Positions 1-64,000 of a stretch of 64,000 bases of DNA are shown here, piece by piece (position 1 is the stretch's first letter; each line of letters starts with the position of its first letter). This DNA comes from Parvibaculum sp. (GTDB taxonomy: Bacteria; Pseudomonadota; Alphaproteobacteria; Parvibaculales; Parvibaculaceae), in the NCBI RefSeq assembly GCF_030651915.1, contig NZ_JAUSBV010000007.1:1-64000 (forward strand). The letters run 5' to 3'. Under the pieces are notes generated by a model. It ran no database searches and was not told the DNA's origin. It saw only the letters and a list, made by a program, of their open reading frames with translations. Made by a program: the position numbers and the translations under genes.

Positions 1-1741
<1,741 letters not shown>

Positions 1742-1807
1742 GCGGAAGGGCCGGGTGTGTGCCCCCCATCCCGCCTCCGAATCTCCCGACGACTTCCCGT
1801 AACCGGA

Positions 1808-2043
1808 ACTTATCCCCGCTGATGCCGGGTCGCCACAGTTCGGGGGGCGCCCGTGTTTTTCTGCCACACGAGGATAAGTTCACTTATCCCCGCCGCCAAA
1901 AATGCGCGATCGGCCGGATTCGGGTCCGCCGGGGGCGTTTGTGACAGTTTTATGACAGTTTTGTGACAGAGGGGGGGGTCCGCAGCCGTTTTTTGCTGCC
2001 GTTCTGGCGCCCCGGCGGCCGGTTTTATCCGTGAGCGGATGAT
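1808..2043. repeat. Composite intergenic repeat, copy A (ACTTATCCCC boxes, TGACAG iterons, G-run)
   Basis: The parts are: an ACTTATCCCC box at 1808-1817; a near-perfect palindrome at 1870-1891 (GAGGATAAGT, 2-bp spacer, ACTTATCCCC); three TGACAG units at 1942, 1953 and 1964, exactly 11 bp apart; eight G at 1971-1978; and a small hairpin ATCCG-tgag-CGGAT at 2027-2040. The same parts recur at 30205-30441, in another convergent gap. The function is unknown. The layout would suit a protein-binding array, or a structured element between converging transcripts. Confidence 0.75.
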
Positions 2044-2071
2044 ATGTCCGGGGCCCGTGCGGGCCAAAGAA

Positions 2072-2102
2072 AAACGGCGCGGGGTTTGCGCCCGCGCCGT
2101 TT
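2072..2102 (-). terminator. Rho-independent terminator of the sigma-54 activator gene
   Basis: A 12-bp perfect stem (AAACGGCGCGGG and its complement) with a 7-nt loop is followed, on the minus strand, by TTTTTCTTT. It lies about 30 bp beyond the stop codon of the 2132-3664 gene. Confidence 0.85.
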
Positions 2103-2131
2103 CCGTCTCAACGAAGGATCGGGTTTCCCCG

Positions 2132-3664
2132 TCAGTTCTCACGCACTTCAAGGCCCAGATCGCGCACCTTGCGATAAAGCGTCGAGCGGCCGATGCCCAG
2201 CCGTCTTGCGACTTCGGTCATGTGGCCCTTGTACTTGTCGATGGCGAGGCGGATCATTTCCGCCTCGATGTCCTCGAGCTTGCGCACATTGCCGGCCTCG
2301 TCGGTGATCGAGATGCCGTCGGCGAAGTTCGAGCGCGCGAAGTCGGCCAGCGTATGCGTCTGTGCCGGCGCGTGGTTGCGCGAAACGAAAGAGACCGTGC
2401 CGTCATCATCCGCCGCGAAGGCCGGCGCGGCGGGCGCGGCCGGCGCGTGGGCGCGCGGCATCGCCTCGTCCTCATAGCCCTTCACCATGCTGGCGACCTG
2501 CGGGAAGTCGGAGACCTGCAGCGTCTCGCCGTCGCAAAGCACGATGGCGCGGAAGACCGTGTTCTCGATCTGGCGCACATTGCCCGGCCAGTCATAGGCG
2601 CACAGCATGTCGAGCGCCGTCTGCGAAAGTCCGACCACGTCCTTTCCCTCTTCGGCCGCGAGGCGGCGGATGAAATGCGCGATCAGGTCGGGCACATCCT
2701 CCTTGCGCGCCCTGAGCGGCGGCACATGGATCGGGAAGACGTTGAGGCGGTAATAGAGGTCTTCGCGGAAGCTGCCTTCCTTGACCATCTGCAACAGGTC
2801 GCGATTGGTCGCCGAGATCAATCGGATATCGACTTTTACAGGCTTTTTCGAGCCGACCGGATCGACCTCGCCCTGTTGCAGCGCGCGCAAGAGCTTGACC
2901 TGGATGTCGAGCGGCAGTTCGCCGATCTCGTCGAGGAAGAGCGTGCCGCCCGAGGCTTCCTGGAATTTGCCGGCGTGTTTGTCGCTGGCGCCGGTGAAGG
3001 CGCCCTTCTCATGGCCGAAGAGAATGCTCTCGACCAGGTTTTCAGGAATGGCGCCGCAATTGACGGTGATGAAGGGTTTGCCGGCGCGTTCGCCTTCGCC
3101 CTGGATGGCGCTGGCGATCAGTTCCTTGCCGACGCCCGACTCGCCTTCGATCAGGATCGGGATATTGGATTGCGCGGCGCGTTTGCCCAGCCGGATCACC
3201 TGGTCCATCGCCGGGCTGCGCGCGATCAGGTCGCCGAAGGTCAGGCGGCCGTGCTGGCGTTTCTGCAGGCGGCTGATCTCGCCGGTCAGCGCGTTGACTT
3301 TCAGCGCGTTGCGGATCGAGACATGCAGCCGCTCGGGGCTGACCGGCTTCACGACGAAGTCGGCCGCGCCTTCGCGCATCACATTGACCACCGTCTCGAT
3401 GCCGCCATGCGCCGTCAGCACGATGACGGGGAGGTTGGGCTTTGACGGGTGGGTGCGCTTCAGCACTTCCAGCCCATCGACGCCCGGCATCACCAGGTCG
3501 AGAATCACCAGCGAAATGTCGGCGCCGGCCGGTCCTTCGAGATATTCGAGCGCGGCGGCGCCGCCGTCGACCGGAATGGCGCGGTAACCGTCACGGTTAA
3601 CCACTTCCTCCAGAATCCGTCGCTGCGCCGGATCGTCGTCGACGATAAGGATCGCCTGGGTCAT
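2132..3664 (-). CDS. Sigma-54-dependent response regulator (REC-AAA-Fis)
   Basis: This 510-residue protein has the NtrC layout. The receiver domain (1-120) has the acidic pair D9/D10, phospho-acceptor D56, T84 and K106. The AAA+ domain has Walker A GESGVGKE near 174 and the sigma-54 contact loop GAFTGA at 221-226. A proline/alanine-rich linker follows (about 405-435), then a C-terminal Fis-type helix-turn-helix (MTEVARRLGIGRSTLYRKV). In the family, phosphorylation triggers oligomerisation and ATP-driven opening of RNA polymerase-sigma-54 promoters. No partner histidine kinase is adjacent, so the signal is unknown. It is transcribed alone and has its own terminator. The alanine-rich linker is longer than in NtrC itself, so I do not assign NtrC, NtrX or FlbD. 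Confidence 0.92.
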   Translation of the reverse strand: MTQAILIVDDDPAQRRILEEVVNRDGYRAIPVDGGAAALEYLEGPAGADISLVILDLVMPGVDGLEVLKRTHPSKPNLPVIVLTAHGGIETVVNVMREGAADFVVKPVSPERLHVSIRNALKVNALTGEISRLQKRQHGRLTFGDLIARSPAMDQVIRLGKRAAQSNIPILIEGESGVGKELIASAIQGEGERAGKPFITVNCGAIPENLVESILFGHEKGAFTGASDKHAGKFQEASGGTLFLDEIGELPLDIQVKLLRALQQGEVDPVGSKKPVKVDIRLISATNRDLLQMVKEGSFREDLYYRLNVFPIHVPPLRARKEDVPDLIAHFIRRLAAEEGKDVVGLSQTALDMLCAYDWPGNVRQIENTVFRAIVLCDGETLQVSDFPQVASMVKGYEDEAMPRAHAPAAPAAPAFAADDDGTVSFVSRNHAPAQTHTLADFARSNFADGISITDEAGNVRKLEDIEAEMIRLAIDKYKGHMTEVARRLGIGRSTLYRKVRDLGLEVREN

Positions 3665-4003
3665 GTCGGCCTCGATTGTCTACCGTCAAAAGCGCAAATA
3701 AAGCGCCCGTTTGCCCCATATTGGGGCGGATTGGTAAAGGGTGCCTTAATCCGCCGGCTATTAGTCGTCCTATCGCGGTTTTTGCGGCTGGCGGGAGGTG
3801 TGGGACGATTCCGGGCGATTCCCCGCGGCAACAGTGTTGCTCTCATGTGACGCATTCGCCAGAACTTTCCGGATTCCGCCAATTCGGGTTGATGGTTTCG
3901 GCACATCCGTGCGATGAAATTGGACTTATGAGGGCTTACCGGTGGGGTCCGGGCCACCCGTCGTGTTGTCGGGGGGCAGAGCGAAATAACGACGGAGATT
4001 GGG
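3665..4003. other. Divergent upstream region, no gene
   Basis: This is 339 bp between the divergent activator and OmpA-lipoprotein genes, so it must contain both promoters. A short hairpin GCCCCA-tat-TGGGGC sits at 3714-3728, about 50 bp before the activator start. I cannot identify a convincing -24/-12 or -35/-10 pair or any ORF with coding character. Confidence 0.6.
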
Positions 4004-4846
4004 ATGAAAATGATATCCCGGCTGATAGCGTTGGGTTCTTTCCTGGTGCTGGCTGGTTGCGGCACGTGGACAGCTGAGTCGTACCTGCATCAAGACATCC
4101 AGGGCGATTCCTTCAACGCGTGCCTGGCTCGCGAATATCAGGACAGAGCGACTTCGGAAGCTTATGTCGATTGCAACTGGGTCGATACGGCAGTGATCGT
4201 TGCCAAGGGTCGCGCTGCGGCCGCTGGCGAAACCGTTCTTCCTTTCGACCCCGCCACGCGTGGGGTTCTGCCGAGCGATCTGCCCGAACTGCAGGACGCT
4301 CGTGCGAAGCTGATGGCCGCGCTTGACGATGGCGGCCGCACCGGTGATCGGGCCTGCGCCTGTGCCAAGGCGCAGCGCTATTACGACGGCTGGGTCGAAC
4401 AGGCGAGCGACAACAAGCTCGGTGTCGGCGGTTCCTACTTCGGTGGCCCTGGCGGCCCGGTGCAGCCGGATCGCGTGGAAGCCGAAAAGGCAGCCTTCTA
4501 CGAAGCCCTGACCGCTTGCTCTTTGCAGGCCGCCGCGGGTCCGTGGACCATCTATTTCGGTTTCGACAAGTACAACCTGACGCCGGAAGCGCAGTCGGTG
4601 ATCGATCAGATCGTCGCCGAGACGTCCGGTCCGCTCTCGGTTGTCGGTCACACCGATACGTCGGGCAGCAATGCCTACAACCAGGCTCTTGGCCAGCGTC
4701 GTGCAAACACGGTGTCCAATGCGCTGACCGCGCAGGGCAAGTCGCTCTGCAGCGCCTCCTCGGCTGGCGAAACCCAGCTGGCGGTGCAGACGGGCGACGG
4801 CGTGCGTGAGCCGCTCAACCGCCGTGCGGTTGTTGGTGGCTGCTAA
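4004..4846 (+). CDS. OmpA-domain lipoprotein
   Basis: This is a 280-residue exported lipoprotein. A short signal peptide ends in the lipobox LAGC, with acylated C19. A 150-residue Cys-rich N-terminal domain follows, with no family I recognise. The C-terminal OmpA/peptidoglycan-binding domain (about 182-280) contains YFGFDKYNLTPEAQ, VVGHTDTSGS and LGQRRANTV. It probably anchors the outer membrane to peptidoglycan. The last residues (NRRAVVGGC) end the OmpA fold abruptly, with a Cys at the very C-terminus that could pair with an internal Cys. The gene stands alone between a divergent regulator and its own terminator. Confidence 0.88.
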   Translation: MKMISRLIALGSFLVLAGCGTWTAESYLHQDIQGDSFNACLAREYQDRATSEAYVDCNWVDTAVIVAKGRAAAAGETVLPFDPATRGVLPSDLPELQDARAKLMAALDDGGRTGDRACACAKAQRYYDGWVEQASDNKLGVGGSYFGGPGGPVQPDRVEAEKAAFYEALTACSLQAAAGPWTIYFGFDKYNLTPEAQSVIDQIVAETSGPLSVVGHTDTSGSNAYNQALGQRRANTVSNALTAQGKSLCSASSAGETQLAVQTGDGVREPLNRRAVVGGC

Positions 4847-4868
4847 AGCCTGACGATCGACAAGATCA

Positions 4869-4903
4869 GGGCCCCGGTCGCAAGACCGGGGCCCTTTTCT
4901 TTT
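4869..4903 (+). terminator. Rho-independent terminator of the OmpA lipoprotein gene
   Basis: An 11-bp perfect stem GGGCCCCGGTC with a GCAA loop is followed by TTTTCTTTT, 23 bp after the stop codon. Confidence 0.92.
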
Positions 4904-5004
4904 GTGCGCCGGAAAAATCGGCGTCCGGCGCGTTGAACGGCGGACCCGCCCGCGCGATATAGATGACAACACCCCCTCAAATTCCCTCGAAGGAACGCCG
5001 CACG

Positions 5005-6783
5005 ATGTCCGTTTCCCTGCCGACCTGGAATCTCGCCGACCTCTATGCGGCGCCGGATGCGCCCGAGGTGAAGGCCGACCTCGCGGCGGCGGCGCAGGAC
5101 GTGGAAAGGTTCAATGCGCGCTATCGCGGACATATCGCGGCACTGGCCTCGGCGCCCGATGGGGGCGCGCAGCTTGCCGAAGCGATCCGCGCTTACGAGA
5201 AGATCGAGGACCGGCTCGGTCGGCTGATGTCCTTCGCCGGCCTCCTCTATGCGCAGGACAACACCGATCCGGCCCACGCCAAATTCTATGGCGACATGCA
5301 GGAACGTGTGACGACGATCTCGACGGGGCTGCTGTTCTTCACGCTCGAACTCAACCGGCTGGAAGACGAGGTGCTGGCCCAGGCGCTTGTGGACGTGGCG
5401 CTCGCGCATTACGGGCCCTGGCTGCGCGATCTCAGGGTCATGCGCCCCTACCAGCTTTCCGACGAGCTTGAAACGCTGCTTCACGAAAAGAGCGTCACCG
5501 GTCATGCGGCGTGGAACCGGCTCTTCGACGAAACGATGGCGCGTCTTTCGTTCGAGGTCGAAGGCGAGACACTGACGCTGGAAGGTGCGCTGCATCTCCT
5601 TTCGGACACCGACAGGGGAAAGCGGGCGGCGGCGGCACAGGCGCTTGCCGCGACTTTCAAGGCGAATACCCCGCTTTTCGCACTCGTCACCAACACACTG
5701 GCCAAGGACAAGGAGATCGAAGACCGGTTGCGCGGCTTCACCGATATTGCCCAATCCCGGCACATCGCCAATTGTGTCGAGCCCGAAGTCGTCGCGGCGC
5801 TGGCCGATGCGGTGCAACGCTCCTATCCGGCGCTTTCGCATCGCTACTATGCGATGAAGGCGAAGTGGCTCGGTCTCGAGAGGCTCGAATACTGGGACCG
5901 CAACGCGCCGCTGCCGCAGGCCGACGACGCTTCAATTTCATGGACGGAAGCACGCGACACGGTGCTCGACGCCTATCGCGGCTTCACGCCGCAAATGGCG
6001 TCGATTGCCGAGCGGTTTTTCGATAAAGGCTGGATCGATGCGCCGACGCGTCCGGGCAAGGTCAGCGGCGCTTTCTCGCACCCGACAGTGCCGAGCGCGC
6101 ATCCTTATGTGCTGCTCAATTATCAGGGCAAGACGCGCGACGTGATGACGCTTGCGCATGAGCTCGGTCACGGCGTCCATCAGGTGCTGGCGGCGAAGCA
6201 GGGTGCGTTGATGGCCGACACACCGCTGACGCTTGCCGAGACCGCCAGTGTTTTCGGCGAGATGCTGACTTTCCGCAAGCTGCTGGCGTCTGCACCCGAT
6301 GCCCGTCGGCGCAAGGCGATGCTCGCCTCCAAGGTCGAAGACATGCTCAACACCGTCGTGCGGCAGACGGCGTTCTACACGTTCGAACGGCGCATCCACA
6401 CGGCGCGGCGCGACGGCGAACTAACGGCCGACGAGATTGGCCGCATCTGGCTCGATGTGCAGGGTGAGAGTCTCGGGCCGGCGATCCGTCTCGGCGAAGG
6501 CTACGAGACCTACTGGTGTTACATCTCGCATTTCATCCACGCACCCTTCTATGTCTATGCCTATGCCTTCGGTGACTGCCTGGTGAATTCGCTTTATGCG
6601 GTTTACGAGCAGGCGCAGGAGGGTTTTGCCGAGCGCTATCTGCGGATGCTGGAGGCCGGTGGTACGCTGCGTCACAAGGAACTGCTGGCGCCGTTCGGTC
6701 TCGATGCCTCCGATCCCGCCTTCTGGGACAAGGGGCTTTCGGTGATCTGCGGTTTCATCGACGAACTTGAGGCGATGGAATGA
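5005..6783 (+). CDS. M3-family oligoendopeptidase (PepF type)
   Basis: This cytoplasmic zinc metallopeptidase is 592 residues, normal for oligoendopeptidase F. The HEXXH motif is HELGH at 385-389, and the third zinc ligand is probably E412 in LAETASVFGEM. Family members degrade short peptides of roughly 7-17 residues. I chose ATG 5005 because AAGGAA lies 10 bp upstream. An earlier in-frame ATG at 4963 has no ribosome site. The next gene starts inside its stop codon (ATGA), so the two are translationally coupled. It heads a four-gene run. Confidence 0.93.
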   Translation: MSVSLPTWNLADLYAAPDAPEVKADLAAAAQDVERFNARYRGHIAALASAPDGGAQLAEAIRAYEKIEDRLGRLMSFAGLLYAQDNTDPAHAKFYGDMQERVTTISTGLLFFTLELNRLEDEVLAQALVDVALAHYGPWLRDLRVMRPYQLSDELETLLHEKSVTGHAAWNRLFDETMARLSFEVEGETLTLEGALHLLSDTDRGKRAAAAQALAATFKANTPLFALVTNTLAKDKEIEDRLRGFTDIAQSRHIANCVEPEVVAALADAVQRSYPALSHRYYAMKAKWLGLERLEYWDRNAPLPQADDASISWTEARDTVLDAYRGFTPQMASIAERFFDKGWIDAPTRPGKVSGAFSHPTVPSAHPYVLLNYQGKTRDVMTLAHELGHGVHQVLAAKQGALMADTPLTLAETASVFGEMLTFRKLLASAPDARRRKAMLASKVEDMLNTVVRQTAFYTFERRIHTARRDGELTADEIGRIWLDVQGESLGPAIRLGEGYETYWCYISHFIHAPFYVYAYAFGDCLVNSLYAVYEQAQEGFAERYLRMLEAGGTLRHKELLAPFGLDASDPAFWDKGLSVICGFIDELEAME

Positions 6784-8174
6784 CCGACAAGCCGCCGCGC
6801 GGCGGACCGCCGAAGGACGACGAAGCCAACCGTCTCGGTCGCCGCGTCCGCCGCTATGCCCAGGTCGGCGCCGGCGTCGGCGGCATCGCGGCGCGGGCCG
6901 CGGGCGGGCGGCTCTTCGGCGTCAATACGTTCAACGAACGAACGGCGCGCGAATTGAAATCGGCGCTGGGCGGTCTCAAGGGGCCGATCATGAAGGTCGC
7001 GCAGATGATCGCGACCATTCCGGATGCGGTTCCGGCCGAATTTGCCGCCGAGCTTGCGGAATTGCAGTCGGCAGCGCCGCCGATGGGCTGGCCGTTCGTC
7101 AAGCGGCGGATGCGCGCCGAACTCGGACCGGGCTGGGAGGCGCGGTTCAAGAGTTTCGAGCGGGAAGCGGCCGCTGCCGCATCGCTCGGTCAGGTGCACC
7201 GCGCCACGGCGCTCGACGGCACCTTGCTTGCCGTGAAGCTGCAATATCCCGACATGCAATCGGCAGTCGATGCCGACCTCAATCAGCTCGGTCTGATCTT
7301 TTCGATCCATCGCCGCATCGATAGCGCCATCGACACGCGCGAAATGTATGCCGAAATCGGCGCGCGGCTGCGCGAGGAACTCGACTATGAGCGCGAGGCC
7401 GCGCATATGCGGCTCTACAAGCATATATTCGCAGATGAGGCACGCGTTGCCGTGCCGGATGTCCATGCCGAGCTCTCGACCAAACGCCTTCTCACCATGG
7501 GCTGGCTCGATGGCGCGCCGCTGCTCGATTTCCGCGACCACGATATGGCGACGCGCAATGCCATTGCCGAAGCGATGTTTGCCGCCTGGTGGGCGCCGTT
7601 CAGCCGCTATGGCGTCATTCATGGCGACCCGCATCTCGGCAACTACACGGTTCGATCCGGTGGTGCAGGCGAAGATTGGGGCATCAACCTGCTCGATTAT
7701 GGCTGTATCCGCATCTTTCCGCCGGCCTTCGTCGCCGGTGTCGTCGAACTTTATCGCGCGCTCGAAACGAACGACCGCGACCGCGCGGCGGCGGCCTATG
7801 AAAACTGGGGCTTTCGCAATCTTTCCGGCGAACTGATCGACACGCTCAACGTCTGGGCCGGGTTCATCTACGCGCCGATGCTCGATGATCGGGTGCGTTC
7901 GGTCGCCGACGGCGTCAGGCCCGGCGAATACGGCCGCAAGGAAGCCTTCGCGGTACACAAGCGTCTGCGTGAGCTCGGCCCGGTTACGCCGCCGCGCGAA
8001 TTCGTGTTCATGGACCGCGCCGCCATTGGTCTCGGTTCGGTGTTTCTGCATCTCGGCGCGGAGCTCAATTTCCATCGACTGTTCAATGAGGCCATTGAAG
8101 CCTTCGATACGCAGGCGCTCGACAAGCGGCAGAGCGCCGCGCTAAAGAAGGCGGGCGTGCCGCTCGCCGCCTGA
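6780..8174 (+). CDS. ABC1/AarF (UbiB-like) atypical kinase
   Basis: This 464-residue ABC1-family protein has the KxGQ-like segment as [10 protein letters not shown], the invariant lysine in LAVKLQYP after [12 protein letters not shown], the loop HGDPHLGNY, and the metal-binding LLDYG in place of DFG. The family supports ubiquinone biosynthesis (UbiB/Coq8) and binds nucleotides atypically. This member lacks the C-terminal membrane helices of UbiB and resembles the shorter soluble Coq8-like paralogues, so a UbiB role is an inference. It overlaps the peptidase gene by 4 bp. Confidence 0.88.
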
Positions 8175-8224
8175 GCGCGCGCCTTTCCGTTTCCCGTTCC
8201 ACGTTTCCTTCAGAGTTCCCGGCC

Positions 8225-8668
8225 ATGACAGACGACCTGCTGGAAGAAAATTCCATCGTGCTGCCCGATGGCTACCAGAACCTCAACTGGTTCCATGGAT
8301 TCGGGCGGCAGATCGGTCCGCTCTACGAGAAGATCGAGACGGATGGCCGCTATACACGCGCTTTTCTGGTGCAGGAGCACCACACCAACGGCATGGGCAA
8401 CTGCCATGGCGGGATGCTGATGGCTTTTGCCGACATGGCGTTCGGGCATGCGATCACCATGTCCGTGCATCGTTATTGGGTGACGGTCAGATTGCTGACC
8501 GATTTCCTGTCCGGTGCGAAGATCGGCGAGTGGGTCGAAGGCACGGCGGAGGTCGTCGGCCGCGAAGACGACTTCTTCACCGTGCAGGGACGTATCTGGT
8601 GCGGCGACCGCACGATCATGACAGGCACGGGCGTTTTCAAGGCTCTGAGCGAGAGGCCCCCGAAGTGA
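8225..8668 (+). CDS. Hotdog-fold (PaaI-type) acyl-CoA thioesterase
   Basis: This 147-residue protein matches the single-domain hotdog thioesterases. The segment [18 protein letters not shown] is the PaaI/4HBT signature, with the HGG turn and a catalytic acidic residue on the hotdog helix. The substrate is an acyl- or aryl-CoA, but the sequence does not say which. Its stop codon overlaps the GTG start of the next gene (GTGA), and that gene encodes another ester hydrolase. Confidence 0.87.
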
Positions 8669-9645
8669 CCGAATTTCCTATGGCCCCCGGCGATGAAGAA
8701 GGGCCCGCCGTCACACTGGCGCCGGGCTGGTTCACGCGCGCGGTCGCTGTTGTGCCCGAAAGCCGCTTCGTCGAAGTGGCAGGCACGCAGGTTCACTATC
8801 TGCGCTGGGGCGATCCGGCGAAGCCCGGTCTGCTGCTGGTGCATGGCAATGGGGCGCATGCGCGCTGGTGGTCGTTCGTGGCGCCGTTTCTCGCGCGCGA
8901 ATATTCGGTGGCCGCCATCGATGTCAGTGGCATGGGCGATAGCGGCTGGCGCGAGCGCTACACGATCGAGACTTTCGCCGAGGAGCAGATCGCGGTTTGC
9001 GAGGATGCCGGGTTCTTTGCCGGCGAAGAGCCGCCGATCATCGTCGGTCATTCATTCGGCGGCTTCATTACCATCCTGACCGGCGCGCTTTATGGCGACA
9101 GGCTGGCCGGCACCGTCATCGTCGACAGCCCGGTCAATCCGCCCGACCGGCCGGGCGGGCCGCCCGACCGCGCTTTCAGGCCGCATCGTATCTATCCGAC
9201 GCTCGAGGAAGCGATGGGCCGGTTTCGTCTCGCGCCGCCGCAGCCTTGCGAGAACCGCTATATCGTCGACTATATTGCGCGGCATTCGCTGAAGCCGGTT
9301 GCCAATCCCGAAGGTGGCGATGGCTGGACCTGGAAGTTCGATCCGGCAATCTGGCAGCGCTTCAATATTGGCGACATGGGCGCGCGGCTTGCCGCCACGC
9401 GCTGCCGCATCGCCATCATGCGCGGCGAGTTCTCGGCGCTGCTGCCGGCCGAGATCGGCGAATATATGTTCAATCTGCTCGGCCGTGCGGCACCTGTCAT
9501 CGAGATCCCGCAGGCGCGGCATCATGTGATGCTCGACCAGCCGCTGGCTTTCGTGGCGGCCTTGCGCGCGCTTCTGGCCGACTGGGACCATTCCGCGCCC
9601 TCGCGCAAGGCGGCCGGTCCGGTGCCATCGCCATTCGGCGAATAG
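8665..9645 (+). CDS. Alpha/beta-hydrolase
   Basis: This 326-residue alpha/beta-hydrolase has its oxyanion-side motif at [13 protein letters not shown], the nucleophile elbow GHSFGG with S130, and the catalytic His in ARHHVML near the C-terminus. I place the start at GTG 8665, inside the stop of the thioesterase gene, with GAGAGG upstream. ATG 8680 is an alternative that loses only five residues. A proline-rich cap segment follows the nucleophile. The substrate cannot be told from sequence. Co-translation with a thioesterase suggests linked acyl-ester metabolism, which is an inference. Confidence 0.87.
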
Positions 9646-9718
9646 AGCGCACCGGATAGCCGTTCGGATCTGCACATCCGGTACCCCGTTCGGGAGCAAG
9701 GGGCGGGGGTCTGAGCGC

Positions 9719-9746
9719 TTGCCGCTGGCGGTTCGTTTGCTATAGT
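9719..9746 (+). promoter_or_regulatory. Candidate sigma-70 promoter for oxidase subunit IV / pnt
   Basis: TTGCCG at 9719-9724 and TATAGT at 9741-9746 are separated by 16 bp, 50 bp before the small ORF at 9797. Confidence 0.5.
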
Positions 9747-9796
9747 CCGCCTCGCTCAAAACGGGCTTGGGCGAAGCAGAAACCGGGCGAGGTAGC

Positions 9797-9946
9797 ATGG
9801 CTGAGAACAAGGCGCAGGACGGCTGGAGCGGCGAGATGGATGCGAAGGCCCATCTCACGACCTATGAGGCCTTCATTGCGATGAGCAAATGGGGCAGCGT
9901 CGCCATTGCCGTCGTCCTTATCCTGATGGCGTTTTTCCTTCTCTGA
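9797..9946 (+). CDS. aa3-type cytochrome c oxidase subunit IV (49 aa)
   Basis: This 49-residue protein has a charged N-terminus containing MDAKAHLTTYEAFI and a single C-terminal helix (about 30-49) ending AFFLL. That is the pattern of the bacterial aa3-oxidase small subunit IV family. In the family, the peptide is one transmembrane helix packed against subunit I. No ctaC, ctaD or ctaE lies nearby. Instead it sits upstream of the transhydrogenase operon, an arrangement I recall from other alphaproteobacteria. The start ATG 9797 is preceded by a weak GAGG. Confidence 0.85.
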   Translation: MAENKAQDGWSGEMDAKAHLTTYEAFIAMSKWGSVAIAVVLILMAFFLL

Positions 9947-10092
9947 CGGCGCGTTCACGAGCGACCCGGATGTTTCTTGCAAGATTGCAGCTTGAAACGA
10001 TCCGCTAGCGCTAAATGTTGGAATAATTCTCATTCTCACTTGAGCAGTACCGGCATATCGGCCGGGGCCGTTCGAGGAACAGGCGACAATCC

Positions 10093-11226
10093 ATGAAACT
10101 TGCGATCCCGAAGGAACGACTCGACGGCGAATCCCGCGTGGCGGCGTCGATCGAGACGGTGAAGAAGCTGACGGCGCTCGGCCTTCAGGTCACGGTCGAA
10201 GCGGGCGCCGGCGCCGGCGCCTCGATTTCCGACGCGCTTTATCGCGAGGCCGGCGCGGATATTGCGGCGAGCGCTGCCGAGGCGCTGAAAGATGCCGACA
10301 TCGTTTTCAAGGTGCGCGCGCCCACCGACGAGGAACTGGGGATGATGAAGCGCGGGGCGATGCTCGCCGCGATTCTCAACCCTTACGACGACAAGGCGCG
10401 TTTCCAGAAATATGCGGCGGCCGGCGTCAATGCCTTCGCGATGGAGTTGATGCCGCGCATCAGCCGCGCGCAGTCGATGGACGTCTTGTCCTCGCAGTCG
10501 AACCTGGCCGGCTACAAGGCGGTTATCAACGCCGCGGCGGCCTTCACCCGGGCCATGCCGATGATGATGACGGCGGCCGGCACCATCGCACCGGCGCGCG
10601 TCTTCATCATGGGCGTCGGCGTGGCCGGCCTGCAGGCGATCGCAACCGCCAAGCGCCTCGGCGCCATCGTCTCGGCAACCGACGTGCGCTCAGCTACCAA
10701 GGAACAGGTCGAAAGCCTTGGCGGCACCTTCGTGATGGTCGAATCGGAAGAAAGCGGCGATGCCGCCGGCGGCTATGCCAAGGAAATGTCCGACGATTAC
10801 AAGCGTGCCCAGGCCGCCCTTGTCGCCGAGCACATCAAGAAGCAGGACATTGTCATCACCACCGCGCTCATTCCGGGCCGTCCGGCACCGGAACTTGTCA
10901 GCGAGGAAATGGTCAAGACGATGAAGCCCGGTTCGATCCTCGTCGATCTGGCGGTCGAGCGCGGGGGCAATTGCCCGCTCTCGGAAGCCGGAAAGCGCGT
11001 GACGAAGCACGGCGTCACGCTGATCGGCGATCTCAATGTTGCCGGCCAGCTCGCGGTCGATGCCTCGTCGCTCTATGCGAAGAATCTCCTGAACTTCATC
11101 ACACCCATGATCGACAAGGAAACCAGGGCATTGGCGATCAACTGGGACGACGAAACCATTACGGGTACCTGCCTGACCAGGGACGGTCAGATTGTGCATC
11201 CGTCACTTCGCGAGGGAGGCAACTGA
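10093..11226 (+). CDS. pntAA: NAD(P) transhydrogenase subunit alpha, part 1 (domain I, NAD(H)-binding)
   Basis: This 377-residue cytosolic NAD(H)-binding domain of proton-translocating transhydrogenase opens with [16 protein letters not shown]. It has the alanine-dehydrogenase-like Rossmann segment [17 protein letters not shown] and the mobile-loop region [16 protein letters not shown]. It transfers hydride between NADH and NADP+, driven by proton influx, and so feeds NADPH pools. The alpha subunit is split, with the membrane part encoded by the next gene, as usual in alphaproteobacteria. The stop and the next start overlap (TGATG). Confidence 0.96.
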
Positions 11227-11543
11227 TGGAAGCGGCCGCAGTCGATCCGTTCATTTTCCGGCTTGCGATCTTCGTGCTCGCGATTTTCGTCGGCTACTAC
11301 GTCGTCTGGAGCGTCACGCCGGCGCTGCATACGCCGCTGATGTCGGTCACCAACGCCATTTCGTCGGTCATCATCGTCGGCGCGCTGATCGCGGTCGGGC
11401 TCGATGTCACGCAGGCCGGCGAGGGCGGCTGGCTCTCCAAGAGCTTCGGCTTTGTCGCCGTGGTGCTGGCGTCGGTCAATATCTTTGGCGGCTTCCTGGT
11501 CACCCAGCGAATGCTCTCCATGTACAAGAAAAAGCAGCGCTGA
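11226..11543 (+). CDS. pntAB: NAD(P) transhydrogenase subunit alpha, part 2 (membrane domain II)
   Basis: This 105-residue membrane protein has three or four helices (about 10-30, 37-57, 65-90). It ends in the basic tail SMYKKKQR. It supplies the alpha-subunit share of the proton channel. It starts one base before the end of the stop of pntAA, and pntB follows 13 bp later. Length and position match split transhydrogenases. Confidence 0.94.
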
Positions 11544-11556
11544 GGGGACCCCGGAC

Positions 11557-12960
11557 ATGTCAGCGAACATAGCGGCCCTTCTCTACGTCGTATCGGCAGT
11601 GCTCTTCATTCTGGCACTGCGCGGTCTTTCCTCGCCCGAGACGGCGCGCCAGGGCAATACCTACGGCATGATCGGCATGACGATCGCGATCGTCACGACG
11701 CTGACGGTGCTGCAGGCGCAGAACACGCTGACCTGGACGTTGATCCTTGTCGGTGTCGCCATCGGTGGCGGTATCGGCGCCGTCATCGCGCGGCGCATCG
11801 CCATGACGCAGATGCCGCAGCTTGTTGCGGCCTTCCATTCTCTGGTCGGCCTTGCCGCCGTGTTCGTCGCCTGGTCGGCGTTTCTGGCGCCCGAGGCCTA
11901 TGGCATCGGCAGCTATCACGCAATCCACGCCGCCAATTTGATCGAAATGGGCATCGGTGCCGCCATCGGCGCGATCACCTTTTCGGGCTCGATCATCGCC
12001 TTTGCCAAGCTCAACGGCAACATGTCGGGCGCGCCGATCATGCTGCCGGGACGGCACGTCATCAACGCGGCCATTGCCATCGCCATCGTCGGCGGCATCG
12101 GCTGGCTCGTTTCCGACGTGTCGCGGCAGACGACCGAGCTCTTCCTGCTGATCACGGTGCTCGCTTTCGTCATCGGCTTCCTGATCATCATCCCGATCGG
12201 CGGCGCCGACATGCCCGTCGTCGTGTCGATGCTGAATTCCTATTCGGGTTGGGCGGCGGCCGGCATCGGCTTCACGCTCGGCAACCTCGCGCTGATCATT
12301 GTCGGCGCGCTGGTCGGCTCGTCGGGCGCGATCCTCTCCTACATCATGTGCAAGGGGATGAACCGCTCCTTCTTCAGCGTCATCCTCGGTGGCTTTGGCG
12401 GCGATGTCGCTGCCGCGAGCGGCGCCGTCGAAACGCGGCCGGTCAAGCAGGGCTCGGCCGACGATGCGGCCTTCATCATGAAGAATGCCGGCTCCGTCAT
12501 CATCGTGCCGGGCTACGGCATGGCGGTGGCGCAGGCCCAGCACACGCTGCGCGAAATGGCCGACATCCTGAAGGCCGAAGGCGTGAAAGTCTCCTATGCC
12601 ATTCATCCCGTGGCGGGACGCATGCCGGGTCACATGAACGTGCTGCTGGCCGAGGCCAATGTGCCTTATGATGAAGTCTTCGAGCTTGAAGACATCAACA
12701 ATCAGTTCAGCCAGGCCGACGTTGCCTTCGTCATCGGCGCCAACGACGTCACCAACCCGTCGGCCAAGACCGACCCGCAGAGCCCGATTTACGGCATGCC
12801 GGTGCTTGATGTCGAAAAAGCCAAGACGGTTCTTTTCGTCAAGCGCGGCATGGGCTCGGGCTATGCCGGCGTCGAGAACGAACTCTTCTTCCGCGACAAC
12901 ACGATGATGCTGTTCGGCGATGCCAAGAAGATGGTCGAGGAAATCGTCAAGGGCCTCTGA
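11557..12960 (+). CDS. pntB: NAD(P) transhydrogenase subunit beta
   Basis: This is a 467-residue beta subunit. The N-terminal membrane half (about 1-260) has roughly eight to nine helices and the conserved channel segment AFHSLVGLAA. The C-terminal NADP(H) domain III begins around 290 and includes VIIVPGYGMAVAQAQH and the NADP-loop VIGANDVTNP. I use ATG 11557 with GAGGGGACC upstream. It closes the pnt operon, and a terminator follows. Confidence 0.96.
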   Translation: MSANIAALLYVVSAVLFILALRGLSSPETARQGNTYGMIGMTIAIVTTLTVLQAQNTLTWTLILVGVAIGGGIGAVIARRIAMTQMPQLVAAFHSLVGLAAVFVAWSAFLAPEAYGIGSYHAIHAANLIEMGIGAAIGAITFSGSIIAFAKLNGNMSGAPIMLPGRHVINAAIAIAIVGGIGWLVSDVSRQTTELFLLITVLAFVIGFLIIIPIGGADMPVVVSMLNSYSGWAAAGIGFTLGNLALIIVGALVGSSGAILSYIMCKGMNRSFFSVILGGFGGDVAAASGAVETRPVKQGSADDAAFIMKNAGSVIIVPGYGMAVAQAQHTLREMADILKAEGVKVSYAIHPVAGRMPGHMNVLLAEANVPYDEVFELEDINNQFSQADVAFVIGANDVTNPSAKTDPQSPIYGMPVLDVEKAKTVLFVKRGMGSGYAGVENELFFRDNTMMLFGDAKKMVEEIVKGL

Positions 12961-12984
12961 GCCTCCATACTGGACGGAATCGGC

Positions 12985-13018
12985 GGGCGGTGCTCTCATG
13001 ACGAGCGCCGCCCGTTTT
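12985..13018 (+). terminator. Terminator after pntB
   Basis: The stem GGGCGGTGCTC pairs with GAGCGCCGCCC across a 7-nt loop with one G-T pair, followed by GTTTTC. A close relative of the sequence follows the next gene at 13453. Confidence 0.85.
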
Positions 13019-13051
13019 CATTGAGGCGGGAATTAAAAGGTAGGGGGATTG

Positions 13052-13429
13052 ATGATCTGGATTGCTCGCATCGCCGCGGCGCTGGTGGGGCTGTTTTCGC
13101 TGGCGGTTGGCGCGATGGTGATTATGTCGCCCGCGGAAATGGGCGAGAGCCTCGGTCTTGGTGCGCTGTCGCCGCTTGGGCTCAATGCGCTACGGGCCGA
13201 TATCGGCGCGTTCTTCCTTGCCAGCGCGGTGGCCGCCGTCGCGGCGCTTTTCGGCGGCCGGCCGCACTGGATTCTCGGTGCGGCGGTGCTTTACGGCCTC
13301 GCCTTTCTCGGTCGTATCCTCGGCATTGTTGTCGATGGCGTGCCGGAAGGCATCGTGCAGCCGCTCGTCGTCGAGTTCACGATGGTGGTGCTTTCCGTGT
13401 TCGCCGCGAAGGGGCTGGCGCGCGGCTGA
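13052..13429 (+). CDS. DUF4345-like membrane protein
   Basis: This 125-residue protein has four predicted helices. Its pattern is GLFSLAVGAMVIMSP, then LNALRADIGAFF, then LGRILGIVVDG and a C-terminal helix. I recognise the DUF4345 family, which has no known function. ATG 13052 follows a very strong AAGGTAGGGGG site. It is a monocistron bracketed by two similar terminators. Confidence 0.75.
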   Translation: MIWIARIAAALVGLFSLAVGAMVIMSPAEMGESLGLGALSPLGLNALRADIGAFFLASAVAAVAALFGGRPHWILGAAVLYGLAFLGRILGIVVDGVPEGIVQPLVVEFTMVVLSVFAAKGLARG

Positions 13430-13452
13430 GATTGCTCTCTGGACGAAACGGG

Positions 13453-13486
13453 CGGGCAGTGCTCACATGCGCGCTGCCCGTTTTCT
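13453..13486 (+). terminator. Terminator after the DUF4345-like gene
   Basis: The 10-bp stem CGGGCAGTGC/GCGCTGCCCG has an 8-nt loop and is followed by TTTTCTTT. It is similar to the terminator at 12985, including flanking TGGACGAA. Confidence 0.88.
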
Positions 13487-13502
13487 TTGGGGGGAGAGAG
13501 GC

Positions 13503-13853
13503 ATGGACATCTATCACGGCTGGTTCAACCTGAAGCCCGGCGTGCGGGATATTGATTTCGTCGAGGCCTTCACCGGCTATATGGAGCTTCTGGAGCGCGA
13601 GGGCGTCATCGAGGGCTGGCGGCTGACGCGCAAGAAGCTGGGGCTCGGACCGGCGCATCTCGGCGAGTTCCATTTCATGATCGAGGTAACGGATCTCACC
13701 CAGCTCGATTCGGCATTCAACTGGGTGGCGACGCGGGCCGATCCGGTTGAAACCGAACATTTCAACGTCAATTCGCTGGTGACGGATATCCAGTTCGCGC
13801 TTTATCGCGACTTCCCCGATCCCGTACGCGAACAGGGTGAGGAGCGGTTCTGA
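13503..13853 (+). CDS. Small conserved protein, DUF6614-like
   Basis: This 116-residue soluble protein begins MDIYHGWFNL and contains GEFHFMIEVTDLTQLD. The length and motif resemble the alphaproteobacterial DUF6614 group, but that is from memory and uncertain. The alternating strands suggest a ferredoxin-like/dimeric alpha-beta barrel fold; this is an inference. A strong GGGGGGAGAGAGG ribosome site precedes ATG 13503. The GNAT gene follows one base after the stop, so the two are coupled. Confidence 0.7.
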   Translation: MDIYHGWFNLKPGVRDIDFVEAFTGYMELLEREGVIEGWRLTRKKLGLGPAHLGEFHFMIEVTDLTQLDSAFNWVATRADPVETEHFNVNSLVTDIQFALYRDFPDPVREQGEERF

Positions 13854-13854
13854 G

Positions 13855-14331
13855 ATGAAGCCGACTATCCGTGAGGCGCGGCCGGAAGATCGGCCGGCGC
13901 TTATCCGTCTCATGGGGGTGCTCAACGAATTCGAGACGACGATCGAAGATAATCGCGCCGATGCCTCGGCCGCCGAAAGCCATCTCGACTGGGTGAGCGG
14001 CGAGATCGCCGCCCAAGGCGGTGTGACGCTCGTTGCCGAAAGCGGTGGCCATGTCGTCGGTTTTCTGAGTTTCGCCATCGAGGAGGATCCCGGCACCTTC
14101 GTGCGGCCGGAACACCGCCGCCATGCGATGATCTGGGATATCAGCGTCGACGAGGCGGCGCGCGGGCAGGGTATCGGCCGGGCGCTGCTCGATGCGGCGG
14201 AAGCGCAGGCGAAAGCCGCCGGCATCGGCGAGATCAGACTGTATGTGCTTGAAGGAAATGCCCGAGCGCGCCGGATCTATGCGGAAGCCGGCTACCGCGA
14301 CTACGAACGGCTGATGGCGAAGCGGCTGTGA
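13855..14331 (+). CDS. GNAT-family N-acetyltransferase
   Basis: This 158-residue single-domain GNAT has the acetyl-CoA pyrophosphate loop RGQGIGRALLDAAEAQA preceded by the beta4 segment MIWDISVDEAA. Its C-terminal beta-strand region is RLYVLEGNARARRIYAEAGY. It probably acetylates a small molecule or protein amine; the substrate is unknown. The start at ATG 13855 overlaps no other gene and follows TGAG immediately. It converges on the TrmB-type gene with 3 bp between stops. Confidence 0.88.
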   Translation: MKPTIREARPEDRPALIRLMGVLNEFETTIEDNRADASAAESHLDWVSGEIAAQGGVTLVAESGGHVVGFLSFAIEEDPGTFVRPEHRRHAMIWDISVDEAARGQGIGRALLDAAEAQAKAAGIGEIRLYVLEGNARARRIYAEAGYRDYERLMAKRL

Positions 14332-14334
14332 GTT

Positions 14335-15072
14335 TCAGGCGGGAGTGCTCGTCTGCCACATCGTCTCAAACAGGGCGCGCTGCAGTCCCGCGAATTCCTC
14401 GCTGTCGACGATCAGGCCGTAATTCTCCCGTCGCGATGAGATCAGCGCCACCTTGCTGCCGAAGATAAACGTCGTGATGCGGAAGGCATCGGATGACGGC
14501 GCGAAGCGCACTTCGCGCAGTTCCTCCTCGCCTCCCTGCCAGATGCGGTGTGTCTCCTCGCTTTGCGCCCGGATGACGCGAAGCCGCGTTCCGCTCTTCA
14601 CCCGCTCGGCGATGAAGCGGCGGAGTACCTTCGGGCCCGGCACGGCAAGCAGCTCGCGCATCGAGAGGATGCCCAGGATCTCCGGCAGCGGCACGGCAAG
14701 CACGGCATGCAGCACGGTGCGCACGCCCTCGGCGCCGTCATAGAGGCGGAAGCGCGGTGCGCCATGCGTGCGGGCGTGGATGGCGCGCAGATCGGGCAGG
14801 ATTTCGTCGAGCGTGCGCTGTTTTTCGGCCAGGTTCCGCGCCAGCACATCGGGGTCTTCCGCCACCACATGGGTGCGCCCGCCGCGCTCGACCTGCGTGA
14901 CGAGCCCGTCCTCCAGCAGCTTTTCGAACAGCGCATAGGCGGTCGTTCGTTCGATGCCGGCCTGTTGCGCCACCGCCGTCACCGTCTCGTCGCCGAGCTC
15001 CAGCGCCGCCAGATAGAAGCGGGCCCGCTTGCCGGTGAGGCCGAGAGCGGCCAGTTTGTTTTCAAGTTCCAT
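14335..15072 (-). CDS. TrmB-family transcriptional regulator
   Basis: This 245-residue regulator has an N-terminal winged helix (about 8-70: ALGLTGKRARFYLAALELG, then IERTTAYALFEKLLEDGLV) typical of TrmB/ArsR-like regulators. A helical linker (about 80-105) follows, then a PLD-like effector domain (about 108-240). TrmB proteins are best known from archaea, where they sense sugars; bacterial copies are scattered. It is divergent from the membrane-protein/nitrilase pair and likely controls them. That target is an inference from position. Confidence 0.82.
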   Translation of the reverse strand: MELENKLAALGLTGKRARFYLAALELGDETVTAVAQQAGIERTTAYALFEKLLEDGLVTQVERGGRTHVVAEDPDVLARNLAEKQRTLDEILPDLRAIHARTHGAPRFRLYDGAEGVRTVLHAVLAVPLPEILGILSMRELLAVPGPKVLRRFIAERVKSGTRLRVIRAQSEETHRIWQGGEEELREVRFAPSSDAFRITTFIFGSKVALISSRRENYGLIVDSEEFAGLQRALFETMWQTSTPA

Positions 15073-15114
15073 GAGTGTCTGAATTTTTCGACAGAATTTC
15101 TGATAGTCTCCATA

Positions 15115-15133
15115 TTGACGGGTGCGGCGTCAA
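15115..15133. promoter_or_regulatory. Inverted repeat, candidate operator of the TrmB-type regulator
   Basis: TTGACG and CGTCAA are separated by 7 bp, 43 bp upstream of the regulator start and 90 bp upstream of the divergent membrane-protein gene. A third half-site CGTCAA lies at 15149. The left half could also serve as a -35 box. Confidence 0.4.
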
Positions 15134-15222
15134 CAGAGATAGATATATCGTCAATAAATCAGGGTTGCCGCCGTGTCCGGCCGCCTAAACAAGTCGTAAT
15201 AATTCGACAAAAGGGGGCGCAG

Positions 15223-15603
15223 GTGCAGTCGATTCTGATTTCCTCGGGGCTCATCCAGATCACCTTCGCCGTCGCGCTCGGCTGGGTGATGGTGGCGATG
15301 TACGGCCCGCGCAAGCGCTTCGGCCCCTTGGTGCATGCCAAGCGCGTGCTCCAGTGCCATATCGACAACATCCTGATGGCGCTGCTGCAATTCGCCATTG
15401 CGGCGGTTCATCCGGCGATCCCGGAAGTCGCGGGCTGGCTGCTCGTGGTCGGCTCATGGACCAATGCGCAGCTCTTCATGGTCCATGCATTTTCGAAGGA
15501 GGGCTATATCAAGCACCGGATCATCGACATCGCGACGATGATCTCCTTCGGTTTGCTGAGCGTTGCTTATCCCTGGCTGCTCTATGCCTGGTTCACGGCC
15601 TGA
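15223..15603 (+). CDS. Four-helix membrane protein, function unknown
   Basis: This 126-residue integral membrane protein has four predicted helices (about 3-24, 45-64, 68-84, 103-124). His residues fall at the edges of helices 2 and 4 (HAKRVLQCHIDN, MVHAFSKEGYIKHR). The layout is loosely reminiscent of styrene-oxide-isomerase-type membrane proteins, but I would not assign that. GTG 15223 follows AAGGGGGCG. The nitrilase gene begins 12 bp after its stop, so they form a pair under the divergent TrmB-type regulator. Confidence 0.75.
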   Translation: MQSILISSGLIQITFAVALGWVMVAMYGPRKRFGPLVHAKRVLQCHIDNILMALLQFAIAAVHPAIPEVAGWLLVVGSWTNAQLFMVHAFSKEGYIKHRIIDIATMISFGLLSVAYPWLLYAWFTA

Positions 15604-15615
15604 GGGGGTGCGGCC

Positions 15616-16620
15616 ATGACCAGTCCGAAGTCAGTTCGTGCCGCCGCCATCCAGGTCGAGGCCCGCGTCGCCGATATTCCGTGGAATATCGAGCATGCGA
15701 GCCGTCTCGTCGACGCGGCGGTCCAGCAGGGCGCGGAACTTGTCGCGCTGCCGGAATTCTTCACCACCTGCATCATCTATGACGAGCGCGTCTTCGGCTG
15801 CTCTCTGCCGCCGGACAATCCCGCCCTCGACATGCTGAAGGACAAGGCCCGGCGCCACCGCATCCATATTGGCGGTTCCTATCTCGAAATGCGCGATGGC
15901 GATGTCTACAACACCTATGTCTTCGTCGAGCCTGACGGCACGGTCCATCGCCACGACAAGGATCTGCCGACCATGGTCGAGAATGCCTTTTATGTCGGCG
16001 GGCGCGATGCCGGGCTGATGCAAACCACGCTCGGAGCTGTCGGTGCCGCGGTCTGCTGGGAGACCGTGCGCACGCAAACGGTCAAGCGGCTGCGCGGCAA
16101 GGTGGGGCTTCTGATGACCGGCAGCCATTGGTGGAGCGAACCGGGCTGGAAATGGCCGCGCGATTATTGGCGCCGCTTTCACGAGGGCAATGGCCGCATG
16201 ATGGCCCGGACGCCCGGCATTTTTGCCGGTCTGGTCGGTGCACCACTGCTGCATGCCGGCCATGCGGGTGTCATCGAAGGCGGGTTGCTGGTGCTGCCGG
16301 GCTCGCGCCTTGCCGCGCCGATGCGAACGCAACTGATGGGCGAAACACAGATGATCGACGGCGAAGGCAATCTGCTGCAACGACGCCGTTATCAGGAGGG
16401 AGCCGGTGTCGTTACCGCGGATATTGTGCTCGGTCCCTCTGCACCTCGCGCCGAGGCGCCGCCACGTTTCTGGATTCCGAAGTTCAACGTGATGCTCTAT
16501 GCCCAGTGGTATCATCAGAACGTGGCGGGCAAGTCTGCCTATCGCTGGGCCAAGCGCACCGGCCGCCTCAGGACATGGGATGGCGCGCGCAACGCGCAGA
16601 CGCCGGACGAGGCTCTCTAG
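15616..16620 (+). CDS. Carbon-nitrogen hydrolase (nitrilase superfamily)
   Basis: This 334-residue protein carries the superfamily triad in order: E47 in LPEFF, K115 in RHDKDLPT and C147 in AAVCWE. The superfamily hydrolyses or condenses C-N bonds in nitriles, amides and carbamoyl compounds. The C-terminal extension (about 280-334), rich in Trp and Arg (WIPKFNVMLYAQWYHQN), is not part of the core fold. The substrate is unknown. It is coupled to the small membrane protein upstream. Confidence 0.86.
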   Translation: MTSPKSVRAAAIQVEARVADIPWNIEHASRLVDAAVQQGAELVALPEFFTTCIIYDERVFGCSLPPDNPALDMLKDKARRHRIHIGGSYLEMRDGDVYNTYVFVEPDGTVHRHDKDLPTMVENAFYVGGRDAGLMQTTLGAVGAAVCWETVRTQTVKRLRGKVGLLMTGSHWWSEPGWKWPRDYWRRFHEGNGRMMARTPGIFAGLVGAPLLHAGHAGVIEGGLLVLPGSRLAAPMRTQLMGETQMIDGEGNLLQRRRYQEGAGVVTADIVLGPSAPRAEAPPRFWIPKFNVMLYAQWYHQNVAGKSAYRWAKRTGRLRTWDGARNAQTPDEAL

Positions 16621-16633
16621 GCCCCCCAAAAGC

Positions 16634-16661
16634 AAAAACGCCCCCGGAAACCGGGGGCGTT
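16634..16661 (-). terminator. Terminator of rpsU
   Basis: The 11-bp stem AACGCCCCCGG has a 3-nt loop and is followed on the minus strand by TTTGCTTTT. It lies between the convergent nitrilase and rpsU genes and may act on both. Confidence 0.85.
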
Positions 16662-16686
16662 GCTGTCGGTCTCTGAAAGACCGGAC

Positions 16687-16917
16687 TTATTTCTTGACGA
16701 CGACGGGGGCCGGGACGCCGCTTTCGCGCTGGGCGCGCTTGCGGGCCAGCTTGCGGGCGCGGCGGATGGCTTCGGCCTTTTCGCGGGCGCGCTTCTCGGA
16801 GGGCTTCTCGTAGAAGTTGCGGAGCTTCATTTCGCGGAACACGCCTTCACGCTGAAGCTTCTTCTTCAGGGCCTTCATGGCCTGATCGACATTGTTGTCG
16901 CGAACGAGTACCTGCAC
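16687..16917 (-). CDS. rpsU: 30S ribosomal protein S21
   Basis: This 76-residue bS21 starts at GTG with [19 protein letters not shown], includes [17 protein letters not shown], and has the basic alpha-helical tail ending PVVVKK. S21 binds the 30S platform and helps in mRNA selection. Its length is typical of alphaproteobacterial S21. It is a monocistron with its own terminator. Confidence 0.96.
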
Positions 16918-17095
16918 GAGAAAAACCTGTCTAGTTTCAATGGGTTAAGTGCGGACGGGACAGCGCCCCCCGCAAGAGTGCCGCTTGTCTAGCAAAGGAT
17001 GAGGGTTTTGTCCACTGCGTCCCCACCGGCGACCCCTGAAAAGCGAGGCATTCCGCCCCGTTGCCGCCGCCGGGCCACGGCCTCATATTGCCGAC

Positions 17096-17689
17096 ATGGC
17101 CATACGCAAAATCGCCCGCATGGGGCATCCGGTGCTCAGAGGCATCGCCCGTCCCGTCCCCGATCCCACCGCGCCGGCGGTCAAGGCGCTGGTGCGCGAC
17201 ATGATCGAGACGATGATCGACGCCAATGGTGCCGGGCTCGCCGCCCCCCAGGTCTATGAGCCCTGGCGGATCGTCATTTTCCAGGCCCCGGCCGAGCGGG
17301 CCGGCGAGGCGGTCGACGAAGCCGAGATTTTCGATCACACGGCGCCGCTCACCGTCCTCATCAATCCCGAAATCGAAATCCTGACGGATGAAACCGAAAA
17401 AGGCTGGGAGGGCTGCCTTTCGGTGCCGGGTCTCAGGGGCGCGGTTCGGCGCGCGACCGATATCCGCTATCGTGGCGTGACGCCCGAGGGCGAGGCGATC
17501 GAGCGCCGGGCGCGCGGCTTTCATGCCCGCGTCGTGCAGCATGAATGCGATCATCTCGACGGCATTCTCTATCCGCAGCGGATGGACGATCTCGGCGAAC
17601 TGATTTTCGAAAGCGAGGCCCGTGCCATGCTTGCCGCGCAGATCGAAGCGGCGGAAGCGGAAGACAAGGAGGCAACCGATGGCCGATAA
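17096..17689 (+). CDS. def: Peptide deformylase
   Basis: This 197-residue enzyme removes the formyl group from nascent proteins. All three motifs are present: GAGLAAPQ, EGCLSVPG (metal-binding Cys) and QHECDHLDG (two metal His and the catalytic Glu). An insertion (about 68-85) and an Asp/Glu-rich C-terminus are unusual but lie outside the active site. The following COQ9 gene starts inside its 3' end. No fmt lies next to it, unlike the common def-fmt pair. Confidence 0.94.
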   Translation: MAIRKIARMGHPVLRGIARPVPDPTAPAVKALVRDMIETMIDANGAGLAAPQVYEPWRIVIFQAPAERAGEAVDEAEIFDHTAPLTVLINPEIEILTDETEKGWEGCLSVPGLRGAVRRATDIRYRGVTPEGEAIERRARGFHARVVQHECDHLDGILYPQRMDDLGELIFESEARAMLAAQIEAAEAEDKEATDGR

Positions 17690-18365
17690 GACCACGGCCC
17701 GTCCCGGCACGCGCACCGGCCGGGCAAGCCATGTGCAAGCGGCGCGGGCGAAGCTGCTGGCGGCCGCCCTGCCGCATGTCGCTTTCGATGGCTGGACGCC
17801 GCGGCTGATGCGCGAAGCGGCGGCGGCGGCCGGCATCGGTCACAACGAGATGCGGCTGGCCTTTCCGGGCGGCACGCTCGATCTTGTCGACTATTTCCTG
17901 GCCGATGGCGACCGGCGCATGGAAGAAGCGCTGGCGAAAGAAGATCTCGCGGCGATGAAAGTCCGCCAGCGTATCACGCGCGCCGTGCGCGCCCGCATCG
18001 AGGCCGATGTGCCGCATCGCGAGGCGCTGCGCCGCGCCATCACCTTGCTGGCGCTGCCGACATCCGGCACGCATGGCCCCCGCGCGCTCTACCGCACGGT
18101 CGATGCGATCTGGCGCGCCGCCGGCGACACCTCCACCGATTTCAATTTCTACACCAAGCGGGCAACGCTGGCCGGCGTCTACTCGGCGGTCACGCTGCGC
18201 TGGCTGTCCGATCATTCGGACGGCTTTGCTGACACATGGGCCTTTCTCGACGCCCGCATCGAGGACGTGATGCGTTTCGAGAAGGCCAAGGCGTCGGTTC
18301 TCGGCATGGTCGAAAAACTGCCCGATCCCTTTGCGCTGCTCGGACGTCTGCGTTACCGGGAATAG
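17679..18365 (+). CDS. COQ9-family protein
   Basis: This 228-residue protein has a TetR-like N-terminal helix-turn-helix fold (about 20-70) and the conserved COQ9 segment FNFYTKRATLAGVYSAVTLRWL near 150-175. COQ9 proteins bind lipid and present ubiquinone precursors to hydroxylases. AAGGAGG sits just before ATG 17679, inside the end of def, so it is coupled to it. It ends one base from the convergent PAS gene. Confidence 0.88.
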   Translation: MADKTTARPGTRTGRASHVQAARAKLLAAALPHVAFDGWTPRLMREAAAAAGIGHNEMRLAFPGGTLDLVDYFLADGDRRMEEALAKEDLAAMKVRQRITRAVRARIEADVPHREALRRAITLLALPTSGTHGPRALYRTVDAIWRAAGDTSTDFNFYTKRATLAGVYSAVTLRWLSDHSDGFADTWAFLDARIEDVMRFEKAKASVLGMVEKLPDPFALLGRLRYRE

Positions 18366-18366
18366 C

Positions 18367-18984
18367 TCAGGGCGTGCCGCTGCCGGTATCGATCCAGACG
18401 ATTTCGTCGATCGAGGTGGCGCAGACCGAGCGCTCGGCGGATTGCTGATATTCCAGCGCTTCTTCCGGTGCGTGAACGGCGATCAGACGCGGCGGCTGGC
18501 CCGGCGGCGGCTGCAGTGGCAGATAGAGGCTCTGCACATGCGACACGCGGCCCGAGCCGTAGACGTTCATGTAGCGGGCATGATAGCCGCAGGGCCGGAA
18601 GGCGATTTCATGCATATCCCGGCAGACCTGCAGGCGCGAGGCATCGGCCAGCAGGTCGAGTATGTTGGTGCCGGTCGGGTCATGCGCCATGCGCTCGGCG
18701 ACGCGGGTGCCGGCCAGCCGGAAGCGGATATCGTCCGGGCCGAGCAGGCACATGATGGTCATGTCGGGCGTCCATTGCGCGATTTCGAGCGGATCGAAAG
18801 CGGCGTCGGCGGGCGCGCCGCCGCTGCGGGGGAGCGTGGACCAGTAGGCATGGAGATCGGCCAGCGCTGCGGGGCCGAATATGGGCGCATCCGTTGCCCG
18901 GCCGGCGCTCGGCGCCGTTTCCGCCATCAGACGCTGCCAGCGCATATCGCCGTCGGCGCACTTCTCCGTCCCGGCCCAGTCCAT
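18367..18984 (-). CDS. PAS-domain protein (PAS_5 type)
   Basis: This 205-residue protein is essentially one PAS-like domain. The conserved part runs from FRLAGTRVAERMAHDPTGTN through RYMNVYGSGRVSHVQSLYLPL. I chose ATG 18984 because GGGAGAGG lies six bases upstream; longer readings lack such a site. Proteins of this type have no output domain, and their role is unknown. Unusual for PAS is the C-terminal Cys-containing segment ERSVCATSIDEIVWID. It lies downstream of purEK on the same strand. Confidence 0.72.
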   Translation of the reverse strand: MDWAGTEKCADGDMRWQRLMAETAPSAGRATDAPIFGPAALADLHAYWSTLPRSGGAPADAAFDPLEIAQWTPDMTIMCLLGPDDIRFRLAGTRVAERMAHDPTGTNILDLLADASRLQVCRDMHEIAFRPCGYHARYMNVYGSGRVSHVQSLYLPLQPPPGQPPRLIAVHAPEEALEYQQSAERSVCATSIDEIVWIDTGSGTP

Positions 18985-19078
18985 CGGTGGCCTCTCCCGT
19001 CCGGTCCCTGCCATTCCGGGCATGTGGAACCGAAACTTCCGTTTCATCCACCGACAGGGTGAAGGCCGCTTATTAACG

Positions 19079-20182
19079 TCAGGTAACCGGTGGGCGCGTT
19101 CCCAGCGGGAAAAGCCGGTTGACATGGCCCATCTTGCGGCCGGCCCGGGCTTGCGCCTTGCCGTAGAGATGAAGCTTGGCGCCCGGTTCGGCGGCAAGGA
19201 CGGCCCATTGGCCGGCCGCGTCGCCGATCAGGTTGGTCATCACGGCGTCCGCATGGCGGTCGGGGTGCCCGAGCGGCCAGCCGCAAATGGCGCGGATATG
19301 CTGCTCGAACTGGCTCACCGCGCAGGCGTCCATGGTCCAGTGGCCGGAATTGTGGACGCGCGGCGCGATCTCGTTGACGACCAGTCGCGGCGTTGCACCG
19401 GCCGGCAGCAGGAACATCTCGACGCCCATCACGCCGACATAGTCGAGCGCGGAAACGATCCGGGCGGCGATGGCGCGGGCTGCGTCGGCAAGCGCCGCGT
19501 CGAGCGCGGCGGGCGCATATGTCCGGTCGAGAATGTGATCCTTGTGGATGTTCTCGACCGGATCATAGGCGGCCGTCTCGCCGTCGATCCCGCGCGCCAC
19601 CACCACCGAGATTTCGCGCTCGAACGGCACGAAGCCTTCGAGGATCGCCGGCATCCGGCCGATGGCATCCCAGGCGGCGGCGGCCTCTTCGGCGCGGCCG
19701 ATTTTCGCCTGGCCCTTGCCGTCATAGCCCAGGCGCCGCGTCTTCAGGATGGCAGGCGTGCCGATCTGTGCCAGCGCCGCGTCGAGATCGGCGGCTGACG
19801 CCACATCGGCGAAGGGCGCGGTGGCGATGCCCTGCGCGGCGAGGAAATTCTTTTCGGTCAGCCGGTCCTGCGCGGTGGCCAGCGCCTGCGGGCCGGGGCG
19901 CACGGGCGCATGTTCGGCCAGGATGCGCGCCGTTTCGGCCGGCACATTCTCGAATTCGTAAGTCACGACATCGACGCCATCGGCGAAGGCGGCCAATGCT
20001 GCCGCATCCTCGTAAGGCGCACGGGTCAGCGCCGCGGCGACGTCGGCGGCCGGAACTTCCGTGTCCGGACAATAGATGTGGCATTTGAAGCCGAGTTCGG
20101 CGGCCGCCATGGCCAGCATGCGGCCAAGCTGCCCGCCGCCCAGAATGCCGATCGTGCCGCCCGGCGCGACCGGTGCCATCAT
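19079..20182 (-). CDS. purK: N5-carboxyaminoimidazole ribonucleotide synthase
   Basis: This 367-residue ATP-grasp enzyme of purine synthesis converts AIR, ATP and bicarbonate to N5-CAIR. It begins with the nucleotide-binding [17 protein letters not shown] and has [14 protein letters not shown] (the ATP-grasp lysine region), then [13 protein letters not shown] and [18 protein letters not shown]. The start (ATG 20182) overlaps the end of purE, giving a coupled purEK pair that acts in sequence. Confidence 0.96.
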
Positions 20183-20718
20183 TTGCCCTCGGGCGCGGTG
20201 CCGACAGCGGCCGACTGCGCGGCGCGGTAGGCATCGAGGCGCTTGGCCAGGCCCGCATCCGACAGCGCCAGCACGGCGGCGGCCAGCAGACCGGCATTCT
20301 TGGCGCCCGCCTCGCCGATCGCCAGCGTGCCGACCGGAATGCCGCCCGGCATCTGCACGATGGAAAGCAGGCTGTCCTGTCCCGACAGCGCCTTCGACTG
20401 GATCGGCACGCCGAAAACCGGCAGGGCGGTCAGCGATGCCGTCATGCCCGGCAGATGCGCGGCGCCGCCGGCGCCGGCGATGATGACCTTGAGACCCCGG
20501 TCGCGCGCCGACTTCGCATAGTCGACCATGCGGTCGGGTGTGCGATGGGCCGAGACGATGCGCGTCTCATGCGCCACGCCCAGCGCCTTCAGCGCCTCGG
20601 CGGCGTGCTTCATGGTCGGCCAGTCCGACTGGCTGCCCATGATGATGCCGACCAGCGGCTGTTTTGAGGATTTCGCCGGGGTTTTCGGCCCCTTTGCGCC
20701 GGGCTTCTTCGCTGCCAT
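20179..20718 (-). CDS. purE: N5-carboxyaminoimidazole ribonucleotide mutase
   Basis: This 179-residue class I PurE rearranges N5-CAIR to CAIR. The core has [23 protein letters not shown] (phosphate and catalytic His) and [13 protein letters not shown] lysine/alanine-rich extension of about 20 residues ([16 protein letters not shown]) precedes the core and is not in typical PurE. The start at 20718 is the only ATG before the core motif. Confidence 0.95.
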
Positions 20719-20851
20719 CCGTCGTCCGCGCGCTCCACGATCTGGCGGGCGCCAGAGGGGCCCGCCGGTTTCGGAAAGCGGGGCAGTATAGGCATGGGCG
20801 GCGACTTGGCAAGGAAGGCGGGGAGGGGGCGGAAACCGGCAGATTCCGGCC

Positions 20852-21973
20852 CTATTGCGCCCCCGGCTCGCGCGCGCATGCCGTTGCGCTGCCGCAGCTG
20901 ACGCTTCCACCTTCATTGCCTTCGGCGAGGTCGCGCACCCAGTCGACCGCCCGCACGCCCTCCACTTCATACGCATAAAGACGGTCGAAGCGGATCAGCG
21001 TGTGCGGGGTGCCGCCGGCGACATAGGAGCGGAAACCGGGGATGGTGGCGGCGAGGTCGTTGCGGTTGGCCTCGATCAGCCGGTGCAGCCGCGCCTCGGT
21101 GCCGAGCAGTTTCAGGAACATCTCCTGCACGTCGTCATAGGCATTGTCGAATTGCGCCAGCGTCAGGTTCGGTGCGGCGATCGAGGCGCGGCGCCAGATC
21201 TCCTCGAACGTGCCGGGCGTGCCGCCATCGCTCACCCAGACCGGGGCGTCGTCGAAAAAGCCCCAGTTCTCCATCAGCGCTGCGACGCCCGGATCGCGGT
21301 AGCCGCCGGCGCCGTCGCCCAGCACCGCGATGCCCGCATCCGGATATTGCTCGGCGATTTCGACCGCATACCAGGGCGCGGCGATCGCGCCGGCGCTGCC
21401 GCCGGCCACGAAGACGCGTTCGGGCGCCTTCACATTGCGGTAGACCCAGTCGAGCACGGCGCGGACATTGGTGCGGCCGCGATGACGGATCGTGAATTCT
21501 TCTTGTCCGCTGTCATAGGTGACGTCCCGATTGCCCAGATGCACATCGCCGGTGCAATAGGTGACGAAAACCTGCGTCCAGTCCGTCAGCGGGTTTTCGG
21601 CGTGCTCGGCGTTGAAGACGCCATTCAGTTTGCGCGGGTCGTTGTGGTCGATCTGCGATGTCGGGATATAGGGCGTCGGCTCTTCTTCGAGCGCGCATTG
21701 CGCCCCGTTCCAGCAGGCGCCGCCGCCATTGAAGAAGACGAACAGCCGGTCTTCGCGGCCGGGCTTCACATGAAACTCGAACGGCGTGCCATGCGCGCAA
21801 GAGGTTTCACCGCCCGGCGCGATGGTGGTCCAGCCGGGTGCGAGCGCCGCCAGTTTGGGCAGCGCGTCTGCCGGGCCGCCGCGCATCGTCGTGAAGGCGC
21901 CCCAGGCGACCAGCGCGATGGCGATCAGGCCGAGGGCAAATCCGCCGGTGTTTTTCGGGGTCGATGCGGTCAT
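20852..21973 (-). CDS. Pectinacetylesterase-family (Notum-like) hydrolase, exported
   Basis: This 373-residue alpha/beta-hydrolase has an N-terminal hydrophobic anchor or signal (about 11-30). It then has the family hallmarks [13 protein letters not shown] (oxyanion), [11 protein letters not shown] (nucleophile Ser) and [13 protein letters not shown] with the catalytic His near 330. Relatives deacylate pectin, or act as Notum-like carboxylesterases; bacterial substrates are mostly untested. Several Cys pairs support a periplasmic or extracellular location. It is a monocistron. Confidence 0.85.
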
Positions 21974-22136
21974 GGCGAATCATTCCTCAAAAGGGGCGGT
22001 TGTCGGCCCGATTATGGCGGGGCCGGGGCCACCGGCCTAGCCCCGTCCTGCGGCCCGCCGGTGCCGGTTCGCATGGCGCTTGCGGTCGAAAGATGGCATT
22101 TTCGATGGCGAATCGCGGCAAGCAGGCAAACCGCCC

Positions 22137-22856
22137 ATGAAGATCGGCGACACCAAACCCGTCAGCAACACCGGCTCCGCCACGGCGCGCGAGCGGGAGA
22201 AGGCGCGCGGCGCCGCGGCGGCGGCGGGCGGGCGCATGGTCAGCGACACGGCCAGCATCATGGGCATCCCCGAGGCCGAGATCACGCCTGCCGTGCGCGA
22301 CGCGCTGATGGCGCTGATGGGCGAGGTCGACCGCCTCCGGCGCGACATGACGGTGATGCAGGACCGCCTGCGGGCAGCCGAGAAGCTTGCCGATCACGAC
22401 CCCCTGCTGCCCGTCCTCAATCGCCGCGCCTTTGTGCGCGAACTCAGCCGCGTCATCGCTTTCGGGCGGCGCTATGGCGAGCCGGCCGGCCTCGTCTATT
22501 TCGACATCGACAATTTCAAGCAGGTCAACGACGTGCATGGCCATCTGGCCGGCGACGCGGCGTTGCATCACCTGACCAAGCTGGTGCTCGACAATATCCG
22601 CGAGACCGACATTGTCGGCCGTCTCGGCGGCGACGAGATCGGCGTCATTCTGGTGCGGGCCGACGAGGCAATGGCCAAAGCCAAGGCGGCCGGTCTGGCA
22701 AAGCTGGTTGCTTCGCGCCCGCTGCCATTCGAGGGCAAGGAACTGCCATTGACGATTTCGGTCGGTGCGGTCTCCTTCACCGGCGAGGACGAAGCCGATC
22801 AGGCGCTGGCCCGTGCCGACAAGGCCATGTACGAGGCCAAGCGCCGCGAAGAGTGA
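22137..22856 (+). CDS. GGDEF-domain protein, putative diguanylate cyclase (GGDEI)
   Basis: This 239-residue cytoplasmic protein has an N-terminal alanine-rich region and a coiled segment (about 55-82), then a GGDEF domain (about 85-238). The metal/substrate parts are kept (DPLLPVLNRR, YFDIDNFKQVND). The active-site loop reads GGDEI instead of GGDEF or GGEEF, a change outside the catalytic Asp/Glu. Activity is plausible but untested. No RxxD inhibitory site precedes the loop. ATG 22137 has only a weak ribosome site, and a TTG at 22080 is an alternative. Confidence 0.83.
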   Translation: MKIGDTKPVSNTGSATAREREKARGAAAAAGGRMVSDTASIMGIPEAEITPAVRDALMALMGEVDRLRRDMTVMQDRLRAAEKLADHDPLLPVLNRRAFVRELSRVIAFGRRYGEPAGLVYFDIDNFKQVNDVHGHLAGDAALHHLTKLVLDNIRETDIVGRLGGDEIGVILVRADEAMAKAKAAGLAKLVASRPLPFEGKELPLTISVGAVSFTGEDEADQALARADKAMYEAKRREE

Positions 22857-22872
22857 GCGGCCGCTCTTTCTT

Positions 22873-23047
22873 CCCACCCTCCCCCTGAGGGAGGGTCAAA
22901 CAAGCGCAGCTTGTTTGGGGAGGGGTGCTCCGCTGACGGCAAATGGCGCGCTGCCGATTATGCGCTGAAGTTCCACGCTTACCCCTCCCCGAAAAACTCT
23001 CGCGTGCCGCTCGAATTTTTCGACCCTCCCTCAAGGGGAGGGTGGGG
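22873..23047. repeat. Nested inverted repeat in convergent gap (CCCACCCTCCC type)
   Basis: Outer arms at 22873-22897 and 23022-23047 are complementary (CCCACCCTCCCC... and its complement). Middle arms GGGGAGGGGT (22917-22926) and ACCCCTCCCC (22981-22990) pair. A small hairpin CAAACAAGC-gca-GCTTGTTTG occupies 22898-22918. It fills nearly all of the 206-bp gap between the convergent GGDEF and DUF465 genes. Confidence 0.85.
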
Positions 23048-23062
23048 ATGCTGGAATATGTC

Positions 23063-23269
23063 CTAGGCCGTGATATCCGGCAGCAGGATGTCCTCGATTT
23101 CCTGGATGCGGTCGCGCAGATGCAGCTTGCGCTTTTTCAGCCGCTTGATCTGCAAATGGTCGGGGCGCGGCGTCGTTTCCAGCGCAAAGATCGCCATGTC
23201 GAGATCGCGATGCTCTTCCCTGAGCGTCGCCAGCAGCTCCCGGAGTTCCCGTTCTTCCCGCTCGGTCAT
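23063..23269 (-). CDS. DUF465 (YdcH-like) small helical protein
   Basis: This 68-residue, highly charged helical protein has the DUF465 pattern RELLATLREEHRDLDMAI followed by IKRLKKRKLHLRDRIQEIE. It is probably two antiparallel helices. The function is unknown in the family. It starts within the last codons of ubiX (ATGA). A second DUF465 gene lies divergently at 24010. Confidence 0.88.
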   Translation of the reverse strand: MTEREERELRELLATLREEHRDLDMAIFALETTPRPDHLQIKRLKKRKLHLRDRIQEIEDILLPDITA

Positions 23270-23901
23270 TTGCGCGTCTTGCCTTGGGGCTTGCGCACCG
23301 GCGCGCGGCGGCCCTGTTTCAGGTCCTCGCCCCAGCGCTGCGTCTCGGGCGCTTCGAGGCCGAACAGGTCGAGCATGCGCGCCGCGGTCTGCGTCACCAT
23401 CTCGTCGATCGAGCCGGGCTGCGTATAAAGCGCGGGCACCGGCGGGGCGATGATGGCGCCGATTTCCGACAATTGCGTCATCGTCCGCAGATGGCCGGTA
23501 TGGAGCGGCGTCTCGCGCACCATCAGCACCAGCCGGCGGCGTTCCTTCAGCATCGTGTCGGCGGCCCGCGTCAGCAGCGACGATGTGACGCCGGTCGAAA
23601 TCTCCGACATGGTGCGGACCGAACAGGGGGCGACGATCATGCCGAGCGTCTTGAACGAACCGCTCGCGATCGCCGCGCCGATATCGTCCAGCCGGTAGCG
23701 GGTATGCGCCAGCGCCTCGACATCCTTCGGCTTCAGGCCGGTTTCATAGCCCAGCGTCATCTCGGCGGCCCTTGTCATCACCAGATGCGTCTCGACGCCC
23801 AGTGAACCGAGCATTTCAAGCAGGCGCACGCCATAGGCGACGCCCGAGGCGCCGGAGATTCCCACGACAAGGCGGGGCGGGGTTTTGCCGGTTATGTCCA
23901 T
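23266..23901 (-). CDS. ubiX: Flavin prenyltransferase UbiX
   Basis: This 211-residue enzyme makes prenylated FMN, the cofactor of UbiD decarboxylases in ubiquinone synthesis. Visible motifs are LVVGISGASGVAYGVRLLEML (FMN site), LGMIVAPCSVRTMSEISTG and LMVRETPLHTGHLR. An extra basic tail (RRAPVRKPQGKTRK) follows the core. It is coupled to the DUF465 gene downstream. No ubiD is in the window. Confidence 0.95.
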   Translation of the reverse strand: MDITGKTPPRLVVGISGASGVAYGVRLLEMLGSLGVETHLVMTRAAEMTLGYETGLKPKDVEALAHTRYRLDDIGAAIASGSFKTLGMIVAPCSVRTMSEISTGVTSSLLTRAADTMLKERRRLVLMVRETPLHTGHLRTMTQLSEIGAIIAPPVPALYTQPGSIDEMVTQTAARMLDLFGLEAPETQRWGEDLKQGRRAPVRKPQGKTRK

Positions 23902-24009
23902 AACCTCACGTTTACAATGCCTGCCGTTTCTTTGCGAGTGGGGTTCGACAAGGACAGTGAAAAGAGTCAGACTTTGGGCATCTGAGGCTTAACGAAAGGA
24001 CGGAATGGA

Positions 24010-24189
24010 ATGGCTCTGGAGTCTCACATTGCCGAGCTTCGCGACCGCCACAAGACGCTGGAAGATGCGATTGAGGCCGAGATTCACCACCCGAGCAGCG
24101 ACGATCTGCATATCGCGGAGTTGAAAAAGCAGAGGCTTCGACTGAAAGAGGAAATCGAAAGGCTGAGCGGCGAACGATCCGCGGCCTGA
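24010..24189 (+). CDS. DUF465 (YdcH-like) protein, second copy (59 aa)
   Basis: This 59-residue charged helical protein begins MALESHIAELRDRHKTLED and contains IAELKKQRLRLKEEIERL, the DUF465 pattern. AAGGA lies upstream of ATG 24010, and a strong terminator follows the gene. It is divergent from the ubiX/DUF465 pair and clearly paralogous to it. Confidence 0.88.
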   Translation: MALESHIAELRDRHKTLEDAIEAEIHHPSSDDLHIAELKKQRLRLKEEIERLSGERSAA

Positions 24190-24216
24190 CCCCCAGACAG
24201 CAGATAAATCATACCG

Positions 24217-24247
24217 GCGCCGGGCTCCCAAGCCCGGCGCTTTGCAT
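24217..24247 (+). terminator. Terminator of the second DUF465 gene
   Basis: The 10-bp stem GCGCCGGGCT has a 4-nt loop and is followed by TTTGCATTT. Confidence 0.85.
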
Positions 24248-24257
24248 TTCGGGGGTC

Positions 24258-24510
24258 TTAAGGAAGGTTTTGCACGCGGAGGCGCGGAGGCGCGGAGAAG
24301 AGAAGGATTGGTCACGCGAAGACGCGAAGGCGCGAAGGAAGATTTTATCGAACGGCAAGAAATTGTTGGCGCTTCGCGCCGGAAGAATCTTCGCGCCGAA
24401 GGCGCAATCACCCTTTCTTCTTCGCGTCTTCGCGTCTTCGCGTGCGAACTCTTCACTTTGCTTTCTTCTCCGCGCCTCCGCGTCTCCGCGTGAAAATTCT
24501 TCCTTCCTAA
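24258..24510. repeat. Long nested inverted repeat of CGCGGAG and CGCGAAG iterations
   Basis: Outer arms at 24273-24302 and 24464-24492 consist of repeated CGCGGAGG and CCTCCGCG. Inner arms at 24313-24346 and 24414-24444 consist of repeated CGCGAAGG and CTTCGCGT. An innermost palindrome GCGCTTCGCGCC / GCCGAAGGCGC lies at 24369-24405. The flanks (TTAAGGAAGG on the left, CTTCCTAA on the right) extend the symmetry into the stop codon of the neighbouring CoA ligase. ORFs read through it are artefacts of the repeat. Confidence 0.9.
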
Positions 24511-26132
24511 AGCCCTTCCGCCTTCTCGCGCAGCTTGAATTTCTGCACCTTGCCCGTCGAGGTCTTCGGCAGATCGGTGAAGATCACCGTCTTCGGGCAT
24601 TTGAAATGGGCGAGATTGGCGCGGCAATGGTCGATCACATCTTTCTCGCTCAGGCTTGCGCCCGCCTTCACCGTCACGAAGGCGCAAGGCGTCTCGCCCC
24701 ATTTCTCGTCCGGCCGTGCCACGACGGCGGCTTCCAGAATATCCGGATGCTTGTAGAGCGCGTCCTCGACCTCGATCGAGGAAATATTCTCGCCGCCCGA
24801 AATGATGATGTCCTTCGAGCGATCCTTGAGCTGGATGTAATTGTCGGCATGCCAGACGCCGAGATCGCCGGAATGGAACCAGCCGCCCGCGAAGGCTTCG
24901 CTCGTCGCCTTCGGGTTCTTGAGGTAGCCCTTCATCACCACATTGCCGCGAAACATCACCTCGCCCATGGTCGCGCCGTCGCGCGGCACTTCCTCCATCG
25001 TTTCGGGGTCGCGCACCGAAATCCCTTCCAGCACCACGTAGTTGACGCCTTGCCGCGCCTTCACTTCGGCGCGCGCGCCGGTCTCCATCTCGTCCCATTC
25101 GTCATGCCAGGCGTTGACCACCGCCGGCCCGTAGGTTTCGGTCAGGCCATAGACATGGATCACGTTGAAGCCTTCGGCCTCGAGCTTGCGGATGGTCGCG
25201 GCGGGCGGCGGCGCGGCGGCGGCAAAATAGTTCACGACATTCGGCAGCGGCTTCTTCTCTTCCGCGGTCGCGTTGATCAGAAACCCCATCACGGTCGGCG
25301 CGCCGGCCATATGCGTCACCTTGTGGTCGGCAATCGCGTTGAAAATGTTTTCAGCCGTCACGCGGCGCAAACACACATGCGTCCCCGCGACCACGCTCAT
25401 CGACCAGGTGAAGCACCAGCCGTTGCAATGGAACATCGGCACCGTCCAGAGATAGACCGACGAACCCGTCATCCCGGCCGTCACGATATTGCCCATGCCA
25501 AGCAGGTAAGCGCCGCGATGGTGATAGACGACGCCTTTGGGGTTCCCCGTCGTGCCCGAGGTGTAGTTGAGGCTGATCGCCTGCCATTCATCGGCCGGCA
25601 ATTGCCAGTTGAAATGCGGATCGCCCGCGGCGATGAAGCTTTCATAATCGGTCTCGCCGATCTTCTCGCCCGGCCCGTCGTAAAACGCATCGTCGATGTC
25701 GATGATGAAGGGCTTGACCTTGGCCAGCGCCAGCGCCTCTTTGGCCAGCCCCGCAAATTCCCGGTCGACGAACAGCGCCTTTGCTTCCCCGTGATCGAAC
25801 ATGAAGCCGATGGCGGCGGCGTCGAGCCGCGTGTTGATGGTGTTGACGACCGCGCCCGTCATCGCCGGCCCGTAATGCAGTTCCAGCATTTCGGGAATGT
25901 TCGGCGCGATCACGGCCACCGTGTCGCCAAGCCCGATGCCGCGTTCGCTGAGCGCCGAGGCGAGCTTGCGGCAGCGCGCATAAAGCGTCGCATAGTCGCG
26001 GCGCAGGCTCCCATGCACCACCGCGACTTTCCCGGGATAAACCTCGGCTGCCCGCTTCAGGAAACTCAGCGGCGACAGTGGCTGGTGATTGGCCGGGTTC
26101 TTGTCGAGACCGGTTTCATAGGGATTGGTCAT
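24507..26132 (-). CDS. AMP-dependent acyl-CoA synthetase
   Basis: This 541-residue adenylate-forming ligase has the AMP motif YTSGTTGNPKG near 186 and VYGLTETYG near 320. It also has the hinge GWFHSGDLGVWH and the C-terminal lysine in PKTSTGKVQKFKLR. The overall pattern (ADEWQAISLNYTSG, VPMFHCNGW) matches medium-chain or methylmercaptopropionyl-type CoA ligases. The exact acid is not deducible. It is a monocistron whose stop codon lies inside the nested repeat, so the repeat may form its 3' end. Confidence 0.9.
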   Translation of the reverse strand: MTNPYETGLDKNPANHQPLSPLSFLKRAAEVYPGKVAVVHGSLRRDYATLYARCRKLASALSERGIGLGDTVAVIAPNIPEMLELHYGPAMTGAVVNTINTRLDAAAIGFMFDHGEAKALFVDREFAGLAKEALALAKVKPFIIDIDDAFYDGPGEKIGETDYESFIAAGDPHFNWQLPADEWQAISLNYTSGTTGNPKGVVYHHRGAYLLGMGNIVTAGMTGSSVYLWTVPMFHCNGWCFTWSMSVVAGTHVCLRRVTAENIFNAIADHKVTHMAGAPTVMGFLINATAEEKKPLPNVVNYFAAAAPPPAATIRKLEAEGFNVIHVYGLTETYGPAVVNAWHDEWDEMETGARAEVKARQGVNYVVLEGISVRDPETMEEVPRDGATMGEVMFRGNVVMKGYLKNPKATSEAFAGGWFHSGDLGVWHADNYIQLKDRSKDIIISGGENISSIEVEDALYKHPDILEAAVVARPDEKWGETPCAFVTVKAGASLSEKDVIDHCRANLAHFKCPKTVIFTDLPKTSTGKVQKFKLREKAEGL

Positions 26133-26703
26133 GGGAGCCTCGTGGCGCGCGGGGGAGGGGATGTTTCGCCGACGTTACTAAGGGGGTGAGGCAGCGGCAA
26201 GGCGGGCGAGGGGGAGACTTGCGTGTTTGCCGCCTGCGCATTTTATGAGCACTGAACAAACCAAAAGTAGAAGTGTCACCCCGGCACTTGTTGCATCAGC
26301 TTTTTTCTACTCCCCAACCCCCAATTCGTCTTTGCCGGGCTTGACCCACTGCTGTCCGGTTAAGCGGACTCGGTTGCTGGAGCGCTGCATTTTTCACAAC
26401 CCAAAACCGTCATGGCCCGCTTTATGCGGGCCATCCACGTCTTTGCGTCATGGAAAAGCCGAAAGGAAGAAAGGAAGAAAGAAAGACGTGGATGACCCGG
26501 ACGAGCCGGGTCATGACGATGAAGGGGAGAAGGCAAAGTGCCACAAGCGGTTTGAATCAAAACCTACTCCTCTTAACCGGACAGCAGTGGGTCAAGCCCG
26601 GGGGTGACGAGAGTGGGATACGCCCGCCCCCACCCTCGGCCCTCGACCCCGAAACCCGCTGTGCTAGTCTCTTCACGGACCCAACGCAGACGGACGGCTT
26701 CGG
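26133..26703. other. 571-bp intergenic region, no gene
   Basis: This gap holds the 26335-26601 inverted-repeat element and the upstream regions of both flanking genes, which are divergent. Short frames in it follow the repeat symmetry and lack coding character. No promoter is clear. Confidence 0.7.
26335..26601. repeat. 267-bp element with 30-bp perfect terminal inverted repeats
   Basis: Arms at 26335-26364 and 26572-26601 are exact complements (CCGGGCTTGACCCACTGCTG...). Inside are two opposed palindromic units: ATGGCCCGC-tttat-GCGGGCCAT with CCACGTCTTT at 26412-26444, and AAAGACGTGG with ATGACCCGG-acgag-CCGGGTCAT at 26482-26514. The CCACGTCTTT block is itself inverted between the two. There is no transposase, and no obvious target-site duplication beside the arms. 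Confidence 0.88.
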
Positions 26704-27159
26704 ATGACAAGGCGCATACTCGGCATCGCCGGAATCCTTCTCGCCGGGCTGATGTGCCTCGCAGCAGTCGCAAGCATCTACGTCCACGGACCCCAGCTGT
26801 TGAGCCTCTCCGGCCGTTCATACGGTTTTGATCGATACTTCTACCATCTCGCTCTGATGCTATTTCCGGCGAGCGGCGCGGCGGCTACCGGTTGCTGTGG
26901 CTATCATCTTCTTCGGGGTTCGAAACCCCGATCGATGCCCGGTCGGATGCTGCTTCATCTTTCGACCGGCATGTTCATTCTGTTCGCGGCTCTTTTCGGC
27001 ATGCTGATTTTGGGTATGGCTCTCGCCTATCCCAACCCCCGAACATTTGCAGATGCACTCTTTCTGGCCGCTATCTTTGTCCCGGTCCTCGCCACTGTAG
27101 CTCTCTATCTCACCCTCCTCTTCTGGCGCGGTGCCGTCGCCGATCGGCCACGGCGCTGA
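26704..27159 (+). CDS. Four-helix membrane protein, unknown
   Basis: This 151-residue hydrophobic protein has helices at about 5-25, 45-65, 85-105 and 118-140. A Cys pair (CC) lies in the second loop, and the C-terminus is basic. I do not recognise a family. The ribosome site is weak. It lies between an inverted-repeat element and prpE and could be lineage-specific. Its G+C is somewhat lower than its neighbours, which hints at later arrival. Confidence 0.6.
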   Translation: MTRRILGIAGILLAGLMCLAAVASIYVHGPQLLSLSGRSYGFDRYFYHLALMLFPASGAAATGCCGYHLLRGSKPRSMPGRMLLHLSTGMFILFAALFGMLILGMALAYPNPRTFADALFLAAIFVPVLATVALYLTLLFWRGAVADRPRR

Positions 27160-27230
27160 CGCATTCCCGAAATCGCGCCACCCGTGCTAAAACCGCCCCA
27201 ACAAGAAACTCACGGGGGAGACGCCACGCG

Positions 27231-29132
27231 ATGGCCAGCTACAAGGACACCTACGACGCCTGGAAAAAGGACCCTGAGGGCTTCTGGGCCGAAGCGGCCA
27301 AGGAGATCGACTGGTTCAAGCCGGCCACGCAAATCCTTGAAGTCAAAGATGGCCTCTCGCGCTGGTTCGTCGGCGCTGAAACCAACACCTGCTGGAACGC
27401 GCTCGACCGTCACGTCAAGGCGGGCCATGGCGCGCGCACCGCGCTGATCTATGACTCGGCCATGCTCGGTCATGTCAAGAAATTCACCTATGCCGAACTC
27501 CTCGAGAAAGTCTCGCTCTTTGCCGGCGTGTTGCAGCGCCGCGGCATCGAGAAAGGCGACCGCGTGCTGATCTACATGCCGATGGTGCCGCAGGCCGCTG
27601 TCGCCATGCTCGCCTGTGCGCGGCTCGGCGCGATCCATTCGGTGGTCTTTGGCGGCTTCGCGCCGAAGGAGCTGGCAACCCGCATCGACGATGCGACGCC
27701 GAAGCTGATCGTCTCGGCCTCCTGCGGCCTCGAGCCCGGCCGGGTGCTCGCCTACAAGCCGCTGCTCGACAAGGCGATCGAGATGAGCACGCACAAGGTC
27801 TCGGCCACCATCGTCTTCCAGCGCGAAATGGAGAAGGCCACGCTCGTTGCCGGACGCGATTTCGACTGGAAATCCGAGATGGACAAGGCCGCGGCCGCCA
27901 ATGCGCGGCCCGAATGCGTCCCCGTTGCCGCCACCGATCCGCTTTATGTGCTCTACACCTCGGGCACCACCGGCAAGCCCAAGGGCGTCGTCCGCGACAA
28001 TGGCGGCCACATGGTGGCGCTGAAATGGTCGATGAAGAATGTCTACGACATAAATCCCGGCGACACGTTCTGGGCGGCGTCCGATGTCGGCTGGGTCGTC
28101 GGCCACAGCTACATCGTCTACGGCCCGCTGGTGCATGGCTGCACCACGATCCTTTTCGAGGGCAAGCCGGTCGGCACGCCCGATGCCGGCACCTATTGGC
28201 GCATCATTTCGCAGCATGGCGTCAAGGCAATGTTCACCGCGCCCACCGCCATCCGCGCCATCCGCAAGGAAGACCCGCAGGCCGCGCTTGTCGGCAAATA
28301 CGATCTCACGAAATTCGAGGTGCTTTATCTCGCCGGCGAGCGCGCCGATCCCGACACGATCCAGTGGGCCGAGAAGGCACTGTCGGGCCGCCCGGTCATC
28401 GATCACTGGTGGCAGACCGAAAGCGGCTGGCCGATGGTCGCAAACCCGATGGGGATCGAGCGCCTGCCGGTCAAATACGGTTCGCCCTCGGTGCCGCTGC
28501 CGGGCTACGAGATCCATGTCGTCGACGAGGCCAACAAACAGGTGGGGCCCAACACCACAGGCGCCATCGTCGTCAAGCTGCCGCTGCCGCCGGGCTGCCT
28601 GCCGACGCTGTGGCAGAACGAACAGGGCTTCCGCGAAAGCTACCTCGCCGATTATCCGGGCTACTACAAGACGGCCGATGCCGGCTTCATGGACGAGGAC
28701 GGCTATCTCTATGTGATGAGCCGCACCGACGACATCATCAATGTTGCCGGCCACCGCTTGTCGACCGGCGGCATGGAGGAAGTGCTGGCTGCGCACCCCG
28801 ACGTCGCCGAATGCGCCGTCATCGGCATCGCCGATCCGATGAAGGGCCAGGTGCCGGTCGGCTTTCTGGTCATCAATTCGGGCGTCGCGCGGCCGGCGGG
28901 CGAGATCGAGCGCGAGGCGGTGTCATTGATCCGTGAACGGATCGGTCCCGTCGCCGCCTTCAAGACCGCCATCATCGTCCAGCGCCTGCCGAAAACCCGC
29001 TCCGGCAAGGTCCTGCGCGGCACCATGCGCAAGATCGCCGACGGCGAGACATGGGACACGCCCGCCACCATCGACGACCCGGCCGTGCTCGGCGAAATCG
29101 AAGCGGCGCTGAAGACGGGGCTGGGGAGGTAA
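27231..29132 (+). CDS. prpE: Propionate--CoA ligase
   Basis: This 633-residue acetyl/propionyl-CoA synthetase-type enzyme starts YKDTYDAWKKDPEGFWAEAA and has ARL-type segments LGAIHSVVFGGFAPKELATR, YTSGTTGKPKGVVRDNGG, WWQTESGWP and the acetylatable lysine in PKTRSGKVLRGTMRK. The N-terminus (TNTCWNALDRHV) and length fit PrpE better than Acs, which has a different opening and a longer chain. It activates propionate for the methylcitrate or methylmalonyl route. GGGGGAG precedes ATG 27231. Confidence 0.9.
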   Translation: MASYKDTYDAWKKDPEGFWAEAAKEIDWFKPATQILEVKDGLSRWFVGAETNTCWNALDRHVKAGHGARTALIYDSAMLGHVKKFTYAELLEKVSLFAGVLQRRGIEKGDRVLIYMPMVPQAAVAMLACARLGAIHSVVFGGFAPKELATRIDDATPKLIVSASCGLEPGRVLAYKPLLDKAIEMSTHKVSATIVFQREMEKATLVAGRDFDWKSEMDKAAAANARPECVPVAATDPLYVLYTSGTTGKPKGVVRDNGGHMVALKWSMKNVYDINPGDTFWAASDVGWVVGHSYIVYGPLVHGCTTILFEGKPVGTPDAGTYWRIISQHGVKAMFTAPTAIRAIRKEDPQAALVGKYDLTKFEVLYLAGERADPDTIQWAEKALSGRPVIDHWWQTESGWPMVANPMGIERLPVKYGSPSVPLPGYEIHVVDEANKQVGPNTTGAIVVKLPLPPGCLPTLWQNEQGFRESYLADYPGYYKTADAGFMDEDGYLYVMSRTDDIINVAGHRLSTGGMEEVLAAHPDVAECAVIGIADPMKGQVPVGFLVINSGVARPAGEIEREAVSLIRERIGPVAAFKTAIIVQRLPKTRSGKVLRGTMRKIADGETWDTPATIDDPAVLGEIEAALKTGLGR

Positions 29133-29163
29133 GGGGCGGCGGACTTTCCTCTGTCTTCATGAA

Positions 29164-29257
29164 CGTCATTGCGAGCGCAGCGAAGCAATCCAGAAGCGGC
29201 AAGCACCGTACATGCCGCTTCTGGATTGCTTCGACCCTTCGGGCCTCGCAATGACGG
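29164..29257. repeat. Palindromic repeat (CGTCATTGCGAG type)
   Basis: The left arm 29164-29200 (CGTCATTGCGAG, CGAAGCAATCCAG) pairs with the right arm 29214-29257 (CTGGATTGCTTCG, CTCGCAATGACG), with small internal bulges and a 13-nt loop. This is a repeat type I recognise from many bacterial genomes, often mistaken for short proteins. Confidence 0.9.
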
Positions 29258-29372
29258 CAAGAGAGGGACGTGAAAGGCGCAACCTGCCGCCCCTCTTGCC
29301 TCTCCCCCTCACATCCCTCAGGTGCTATAACGCCCCCTCCCAAACCGGCGTCCCCGAAACCGGAGCATTCCC

Positions 29373-30182
29373 ATGGCCGCAGGCGAAACTCTCAAGGGCA
29401 AGGTGGCGATCGTCACCGGCGGTGCCAGCGGCATCGGTCGCGCGGTCGCGCATGCCTTTGCCGATCAGGGCGCCAAGGTGATGGTCTGCGATATCGACGA
29501 GGAAGCCGGCGCGGCGGTGGCGGCCGACATCGTCGATCGCGGCGGCGAGGCGGTGTTCCGCCATTGCGATGTCGGCGAGCGGCTCGACGTGCGCAATCTC
29601 GTCTGCGCGACGACCGATGCTTTCGAGCGCCTCGACATTCTCGTCAACAATGCCGGCGTGGTTTCGAAGGGTGCCAGTTTCCTGACGCTCGAGGAAGAAG
29701 AGTTCGACCGCGTCATCCGCATCAATCTCAAGGGTCAGTTCCTGGTCGGCCAGGCCGCCGCGCAGCAAATGGTCAAGCAGATCGAGGCGGGCGGCCCGCC
29801 CGGCACCATCATCAACATGTCGTCGATCAACGCCGTTCTCGCCATCGCCGACCAGACCGCCTATGTGACGTCGAAAGGCGGCGTCAAGCAATTGACCGAG
29901 GCGATGGCGCTGTCGCTGGCGCCTTACGGCATCCGCGTCAACGCGATCGGCCCCGGCACCATCGCGACGCCGATGGCCGGCGCCGTCAACACGGATGAAC
30001 GAGCCCAGAAGGTGATGATGTCGCGCACGCCCTTGGGCCGCGTCGGCCAGCCGGAGGAAATCGCCTCCGTCGCCGTCTTCCTCGCCTCCGACGCCGCCAG
30101 CTACATGACCGGTCAGACCATCTATGCCGATGGCGGCCGCCTCTCCCTCAACTACCTCGCCCAGCCGCCGGTGAAGCGGTAG
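29373..30182 (+). CDS. Short-chain dehydrogenase/reductase
   Basis: This 269-residue classical SDR has the cofactor motif TGGASGIG (15-22), D40 in VCDID that favours NAD(H), NNAG (92-95), catalytic S150/S151, and Y164 and K168 in YVTSK. Its C-terminal segment GRVGQPEEIASVAVFLASDAASYMTGQT is that of FabG/3-oxoacyl reductase-like or sugar dehydrogenases. The substrate is not deducible. It is flanked on both sides by repeats and ends in a convergent gap. Confidence 0.9.
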   Translation: MAAGETLKGKVAIVTGGASGIGRAVAHAFADQGAKVMVCDIDEEAGAAVAADIVDRGGEAVFRHCDVGERLDVRNLVCATTDAFERLDILVNNAGVVSKGASFLTLEEEEFDRVIRINLKGQFLVGQAAAQQMVKQIEAGGPPGTIINMSSINAVLAIADQTAYVTSKGGVKQLTEAMALSLAPYGIRVNAIGPGTIATPMAGAVNTDERAQKVMMSRTPLGRVGQPEEIASVAVFLASDAASYMTGQTIYADGGRLSLNYLAQPPVKR

Positions 30183-30204
30183 GACGACAGGCGGATGAAG
30201 GGGA

Positions 30205-30441
30205 GGGGATAAGTCGACTTATCCCCGCTTTCGTGTCGCGCGACGCTCAGCGCATCGTGCGCCGGCACTTATCCCCGCCCTGCAAAACCTGCTTTGCAAA
30301 AACGAAAACCCCGCCGTCATCCGGCGGGGTCGCGCAAAAGCGGGGATAAGTTTTTTCAAAAAACCCGTATCATCCGTAGACGGATGAAAATTCCGGGTGT
30401 TTGTGACAGTTTTATGACAGTTTCGTGACAGAGGGGGGGGG
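30205..30441. repeat. Composite intergenic repeat, copy B
   Basis: The parts are: a perfect palindrome at 30205-30226 (GGGGATAAGT, CG, ACTTATCCCC); a further ACTTATCCCC box at 30267-30276; the inverse box GGGGATAAGT at 30342-30351; a hairpin CATCCG-taga-CGGATG at 30371-30386; TGACAG at 30404, 30415 and 30426 (11-bp pitch); and nine G at 30433-30441 touching the TAA of trcR. The order and spacing match copy A at 1808. Confidence 0.78.
30303..30330 (-). terminator. Terminator, probably of trcR
   Basis: The 9-bp stem ACCCCGCCG/CGGCGGGGT has a 5-nt loop and is followed on the minus strand by TTTCGTTTTT. It lies within composite repeat copy B, 112 bp past the trcR stop. Confidence 0.75.
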
Positions 30442-31179
30442 TTACGCCTCGTCGTCGCTGTCGATTTTGACGTCCTTGAGGCTCGCGAACACGCTGTCGG
30501 CGTCGTAGCTCTTGCGCTCCTCGTCTTCCGCTTTCTTTTCCGGCGCGGCGATGGTGGCGTGCAGCGGTTCGGCGGGCTGGGGCGCGGTTTCGCTCGCCGG
30601 CAGCAGCGTTTCGGAAATACCGGCCGCCTTGTTGGCCTTCTTGCGTTCGCGTTCGGCCTTGCGGGCGGCCTTGTTGACCGCCGCGTCGAGCTCGATTTGC
30701 GAGCAGAGACTGAGGGTTACGGGATCGACCGGTTTGATGTTGGGCGCGTTCCAGTGGCTGCGGTCGCGCACGCTCTGGATTGTCGGCTTGGTGGTGCCAA
30801 CGAGGCGCGCCACCTGCGCGTCGGTCAGTTCCGGGTGGTTGCGCAACAGCCAGGCAATGGCGTCCGGGCGGTCCTGGCGGCGCGAGACGGGCGTGTAGCG
30901 CGGTCCCTTGCGCGCCGGCATGGGCGGCAATTTGTATTTGCTTTCAGCGGTTTGCAGGCGCTCGTCCGGGTCGTTCTGGCAGCGCTCGATTTCGGCGCGC
31001 GTCAACTGGCCGGAGACCACGGGGTCCATGCCCTTGATGCCCTGTGCCACGTCGCCATCGGCGATGCCCTTCACCTCAAGCACATGGAGGCCGCAGAAAT
31101 CGGCCACCTGGTCGAAGGTCAGCGCGGTATTCTCGACCAGCCAGACAGCGGTCGCCTTGGGCATTAGGGGCTGAATCAT
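30442..31179 (-). CDS. trcR: TrcR-type cell-cycle regulator (DUF1013)
   Basis: This 245-residue conserved alphaproteobacterial protein opens MIQPLMPKATAVWLVENTALTFDQVADFCGLH. A second helix-turn-helix-like segment lies around 107-135 (DAIAWLLRNHPELTDAQVARLVGTTKPTIQSVRDR). The C-terminus is acidic and low complexity (190-245). The DUF1013 family has been named TrcR, a transcriptional cell-cycle regulator; I rely on memory for the name. ATG 31179 follows AGAGGAA. Confidence 0.82.
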   Translation of the reverse strand: MIQPLMPKATAVWLVENTALTFDQVADFCGLHVLEVKGIADGDVAQGIKGMDPVVSGQLTRAEIERCQNDPDERLQTAESKYKLPPMPARKGPRYTPVSRRQDRPDAIAWLLRNHPELTDAQVARLVGTTKPTIQSVRDRSHWNAPNIKPVDPVTLSLCSQIELDAAVNKAARKAERERKKANKAAGISETLLPASETAPQPAEPLHATIAAPEKKAEDEERKSYDADSVFASLKDVKIDSDDEA

Positions 31180-31324
31180 GTCGGTTCCTCTGATCCACCC
31201 GGCGAGCCCGCCGGATAAACCGCTTTTCGTGTCCATCGAAGAATGAGTTAGGGCGTTATATAGGGCGAAAAAGACGCCAATGAAAGCGGAATGATGCGGC
31301 CGCCGCGAAATGGCTGCGGAGCGC

Positions 31325-31355
31325 AAAAAGGCCGGAATCCTTGGGATTCCGGCCT
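31325..31355 (-). terminator. Terminator of the SYLF gene
   Basis: The 12-bp perfect stem AGGCCGGAATCC with a TTG loop is followed on the minus strand by TTTTGCGC. It lies 23 bp beyond the SYLF stop and is separate from the trcR promoter further on. Confidence 0.88.
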
Positions 31356-31378
31356 CTGTCTTGCGCGGTCGCGTGGTC

Positions 31379-31939
31379 CTAGCGGTTGATCACGGTGATC
31401 TTGGTGCCTTCGATGCTGACGCCGGCCATCAGACCCTGCTGGTCGAAGATGAAGGCATAGGCATCATCCTTGAGCGTGGAGGAGGAGAGGTTCTTGGCCA
31501 CGCCCTCGTCGACAACCACAACCGTCGGGCCGACGCCGATTTCCCAACCGCGGCTTTCGGCCAGATAGTTCACAGCCGCGTCGTTCATCAGGAAGACCGC
31601 ATAGCCGTAAGACTGGGCGCCCGCCTGCAGGCCCCAGGAACCGGTGACGGAGTTGTAGTAATTGGTCACTTCACCGCCCTGTTTCAGCAGGCCCTCGCCA
31701 TAGGCGCCGCCGAAGATCAGGCCGGCCTTCACGACGTTCGGAAAAATGAGCACGGCCTGTGCCTTTCCGCCAATCTCCTTGGCGACCGGACTTGTCGCAT
31801 AGAGCTTGTCGAGTGCGAGTTCGGCTTCCTTGTTGAGGTCTTCGGCCGTTGCCGCGTGGGCACCTTGATATGCGCCGAGTGAAACCGACGTCGCCGCGGC
31901 GAAGACGGCCGCAAGAATGAATCGTCTGAGGTTTTTCAT
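31379..31939 (-). CDS. SYLF (Ysc84-like) lipid-binding domain protein, exported
   Basis: This 186-residue protein has a signal peptide (cleavage after about residue 29, AHA) and one SYLF domain: AQAVLIFPNVVKAGLIFGGAYGEG, GSWGLQAGAQSYGYAVFLMN and GVGPTVVVVDEGVAKNLSS. In eukaryotes the domain binds phosphoinositides. Bacterial secreted copies are common but poorly studied. AAGGA precedes ATG 31939. It has its own terminator. Confidence 0.87.
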   Translation of the reverse strand: MKNLRRFILAAVFAAATSVSLGAYQGAHAATAEDLNKEAELALDKLYATSPVAKEIGGKAQAVLIFPNVVKAGLIFGGAYGEGLLKQGGEVTNYYNSVTGSWGLQAGAQSYGYAVFLMNDAAVNYLAESRGWEIGVGPTVVVVDEGVAKNLSSSTLKDDAYAFIFDQQGLMAGVSIEGTKITVINR

Positions 31940-32118
31940 CGGAGTTTCCTTCATGTCATGGGAATGCAGGTCTGTTCGACCGGAAGCGGCATCGCGCGAG
32001 GCAACGACGCGCGACGGGCGACGCCGTCGACGTACCGACCTTCGGCGCCGCCTGTGGCGACATGTGGGGCAGACTGTGATCATTTCAGGCGCGAATGTGG
32101 CCGCACCCGGAAAATGGC

Positions 32119-33096
32119 TCAGATCGTCAGGATAATCTTGCCGATATGACTGCTTTTTTCCATCAGCGCATGCGCCTTTGCGGCGTCTTTCAGCGGAAAA
32201 ACCGTGTCAATCAAGGGTTTTACGCGGCCGGCTTCGATCAGTGGCCAGACTTTTTCGCGCAAGGCACGGGCGAGGCTGGCCTTTTCCTCGATGCTGCGCG
32301 GCCGCAATGTCGAGCCGGTCAGCGTCAGCCGTTTCAGCATCACCGGCAGGAAGTTCACTTCGGCCGTCGGGCCGTTGAGGAAGGCGATCGAGACGATGCG
32401 GCCGTCGGTGGCGGCAGCCTGAATGTTGCGCGGGATGTAGTCGCCGCCGACCATGTCGAGGATCACATCGGCGCCGCGGTTTTCCGTCAGCCGTTTCGTT
32501 TCGGCGACAAAATCCAGCGTCCGGTAATTGATCGCCGCCTCGGCGCCGAGTTTCAGGCAGGCCGCGCATTTTTCGGCCGAGCCGGCGGTTGCCAGCACGC
32601 GGGCGCCGAAGATGCTGGCGAGCTGAATTGCCGTCGTGCCGATGCCGCTCGAGCCGCCATGCACCAGCAGCGTCTCGCCGGCCTTGAGCGCGCCGCGCTC
32701 GAAGACATTGGTCCAGACGGTGAAAAAGGTTTCAGGCAGCGCCGCTGCTTCCGTCAGCGAAAGTCCCTGCGGCACGGGCAGGGTATGCGCTTCATGCGCG
32801 AGGCAGTATTCGGCGTAGCCGCCACCGCCGACCAGCGCGCAGACCTTGTCGCCCGCTTTCCACAGCGTGACGCCCGGCCCTGTTGCCACCACTTCGCCCG
32901 CAACTTCGAGGCCCGGTGTTTCGGGAGCGCCGGGCGGCGGCGGATAGAGCCCCATGCGCTGGATCGTGTCCGGCCGGTTGACGCCTGCTGCCGCGACCTT
33001 GATCAGGATTTCGCCATGGCCGGGCTCGGGGCGCGAAATCTGGCGGGTTTCCAGTACGTCCGGGCCGCCGGGCTCGCGGATGGCGATGGCCGTCAT
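32119..33096 (-). CDS. Zinc-type NAD(P)H:quinone oxidoreductase (PIG3/Qor-like)
   Basis: This 325-residue member of the MDR superfamily lacks the zinc-binding Cys set. It has MTAIAIREPGGPDVLETRQI, GVNRPDTIQRMGLYPPP and ETPGLEVAGEVVATGPGV. The cofactor segment is LLVHGGSSGIGTTAIQLA, with a preference for NADPH likely. PIG3-type members reduce small quinones. I placed the start at the first ATG consistent with the domain, 33096. It is divergent from the small DUF1192 gene. Confidence 0.9.
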   Translation of the reverse strand: MTAIAIREPGGPDVLETRQISRPEPGHGEILIKVAAAGVNRPDTIQRMGLYPPPPGAPETPGLEVAGEVVATGPGVTLWKAGDKVCALVGGGGYAEYCLAHEAHTLPVPQGLSLTEAAALPETFFTVWTNVFERGALKAGETLLVHGGSSGIGTTAIQLASIFGARVLATAGSAEKCAACLKLGAEAAINYRTLDFVAETKRLTENRGADVILDMVGGDYIPRNIQAAATDGRIVSIAFLNGPTAEVNFLPVMLKRLTLTGSTLRPRSIEEKASLARALREKVWPLIEAGRVKPLIDTVFPLKDAAKAHALMEKSSHIGKIILTI

Positions 33097-33208
33097 GGTC
33101 GCGGGCAGGTTCGGCAAGGGGCGCACCTCTTCGTCGGCGGATCGGCTTGCAGGTCTAGCCCGCTGTCCCCAGACTGGCAACCGGGGACGATCTTGGAGGC
33201 GGAGCGTT

Positions 33209-33409
33209 ATGGAACGGGACGAATTGGAGCCGCGCAAGCGCCGCAATGAGGCACTGGCGGCGCTTGCCAAGGAGGATCTGAGCCTTCTCGGGTTCGAAGA
33301 GCTGGAGGAACGAATCACCGCGCTTGAAGCCGAAATTGCGCGAATCCGTAACGAAATGGTCAAAAAGCGCGGTTCGCTGTCGGCTGCCGAAGCATTGTTC
33401 AAAAAATAG
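33209..33409 (+). CDS. DUF1192 small protein
   Basis: This 66-residue, highly charged protein begins MERDELEPRKRR. It has the DUF1192 core LSLLGFEELEERITALEAEIARI and a tail KKRGSLSAAEALFKK. It is a helical hairpin or coiled coil by composition. GGAGGCGGAG precedes ATG 33209. In alphaproteobacteria it is usually found near DUF1465, which lies 320 bp downstream here. Confidence 0.85.
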   Translation: MERDELEPRKRRNEALAALAKEDLSLLGFEELEERITALEAEIARIRNEMVKKRGSLSAAEALFKK

Positions 33410-33733
33410 ACACTCGTAGTTAAGGCATTAGAAATACAGCGCTTTTAGTTGCGGTATCACAATGTTCGGGTGCCTTTCATCTTGTCGTTGACGCGTCAAA
33501 TTGCCACAAGATTAACTTCCTGTTAGGAATGATCTCGCTAGGGTGACCTTGCGTAATCCAGTTCTCTGGATTTCTGAGTGGCTCCTATCCACTCTGTTTG
33601 ACGCCTCCCTGTTAGAACTTGAGCCGCGGGCTTTCCCGCGGCTCTTTTTTGTCCGTTGACCCCTCGCTGGCACGGATATTGATCCCTCAGACCCTGACTG
33701 TGCCGCAATGGCGCGATTTCAGGGGTTTGTGGG
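33410..33733. other. 324-bp gap with a terminated non-coding transcript
   Basis: There is no protein gene here. The region is AT-richer than its surroundings. It ends in a very strong terminator (33621-33650) that cannot belong to the upstream gene, which ended 210 bp earlier. It is better explained by an RNA gene, annotated separately. A candidate promoter is TTGACG at 33488 with a weak ATTAAC after 17 bp. Confidence 0.65.
33535..33650 (+). ncRNA. Candidate small RNA with anti-Shine-Dalgarno loop
   Basis: Three stacked hairpins are visible: AATCCAG-ttct-CTGGATT (33555-33572); GAGTGG-CTCCTAT-CCACTC (33576-33594), whose loop contains the anti-SD CUCCU; and a terminator GAGCCGCGGG-cttt-CCCGCGGCTC followed by six T (33621-33650). 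A second CCTCCC lies unpaired at 33604-33609. The layout is that of the alphaproteobacterial sRNAs that pair with ribosome sites. The 5' end is an estimate. Confidence 0.55.
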
Positions 33734-34321
33734 ATGAGTGTTCACGAGATCACCGGCGACGAGATTGGCTTCGCGGAAGCCGAATGCGTCACCTTGAGCG
33801 AATTCATGGCCTCAGGCCTCTTCCAGCGCACCTATGGCGAAGGGATGCGGCTGGTCGAGGAAACCTCGGCCTATCTCGACGGTGACGGCCGGGCGGCGGC
33901 AAAGACTCTGCCTCGCGAGGCCTCGCTCGCCTATGCCGGCGAGAGCATGCGCCTGACCACGCGGCTGATGCAGGTCGCCTCATGGCTTCTGGTCCGCAAG
34001 GCGGTGCATGAGGGCGAAATGACGGCCGAGGAAGCCAATTCCGAGAAATACCGCCTCGCCACCAAGGAAATCGCCCGCCAGCCGCGCTTTGCCGGGGCCG
34101 ACGCTCTGCCGCAGCGCCTTCTGGAGCTGATCGAACGGTCGGAGCGGCTCTATGCGCGGGTCGAGCGCCTCGATACCCGGCTCAGGGAACCGGTCGCCGG
34201 GCCGGCGCTCAACCACCCGCTGGCCGAACAGATGCAGCGCGTCGAGGCGTTTTTCCGCGAGAGCCTTTCCGCCGATTTTCCGCGCCCGCAATTCGGCCGC
34301 CGCACGCGCCGGCCCGAGTAA
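33734..34321 (+). CDS. DUF1465 protein
   Basis: This 195-residue, mostly helical protein contains GLFQRTYGEGMRLVEETSAYLDGDGR and LTTRLMQVASWLLVRKAVHEGEMT, the DUF1465 signature. The function is unknown. The family is confined to alphaproteobacteria. GGG precedes ATG 33734. A bidirectional terminator separates it from rpmE. Confidence 0.85.
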   Translation: MSVHEITGDEIGFAEAECVTLSEFMASGLFQRTYGEGMRLVEETSAYLDGDGRAAAKTLPREASLAYAGESMRLTTRLMQVASWLLVRKAVHEGEMTAEEANSEKYRLATKEIARQPRFAGADALPQRLLELIERSERLYARVERLDTRLREPVAGPALNHPLAEQMQRVEAFFRESLSADFPRPQFGRRTRRPE

Positions 34322-34341
34322 CTTCGCCGACCTCATCGACA

Positions 34342-34368
34342 AAAAAGCCCCGCAATGCGGGGCTTTTT
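34342..34368. terminator. Bidirectional terminator between DUF1465 and rpmE
   Basis: A near-continuous 13-bp stem (AAAAAGCCCCGCA / TGCGGGGCTTTTT) with a single-base loop centre has T-runs on both strands. It serves the two convergent genes. Confidence 0.93.
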
Positions 34369-34393
34369 CATTTCCGGGCTTGTCGCGGAAGGC

Positions 34394-34618
34394 TCAGTTG
34401 CTGCCGATAAAGCCAAACTTCTTCTTGAACCGGCTGACACGGCCGCCACGGTCGAGAAGCTGCTGGCCACCGCCGGTCCAGGCCGGGTGCGTCGTCGGGT
34501 CGATGTCGAGCACCAGCGTGGCGCCGTCCGACCCATAGGTCGAGCGTGTCTGGAAGGTGGAGCCATCATTCATCGTCACGGTGATGAAGTGGTAGTCCGG
34601 ATGGGTGTCTTTCTTCAT
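34394..34618 (-). CDS. rpmE: 50S ribosomal protein L31 (zinc-free type)
   Basis: This 74-residue bL31 begins [19 protein letters not shown] and includes [12 protein letters not shown] and the C-terminal basic RFKKKFGF. It has no cysteine at all. It is therefore the C-minus form that does not bind zinc. Its length is normal. It is a monocistron with a strong promoter and a shared terminator. Confidence 0.95.
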
Positions 34619-34693
34619 GGCTCACGCCTTCCCGCATTGAAAACGGCGCGCCGGGGCTGCCCCATCGGGGATGCCGCGCTGCCGGAATGGGGG

Positions 34694-34722
34694 CTTATAG
34701 CGAACGGGCGATGCCCATGCAA
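34694..34722 (-). promoter_or_regulatory. Probable sigma-70 promoter of rpmE
   Basis: On the minus strand, TTGCAT (34717-34722) and TATAAG (34694-34699) are 17 bp apart, 76 bp upstream of the start codon. Confidence 0.65.
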
Positions 34723-34908
34723 GCCGAGATACAAAGGCTGTTTTGGGGCCATCTATCCAGGATTTTGCGCGCTCATGCCGCAGCGGGCGGTGCGGGGCGG
34801 CGTTGCGGCGGCAGGGACCTGATTGCTATACCAGCGCGGAACTTATACCCGGGGTCCCCCCGAGCGGCTAGTGTGGCCGGTCCCGCAACGAAGAACCGGC
34901 AGACATGC

Positions 34909-36777
34909 ATGAGCGATACATCGAATCCGGTCATCGAGGCCATTGAGGAAGAAGCGCAACGGCGCAAGCCCGCCAAACGGGTCCGGCCGATCCTGCGGCT
35001 GCTGCCCTTCCTGGCGGTCTATCGGGGCATGGTGGCGCTGGCGGTTCTTGCACTCGTTCTGGCGACGCTCGCGACGCTCGCCATTCCGATGGCCGGCGGC
35101 CGGCTCGTCGATCTCCTCAACGACGCCGACGATACGGTCACAGCTGCCTTTATCGACCAGTATTTCCTGGCGCTGATCGCCGTCGCACTGGTGCTCGGTA
35201 TCGCCAGCGCCGCGCGTTTCTACTTCGTCAGCTGGCTCGGCGAGCGGGTGGTGGCCGATCTTCGGCAGGCGGTTTATGCGCATGTGCTGAAGCTCTCGCC
35301 GGCATTTTTCGAATTGACGCGCACCGGCGAAGTGCTGTCGCGACTGACCGCCGACACGACGTTGATCAAAACCGTGGTCGGTTCTTCGGCGTCGATCGCA
35401 CTGCGCAATCTTTTCCTTTTCGCCGGTGCATCGTCGATGATGGTTGTCACCAGCGCGCGATTGTCGAGCCTCGTTCTGTTCGCCATTCCGATGATCGTTC
35501 TGCCGCTGGTTTTTCTCGGGCGCTGGGTCCGGCGGCTGTCGCGCTCGGCGCAGGACAGGCTGGCCGATACCAGCGCTTTCGGTACCGAGAGCCTCAATGC
35601 CATCCAGACGGTGCAGGCCTTCACCCATGAGGACCATGACCGGCGACAGTTTTTCGACACGGTCGAGCAGTCCTTCGATACGGCGCGGGCACGCATCGTT
35701 GCCCGTTCGGTGCTGACGGCGCTGATTTTCTTCCTCGGCCTTACCAGCGTCGTCGGCGTCATCTGGTTCGGCATGAAGGATGTTATCGCCGGCGACATGA
35801 CGGGTGGCGCGCTGGCGCAGTTTATTCTCTATGCGCTCTTTGCCTCAGGTGCGCTGGCGGCGCTGTCGGAGATATGGGGCGACATGCAGATGGCGGCGGG
35901 TGCCACCGAGCGCCTGATGGAGCTTCTCGATGTCGAGCCGCAGATCGCGGCGCCGGCCATTCCCGTTTCCCTGCCGGCGCCATCGCGCGGCGAGATCCGT
36001 TTCGATGCCGTCACCTTTGCCTATCCGGCCCGGCCGGGCATCTCGGCCCTTCGGGGTTTTACGCTCGGCGTCAATCCCGGCGAGACAGTGGCGCTGGTCG
36101 GCCCGTCTGGCGCCGGAAAAAGTACCGTCTTCCAGCTGCTTCTGCGCTTCTACGATCCGCAATCCGGGCATATTGCGCTTGACGGTACCGATGTGCGCGA
36201 CGCCGACCCGCGCGACGTGCGGGCGCGCATCGCGGTCGTTCCGCAGGAGACGGTCATCTTCGGCACAACGATTGCCGAAAACATCCGCTATGGCCGACCC
36301 GAGGCCGGCTTTGCCGAGATCGAAGCCGCGGCACGGGCCGCCCGCATTGATGATTTCATTGCCCGCCTGCCGGATGGTTACAACACCCAGGTTGGTGAGC
36401 GCGGGGTGACGCTTTCGGGCGGTCAGCGCCAGCGCCTGGCAATTGCGCGCGCGATCCTGCGCGACGCGCCGGTCCTGTTGCTCGACGAAGCGACCAGCGC
36501 GCTTGATGCCGAAAGCGAAGCGGCCGTCCAGCAGGCGCTTGAAGGGCTGATGCGGGATCGCACGACGCTTGTGATCGCGCATCGTCTGGCGACCGTGCTC
36601 AAGGCAGACCGGATTATCGTCATGGAAGAGGGCCGTGTCGTCGCCTCAGGCACGCATGAAGAACTTTTGCGGCAGGGCGGGCTTTATGCGCGGCTGGCGC
36701 GGTTGCAGTTTACCGGCGATCTTTCGGGCGAGGCCACCGAGCCATTGTCCGGACCGGTCAGCGCGGTCATTGGTTGA
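34909..36777 (+). CDS. ABC exporter, permease-ATPase fusion (ABCB/MsbA-like)
   Basis: This 622-residue half-transporter has six membrane helices in the N-terminal region (about 40-340). The ATPase domain has Walker [10 protein letters not shown] near 398, signature [14 protein letters not shown], Walker [12 protein letters not shown] and the H-loop AHRLAT. Proteins of this type export lipids, peptides or drugs; the substrate is unknown. I use ATG 34909, because an ATG four bases upstream is out of frame. A paraoxonase-like gene follows 25 bp later, so they may be cotranscribed. Confidence 0.92.
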
Positions 36778-36802
36778 ACGAAACTCCTCAGGGGAAAAAT
36801 CC

Positions 36803-37906
36803 ATGTCGAAGCGCTTGCAGATTGTCGTCTATGTCGGACTGGCACTTGTCGTTGTCGGCAGTGTGCTGGCGTGGCGCTTCCTTGCCGCTGCCGGCTATTT
36901 CACCGGCATCAGGCAGGAGATCGCCGCCGACTGCCGTGCGATCGAGGCGGTGCCGGGGCCCGAAGACATCGTTATCGACCACGAGCGCGGCATTGCCTAT
37001 GTGTCGGCCTATGATCGCCGCGCGGTGCAGGCCGGTGCGCCGGGCTCCGAAGCCGTCCGCGGCGGCCTTTATGCGATCGATCTGACGGCGCCGCAGGCCG
37101 ATTGGTCGCTCTATCCGGTGACGCCCAACATGCCGGCCGATTTCCGGCCCCATGGCATCAGCCTTTATGTCGGGCCGGATGGCGCGCGGCGGCTTTTCGC
37201 GGTCAGTCACCCGGCCGCGGGGCATGAGGTTGTCGAGATCTTCGATATTGCAGCTGATGGAACGCTGAGCCATGCGTTGAGCGTCACCGATCCGCTGTTC
37301 GTGTCGCTCAATGACGTCGTGGCGGTAGGGCCGGACAGCTTCTATGCGACCAACGACCATGCCTCGAAGAACGGGTTGCACCAGCTTTTCAGCAATATAC
37401 TGCTGCTGCGAAACACCAATGTTGTCTATCACGACGGGACGGCAACGCGTATCGCCGCCGACCGCTTTGGCTACGCCAACGGCATCAATGCCAGCACCGA
37501 CGGTAGCCGGATCTATGTCGCCGACCTGATGAGTATGACCCTGCATGTGTTTGATCGCGACGCCGCGAGCGGCGATCTCCGCGGTGTCGACATGGCGCGG
37601 CTCGGCACTGGCATCGACAATATCGATGTGCAGCCCGACGGCTCGCTGCTGATCGGCGCGCATCCCAATCTGATCGATTTCATCGCCCATGCTGGCGACC
37701 CCGCCGCGCTTTCGCCGAGCCAGGTCGTGCGCGTTGAGATCGACAAAAACGGCGGCGGCAAGGCCGGCACGATCTATCTCAATCTCGGCGCGGAGATATC
37801 GGGCATCAGCGTGGCCGCCGGCTATGGCGACGTGATGCTGCTCGGTCAGGTTTTCGAGCCGCAAGTTCTGGTCTGCGCGCAATCGAAAGAGCTGAAAGCT
37901 TATTGA
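36803..37906 (+). CDS. Paraoxonase (PON)/arylesterase-like calcium hydrolase
   Basis: This 367-residue protein has an uncleaved-type N-terminal helix (6-30) and a six-bladed propeller. All catalytic and calcium positions of human PON1 have counterparts: E54/D55, H117 (PHGIS), H136 (VSHPAAG), N170/D171 (LNDVVAVG), N226 (YANGIN), D272/N273 (IDNIDV) and H287 (GAHPN). C44 and C358 occupy the positions of the PON1 disulfide. In the family it hydrolyses lactones and aryl esters in the periplasm. It may be cotranscribed with the ABC exporter. Its stop abuts the convergent stop of the next gene. Confidence 0.85.
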   Translation: MSKRLQIVVYVGLALVVVGSVLAWRFLAAAGYFTGIRQEIAADCRAIEAVPGPEDIVIDHERGIAYVSAYDRRAVQAGAPGSEAVRGGLYAIDLTAPQADWSLYPVTPNMPADFRPHGISLYVGPDGARRLFAVSHPAAGHEVVEIFDIAADGTLSHALSVTDPLFVSLNDVVAVGPDSFYATNDHASKNGLHQLFSNILLLRNTNVVYHDGTATRIAADRFGYANGINASTDGSRIYVADLMSMTLHVFDRDAASGDLRGVDMARLGTGIDNIDVQPDGSLLIGAHPNLIDFIAHAGDPAALSPSQVVRVEIDKNGGGKAGTIYLNLGAEISGISVAAGYGDVMLLGQVFEPQVLVCAQSKELKAY

Positions 37907-38929
37907 TCAGCGCTCGGTCAGCTTGAATTCGATGCGGCGGTTGCGCGTATTGTCGGTTGCCGTGCGACCTGCTGTCAGCGGGTGATGTTCGCCGAATCCT
38001 GCCGCCACCAGATTTTGTGCGGGCACGCCTTGCGCGGTCAGGTAGTCCACGACGGCGATGGCGCGGGCGCTTGACAGGTACCAGTTCGACGGGAATTGCG
38101 GTGTGGCGATCGGGTTGGCGTCGGTATGCCCGTCAACGCGCAGGACCCAGGGGATGTCGTTCGGAATTTCGGCGGCGATTTCACGCACTGCGACGGCGAT
38201 CTTGTCGAGCTGCTCCTGCCCGGACGGGTTGATGTCGGCGGAGCCCGACGCGAAGAAGATTTCGGACTGCATGGCAAAGCGGTCGCCGACAATTTCGATG
38301 TCGGTGCGGTCGCCCAGAATGGTCCGCAAGCGGCCGAAGAACTCCGAGCGGTAACGGGCCAGTTCCTGGACCTTTTGGGCCAGCGCCGCGTTGAGGCGGC
38401 GGCCGAGATCGGCGATCTGGGTTTGCGATTCACGATCCCGTTGCTCGGATGCCTCCAGCGCCGCCTCCAGCGTCGCGAGCTGGCGGCGCAAGGCGGCGAT
38501 CTGCTGGTTCAGCAATTCGACCTGTGACAGGGCCTCGCTGGAGACACGCTGTTCGTCGGAAAGCCGGCTTTCAAGTTCTGCGATGCGCGAGCCGGCGCCG
38601 GCGCCCTCGTCGGCCATCGCGGCGAGACGTGCACTCTCGGCGGAAGCGGCGGCGAGCGAATCCTGCAGCGACAGGATTGTGACTTCGAGATCGGCTTTTT
38701 CGCGCCGCTCCAGCGCCAGCTGGTTCACCAGTTCGGCAATCTGGCTGCGCAAGCTGTCGAGCGCCGAATCCTTGTCGCTCACCAGCAGGCTGAGGAAGAA
38801 TTGCGTGATCATGAAAATGGTCAGCAGAAATATCAGTACCAGCAGCAGGCTCGACATGGCGTCGACAAAGCCCGGCCAGTAATCGCTGCTCGGGGCGCGG
38901 CCACGGATGCGTCTGTTGGCGAGCGCCAT
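37907..38929 (-). CDS. MotB/OmpA-like stator-type protein
   Basis: This 340-residue protein has an N-terminal membrane helix (about 24-46) headed by YWPGFVDAMSSLLLV. D23 sits where MotB/TolR-type proteins hold the proton-accepting Asp. A long coiled coil (about 55-185) follows, then a C-terminal OmpA peptidoglycan-binding domain (about 225-340: FFASGSADINPSG, LRVDGHTDANPI, NTRNRRIEFKL). It resembles MotB but is not next to flagellar genes. It is downstream of the MotA-like gene, 6 bp apart. Confidence 0.88.
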   Translation of the reverse strand: MALANRRIRGRAPSSDYWPGFVDAMSSLLLVLIFLLTIFMITQFFLSLLVSDKDSALDSLRSQIAELVNQLALERREKADLEVTILSLQDSLAAASAESARLAAMADEGAGAGSRIAELESRLSDEQRVSSEALSQVELLNQQIAALRRQLATLEAALEASEQRDRESQTQIADLGRRLNAALAQKVQELARYRSEFFGRLRTILGDRTDIEIVGDRFAMQSEIFFASGSADINPSGQEQLDKIAVAVREIAAEIPNDIPWVLRVDGHTDANPIATPQFPSNWYLSSARAIAVVDYLTAQGVPAQNLVAAGFGEHHPLTAGRTATDNTRNRRIEFKLTER

Positions 38930-38935
38930 CCTGCG

Positions 38936-39901
38936 TCAGCTCCGACCGTCGAGGCGGCGGGCCAGTTCTTCGAGCACTGGCCTCAACGCCTCCTGGTTTT
39001 GTGCGAGCTGCCTTACAAGCTGCTGCTCGCCCCGCAATTGCTCTGTCAGGGCCGATATCTGGCCGGCCAGCGCCATCAGTGTCGCATTGGCGCCTTCGCC
39101 GCCGCCCGTGAGCGCCTGTTCGATGTTGCGGAGCCGCCGCGAGGTTTCGCCCAGCATTGAAGGGGCGTCGGGATTTGTCTCGGAGAGGCTCGTAACGGTG
39201 GAGAGCCACTCCTCGAGTTCGTTATAGAAACGGTTCTGCGCCTGACCTGCTTGCAGGTCGAGAAAGCCCAACACCAACGAGCCGGCCAGGCCGAACAGCG
39301 AGGAGGAAAACGCCGTGCCCATGCCGCGCAGGGGTCCGTCGAGTCCCGCCTTCAGATTTGCGAAAACGGTGGCGGCTTCCGCCGTTTCGACATTAAGGCT
39401 CTGAATCGTGCCGGCGACCGAGGCCACCGTGGTCAGCAGGCCCCAGAAGGTTCCGAGCAGGCCGAGAAAGATCAGCAGGCCAATGACATAGCGCGAAATC
39501 TCGCGCTGTTCGTCGAGACGGGAGCCGAGCGAGTCGAGGATCGAACGCATCGACATGGCGTTGAGCTGCATGCGTCCCTTGCGGTCGCCGAGCATGGTGG
39601 CCATCGGCGCCAGCAAGTGCGGCGCGGCGGGAAATGTGAGGCCGGGATCGGCGCGCCGAAATTCGTTCACCCAGCGCACTTCGGGATTGATGCTCAGCAC
39701 CTGGCGGAACGCATAAAGAATGCCGACGGCGAGGACGAAGACGATCAGGCCGTTCAGAAGCGGATTGGCCATGAAGGCCGCTTCAATTTGCGGGAACAGG
39801 ATCGCCACGGCAAACCCCACCAGCACGACGAAAAGCACCATCCGGGTGACATAGGGGCGCGGCCGGGAAAGCCCAATGCCGTCCTTGTGTTCCTTCGCCA
39901 T
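38936..39901 (-). CDS. MotA/TolQ/ExbB-like proton-channel protein
   Basis: This 321-residue membrane protein has four helices (about 19-37, 46-65, 135-162, 197-215). The helix 3 motif GLLIFLGLLGTFWGLL and the helix 4 region FSSSLFGLAGSLVLGFLDL are those of MotA/TolQ/ExbB channels. The cytoplasmic loop between helices 2 and 3 and the tail after 220 are long. It probably forms a pentamer around a dimer of the MotB-like protein. Separate copies of tolQ and tolR are at 55.9 kb, so this pair is a distinct system. Confidence 0.87.
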   Translation of the reverse strand: MAKEHKDGIGLSRPRPYVTRMVLFVVLVGFAVAILFPQIEAAFMANPLLNGLIVFVLAVGILYAFRQVLSINPEVRWVNEFRRADPGLTFPAAPHLLAPMATMLGDRKGRMQLNAMSMRSILDSLGSRLDEQREISRYVIGLLIFLGLLGTFWGLLTTVASVAGTIQSLNVETAEAATVFANLKAGLDGPLRGMGTAFSSSLFGLAGSLVLGFLDLQAGQAQNRFYNELEEWLSTVTSLSETNPDAPSMLGETSRRLRNIEQALTGGGEGANATLMALAGQISALTEQLRGEQQLVRQLAQNQEALRPVLEELARRLDGRS

Positions 39902-39938
39902 ACGTCGTCAATCCCTTCTCAAGTTCGACCGGATGGTG

Positions 39939-40346
39939 TCAACCGCCGGCCAACACAATATCCACGCGGTCTTGCGGACCGCTGTCAGACGTTCCACCGA
40001 GAGCACGGACGTGAATGCGGTCTGCCACAATGCCCTCATCAATCAGCTTGTACCTGACCGACAGGGCGCGCCGGAGCGACAGCTTGCGTGCCGGCGACGA
40101 GACATCGCGCGGCGGTCCTGCATAGGCCTTGATCAGCAGACGGCCGCTTTGGCGCCTGATATTTGTGGCAAAAACTGCGATGTCGTCATGCGCAGCCGCG
40201 CTCAGGGCGGATTCGCCGGGCGCGAAGTCGATGCGCAGCAGGGCCGATTCAGGAGGAGGCAGGGGGGCCTCGGCAGCTGCGGCTGCCAGAGCGCCGGCAA
40301 GGAGGATGGCAAGTGCCGCAAAGCCAATCCTGTTGTGAAAGATCAT
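39939..40346 (-). CDS. Small periplasmic OmpA-like protein
   Basis: This 135-residue protein has a signal peptide ending near residue 25 (LAAAAAEA). A shortened OmpA-like domain follows: LLRIDFAPGESALSAAAHDDIAVF, SLRRALSVRYKLIDEGI and RIHVRALGG. The usual HTD and NRR motifs are degenerate. It lies 37 bp upstream of the MotA-like gene on the same strand and probably belongs to the same operon. The start at 40346 has only a weak ribosome site. Confidence 0.68.
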   Translation of the reverse strand: MIFHNRIGFAALAILLAGALAAAAAEAPLPPPESALLRIDFAPGESALSAAAHDDIAVFATNIRRQSGRLLIKAYAGPPRDVSSPARKLSLRRALSVRYKLIDEGIVADRIHVRALGGTSDSGPQDRVDIVLAGG

Positions 40347-40478
40347 GCGGTCATCCGTGGGCGGTCGTGAGCGGGTGTATCGATACGCTTCGCGACAGTC
40401 TAAGCCTGTTCGCATGGCGCGAACAGGCCTCGGCCGAATGAGAAGTATGGAGGGAATCGGGCAGAAATGCGGCCCGGG

Positions 40479-41282
40479 TCAGGCGGGCTTGTGCGCTTTT
40501 TTCAGCACGTCGCCGAGTTGCCGGTGCAGCGCTTCATTGCCGGCAAGGATGCCGCCTGTGTCCAGCATGGCGTCGCGACCATTGAGGTCGGTGACGAAGC
40601 CGCCCGCCTCGCGCACGAGGATGATGCCGGCGGCCACGTCCCAAGCGGCGAGGTTCGCCTCCCAGTAAGCGTCGAGACGGCCCGCCGCGACCCATGCAAG
40701 GTCGAGCGCCGCCGACCCCATGCGGCGGACGCCGGCGACCTCGTTCATCACAGCGCCGAGTTCGGCCGAGAAACGCTGGTGGCCAGGTCGGCCGATATGC
40801 GGAATGCCGGTGCCGACCACCGCTTGCGCCAGTTCGCGGCGCACCGCGACGCGGATGCGGCGGTCGTTGAGAAACGCGCCCTGACCCTTTTCGGCAATGA
40901 ACATTTCGTCGGAGATCGGGTTGTAGACGAGGCCGGCGACAATCTGACCCTCGCGTTCGAGGCCGATCGAAATGGAGAACATCGGGATGCCGTGCAGGAA
41001 GTTCGTCGTGCCGTCGAGCGGATCGATGATCCAGCGGTGCGACTTGTCGGCACCTTCGACCACACCACCTTCCTCCATCAGGAAGCCATAGCCCGGCCGC
41101 GCCTTCGACAGTTCCTGAAAGATGACCTTCTCGGCCTTCTTGTCGGCGGCGGTGACGAAATTCGCCGGGCCTTTCATCGAGACCTGAAGGTTTTCCACCT
41201 CGCCGAAATCGCGCTGCAGGCCGCGCGCCGCCTTGCGGGCGGCGGCGACCATGACGGACATCGAGGGTGTGTGGCGGGACAT
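40479..41282 (-). CDS. suhB: Inositol monophosphatase family protein
   Basis: This 267-residue Li-sensitive phosphatase fold has the metal motifs EEGGV, WIIDPLDGTTNFLHGIP and WDVAAGIILVREAGG. In the family, SuhB dephosphorylates inositol 1-phosphate and in some bacteria also acts on NusA and rRNA processing. The gene follows efp on the same strand with 19 bp between them. I use ATG 41282, though an internal ATG at codon 8 is also possible. Confidence 0.92.
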   Translation of the reverse strand: MSRHTPSMSVMVAAARKAARGLQRDFGEVENLQVSMKGPANFVTAADKKAEKVIFQELSKARPGYGFLMEEGGVVEGADKSHRWIIDPLDGTTNFLHGIPMFSISIGLEREGQIVAGLVYNPISDEMFIAEKGQGAFLNDRRIRVAVRRELAQAVVGTGIPHIGRPGHQRFSAELGAVMNEVAGVRRMGSAALDLAWVAAGRLDAYWEANLAAWDVAAGIILVREAGGFVTDLNGRDAMLDTGGILAGNEALHRQLGDVLKKAHKPA

Positions 41283-41301
41283 GGGTTCTACCGGCCGGGC
41301 G

Positions 41302-41865
41302 TTATTCGGCGCGACGCAGATAGGTGACTTCGTTCGTATCGACGACGATCCTCTCGCCGGTCGTAACGAATGGCGGCACCATGACGCGCACGCCGTTCTC
41401 GAGCAGGGCGGGCTTGTAGGAGCTTGCGGCGGTCTGCCCCTTTACCGTGGGTTCGGTCTCGGTGATTGCGAGGACCACTTGGTCGGGGAGCGAAATGCCG
41501 AGCGCCTTGCCCTCATGGCTTTCGACCGTAACCTTCATGCCATCCTGCAGGAAGGCGGCGCGGTCGCCGACCCATTCCTTCGACAGCTCGATCTGTTCGT
41601 AGGTCTCGTTGTCCATGAAAGTCAGCATCCCATCGTTTTCGTAGAGATACTGGTAGTCCTTCTGCTCAAGGCGCACGCGCTCAACCGTTTCGGCGGAGCG
41701 GAAACGTTCGTTCAGCTTGCGGCCATCGACGAGGTTCTTCAGTTCCACCTGCGCAAATGCCCCGCCCTTGCCGGGTTTCACATGCTGAACCTTGACAGCG
41801 GCCCAGAGCCCGCCCTCATGTTCGATGACGTTGCCGGGGCGGATTTCATTGCCGTTGATCTTCAT
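41302..41865 (-). CDS. efp: Translation elongation factor P
   Basis: This 187-residue EF-P has three domains. The modified-loop lysine is K33 in [10 protein letters not shown], which in many bacteria is lysylated by EpmA or rhamnosylated at Arg. Lys at this position points to the lysine-type pathway. EF-P relieves stalling at polyproline; the window itself encodes such clients (TolA). It is coupled in position to suhB. Confidence 0.96.
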
Positions 41866-42006
41866 GGGATGCTCGAATTCGGGGACTGGTCAAATCTGGA
41901 TAGGGGCTCGCCGGAGATGCGGCAGCCGGCGCTCTGATAACACCATGTGCCGGCATTGGACAGAGGCTTTCCATCGATTGCCCCGTGGCGGGTGCGGATC
42001 TTCCGT

Positions 42007-43089
42007 TCAGTCCGCCGTAGGGGGGCTGTCGGCGGCCCGGTCCCATTTGGCGATCTGGTCGGCGACACGGGCGCGGATTTCGGGCGTGACTTCAGGTTCT
42101 ATGGCGCTTCTCAGCGTCTCGTCTTCGTATCCGCCCTTTTCGGCCAAGGTCAGCCAGAGCAACGCGGCCCCGACGTCGCGGGCCACGCCCTGACCCAGAA
42201 AATAGAGGCGGGCCAGACGATCCTGTGCCAACGGTTCGCCGCGCATCGCGGCCTCGGTAAACCATTTGGCAGCCAGTGTGTCGTTGCGCTCCACGCCGGC
42301 GCCGTCGAGATAGGCGAAGGCCAGCGCTGTCTGGGCCTCCGGCAGGCCGCTTTCGGCGGCAATAGTGAAGCGTTTTGCCGCTTCGGCGGGGCTCTTGGAC
42401 ATGCCAATGCCATCCTGCAGCATCAGGCCGAGCTGGTAGCTGGCCTCAGGCTGGCCCTGATCGGCTGCCAGCCGGAAATAGCGCGCCGCCTCGTCCAGAT
42501 TTTGCGGCTTGCCGCGGCCGGCGGCAAAGAGCGTCCCCAGATAGTATTGCGCGTCGGCATGGCCGGTTTTTGCGGCGCTTTCGAAGAGCGATGCCGCCTT
42601 GCCGATGTCGCGCGGTCCGCCATGACCGGTTGTGTACATCATGCCGAGTTCGGTGGCGGCGCCGGCATGGTCCTGATCGGCGGCCTGCTGGAAGAGCTTG
42701 CGCGCCGCCTCCGGGGTGGCGCCGGCGATGCGGCCATATTCCATCAGCATGCCGAGCGCGTATTGGGCGCTGGCGTCGCCGCGGTCGGCCGCCATGCCGA
42801 ACCATTTGGCCGCTTCGTTCCGGTCGGATGCGATGCCCTCGCCGTTGTTGTAGATCGAACCGAGCATCAGTTGCGCGGCGACATCGCCTTTTTCGGCAAG
42901 CGGCAGGGCAAGGAGCCGCGCTTCTCCGTAACGTTGCGCCCTGTAGGCGTCCATTGCCGACGCCATTGCATCCGCGGCGGGTATTGCCTGCGCGGCGCGC
43001 GGAGAGGGCGAATTCTGCGCAGTTGCTTCGGGAACCGTGGCCAGCATCGGCGCCATGCCCAAACTCAACGCAACGAGTAGATGCCTCAT
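42007..43089 (-). CDS. Sel1-repeat (tetratricopeptide-like) exported protein
   Basis: This 360-residue protein has a signal peptide (about 1-26, ending TAQ) and about seven SEL1 repeats from residue 60 to 300. Typical units are [24 protein letters not shown] and [21 protein letters not shown]. Sel1 proteins are periplasmic scaffolds for protein-protein contacts. The start overlaps the stop of thiE (ATGA), so it is the distal gene of the glycolytic operon. Confidence 0.87.
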
Positions 43090-43757
43090 CGGGACTTGCT
43101 TTCCTCGGCCATAATTCGGTCGAACGCACGCACTGCGGCGGCCGGCCCTTCGGCATGGGCCCAGACGCCGGATGATACGGCCAGAAAATCCGCCCCGGCA
43201 CGCACCAGCGCTGCGGCATTTTGAACCGTGATGCCGCCGATCGCCACGCAAGGCACCACGAAAGTTTCCGACCACCAGGTCAGGATCTCCGGTTCAGCCT
43301 TACTTATAGGCGTTTTTGTGTCGGTTTCGTAAAAGGCGCCAAACGCCACATAGTCCGCGCCGGCCTCGCCCGCCTCCATCGCCAGATGGCGCGACGCATG
43401 GCAGGTAACGCCGACGATACGGTCGGCGCCGACGATTTTCCGGGCCTCGGCATAGCTCGCGTCCGTCTGGCCTACATGGACACCGTCGGTGCCAAGCTCC
43501 GCCGCGAGGTCGGGCCGGTCGTTAATGATGAAGGCGACGTCGTGCGCATGGGCCAGCGGCATCAACGCTTCGGTCGCCCGGCGGATGTCGTCGGCGGCGG
43601 GTGGCGTCTCATTTTCGCCCTTGAGACGGAGTTGCAGGCTCGCGACATCGCCCGCGTTGAGCGCGGCCTTCAGCGTATCAGCGAAGGCGTGCGGCTCAAG
43701 GCGCGCTGGCGTGATGAGGTAGAGGCGGCAGGCCGTTTCGGCGTTCAGGTCGGTCAT
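43086..43757 (-). CDS. thiE: Thiamine phosphate synthase
   Basis: This 223-residue TIM barrel joins hydroxymethylpyrimidine-PP and thiazole-P. It has [61 protein letters not shown] and the phosphate loop [26 protein letters not shown]. No TPP riboswitch is visible in the 61 bp upstream. It sits behind fba in an operon for central carbon metabolism, where TPP-dependent transketolase is the first gene. Confidence 0.93.
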
Positions 43758-43818
43758 GGGCCCGCCTTGTAGCGTGAAGCGGCGGCCCGCGCACGCTCCT
43801 TCATGAGCCGCGTCCCGT

Positions 43819-44838
43819 TCAGGCCGCCTTTTCGTGCGCCGCTTTCCAGGTGCCGAGTGTGGCGAGGCCGTTCATCCTCGCGCGGTGCAGGAACGCCTTC
43901 TGGCCGGCGGCGACGTTTTCGGTCTTGCCGCTCCAGGCCTTCAGCGGCGCGGCCTGAAGCGCGCGGCCATAGGAGAAGGACATTTTCCACGGGAAACCGC
44001 CGATCGCGTTCATCGCATTGAGATGCGCGGTCGCGTCCTCATCCGACTGGCCGCCGGACAGGAAGACGATGCCGGGGATCGATGCCGGAACGGTGCGCTT
44101 GAAGCAGGCGATGGTCTTTTCCGCCACTTCCTCGACGCTCGCCTGTTTGCCACATTTTTTGCCGGCAATCACCATGTTGGGCTTCAGCACCGTGCCTTCG
44201 AGGCGGACGCGATGGGCCGCGAGGCGGCCGAAGAGGATGCGCAGCGTCTCCTCGGTGACTTCGAAGCAGCGGTCGATGTCGTGGCCGCCATCCATCAGCA
44301 CTTCGGGCTCGACGATCGGGACGATCTTCGCCTGCTGGCACAGTGCTGCGTAGCGCGCCAGCGCCTCAGCATTGGCTTCGAGGCAGGTGCGGGTCGGGAT
44401 GCCGGCCGCGATGTCGATCACCGCGCGCCACTTCGCGAAGCGCGCGCCGAGGTCATAATACTCCGCCAGTCGCTTGCCGAGACCGTCGAGACCTTCGGTG
44501 ATCTTCTCGCCGGGGAAACCGGGCATGTCCGTGGCGCCGGTATCGACTTTGATGCCGGGGATCGAGCCGGCCTTCCTGATGAGGTCGACGAGCGGCGTTC
44601 CGTCCTTGGCTTTCTGGCGGATCGTCTCGTCATAGAGGATCACGCCCGAAATGTATTTCTTCATCGCCTCTTCGGTGCGGAACAGCATTTCGCGATAGTC
44701 GCGGCGGCTGTCGGCCGTCGATTCGACGTTGATGCTGTCAAAGCGCTTCTTGATCGTGCCCGAGCTTTCGTCGGCGGCGAGAATGCCTTTGCCCGACGCC
44801 ACCATGGCCTGTGCAATCGATTCAAGTGTCTCAGTCAT
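43819..44838 (-). CDS. fba: Fructose-bisphosphate aldolase, class I
   Basis: This 339-residue class I aldolase begins [27 protein letters not shown] and has [10 protein letters not shown] and the Schiff-base lysine in [12 protein letters not shown]. It is metal-independent, unlike the class II enzyme of most gammaproteobacteria. It is the fourth gene of tkt-gap-pgk-fba. A class I enzyme in this spot is typical of several alphaproteobacteria. Confidence 0.95.
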
Positions 44839-44874
44839 GTCCTTAACCCTCTCGATCCAGTCCTGCCTTGCGGC

Positions 44875-46083
44875 TTATTTGTTCGCCAGCGCCGCAACGC
44901 CAGGCAGTTCCACGCCTTCCATCCATTCGAGGAAGGCGCCGCCCGCGGCGGATACATAGGTAAAATCCTCGGCCGCGCCCGCTTCGTTGAGCGCCGCCAC
45001 CGTGTCGCCGCCGCCGGCGACCGACACAAGTTCGCCCTGTTTGCTGCGCATCGCGACGAGGCGCGCGGCCTCGACGGTGCCGCGGTCGAAAGGCGGAACC
45101 TCGAAGGCGCCGAGTGGCCCGTTCCAGACCACCGTCTTCGCCGTTTCGAAGCGGCCGGCCAGATGTTTCAGCGTATCGGGTCCGACATCAAGGATCATCA
45201 TATCGTCCGGCACAGCATCCGCCGAAACCGTGTGCGCCGCGGCGCCGGCTTTAAACTCGGCGGCGACAACGACATCGGAGGGCAGCACGACATCGCATTT
45301 CGCGGCGCGCGCGCTTTCGAGGATTTCGCGGGCGGTTTCGAGCAGATCGGGTTCGCAGAGCGACTTGCCGATCTTCTTGCCCTGCGCGGCCAGGAAGGTG
45401 TTGGCCATGCCACCACCGATCACAAGGGCGTCGACCTTTTTGACGAGATTGGCAAGGAGCGCGATTTTCGTGGAGATTTTCGCGCCGCCGACGACGGCGA
45501 CCACCGGGCGTTTCGGTGTGCCGAGCGCGGCCTCGAGCGCCGTCAGTTCAGCTTCCATCGCGCGGCCTGCGTAAGACGGCAGGAACCGGGTTATGCCCTC
45601 GGTCGAGCCGTGCGCGCGATGGGCGCTGGAAAAAGCGTCGTTAACGTAGATGTCACCGTTTTTTGCCAGCGCGGCGGCGAAGTCGGGATCGTTCTTCTCC
45701 TCGCCGGCATGAAAGCGTGTGTTTTCGAGTACCAAAATGCCACCCGGCGCGAGTGCCTCGATGGCACGCGCGGCGGCGTCGCCGATGCAATCCTCGCCGA
45801 AGGCGACATTGCCGCCGGCGAAGGCCGACAGTGCTTCGGCGACGGGCTTCAGTGAATATTTGGGGTCCGGCTTGCCCTTGGGGCGCCCGAAATGCGACAG
45901 CACGACGACCTTCGCGCCGCGCGCCGCCAGTTCGGTCAGCGTCGGCGCCACGCGTTCAAGCCGGGTGGCGTCACCCACTTTTCCGTCTTGCATCGGCACG
46001 TTGAGATCGGCGCGGACAAGCACGCGACGACCCTTGATGTCAGTCGTTGCAAAAAGATCGTCGAGCGTCTTGTGACCGGCCAT
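44875..46083 (-). CDS. pgk: Phosphoglycerate kinase
   Basis: This 402-residue two-domain kinase has [46 protein letters not shown] and [31 protein letters not shown]. It transfers phosphate from 1,3-bisphosphoglycerate to ADP. It lies 18 bp downstream of gap and 36 bp upstream of fba. Confidence 0.97.
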
Positions 46084-46101
46084 CTGGGGTTCAGGCTCCG
46101 A

Positions 46102-47109
46102 TCAGAGAAGCTTGCCCATCGCGACGGCGGTATCGCCCATGCGGTTGGAGAAGCCCCACTCGTTGTCGTACCAGCTCAACACCCGCACCAGCTTGCCGTC
46201 GATGACCTGCGTCTGGGTCAGGTCGAAGGTCGAGGAGGCCGGGTTGTGGTTGAAGTCGATCGACACATTGGGCTCGTTGGTCGTGGCCAGAATACCTTTG
46301 AGATGGCCTTTGGCAGCGGCGATAATCGCCGCATTGACTTCTTCCGCCGTCACCTTCTTTTTCGACGTGAAGACAAGGTCGATCACCGAGACGTTCGGGG
46401 TCGGGACGCGGATCGACGTGCCGTCGAGCTTGCCTTTCAGTTCCGGCAGCACGAGGCCGACGGCCTTGGCGGCGCCCGTCGAGGTCGGGATCATCGAGAC
46501 GGCGGCGGCGCGCGCCCGGCGCGGATCCTTGTGCAACGTATCGACCGTGTTCTGGTCGCCCGTATAGGCGTGGATGGTCGTCATGTAGCCCTGTTCGATG
46601 CCGCAGGACTTGTGCAGCACCTGCGCCACCGGTGCGAGGCAATTGGTGGTGCAAGAGGCGTTCGAAACGATCTTGTGCGACTTCTTGAGGTCCTTGTGAT
46701 TGACGCCGTAAACCACGGTGAGGTCGGCATCTTCACCGGGCGCGGAAATCAGCACCTTTTTCGCACCTGCCTTCAAATGCGCGGCGGCCTTGTCGCGTGC
46801 CGTGAAGAGGCCTGTGCATTCGAGCGCGATGTCGACGCCGAGTTCCTTCCACGGCAGCTTTGCCGGGTCGCGCTCGGCGATCACCTTGATCGGCCCGCGG
46901 CCCAGATCCATCGACGATTTCGTGGTCTTGATCTTGCCGGGGAAGGGGCCGTGAACGCTGTCGTATTTCAGCAGCAGCGCATTGGCGTCGACAGAGCCGA
47001 GATCGTTGATCGCGACAATCTCGATGTCCTTGCGGCCTGATTCCGCGATGGCGCGCAGCACCAGCCGTCCAATCCGCCCGAATCCGTTAATCGCAACGCG
47101 CACAGCCAT
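46102..47109 (-). CDS. gap: Glyceraldehyde-3-phosphate dehydrogenase
   Basis: This 335-residue enzyme has the Rossmann start [16 protein letters not shown](L) at 35-37 and the active-site cysteine C153 in [12 protein letters not shown]. It ends [18 protein letters not shown]. The NDL motif fits NAD(H) use, but dual cofactor use is possible in Calvin-cycle types. It has a good GGGAGA ribosome site. Confidence 0.97.
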
Positions 47110-47136
47110 TTTCTGTCTCCCGAAACGTGTGATTTC

Positions 47137-49185
47137 TTACGGCTTTTCCGCAAGTCTTGCCTTGGCCGCAGCGACAGCCGCCTCAGCGGTGATGTTGAAG
47201 TGCTTGTAGAGATCGGGCGCAGGCGCCGAGGCGCCGAAACCTTCCATGCCGATGAAGTCGCCGTCGGCGCCGATATAACGGTCCCAGCCATAACGGATGG
47301 CGGCTTCAATAGCGATTTTCACAGTGCCTTCGCCCAGCATCCCGTCGCGAAATTCGCGGGACTGCCGTTCGAAGAGGTCGAGGCAGGGCATCGAAACGAC
47401 ACGGCACGGAATGCCGTCCTTTTCGAGCATGGCTTGTGCCGCCATTGCGATTTCGATTTCAGATCCGGTTGCCAGCAGCGAAACCTTCGCCTTGGCCGAG
47501 GCCGGTGCGAGCTCGTAGGCGCCGCGTGCGCAGAGATTTTTCTCGGAATTCTCGAGCCGAACCGGCATCAGGTTCTGGCGCGTCAGGGCGAGCACCGACG
47601 GTGTATCCTTCGCTTCGAGCGCCAGTTGCCAGCATTCGAGCGTCTCGACCGCGTCGGCCGGACGGAAGACCAGCAGGTTCGGCATGGCGCGCAGGCTTGC
47701 CAGATGTTCGACCGGCTGATGCGTCGGGCCGTCCTCGCCGAGGCCGATCGAGTCATGGGTCATCACATAGATGACGCGTTGACCCATCAGCGCCGACAGG
47801 CGGATCGCCGGACGGCAATAATCGGTGAAGACGAGAAAGGTACCTGAATAGGGGATGAGGCCTTTATGCAGGGCCATGCCGTTCATCGCGGCGGCCATGC
47901 CGTGTTCGCGAATGCCGTAATGGATGAAGGAGCCCGAGAAATCCTCAGCCGTCACAACTTTCTGTTCTTTCGAGCGCGTATTGTTGGAGCCGGTCAGATC
48001 GGCGGAGCCGCCGATCGTTTCGGGCAGCACTGCGTTGATGACGTTCAGTGCTTCCTCCGAAGATTTGCGTGTCGCCCATTTCGGCTTGTCGGCGACCAGT
48101 TTCTCCTTGAAGGCCGAAATCGCCTTGCCGAGCTCTGCCGGCAGATCGCCGGCGAGGCGCCGTTCAAAGTCAATGCGGGTCGGTGCGTCGAGCGCGGCGA
48201 GGCGTTCTTCCCATGCCTTGCGCGTCTTTACATTGCGCAGTCCGGCAATGCGCCAGGCATCGAGCGTCTCGCTGGGGATGGTGAAGGGCTCCGCCGACCA
48301 GCCGAGTTCCTTGCGCGCCAAGGCAATCTCATCGGCGCCGAGCGGCGAGCCATGGGATGAGGACTTGCCCTGCTTGTTGGGTGAGCCGTAGCCGATCACC
48401 GTGCGGCATGCAATCAAGGTCGGGCGGTCGGATTTCTGCGCTTTCTCAATGGCGGCGGCGATCTCGTCGGGATTGTGGCCGTCGATACGGGTTGCATTCC
48501 AGCCGGCAGCGTCGAAACGCTTCAGGGCGTCGCCCGATTCTGAAAGGGAAAGCGCGCCGTCGATTGTAATACCGTTGTCGTCATAGAGGACGATCAGCTT
48601 CGACAATTTCAGATGGCCAGCAAGGCTGATTGCTTCGTGGCTGACGCCTTCCATCAGATCGCCGTCCGAAGCCAGTACATAGGTAAAGTGATCGACGATC
48701 TTGCCGCCGAAGCGTGCCGCGAGCAGGCGTTCGGCGAGCGCCATGCCAACCGCGGTCGAAATGCCCTGGCCGAGCGGGCCCGTCGTGGTTTCGACGCCCG
48801 CCGCGTGGCCGTATTCCGGGTGTCCGGCAGTGATGGAGCCGAGCTGGCGGAAGTTCCGAATTTGCTCGATGGTCATATCTTCATAGCCGAGCAGATAGTT
48901 CACCGCATAAAGCAGCATTGAGCCATGGCCGGCCGAAAGCACAAAACGATCCCGGTCGGGCCATTCGGCCGCTCGCGGATCGATTTTCAGAAAGCGGGTG
49001 AAGAGGACCGTGGCGATGTCGGCGGTGCCCATGGGCATGCCCGGATGCCCGGAATTCGCCTGTTGCACCGCATCCATTGCCAGTGCGCGAATGGCATTGG
49101 CGAGGGACTGATGGGAAGCTGCCGGTGTCTTCCCGGCTGAGGCTTCCGCCTTCCTGGCGAGGGCGGATTTTTCGGTTGTTGTCAT
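47137..49185 (-). CDS. tkt: Transketolase
   Basis: This 682-residue TPP enzyme has an N-terminal extension of about 25 residues ([19 protein letters not shown]). The TPP region is [27 protein letters not shown] with [19 protein letters not shown] and the [16 protein letters not shown] region are also visible. It transfers ketol units between pentose and triose sugars. It is the first gene of the operon; the promoter lies in 49186-49470. Confidence 0.97.
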
Positions 49186-49402
49186 TTGTCACTCTGTAGC
49201 CCAGGCGGGCCTGAGCGGGCATGGAGGTCGCGGGCTTCAAGAACCGCAGGTCTGGCTCGGATCGGGCCCTCCCGAGAGCGGCGCCACAATGACCACGGGA
49301 CCCCGTTGAGTCAATGCCGGAATGGGCGTTCCAGTGGCGGTTTTCAGGCACATCCCTCTGCTTTTTTACATATCGCCTGCGCTGCTATTCGCAGGGCTGC
49401 CG

Positions 49403-49432
49403 TTGACCTCGTTTCCCTGCCGCGCCTATCTT
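49403..49432 (+). promoter_or_regulatory. Candidate promoter for DUF4164-zapA
   Basis: TTGACC at 49403-49408 and TATCTT at 49427-49432 are 18 bp apart, 42 bp before ATG 49474. It is divergent from tkt. The rest of the 288-bp gap shows no further gene. Confidence 0.55.
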
Positions 49433-49473
49433 GGGTGGCGAGGCCGCATGGCGCCTCGAAGCCGGACAAAAGC

Positions 49474-49740
49474 ATGACCAAACTCGATTCGGCGATGGAG
49501 CGCTTCTCAAGCGCGGCCGACAAGCTGGAAGCGACGATCAACCGGCAGGTCGTGCGCGCGCAGGCGGCAAAGCGCTTGCAGGAAGAAGTCGATACGCTGA
49601 AGGAAGACAGGGCCGGCCTTGCCGAAGAACTCGATCAGATGCGGTCGGAAGCGCGGCGACTCAATGAGCTCAATGAACGGGCGTCGGAAACACTGGCGGA
49701 CGCCATCGAAGGCATCCGCGAGGTGCTGGCCGAGGCCTGA
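49474..49740 (+). CDS. DUF4164 coiled-coil protein
   Basis: This 88-residue protein is nearly one coiled coil (MTKLDSAMERFSSAADKLEA ... EEVDTLKEDRAGLAEELDQM). It matches the DUF4164 family that precedes zapA in alphaproteobacteria. It may act with ZapA at the division septum, by position only. Its ribosome site is weak. Confidence 0.8.
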   Translation: MTKLDSAMERFSSAADKLEATINRQVVRAQAAKRLQEEVDTLKEDRAGLAEELDQMRSEARRLNELNERASETLADAIEGIREVLAEA

Positions 49741-49765
49741 AACGCGGCGTTTCAAGGGGATTTCG

Positions 49766-50125
49766 ATGGGGCAGGTCAAGGTTTCGCTGAACGATCGCAC
49801 CTATACGGTGGCCTGCGGCGATGGCGAAGAAGATCATGTCCGCGAACTAGCGGCCTACATGAACAAGCACATGACGGCATTGGCGCAGGAGGTCGGGCAG
49901 GTTGGCGATGCCCGCCTGCTTTTGATGGCAGGGTTGCTGATTACCGACGAACTGTCGGAAGCGCTGCAAAAGGCGAAAATGCTCGATCAGGAAATCGAAA
50001 ACCTCTCCGGAGCCCGCACGTCGGCGCTGGACCGGTCGCAAGAGGCGGAGGACGCGCTTGCCGATGTGCTTGACCATGCGGCGCGCCGCATCGAGGATCT
50101 CGCCAAGCGCATCGAGGCGGCGTGA
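49766..50125 (+). CDS. zapA: Cell division protein ZapA
   Basis: This 119-residue protein has the ZapA core: VSLNDRTYTVACGDGEEDHVRELAAYMNKHM and ARLLLMAGLLITDELSEAL. A longer C-terminal coiled coil follows than in E. coli ZapA. ZapA cross-links FtsZ filaments. It precedes 6S RNA and the 5-formyl-THF cyclo-ligase gene, the usual order. Confidence 0.92.
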   Translation: MGQVKVSLNDRTYTVACGDGEEDHVRELAAYMNKHMTALAQEVGQVGDARLLLMAGLLITDELSEALQKAKMLDQEIENLSGARTSALDRSQEAEDALADVLDHAARRIEDLAKRIEAA

Positions 50126-50193
50126 ACCTCGCCCCGTTCGGTCGTGACGCTGAGTGCTTGACCCGGGGGGCCTTGAAGGCCGATAGAATAGAG

Positions 50194-50352
50194 CCGGGTG
50201 CTGCCTGGTGCGTCAGGAACACATACTCTCGGGGCCTTACGGTCCTCAAGGGAGCTGTCCCTGAGGGAGACCGTGGTCTTCTTCATACGGCGCCCACCTA
50301 CGTTAGTAGGTCTCCGGGGAACGAAGTTCCAACGGCCAAGGTGGCCCCACCT
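50194..50352 (+). ncRNA. ssrS: 6S RNA
   Basis: This is the classic zapA-6S-cyclo-ligase position. The central hairpin pairs CGGTC and CTCAAGGGA with TCCCTGAG and GACCG around a GCTG loop (about 50239-50274), as in proteobacterial 6S. A second hairpin CACCTACGTTAGTAGGT and a partial outer stem follow. 6S sequesters RNA polymerase-sigma-70 in stationary phase. A possible promoter is TTGACC (50158) with the AT-rich GATAGAATA at 50182. Ends are estimates. Confidence 0.75.
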
Positions 50353-50378
50353 TTCCGACATTTTCCGGGGTCGGCGTC

Positions 50379-50969
50379 ATGAACGCGGCAAAGCAGGCGG
50401 CGCGTGCCGCGGCGGTTCTGCGCCGGGATGTGGCATGCGCCAAGGCCGGTTCAGGCATCGCGTCCCGCCTTGCCGACCATTTTTTTGACTCGGTTCCCAT
50501 GCGATCCGATGCCTCTATCGCGGGCTATGCGGCAATCGGGAGCGAGGCTGACCCTGCTGAACTGCTCGCGCGCGCCTCGGCGAAGGGCCATGTTTGCGCA
50601 CTACCGCGTGTTGTGCGGAAGGCCGCGCCGCTGGCGTTTCTCCGGTGGAAGCCTGGCGACGCGCTTATCGCGGGGGCCCACGGTACAAGGGAGCCCAATG
50701 TCGGTGCGCCTGAGTGCTGGCCCGACATCGTGCTCGTGCCGCTTCTGGCATTCGACCGGGTGGGCCGGCGTATCGGATATGGTGGCGGTTATTACGACCG
50801 CACGCTTGCAGTGCTCCGGCAGCAGAAATCAGGCGTTGTTGCGGTCGGCATTGCCTTTTCCGCGCAAGAGGCAGATGAGTTGCCGGAAGAGGAATTCGAT
50901 GCCCGACTTGACTGGATTGTGACCGAAGTGGGCGCGCGGGCTTTTGCTGTCGCGTCTTCCGGAGTGTGA
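50379..50969 (+). CDS. 5-formyltetrahydrofolate cyclo-ligase
   Basis: This 196-residue enzyme has the ATP-binding KPGDALIAGAHGTREP and DIVLVPLLAFDRVGRRIGYGGGYYDRTL, the family signature. It returns 5-formyl-THF to 5,10-methenyl-THF. It follows 6S RNA directly, as with ygfA in E. coli. The start at ATG 50379 is inside the probable 6S 3' flank. Confidence 0.93.
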   Translation: MNAAKQAARAAAVLRRDVACAKAGSGIASRLADHFFDSVPMRSDASIAGYAAIGSEADPAELLARASAKGHVCALPRVVRKAAPLAFLRWKPGDALIAGAHGTREPNVGAPECWPDIVLVPLLAFDRVGRRIGYGGGYYDRTLAVLRQQKSGVVAVGIAFSAQEADELPEEEFDARLDWIVTEVGARAFAVASSGV

Positions 50970-50971
50970 GA

Positions 50972-51787
50972 ATGAGGTTTCTTTTTCTTGGCGATATTGT
51001 CGGCCGCAGCGGCCGCGATGTGCTGGTCGCCGAATTGCCGAAGCTGCGCCGCGATCTGCAACTTGATTTTGTGATCGTCAATGGCGAGAACGCCGCCGGT
51101 GGGTTTGGAATCACCGGTGCGATTTGCGACGAGTTTTTCGATGCCGGCGCAGACGTCATCACGCTCGGCAATCACTCCTGGGACCAACGCGAAGCGCTTG
51201 TGCATATCGAGCGGGAACCGCGCCTGATCCGTCCGGTCAACTATCCTGCTGGCACGCCTGGTCGCGGTGCGACTCTCGTTGAGAGCCCGTCGGGCGCACG
51301 CGTACTGGTTGTGAATGCGCTCGGGCGCGTCTTCATGGAGTCTCTTGATTGTCCGTTTGCGGCGGTCGATCGGGAGCTTGAGGCTTGCCCGCTGGGGCAA
51401 GCAGCGGATGCGATTGTGATCGACATTCATGCCGAGGCCACGTCGGAGAAGATGGCGATGGCACATTTCTGCGATGGCCGCGCATCGCTCGTTGTCGGGA
51501 CGCATAGCCATGTGCCGACTGCCGATGCGCAGATACTTCCCGGTGGGACGGCTTATCAGACGGATGCCGGCATGTGCGGTGATTACAATTCGGTCATCGG
51601 AATGGAAAAAGACGAGCCGCTCAACCGGTTTGTTACGAAGATTCCGAGCGGACGGTTTCAGCCCGCGCTGGGGCCTGCGACGTTGTGCGGTGTATTTGTC
51701 GAGACCGATGCGGCGACGGGTCTTGCGCGTCGGGTTGACCCGGTTCGCATTGGCGGCCGTCTTCGTTCCGTCGTGCCGGAGATGTGA
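50972..51787 (+). CDS. YmdB-type metallophosphoesterase
   Basis: This 271-residue protein of the TIGR00282 family has the two-metal ligand set D8, E39, N40, N67, H68 (LGNHSWD), H153, H178 and H180 (GTHSHV). Relatives hydrolyse 2',3'-cyclic nucleotides or act in RNA turnover and biofilm control. ATG 50972 lies 2 bp after the cyclo-ligase stop. The G+C falls somewhat in the last third. Confidence 0.9.
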   Translation: MRFLFLGDIVGRSGRDVLVAELPKLRRDLQLDFVIVNGENAAGGFGITGAICDEFFDAGADVITLGNHSWDQREALVHIEREPRLIRPVNYPAGTPGRGATLVESPSGARVLVVNALGRVFMESLDCPFAAVDRELEACPLGQAADAIVIDIHAEATSEKMAMAHFCDGRASLVVGTHSHVPTADAQILPGGTAYQTDAGMCGDYNSVIGMEKDEPLNRFVTKIPSGRFQPALGPATLCGVFVETDAATGLARRVDPVRIGGRLRSVVPEM

Positions 51788-52133
51788 CAAAGATGTGGGT
51801 CGTCCTGGCCGACAACGACAAGCGTGCCAGCGCCAATTTCCATGTAATCATGCGCTGTCCGGTGGCCATGTGCGTCCGAGCGAAATTCGCGGCTGGTGCA
51901 TGCCGCGTGGCGCCGGGCATGGATTGAGCCATCAGACGGGCGAGCGGCCCCGGGATCCGCAGCGCGGGAATTCGTGACGGGATACGGGCGCCGAATACAC
52001 TCAGATGGTGTGTGTCGCCAAAAAACAGTTTATTGGTGTATTTTATCATTTGGACGGGCAGTGGATTTTGATCGAGGCGGCTTCTATAAGTGCGCCCGAA
52101 TCCCGCTTGCATCGACGGATATTGGGAGACGGA
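51788..52133. other. Upstream region of yebC, no gene
   Basis: A 346-bp gap, AT-rich at 52020-52070. TATAAG at 52086-52091 could be a -10 box, with TGGATT 17 bp upstream as a poor -35. Short frames here run on into yebC in the wrong frame and are not credible. Confidence 0.55.
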
Positions 52134-52880
52134 ATGGCCGGCCATTCACAATTCAAGAACATCATGTACCGCAAGGGCGCGCAGGACAAAAAGCGCGCCA
52201 AGATGTTCGCCAAGCTTGCCAAGGAAATCACCGTGGCGGCCAAAATGGGCTTGCCGGATCCTGAGTATAATCCGCGCCTGCGCGCCGCTATTCAAGCGGC
52301 ACGGGTCGAAAACATGCCCAAGGACAATATCGAGCGGGCCGTCAAACGTAGTTCGGACCAGGGCGGCGAGAACTATGAAGAAGTCCGGTACGAGGGCTTC
52401 GGGCCGGGCGGCATCGGCGTGATTGTCGAAACCCTGACCGACAACCGCAACCGGACGGCCGGTGAGGTGCGGGCGATTTTTACCAAAAACGGTGGCAATC
52501 TCGGCGAAACCGGCTCGGTGTCCTTCATGTTCGACCGGCTCGGCCTGATTGAATATCCAGCCGGCGTTGCCAGCGCCGACGACATGATCGAGGCGGCTAT
52601 CGACGCTGGCGCCGACGATTGTCAGTCGAGCGACGACGCCCATGAACTCTACAGTGCCCCCGATGCACTGCATGAGGTCGCGAAGGCCCTTGAGGTTCGG
52701 TTTGGCGAACCGCGCTCTGCCCGGATCGTCTGGAAACCGCAAAACACCATAGGCCTTGACGATGAGAAGGCCGAGACGGTGCTGAAGATGCTCGAAGCGC
52801 TGGACGACAACGACGATGTGCAGCAGGTTTATGCGAACTTCGAGATGTCCGATTCGGTGCTGGAGAAGATGTCGGCCTAA
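52134..52880 (+). CDS. yebC: YebC/PmpR-family regulator
   Basis: This 248-residue protein has the standard start [23 protein letters not shown] and [32 protein letters not shown]. YebC proteins bind DNA and, as recently shown in some bacteria, help translate proline runs. It is usually upstream of ruvC, as here. GGGAGACGG precedes the start. Confidence 0.94.
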
Positions 52881-52980
52881 GTCGTCCCCCGGGATTGGTT
52901 CAAGGCATTCATTCCTGCTCCCGTCGCGGATATGAACCCGGCAGACGCTCGCTGCTTGTCTGTTTGGAGGACAGCCGCCT

Positions 52981-53508
52981 ATGTCGGCATCGCTCAGAAT
53001 CCTCGGTATCGATCCGGGCCTCGGCGCAACCGGCTGGGGCGTGATCGAGGTTGCCGGATCTCGGCTCGTCCACCTTGCCAATGGCACCATCGTTTCAAAT
53101 GCCAGATCGTCGCTGGCGCAGCGGCTGGTCGAGATTGAGACAGGTCTGCTGGATGTGCTTGTTCACCATGCGCCAACTGCGGCGGCAGTTGAACAGGCGT
53201 TTGTGGCGCGCGATGCGGCGGCGGCACTGAAGCTTGGCCAGGCTCGGGCCATTGCGCTTCTGGTCGTCGCTCGGGCCGGGCTGCCGGTCGCCGAATATGC
53301 GCCAAACCGGATCAAAAAATCGGTGGTCGGCGCCGGCCATGCCACAAAAATGCAGATTGCACTAATGGTCGAGATGCTTCTTTCCGGCGCGAAGCCGAAC
53401 ACCGAACATGCCGCCGATGCGCTTGCGATCGCCATATGCCATGCGCATTGGGGTGGCGCCGACGAGCGTATTGCGGCGGCGCTTCTGCGAGCCGGAGCCT
53501 CTCGATGA
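52981..53508 (+). CDS. ruvC: Holliday junction resolvase RuvC
   Basis: This 175-residue nuclease has catalytic acids D11 (LGIDPG), E71 (VEQAF), and H143/D146 ([11 protein letters not shown]). It cuts Holliday junctions symmetrically with RuvAB. It overlaps ruvA by ATGA. It lies 100 bp after yebC. Confidence 0.96.
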
Positions 53509-54116
53509 TCGGCAAACTCAAAGGCATTGTCGACTCGACGGGCGAGGACTGGGTCGTCATCGACGTTGGTGGTGTCGGCTATCATGTCACCTGTTCGCGG
53601 CGGACGCTCTCCACGTTGCCGGCGCGCGGTGGTCCCTTGACGCTCTCCATTGAGACCAAGATGAGCGACGAAGCCATCCGCCTGATTGGATTTTCAACTG
53701 ACGACGAACGTGAATGGTTCCGGCTGTTGCTGGGCGTGCAAGGTGTAGGGACGCGTGTTGCGCTTGGTGTTCTTGGGGCGCTGACTCCCGCCGACCTTGC
53801 GCGCGCGATTGCGCTGGACGACAAGAAGGCGGTGTCGGCCGCGCCGGGGGTCGGTCCAAAGGTCGCGGCGCGTATCGTGGCCGAGTTGAAGGACAAGACG
53901 CCGGCGGGGACGGGACTTGCCGCTGTTCTCAACGGTGCTGGCGGCGATGTAGCGTCTGCCTCCGAACCGATGCGTGATGCGGTGTCGGCGCTCGTCAATC
54001 TGGGCTATCCGCAAGCGCAGGCAGCTGGCGCGGTTTCGTCGGCGGCGCGGCGCCTTGACGAGGATGCCAGTGCCGAAGCGTTGATCCGGCAGGGCCTCAA
54101 GGAGCTGGCGCGATGA
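53505..54116 (+). CDS. ruvA: Holliday junction branch-migration protein RuvA
   Basis: This 203-residue protein begins [11 protein letters not shown] and has the two helix-hairpin-helix motifs ([17 protein letters not shown] and [18 protein letters not shown]). The C-terminal three-helix domain (about 155-203) binds RuvB. It is coupled on both sides. Confidence 0.96.
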
Positions 54117-55162
54117 CGGAACGCATTCTTGGCGCTGCCAAACGGCAGGAAGATGAGCTTGAGCGCTCACTCCGACCGCAAGTGCTCGCCGATTTCGTCG
54201 GGCAGGCACGGGCCAGAGAGAACCTCTCGGTGTTCATCGAAGCAGCGCGGGCGCGTGGCGAGGCGCTCGACCATGTGCTCTTCGCCGGCCCGCCGGGCCT
54301 CGGCAAGACAACGCTGGCGCAGATCGTGGCGCGCGAACTTGGTGTCAATTTCCGGGCGACATCAGGGCCGGTCATCTCCAAGGCTGGCGATCTCGCCGCG
54401 CTCCTTACCAATCTTGAACCTCGCGATGTCTTGTTCATCGATGAAATCCACCGGCTGGCGCCCGCCGTAGAGGAAATCCTCTATCCGGCAATGGAGGATT
54501 TTCAACTCGATCTGATCATTGGCGAAGGTCCCGGCGCACGCTCTGTCCGGATTGAACTGGCGCCGTTCACGCTGATCGGCGCAACGACGCGTACCGGGCT
54601 TTTGACGACACCGTTGCGCGACCGCTTCGGTATTCCGGTGCGGCTGAATTTCTACGAGATATCCGAGCTTGAAAGCATTGTACGACGTGGCGCCGGCGTG
54701 CTGGGCATCGAAATGACGTCCGACGGTGCACATGAGGTCGCGCGCCGTGCGCGCGGGACGCCGCGTATCGCCGGCCGGCTCCTGCGCCGGGTCCGCGACT
54801 TCGCCGCTGTCGAAGGGGTTGCGTCCATCGACGCGAAAGCGGCCGACAAGGCATTACGACGCCTCGAAGTCGATGAGCTGGGGCTTGATGCTCTCGATCA
54901 CCGTTATCTCCGTTGCATTGCCGTCGGTTTTTCGGGCGGGCCTGTCGGAGTCGAGACGATTGCCGCCGCGCTTTCCGAACCGCGCGACGCCATTGAGGAA
55001 ATCATCGAGCCCTATCTCATCCAGCAGGCATTGGTGAACCGGACACCCCGCGGCCGGATGCTGACTGCTGCCGCGTTCGCTCATCTCGGCATTGCGCCGC
55101 CGTCAGGACCGGTGGGGCAGGGGGCGTTTTTCGACAGCGGCGAGAGCGGTGGCGGTAAATGA
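54113..55162 (+). CDS. ruvB: Holliday junction branch-migration ATPase RuvB
   Basis: This 349-residue AAA+ motor has Walker [24 protein letters not shown] (Walker B), sensor 1 and the arginine finger region [16 protein letters not shown]. Its C-terminal winged helix has [21 protein letters not shown] and RTPRGRMLT. The ybgC start overlaps its end. Confidence 0.97.
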
Positions 55163-55632
55163 CAAACGAGTGGCCAGACCTCGCCGGCCGGATCGACGGC
55201 CAGACGCATCGCCTGCCTGTCCGGGTCTACTACGAGGACACAGATTTTTCGGGCATTGTCTACCACGCCAACTATCTGCGCTTTGCCGAGCGCGGCCGAT
55301 CCGATTTTCTTCGGCTTGCAGGCGTTCACCACGCCAGCCTTTTTGATGGTGCGGAGCCACTTGCCTTCGCGGTTTATCGTATGGAAATCGACTTTCTGAG
55401 GCCGGCGCGCATTGATGACCGACTTGAAGTGCGGACCCGATATGTGCGAGCCAGCGGCGCGAGAATTGAGGCCGAGCAGACGATATTGCGATTTTTCGAG
55501 GGTGCCGAACCGGAGCCGATCTGGCGGGCGCGGGTCGTCGCGGCCTGTCTCGATGGCGGTGGCCGGCCCCGCCGCCTGCCGGCTCAAGTGCAACAGGCAC
55601 TGGCGCCGTTTGTTGCCGCCGAAGACAATTAA
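55159..55632 (+). CDS. ybgC: Tol-Pal-associated acyl-CoA thioesterase YbgC
   Basis: This 157-residue hotdog thioesterase has the catalytic Asp in [26 protein letters not shown]. In other bacteria it sits at the head of tol-pal and hydrolyses short acyl-CoA. Here it is linked by overlap to ruvB but separated from tolQ by 250 bp. It is hence transcribed with ruvCAB at least. Confidence 0.93.
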
Positions 55633-55882
55633 ACCTGACTGTAATAGTTACCTGCCCAAGATGTTGTCGCCCCGCAACACCGCGTCGCTAACCTCTTGAG
55701 GGGGCAGTCGTAATCCGGAAACGCGCCACGGTAATGACATAATTGACAGACTAACTTCGGCCTCAATTCGGGGGCACACATTCAACGGCGAGGCGCGGCG
55801 GGCATAGATGCCCGGATGCGGATGCCGCGTCTGCGATGTGCCGCTTCCTGCATCGAGTTCGCTAGCACGGAGAGGCAATCCG

Positions 55883-56608
55883 ATGGATCCCGTCACCACT
55901 GCCCAGATCATCACCGAGACGACGGTCGATACCGCCGCCATGGACTTCTCCATGTGGGGACTGTTCCTGCGGGCCGACATCGTCGTCAAGCTCGTGATGC
56001 TGGGCCTTCTCTTCGCCTCGATCTGGTCGTGGGCGATCATTTTCGACAAGTGGTGGCGATTTGCCCGCATCGAGCGGCGCGCCAATCAGTTCGAACGCAT
56101 CTTCTGGTCGGGGCGATCGCTCGACGACCTCTATCAGGAAATGGGGCATCGGCCGCAGCATCCGTTCTCCGTGCTTTTCATCGCCGCGATGCGTGAATGG
56201 CGCCGTTCGCAGGATATTGCCGCAAGTTCGTTCATCGGCCTCAAGGAACGTGTCGACAAGGTCATGCAGGTGACGATCAGTCGCGAGATGGTGAATCTCG
56301 AAGGCCGGCTTCTGTTTCTGGCGACCGTCGGCGCGACGGCGCCTTTTATCGGCCTCTTCGGCACCGTCTGGGGCATCATGAATGCCTTCCAGTCGATTGC
56401 GATCAGCCGCGATACAAATCTTGCCGTTGTGGCGCCGGGCATCGCCGAAGCGCTTTTTGCGACGGCGCTTGGTCTGCTGGCCGCCATTCCGGCCGTTATT
56501 TTCTACAATCGCTTCTCCAATCAGGTGTCGCGCATTGGCGGGCGCCTGGAGAGCTTTGCCGACGAGTTTTCCGCGATCCTGTCGCGGCAGCTCGACGAGC
56601 GAGGCTGA
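55883..56608 (+). CDS. tolQ: Tol-Pal system protein TolQ
   Basis: This 241-residue channel protein has three helices (about 35-55, 140-165, 180-200). Its motifs include TVGATAPFIGLFGTVWGIMNAF and GIAEALFATALGLLAAIPAV. It couples the proton motive force to envelope constriction. GGAGAGG precedes ATG 55883. The 250 bp upstream should hold its promoter. Confidence 0.96.
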   Translation: MDPVTTAQIITETTVDTAAMDFSMWGLFLRADIVVKLVMLGLLFASIWSWAIIFDKWWRFARIERRANQFERIFWSGRSLDDLYQEMGHRPQHPFSVLFIAAMREWRRSQDIAASSFIGLKERVDKVMQVTISREMVNLEGRLLFLATVGATAPFIGLFGTVWGIMNAFQSIAISRDTNLAVVAPGIAEALFATALGLLAAIPAVIFYNRFSNQVSRIGGRLESFADEFSAILSRQLDERG

Positions 56609-56611
56609 GCC

Positions 56612-57070
56612 ATGGGCATGTCGGTTGGCAACAAGAGCGCGCGGCGCGGCCGTTTTGCCAGAGCGCCGATGGCCGAGATCAACGTGACGCCGGTTGTCGA
56701 CGTCATGCTGGTGTTGCTGATCGTGTTCATGGTCGCGGCACCGTTATTGACCGTCGGCGTACCGGTGGATTTGCCGAAAACGCAGGCGGCACCGATTTCG
56801 GGCGACAATGAACCGTTGACGATCACGCTCAATGGCAGCGGCGCGATCTTTGTGCAGGAGACGCCGACCGAGATCGACGCCATGGTGCCGCAGCTGCTGG
56901 CCATTGCGGAGAACGGATATGAGCAGCGCATTTTTGTGCGCGCCGACGGTTCGCTTCCCTATGGGGAGGTAATGAAGGTTATGGGCGTCATCAGTTCGTC
57001 TGGATTTTCCCGCGTTGCTCTTGTTACGGAGTCTGAAACCAAGCCGGCGCGCGGAGCCGGTGAGAGATAA
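56612..57070 (+). CDS. tolR: Tol-Pal system protein TolR
   Basis: This 152-residue protein has a single N-terminal helix (about 27-47: VDVMLVLLIVFMVAAP) whose Asp (VVDVML) is the proton-carrying residue. A periplasmic domain follows. It lies 3 bp after tolQ. Confidence 0.95.
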   Translation: MGMSVGNKSARRGRFARAPMAEINVTPVVDVMLVLLIVFMVAAPLLTVGVPVDLPKTQAAPISGDNEPLTITLNGSGAIFVQETPTEIDAMVPQLLAIAENGYEQRIFVRADGSLPYGEVMKVMGVISSSGFSRVALVTESETKPARGAGER

Positions 57071-57079
57071 ACGGCGAGA

Positions 57080-57889
57080 ATGCGCAATTCGGTATTCTTT
57101 TCGGTTGCTGCGCATGGCCTTGTAGTGGCAATCGCGCTGGCGACCCTTCCGTCCCCCGAGGAATTGCCCACGGTGGAGACGCGCGCGCTGCCTGTTGACC
57201 TCATTACTGTGGATGAGCTGACAAACCTCAAGCGTCTTCCGAAGGTCGAAAAGCCGCCGGTCGACGAGCCCGAGCCACCGAAGGAGATCGAGCGGCCGAA
57301 GGCCGATGCGCCGCCCGCGCCGCCGCCGCCCGCGCCGCCGCCGCCCCCTGAGCAGGAACCGGAGCCTCTGCCGGAAAAGATCGTGGAAAAGAAAGAGCCG
57401 CCGAAGCCTGTTGAGAAGAAGGTCGAGAAGCCGGCGCCGCCGAAGCCGCCGGAGCGCAAATTCGATCCGACGCAAATTGCGGCCCTGCTCAACAAGGCAC
57501 CTGAGGCGGCAGCCAAGCCGCAGCCTGCGCCGAAGGTTGAGGAGAGTGTGACGGCGGACTATACGGACGACCCGACAATGCAAATCTCGCTCAGCGAGAT
57601 GGATGCCGTGAGGCAAGCCGTGTCGCGCTGCTATAATGTGGGCGATCTCGTTGGAAGTGCGGATGCCGACAAGCTTTTTGCGACTGTGCGCGCCAATTTC
57701 AACCAGGACGGTTCGGTTGTCGGGCGTCCGCAGGTTGTGCGCGCCGGAGGTGGTGCCGGTTCGCGGGTGCTCGCCGAACGTGCGGTCGGCGCGGTATTGC
57801 AGTGCGCGCCCTATGCTTTTCTGCCGCTCAACAAGTACCAGAACTGGCGTGAGATGAATCTGAACTTCAATTTGAGCGGAATGATGTGA
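57080..57889 (+). CDS. tolA: Tol-Pal system protein TolA
   Basis: This 269-residue protein has a single N-terminal helix (about 5-22). A Pro/Lys/Glu-rich linker with repeated PP and KP runs (about 55-175) follows, then a TonB/TolA C-terminal domain (about 180-269, with a Cys pair at C202 and near the C-terminus in LQCAPY). It spans the periplasm to reach Pal and TolB. The linker differs from the Ala/Lys helix of E. coli TolA and is likely an EF-P client. Confidence 0.9.
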
Positions 57890-57981
57890 CGCCAGCGCAA
57901 GCAGGGCGGAGACGACCGTCGGTGATCATTGACGGAACGACGAGACGCCGAATGAACGTTCCTTTTTCAGGAGAAACCGCG

Positions 57982-59346
57982 ATGTATGAATTTCGCAATG
58001 CTGACCGTGTCTTGCTCTGGGCAAGGGCCGTCCGTTTCATCGCGGCACGTTCGCTCGCATTCGTATTGGCAATGGCGCTCCCGTTCGGTGCCGCTCATGC
58101 AGCGCTCGAGATCGACATCGACAGGGGGACCGTCGATCCCCTGAAGATTGCGATTGTCGATTTCCTGGGTACACCCGGACAGGAGGGTTCGGTCGGGGCG
58201 GATATCGCCGGCGTTGTGACAAACAATCTTGAACGGTCCGGTCTTTTCCGGCCGTTGCCCAAGGCATCCTTCATCGAGAAACTCGACGATATCAACGTTC
58301 AGCCGCGCTTCGGTGACTGGCGCATTATCGAGGCACAGGCACTCGTCACCGGACAGGCGCGCATGGAATCCGATGGCCGCCTCCGTGTTGAATTTCGGCT
58401 TTGGGATGTTTACGCCGAGCAACAGCTGACCGGTCTTCAGTTCTTTACGACGCCCGACAACTGGCGGCGTGTCGCGCATCTGATATCCGACGCCATCTAC
58501 AAACGCCTGACCGGTGAGGATGGATATTTCGATACGCGCATCGTTTATGTTTCGGAGACAGGACCGAAGAACAATCGAGTCAAACGCCTGACCATTATGG
58601 ATCAGGACGGCCACAACCCGCGCATGCTGACGCGGGGCAATGAACTTGTGCTGACGCCGCGCTTCAGTCCCAACTCGCAGGAAATCACCTATCTCGCCTA
58701 TCGCAACAATGCGCCGCGCGTCTATGTGCTTGATATTGAGACCGGCCAGCAGGAAGTCGTCGGCGAATTCCCCGGCATGACTTTCGCGCCGCGGTTCTCG
58801 CCGGATGGTCAAAAAATCATCATGAGCCTGCAACGTGGCGGCAATGCAGATATATACACGATGGATCTTCGTAGCCGGCAGGTGACGCGGCTCACGAACA
58901 CAGCCGCCATCGATACGTCGCCCAGCTATTCGCCGGACGGTCGTCAGGTTGCGTTCGAGTCCGACCGCGGCGGCTCGCAGCAGATTTACGTAATGAATGC
59001 GGATGGTTCCAACCAGCGGCGCATCAGTTTTGGTCAGGGCAGCTATGCAACGCCGGTCTGGTCGCCGCGTGGAGATCTTATTTCCTTCACCAAAATCTCG
59101 GGCGGTCGCTTTGTGATCGGGGTGATGCGTCCCGATGGAACAGGCGATCGGGTGCTGACGGAGGGCTTTCACAATGAAGGACCAACCTGGGCGCCCAATG
59201 GGCGCGTGCTGATGTTCTTCCGCGAGACGCGGGGCGCGCAAGGCGGGCCGAGCCTCTGGTCGGTCGATGTGACGGGTCACAACGAACGTCCGGTGCCGAC
59301 CCCGACCTTTGCCTCCGATCCGGCCTGGTCTCCCCGTATCCAGTGA
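57982..59346 (+). CDS. tolB: Tol-Pal system protein TolB
   Basis: This 454-residue periplasmic beta-propeller follows a twin-stage signal peptide (about 15-40, cleaved after AHA). Repeats of the WD40-like PD40 type are visible: [30 protein letters not shown] and [19 protein letters not shown] 57982 has AGGAGA seven bases upstream. A GTG overlapping the tolA stop is possible but has no domain support. Confidence 0.94.
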
Positions 59347-59687
59347 TCGAGGAATGGATTTAATGCGCTGCGAAGCCCCGGCGCTTAAAATATGATGCAA
59401 AAATGTCACGTAAGCTTGACCGAAAAGTCGCAGAGTGATTGGCCCTTATTGCGTCATTATCAGGGCTGTGGCACACAGGGTGTTGCGGTACAGCAACCCC
59501 CAGCGTCGGCCAATTGTGGGCGATGCAAGCTGCTTCCGGGCTATTGGAACCAGTGATAAGTTGCACGCGGTTTTCTCTGGATAAATCGGGCATCGCCTGT
59601 TTTGTCGCGGGGTGTCTCGTGCAAAAGTAGCAAATCGATTGAGCGCTGAGGCGCCATGGCCGCTGAGATCAAAAGGAGATCACCCGA
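59347..59687. other. 341-bp tolB-pal gap
   Basis: There is no gene here. A hairpin GTTGC-ggtaca-GCAAC lies at 59481-59498. The gap suggests that pal has its own promoter; I find no convincing pair of boxes. AAAAGGAG at 59671-59678 is the ribosome site of pal. Confidence 0.55.
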
Positions 59688-60182
59688 ATGAAGTCCCCGA
59701 ACGCTGGCCTGCGGATTGCCGCTGTGGCCGCTGCTTTCTTCATGTTGGCCGCTTGCAGCTCGACCGCCACGGATACCGGCGGATCGTCCTCTGGCGCCGG
59801 CACCATCACCCCCGGTTCGCCGGAAGATTTGGTCGCGAATGTTGGCGACCGCGTCTTCTTCGACACCGACCGTTCGTCGCTCAGCGACGAAGCCCGCGCC
59901 ACTCTGCAGCGTCAGGCGGCGTGGATGCAGCTCTACCCGAACCTGACCTTCACGCTTGAAGGTCATGCCGACGAGCGCGGCACGCGCGAATACAACCTCG
60001 CGCTCGGTGGCCGTCGTGCCAACGCCGCGAAGGATTATCTCGTGAGCCTCGGCGTCAATGGCGGTCGCATCAACACCGTGTCCTACGGTAAAGAGCGCCC
60101 GGTCTGCCTCGACTCCAACGACAACTGCTGGAGCCAGAACCGTCGTGCTGTGACGGTCGTTGCCTCCGGCGTCGGCAGCTAG
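59688..60182 (+). CDS. pal: Peptidoglycan-associated lipoprotein Pal
   Basis: This 164-residue lipoprotein has lipobox LAAC with C23. A Ser/Gly linker follows, then an OmpA domain with VFFDTDRSSLSDEA, LEGHADERGTREYN, LGGRRANAAKDYL and NRRAVTVV. It binds peptidoglycan and TolB. A strong terminator follows the gene. Confidence 0.96.
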   Translation: MKSPNAGLRIAAVAAAFFMLAACSSTATDTGGSSSGAGTITPGSPEDLVANVGDRVFFDTDRSSLSDEARATLQRQAAWMQLYPNLTFTLEGHADERGTREYNLALGGRRANAAKDYLVSLGVNGGRINTVSYGKERPVCLDSNDNCWSQNRRAVTVVASGVGS

Positions 60183-60214
60183 TCGGCGTTATCGTCGAAA
60201 GCGGCTAAGTTCCT

Positions 60215-60259
60215 GGAAGCGCTCTTCCGCCGATTGCGGAAGGGCGCTTCCTTGTTTTC
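60215..60259 (+). terminator. Terminator of pal
   Basis: A 16-bp stem with one G-T pair (GGAAGCGCTCTTCCGC and complement) and a 5-nt loop is followed by TTGTTTT. Confidence 0.9.
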
Positions 60260-60319
60260 CACGCCCGGGTGAGGGCGCCCCAATTTTGTCTTAGTTGCGG
60301 CTAGGATGCGGAGGGTGGA

Positions 60320-61261
60320 GTGAGACAGGCGCTGGAGGTTCGATTGCATCCTGGTATTCGGCGGACAAATAACGTCCTTTGGACCATTTCGGCGTCCGCG
60401 CTGATCGGCCTTTCCCTGCTTGCCGCCGATGCGGCGGTCGCCCAGTCGGGCAGCGATGTCGACATGCGCGCGGTCGGCAATCGGCTCGATCGGATCGAGC
60501 GTGAAATCACCGATCTGCAGCGGCAGAATTATGGCGGCGGCACCTCCACAGGCACTCCCACGCCGCTCAGCGGTGGCGCCGCCGGATCGGCCGACGCTCA
60601 GTCGCGAATTTTCGAGCTCGAAGAACAGGTTCGCCGGCTCAACGGTGGCCTTGAAGAGATGGGACATCGCTTCGAACAGATGAATCGGGAACTGCAGCTC
60701 TTCAAGGCCGATATGGACTTGCGCCTTCAGGATGCGCAGGGTGGCGGTTCGGCGCCAGGTGCCGCCACGGCATCCGGCGGCGATGAGGGTGCGGCCGGAT
60801 CCGGACCGGCCTCGGCCGAAGGTTCGCTGGGTGCCACCCCCGTGGTATCGACACCTGCTGCCGCCGTGCTTCCCAATGGAACGCCTCAGGTGCAGTACGA
60901 TTTTGCCATCGATCTGATGAAGCGCGGCCAGTACGATCAGGCGCGCGCCGCGTTTGTCGAATTTCTGCGGCTTCACCCGAACGACACGCTGGCGGGCAAT
61001 GCGCAGTATTGGCTCGGCGAGACCTATTACGCGCAGAACCGGCATAAGGAGGCGGGCGATGCCTTTCTGACCGGCTATACGACCTATTCGTCGAGCAACA
61101 AGGCGCCTGATAGCCTGCTCAAGCTCGGCATGAGCCTCGCCGCGCTCGGCAACAAGGACGCCGCCTGCACGGTCTGGAGCGAGCTCGGTTCGCGATTCCC
61201 GCAAGCCTCGCCTGCCGTTGTTGCGCGCAACAAGCTGGAGCGTGAGAAGGCTGGCTGCTGA
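60320..61261 (+). CDS. cpoB: Tol-Pal coordinator CpoB (YbgF)
   Basis: This 313-residue periplasmic protein has a signal peptide (about 20-40), a coiled coil (about 50-150) and three C-terminal TPR repeats (about 195-310: YDFAIDLMKRGQYDQARAAF, NAQYWLGETYYAQNRHKEAGDAF). In the family it links Tol function with PBP1B. GTG 60320 follows GGAGGG. Confidence 0.88.
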   Translation: MRQALEVRLHPGIRRTNNVLWTISASALIGLSLLAADAAVAQSGSDVDMRAVGNRLDRIEREITDLQRQNYGGGTSTGTPTPLSGGAAGSADAQSRIFELEEQVRRLNGGLEEMGHRFEQMNRELQLFKADMDLRLQDAQGGGSAPGAATASGGDEGAAGSGPASAEGSLGATPVVSTPAAAVLPNGTPQVQYDFAIDLMKRGQYDQARAAFVEFLRLHPNDTLAGNAQYWLGETYYAQNRHKEAGDAFLTGYTTYSSSNKAPDSLLKLGMSLAALGNKDAACTVWSELGSRFPQASPAVVARNKLEREKAGC

Positions 61262-61301
61262 GTTGCCGACCGGAGATCAACTCGCAGAAGGAAAAAGCCC
61301 G

Positions 61302-62633
61302 ATGCGCGTTCAAGAAGATCTGGCGTCGTCTGGTCACCTTCCGATCCAGCTTGGCGAGTTTGCCGAACGGTTGCTCCCGCACAATCCGTCAAATACCATT
61401 GCGGTCGCGTTTTCCGGAGGGCCGGACTCGCTGGCGCTGCTGATCCTCGCCGCCAGATGGGTTCGAAGTCATCCCTGGGTGCGCCTTTTTGCACTGACTG
61501 TCGACCACGGCCTCCGCGCTGGTTCAGCGGTCGACGCGGAGACGGCCGGTCGGCTGGCGTCCACACTTGGCATTCCGCACGACATTGTGCACTGGGGAGG
61601 AGACAAGCCAGAAAGCGGTATTCAAGCGGCGGCACGTGAGGCGCGCTACCGGTTGCTTGCAGCGGCATGTCGCGAACGGGGGTGTGGCGACCTCCTCGTT
61701 GCCCATCATCTCGAGGATCAAGCCGAAACGTTTTTGCTGCGCCTGCGCCGGGGCAGCGGCGTCGATGGATTGTCGGCCATGCCGTCGGCGCGGGTGCTTG
61801 ATGCGGGCGATCCACCGGTGCGTCTGTTGAGGCCGCTGCTCGATCTGCCGCGCGGCCGCCTTGCTGCGACCGTGGCCCAGAGCGGGCTTGAGCCCATTCT
61901 CGATCCAAGTAACGAGAACGACCGTTTTGATCGCGTCAAAATCCGTCAGGCAATGCATGTCCTTGAGGCACTTGGCTTCGATGCTGCCGGTCTTGCCGGC
62001 ACGGCGCGACGGATGGCGCGCGCGAGAGAGGTGCTTGAGACGCAGGTTCAGGCGCTGCTGGCCACGCATGCGGTTCTCTTCCCCTTTGGCTATGTCGAGG
62101 CGGATGCGGCGGGGCTCGCCGCTGCGCCGTCCGAAACTCGCCTGCGGGCGCTTGCCGCCATTCTAAAAGCCGTGAGCGGGCGTGCGTATGGTCCGCGCAT
62201 GGAAGGTTTGGCGGCAATTGAGGCGGCGCTGCTCGACCGGACGCTGGGCCGGGGACGGACGCTCAATGGCGTCAAATTTGCGTTGACGCGCGGGCGGCTT
62301 CTGGCCGTGCGGGAAATGGCGGCTGTGCGGAAGACACCGACCCTGCGGCTTGCGCCGGGCGAGGGCGGCACATGGGACAACCGTTTCAAGGTGGGGCTGG
62401 AGGCCGGGGGAGGGCATCCATACCTTGATGTGCGCGCGCTCGGCATCGAAGGGCTTTCGGCGCTGGATGCGGCAGGTTGGGTGCCGCCGCTCGCTCCCAA
62501 AGCTGTGCTGATGGCCTTGCCGGCGCTTTGGGCCGGGGAATCGCTTGTGTCCGCGCCCCATCTGGGGACGCTCGCTGCTGAAGTGAAGGCGCGTGCATCC
62601 TTGGCGTCTTGCGAATTTTTTGCCCAAGTCTGA
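61302..62633 (+). CDS. tilS: tRNA(Ile)-lysidine synthase
   Basis: This 443-residue ATP-pyrophosphatase has the P-loop SGGPDS (38-43), VDHGLRAGS and AHHLEDQAETFLLRLRRGSG. It converts C34 of the CAU-anticodon tRNA-Ile to lysidine. AAGGA precedes ATG 61302. It lies upstream of ftsH, as in many proteobacteria. Confidence 0.95.
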   Translation: MRVQEDLASSGHLPIQLGEFAERLLPHNPSNTIAVAFSGGPDSLALLILAARWVRSHPWVRLFALTVDHGLRAGSAVDAETAGRLASTLGIPHDIVHWGGDKPESGIQAAAREARYRLLAAACRERGCGDLLVAHHLEDQAETFLLRLRRGSGVDGLSAMPSARVLDAGDPPVRLLRPLLDLPRGRLAATVAQSGLEPILDPSNENDRFDRVKIRQAMHVLEALGFDAAGLAGTARRMARAREVLETQVQALLATHAVLFPFGYVEADAAGLAAAPSETRLRALAAILKAVSGRAYGPRMEGLAAIEAALLDRTLGRGRTLNGVKFALTRGRLLAVREMAAVRKTPTLRLAPGEGGTWDNRFKVGLEAGGGHPYLDVRALGIEGLSALDAAGWVPPLAPKAVLMALPALWAGESLVSAPHLGTLAAEVKARASLASCEFFAQV

Positions 62634-62808
62634 GGCTTGCCATCCCTGGCGCGGTTGATGCTACATCCGGGAAATCAGTCCAAAGGCCTTGGTAAACCTT
62701 TATATGGTCACTATGTTTCTCATAGATTAGAAACGGTCGAGGGCAGGGTTGTCTTTGGCACATCCTCTGCATCGCTGAGCCTGTCGTCAGGTAGAGAAGG
62801 TAAGACCT

Positions 62809-64000
62809 TTGTCCAATTTCAAGAATTTCGCCGTCTGGGTGCTGGGTGCGCTGCTGTTGATCGCGCTTTTTAACCTTTTTCAGGGTCCGGCGCCGCAGAG
62901 CAGCACGTCAACCGCGATTGATTACTCGCGACTGCTGTCCGACGTTGAAGCGGGCACGGTGCGCGAGGTTACGATTCAGGGCGACAAGCTTACGGGCCAA
63001 TATGCCGACGGTCGCCGCTTCTCGACGATCGCGCCGGCCGATCCGGCGCTGGTCGAACGGTTGCACAGCAAGGGTGTTCAGATCACCGCCAAACCATCTG
63101 ACGAGAACGTTCCGTCGCTTCTCGGGGTTCTCGTTTCCTGGTTCCCGATGCTGCTCCTTATCGCCGTCTGGATTTTCTTCATGCGCCAGATGCAGGGCGG
63201 TGGCGGCAAGGCCATGGGCTTCGGCAAGTCGAAGGCCAAGCTTCTGACCGAGCGCCACGGCCGCGTCATGTTCGACGATGTCGCCGGTATCGATGAAGCC
63301 AAGGATGATCTCACCGAGATCGTCGACTTCCTGCGCGATCCGGCCAAGTTCCAGCGCCTCGGTGGCCGCATTCCGAAAGGCGTGCTGCTGGTCGGCCCGC
63401 CCGGCACCGGCAAGACGCTTCTGGCGCGCGCGATCGCCGGCGAAGCGAATGTACCGTTCTTCACGATTTCCGGCTCCGATTTCGTCGAGATGTTCGTCGG
63501 CGTTGGCGCCAGCCGTGTGCGCGACATGTTCGAGCAGGCGAAGAAGAATGCACCTTGCATTATCTTCATCGACGAAATCGATGCGGTCGGCCGTCATCGC
63601 GGCGCCGGCCTCGGCGGCGGCAATGACGAACGCGAGCAGACACTGAACCAGCTGCTGGTCGAAATGGATGGTTTCGAGCCCAATGAAGGCATCATCCTGA
63701 TCGCGGCGACCAACCGCCCGGACGTTCTCGACCCGGCACTTCTGCGCCCCGGCCGTTTTGACCGGCAGGTCGTGGTGCCGAACCCGGATGTCATCGGCCG
63801 CGAAAAGATCCTCAAGGTCCATATGAAGAAGGTACCTTTGGCGCCGGATGTCGAGCCTCGCACCATCGCGCGCGGGACGCCGGGCTTCTCGGGTGCCGAC
63901 CTTGCCAACCTCGTCAATGAGGCGGCACTGATGGCGGCTCGGCGTGGCAAGCGTCTTGTCACCATGGCCGATTTCGAGGACTCCAAAGACAAGGTGATGA
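62809..64000 (+). CDS. ftsH: ATP-dependent zinc metalloprotease FtsH (3' end outside window)
   Basis: The visible part is 397 codons. Two membrane helices (about 6-24 and 106-125) flank a periplasmic domain. The AAA+ domain has Walker A GPPGTGKT at 196-203, [15 protein letters not shown], and the arginine-finger segment [19 protein letters not shown]. The HEXXH protease site would come after the window. The frame reads back to TTG at 62809, with AGAAGG upstream and no ATG in a usable place. Confidence 0.95.

Follow-up and report, generated by a model that had tools for sequence, protein, structure and literature searches.

The two copies of a composite repeat in the window (the whole 64,000-nucleotide stretch of Parvibaculum DNA analysed here) belong to a dispersed set of about 50 to 75 elements per genome. 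The set is composite in anatomy, evenly spaced along the chromosome, conserved between species in the position and orientation of many copies, drifts in sequence as a whole and is restricted to part of the genus. A conserved, evenly spaced set of this size suggests docking sites for a chromosome-organising or insulating protein. The reading tentatively preferred here, at a probability of about 0.45, is that an OmpR/PhoB-type regulator and a second protein dock at these composite elements and serve chromosome architecture or insulation. From the sequence comparisons below, we infer that the element would be bound, by what kind of protein and by which candidates, and to what effect.

Anatomy of the element

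Both window copies carry the parts that the earlier note had described, namely boxes, TGACAG three times at 11-bp pitch and a G-run, as follows (coordinates are those of the window).

1808–1817, plus strand: ACTTATCCCC box (the reverse complement of GGGGATAAGT), copy 1
1870–1891, unstranded: paired inverted boxes GAGGATAAGT / ACTTATCCCC forming a near-palindrome, copy 1 (one-mismatch inverted box at 1870–1879, ACTTATCCCC at 1882–1891)
1939–1969, plus strand: triad of copy 1, TTG and three TGACAG at 11-bp pitch (TGACAG starts at 1942, 1953 and 1964)
1970–1978, plus strand: A and G8 run, copy 1 (A at 1970, G8 at 1971–1978)
2027–2040, unstranded: ATCCGTGAGCGGAT palindrome-like motif, copy 1; found near some copies, association weak
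30205–30226, unstranded: perfect palindrome GGGGATAAGT-CG-ACTTATCCCC, copy 2 (boxes at 30205 and 30217)
30267–30276, plus strand: ACTTATCCCC box, copy 2
30341–30351, plus strand: CGGGGATAAGT box, copy 2 (box match starts at 30342)
30372–30385, unstranded: ATCCGTAGACGGAT motif, copy 2
30401–30431, plus strand: triad of copy 2, TTG and three TGACAG at 11-bp pitch (TGACAG starts at 30404, 30415 and 30426)
30432–30441, plus strand: A and G9 run, copy 2 (A at 30432, G9 at 30433–30441)

Copy 1 lies where a type I restriction R-subunit-like gene (218–1741, plus strand) converges on a sigma-54-type response regulator gene (2132–3664, minus strand), and copy 2 where a short-chain dehydrogenase gene (29373–30182, plus strand) converges on a TrcR-family gene (30442–31326, minus strand). 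The gene adjoining copy 1 shows 99% identity to a Parvibaculum record. With up to one mismatch, ACTTATCCCC was found eight times in the window against 1.05 expected, and seven of the eight lie within the two element gaps; the recurrence of the element parts in these gaps is not due to chance. Folding of the window copies gave z scores of −1.2, −2.3, −1.3 and +0.3 (four folds), at most mildly unusual, and Rfam returned no match at the elements, so an RNA structure or intrinsic terminator hairpin was not supported. Elsewhere in the window, Rfam matches were obtained for the alphaproteobacterial sRNA BjrC1505 (33505–33651) and for 6S RNA (50195–50351).

The Parvibaculum genome containing the window (G000; 3,498,796 bases in 11 contigs) holds 73 exact matches to TGACAG-N5-TGACAG-N5-TGACAG, against one for a reversed control, and five further places at one mismatch. 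At up to two mismatches the counts were 84 and 80, and the control is uninformative at that level because the repeat also holds the reversed letters. The sequence GTGACAGAGGGGGGG, with up to one mismatch, was found 68 times in G000 and not at all in the reversed control. Overlapping 11-bp shifts were counted as a single copy, and a further triad (C4:66037) lying 125 bp from its neighbour was treated in the same way, which left a working set of 75 places. Seventy-two of these are strict copies, defined by a G-run of at least four within 12 bases 3′ of the triad; one of the three places without a G-run (C8:945637) is a Pho box in the promoter of a pstS-like gene. The G000 consensus reads TTTG-TGACAG-TTTTA-TGACAG-TTTTG-TGACAG-A-GGGGGGG. 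The earlier note would have settled for a local duplication had there been two copies and no others, with none in relatives; the genome-wide copies, carried also by relatives and often at the same places, reject that explanation and establish a dispersed family. The G-run, which the same note had listed among the parts, did not hold up as a general one: it is absent from the consensus of two related species, G002 and G013 (a few G013 copies have one), and is thereby ruled out as an essential part.

The boxes, CGGGGAYAAGT, number one to several per element, in either orientation and sometimes as inverted pairs, mostly on the side opposite the G-run. The sequence ACTTRTCCCC occurs 103 times in G000, against six for the reversed control. 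One hundred of these sites were listed. A triad is present within 400 bp of 88 of them; 86 of the 88 are found on the far side from the G-run, and 67 are on the strand opposite TGACAG. The listed sites place at least one box at 52 of the 75 G000 triads. The remaining 12 are orphans, near which no triad-like core was found; eight orphan boxes (L402, L403, L404, L405, L409, L410, L412 and L413) stand 2.8–6.6 kb from a triad, four of them at 5.2–5.4 kb. The exact 11-mer, counted in both orientations, was found near triads 83, 29 and 60 times in G000, G002 and G013, respectively, and more than 600 bp away 0, 1 and 1 times in 181, 224 and 248 kb of fetched sequence. The 8-bp box GGGGAYAA is present on either strand within 350 bp of 62/75, 39/47 and 44/52 elements in the three species and missing from that range at 13, 8 and 8. 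These shorter boxes lie on the side before the triad in 146/153 (G000), 76/99 (G002) and 92/107 (G013) cases, a one-sidedness that is weaker in G002 than in the other two, and their number per element ranges from 0 to 8.

On the other side of the triad, near +53, inverted CTGTCACAA half-sites accompany 15/75 elements in G000, 9/52 in G013 and 0/47 in G002. Palindromes of the form ATCCGT-NN-RCGGAT occur in the window at 2027–2040, 28929–28942 and 30372–30385. Across the sets they lie near 6/75 elements in G000 (one match in 181 kb of far sequence), 1/47 in G002 (two in far sequence) and 4/52 in G013 (one in far sequence). Similar motifs adjoin variant triads in L066, L068 and L070. These triads and one in L072 occupy the place of copy 1, and the sequence beyond looks different each time, for which reason the far side of the copy 1 gap may be an insertion hot spot.

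Distribution, position and spacing

The looser triad TGAC-N7-TGAC-N7-TGAC gave 17–78 matches in 15 of 27 Parvibaculum genomes and 0–3 in the other 12; overlapping matches were counted, and the value of 17 comes from a 74%-complete genome, the remaining carriers having 48–78. The 13 genomes from the rest of the family each gave one match or none. A sample of 289 genomes with a completeness of 80% or more was drawn across the class; apart from G000, all 288 stayed at or below seven triads, and several of these counts come from local tandem arrays. Because carriers are confined to part of the genus, the element set in this spelling appears to be an innovation within Parvibaculum. A single group of carriers is consistent with one OmpR-type regulator (G000 C10:432168) that is 88–99% identical among seven carriers and 73–80% identical to three non-carriers, in a comparison covering rows without G013, G025a, G003a and G001b. 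Copy 1 had no match in plasmid and phage collections, from which records near the window's genome may be missing, and a mobile element of plasmids or phages was set aside on this result. The one viral contig with an exact triad, from IMG/VR (L436:3133–3160), has it as a triple tandem repeat in AT-rich DNA, a plain array with no boxes in the 700 bases read.

Loci were matched between species through blastp comparison of the predicted genes closest to the element (E ≤ 1e-10, >45% identity). A flanking-gene counterpart among the 52 G013 copies was found for 50 of the 75 G000 copies, in the same orientation relative to the shared genes in 48 and with the match on both sides or inside the same gene in 30; the other 25 had none. 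Between G000 and G002, 33/75 copies were matched (30 in the same orientation), and between G002 and G013, 27/47 (25 in the same orientation). These counts use 47 of 48 G002 copies, L243 having no triad by regular expression, and omit two of 54 copies in G013. A few pairs are probably false, such as L004–L292 (58% identity, one side, opposite orientation) and L016–L271 (56%); the G000 copies L004 and L016 were both assigned to L292 in G013 and both to L271 in G002. Five G000 copies were called inside genes, and for three of them another species has a copy in the same gene (L012/L295, L203/L255/L334 and L202/L259); some in-gene calls may reflect over-extended gene predictions. With two-thirds of the G000 copies having a G013 counterpart, the pattern is not that of a mobile repeat, whose insertion sites would differ between species.

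The sequence of the triad differs between these sets. The G013 type is TGACAGTTTTTTGACAGTTCGATGACAG, ATCGA being another common second spacer; G002 has mostly TGACGGTT...TGACAGTTCGATGACAG; G004 and G006 have mostly TGACGTT or TGACGGTT types, with a half-site that is mostly CGTCA. Mean differences per 28 bases were 2.4 (G000), 2.6 (G013) and 4.3 (G002) within a genome, the G002 set being the less uniform, and 4.6 to 6.2 between genomes. For the 29 G000–G013 pairs with matches on both flanks the mean is 4.3, scarcely below that of random pairs (4.6), and in 28 of them the G000 copy is closer on average to copies of its own genome than to its G013 counterpart. Each set would be kept uniform either by a common binder or by homogenisation, less strictly in G002.

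The earlier note had placed both window copies between converging genes. Over-representation in such gaps was borne out across the three species and exclusivity was not: the 164 placed copies (of 174, with 10 in-gene or untyped copies excluded from the test) fall into 59 convergent, 82 tandem and 23 divergent gaps, which rejects a rule of convergent gaps only. The baseline, 229 other gaps of 60 bp or longer from the G002 and G013 loci, comprised 28 convergent, 125 tandem and 76 divergent gaps. Against it the copies show an excess in convergent gaps (odds ratio 4.0, p = 3e-8) and a deficit in divergent ones (odds ratio 0.33, p = 1e-5). For G000 alone against a pooled baseline, the figures were 26/70 vs. 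33/265 for convergent (p = 1e-5) and 8/70 vs. 83/265 for divergent gaps (p = 8e-4). Against the window's own 36 gaps, including the two element gaps, convergent enrichment had p = 0.01 and divergent depletion was non-significant (p = 0.44). Genes were called by a simple codon-usage script trained on 34 window ORFs, so single gap assignments may be wrong. For genes on the G-run side that point towards the element, the 3′ end is often close, within 30 bp of the triad in 18/45 cases in G000, 9/24 in G002 and 11/32 in G013. Some copies in tandem gaps stand about 100–130 bp upstream of a start, and for these ordinary regulation is allowed.

The 72 strict G000 copies define 63 within-contig intervals with a mean of 46 kb and a coefficient of variation (CV) of 0.54. 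Random placement gave 0.93 ± 0.10, and none of 20,000 simulations was as even as the observed set, which has no interval below 10 kb against 12.1 expected. With all 75 places the CV was 0.56 (using approximate sizes for contigs C9 and C10, where the 72-copy value used corrected ones) and one interval fell below 10 kb. The 54 places in G013, on a single 3.59-Mb contig, have a mean spacing of 67 kb and a CV of 0.575, computed with a rounded chromosome size; the 48 places in G002, on a single 3.91-Mb contig, have a mean of 83 kb and a CV of 0.60. In both species 0 of 20,000 simulations were as even, and the CV expected by chance across the three species was 0.93–0.97. The three spacing tests are not independent because copy positions are shared.

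Orientation follows strand asymmetry. The strand carrying TGACAG tends to have the lower GC3 skew once coding direction is corrected for and the 400 bp flanking the element on each side are excluded (p = 1e-6 in G000, 1e-7 in G002 and 4e-7 in G013; the three tests are not independent, since orientation is common to the species). No relation was found between orientation and net gene direction (p = 0.63, 0.46 and 0.29 in G000, G002 and G013). The check for replichore bias that the earlier note had proposed gave a mixed answer, with replication direction taken from parS and dnaA as origin markers. In G013 a moderate bias appeared by both markers (38/52 by parS, p = 0.001; 37/52 by dnaA, p = 0.003), and in G002 it appeared by parS (32/48, p = 0.03) and not by dnaA (26/48, p = 0.67). 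Runs of equal orientation are fewer than after shuffling in G002 (206 of 20,000 shuffles gave as few) and weakly so in G013 (1,338 of 20,000) and G000 (1,176 of 20,000).

Candidate binding proteins

The statement that no named element has this makeup needs a qualifier, as the triad has the geometry of a Pho box and, in this species, nearly its sequence. In the available text of one report, a PhoB site consists of two 11-bp direct repeats with CTGTCAT (PMC2648988). Direct repeats of CTGTCAT-like half-sites with an 11-bp period were found in G000 and G013; in copy 1 this geometry reads on the minus strand. The PstS model TIGR00975 had no match in G000, and a search with TIGR02136 returned a pstS-like gene, below the family cut-off, with phoB about 5 kb away. 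The promoter of this gene carries CTGTCACAAAACTGTCATGCAACTGTCG, to which the element consensus on the same strand is identical at 23 of 26 positions. In each of the five species scored, the pstS-like box has a positive score (7.8 to 31.0 bits, full length) against the profile built from that genome's elements. It is the best match to its own genome's profile in G000 and, by full-length score alone, in G013; in G002, G004 and G006 the pstS-like box of another genome outscores the own one. Unlike a Pho box, the element combines three half-sites, recurs at even spacing in about 70 places with many in convergent gaps, adds mostly one-sided boxes and drifts to the CGTCA half-site in G004 and G006.

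The PhoB recognition helix, RTVDVHVGRLR (the reading frame was located by the string RTVDVHV), is identical in 13 of 13 genomes, eight with the set and five without it, across triad types, and so stays unchanged while the triad shifts from TGACAG to TGACGT between species. The copies do not lie, as a set, in promoters of phosphate genes, and at least 59 of 164 have no promoter position because they stand in convergent gaps. PhoB binding without regulation would have a precedent, as E. coli PhoB is described, in the available text, as having many transcriptionally inert, intragenic sites (PMC10294691). The binder was not found among the three OmpR-type regulators compared (PhoB, C2:52655 and C10:432168). 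The second, an attractive candidate for the triad in its own promoter, was rejected since no counterpart was listed in G002 or G013 (E ≤ 1e-30, score groups), and the third since its recognition helix is the same in genomes with and without the set. In G000 (L396, C2:51500–54500) and in L397–L401, the promoter of a response regulator gene that precedes a sensor-kinase-like gene holds a TGAC triad; the first repeat of this C2:52655-type promoter triad resembles its own genome's triad type in G000, G004 and G006.

The constancy of the 11-bp pitch between species whose letters differ makes it plausible that a protein binds the three repeats on one DNA face, as had been proposed. Collectively, the strong Pho-box resemblance, set against the placement of the copies and the constant PhoB helix, makes an OmpR/PhoB-type protein, PhoB or a relative, the likely kind of binder.

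Possible roles of the set

Under the preferred reading, each copy would belong to a chromosome-wide set of about 50–75 composite docking sites with its origin in one group of Parvibaculum species. The 11-bp triad would hold three winged-helix subunits of OmpR/PhoB type (PhoB or a relative), arranged in tandem on one DNA face, and a second protein would occupy the CGGGGAYAAGT boxes, mostly 20–200 bp to one side. Together, these proteins would form a polar nucleoprotein knot, repeated at mean distances of about 45–85 kb, preferentially at gene ends and less often between divergent promoters. The knots would act as nucleoid domain, loop or segregation anchors, architectural or insulating in role, and not in promoter activation. 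Even spacing, fixed positions, polarity and the preference for gene ends are better accounted for by such a structural or insulating set than by promoters, by terminators or by a mobile repeat. The main doubts are that the binder was not found, that some copies lie near gene starts and that an old repeat may be kept uniform by gene conversion; it also counts against this reading that 12 of the 27 genus genomes live without the set in this form (0–3 triads). A bolder and more doubtful version is a lineage-specific chromosome ruler, in which PhoB or a relative and the box protein would have been recruited to about 60 near-regular polar sites and recognition would drift with the sites as positions stay fixed.

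We consider it unlikely that the set is a functionless fossil, an intergenic repeat of slow turnover that spread in an ancestor, stayed in fixed places and was homogenised by gene conversion. Uniformity within a genome and difference between genomes are also expected from gene conversion, and many bacterial intergenic repeats occupy 3′ ends and convergent gaps; even spacing, however, is unexpected of a spread repeat. Homogenisation would also have to work on a very short tract, since the 28-bp triad shows little variation in G000 and G013, whereas an element may carry anything from 0 to 8 boxes. The recurrence of three of five in-gene copies in the same gene of another species speaks against it too, as does the lack of a match to copy 1 in the plasmid and phage collections, subject to the possible gap in their records. 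The preference for gene ends could instead point to transcription termination, each copy being a Rho loading site or a protein roadblock that halts read-through between genes. The RNA of the CTGTCA strand would be C-rich with pyrimidine-C steps every 11 bases, which is the basis for Rho loading, and the frequent gene ends within 30 bp of the triad and the enrichment of convergent gaps agree with such a role. We nevertheless judge it improbable, given spacing that is even at tens of kilobases, a mere 50–75 copies for an estimated 3,000 genes, many copies beside gene starts, a C-run missing from the G002 and G013 consensus, and the folding and Rfam results.

Lowest in probability is an ordinary Pho regulon, in which the triads would be PhoB boxes controlling neighbouring genes under phosphate limitation. 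It would account for the near-identity of CTGTCACAAAACTGTCATGCAACTGTCG to the consensus, the positive own-profile scores in five species, the one triad of 75 that is the pstS-like promoter (C8:945637) and the copies 100–130 bp before a start. Against it stand the convergent-gap copies and the even spacing, the lack of a G-run at the pstS-like box, the presence of the set in part of one genus only and the constancy of the PhoB helix while triads change.

Known systems share single aspects with the element. The sites of Noc, SlmA and MatP, which serve nucleoid occlusion or macrodomain organisation, are short palindromes dispersed in tens per chromosome and bound by one structural DNA-binding protein. 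The element set likewise consists of tens of near-identical sites over the chromosome, but is built as a polar direct-repeat triad with a second type of box and has a binder that is only predicted. KOPS are strand-biased 8-bp octamers in hundreds of copies; the element resembles them in following strand asymmetry and differs in being compound, in numbering about 70 copies and in having only a moderate orientation bias against the origin markers. REP/BIME and CIR repeats are dispersed, mostly intergenic, frequent in convergent gaps and compound in anatomy. All of this applies to the element, which, in contrast to them, is evenly spaced, keeps its places and orientation across species in many copies, has no hairpin core that could be found and gave no plasmid or phage match with copy 1. 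Spaced motif pairs of unassigned role, with tens to about a hundred mostly intergenic copies and many in convergent gaps, are described in PMC5217627; in the passages available they have other sequences and come from other taxa, and the words Parvibaculum and alphaproteobacteria are absent from its main text as available. A published account of the element was not found in literature, mostly at title and abstract level, on Parvibaculum repeats, regular sites, Pho boxes, ChvI, nucleoid occlusion, motifs of convergent gaps and PhoB ChIP-seq.

Regular spacing of protein sites is an assumption of models of nucleoid folding and segregation and, to our knowledge, is rarely legible directly from bacterial chromosome sequence. 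If the sites act in chromosome architecture, the role of spacing becomes testable, and the 15 Parvibaculum genomes with the set and the 12 without it in this form offer a natural comparison. The joint drift of the copies would offer an example in which one protein and about 60 sites co-evolve. The chromosome ruler, if true, would be a fast-evolving counterpart of Noc, SlmA or MatP, and PhoB, should it prove to be the binder, would link phosphate sensing with chromosome structure.
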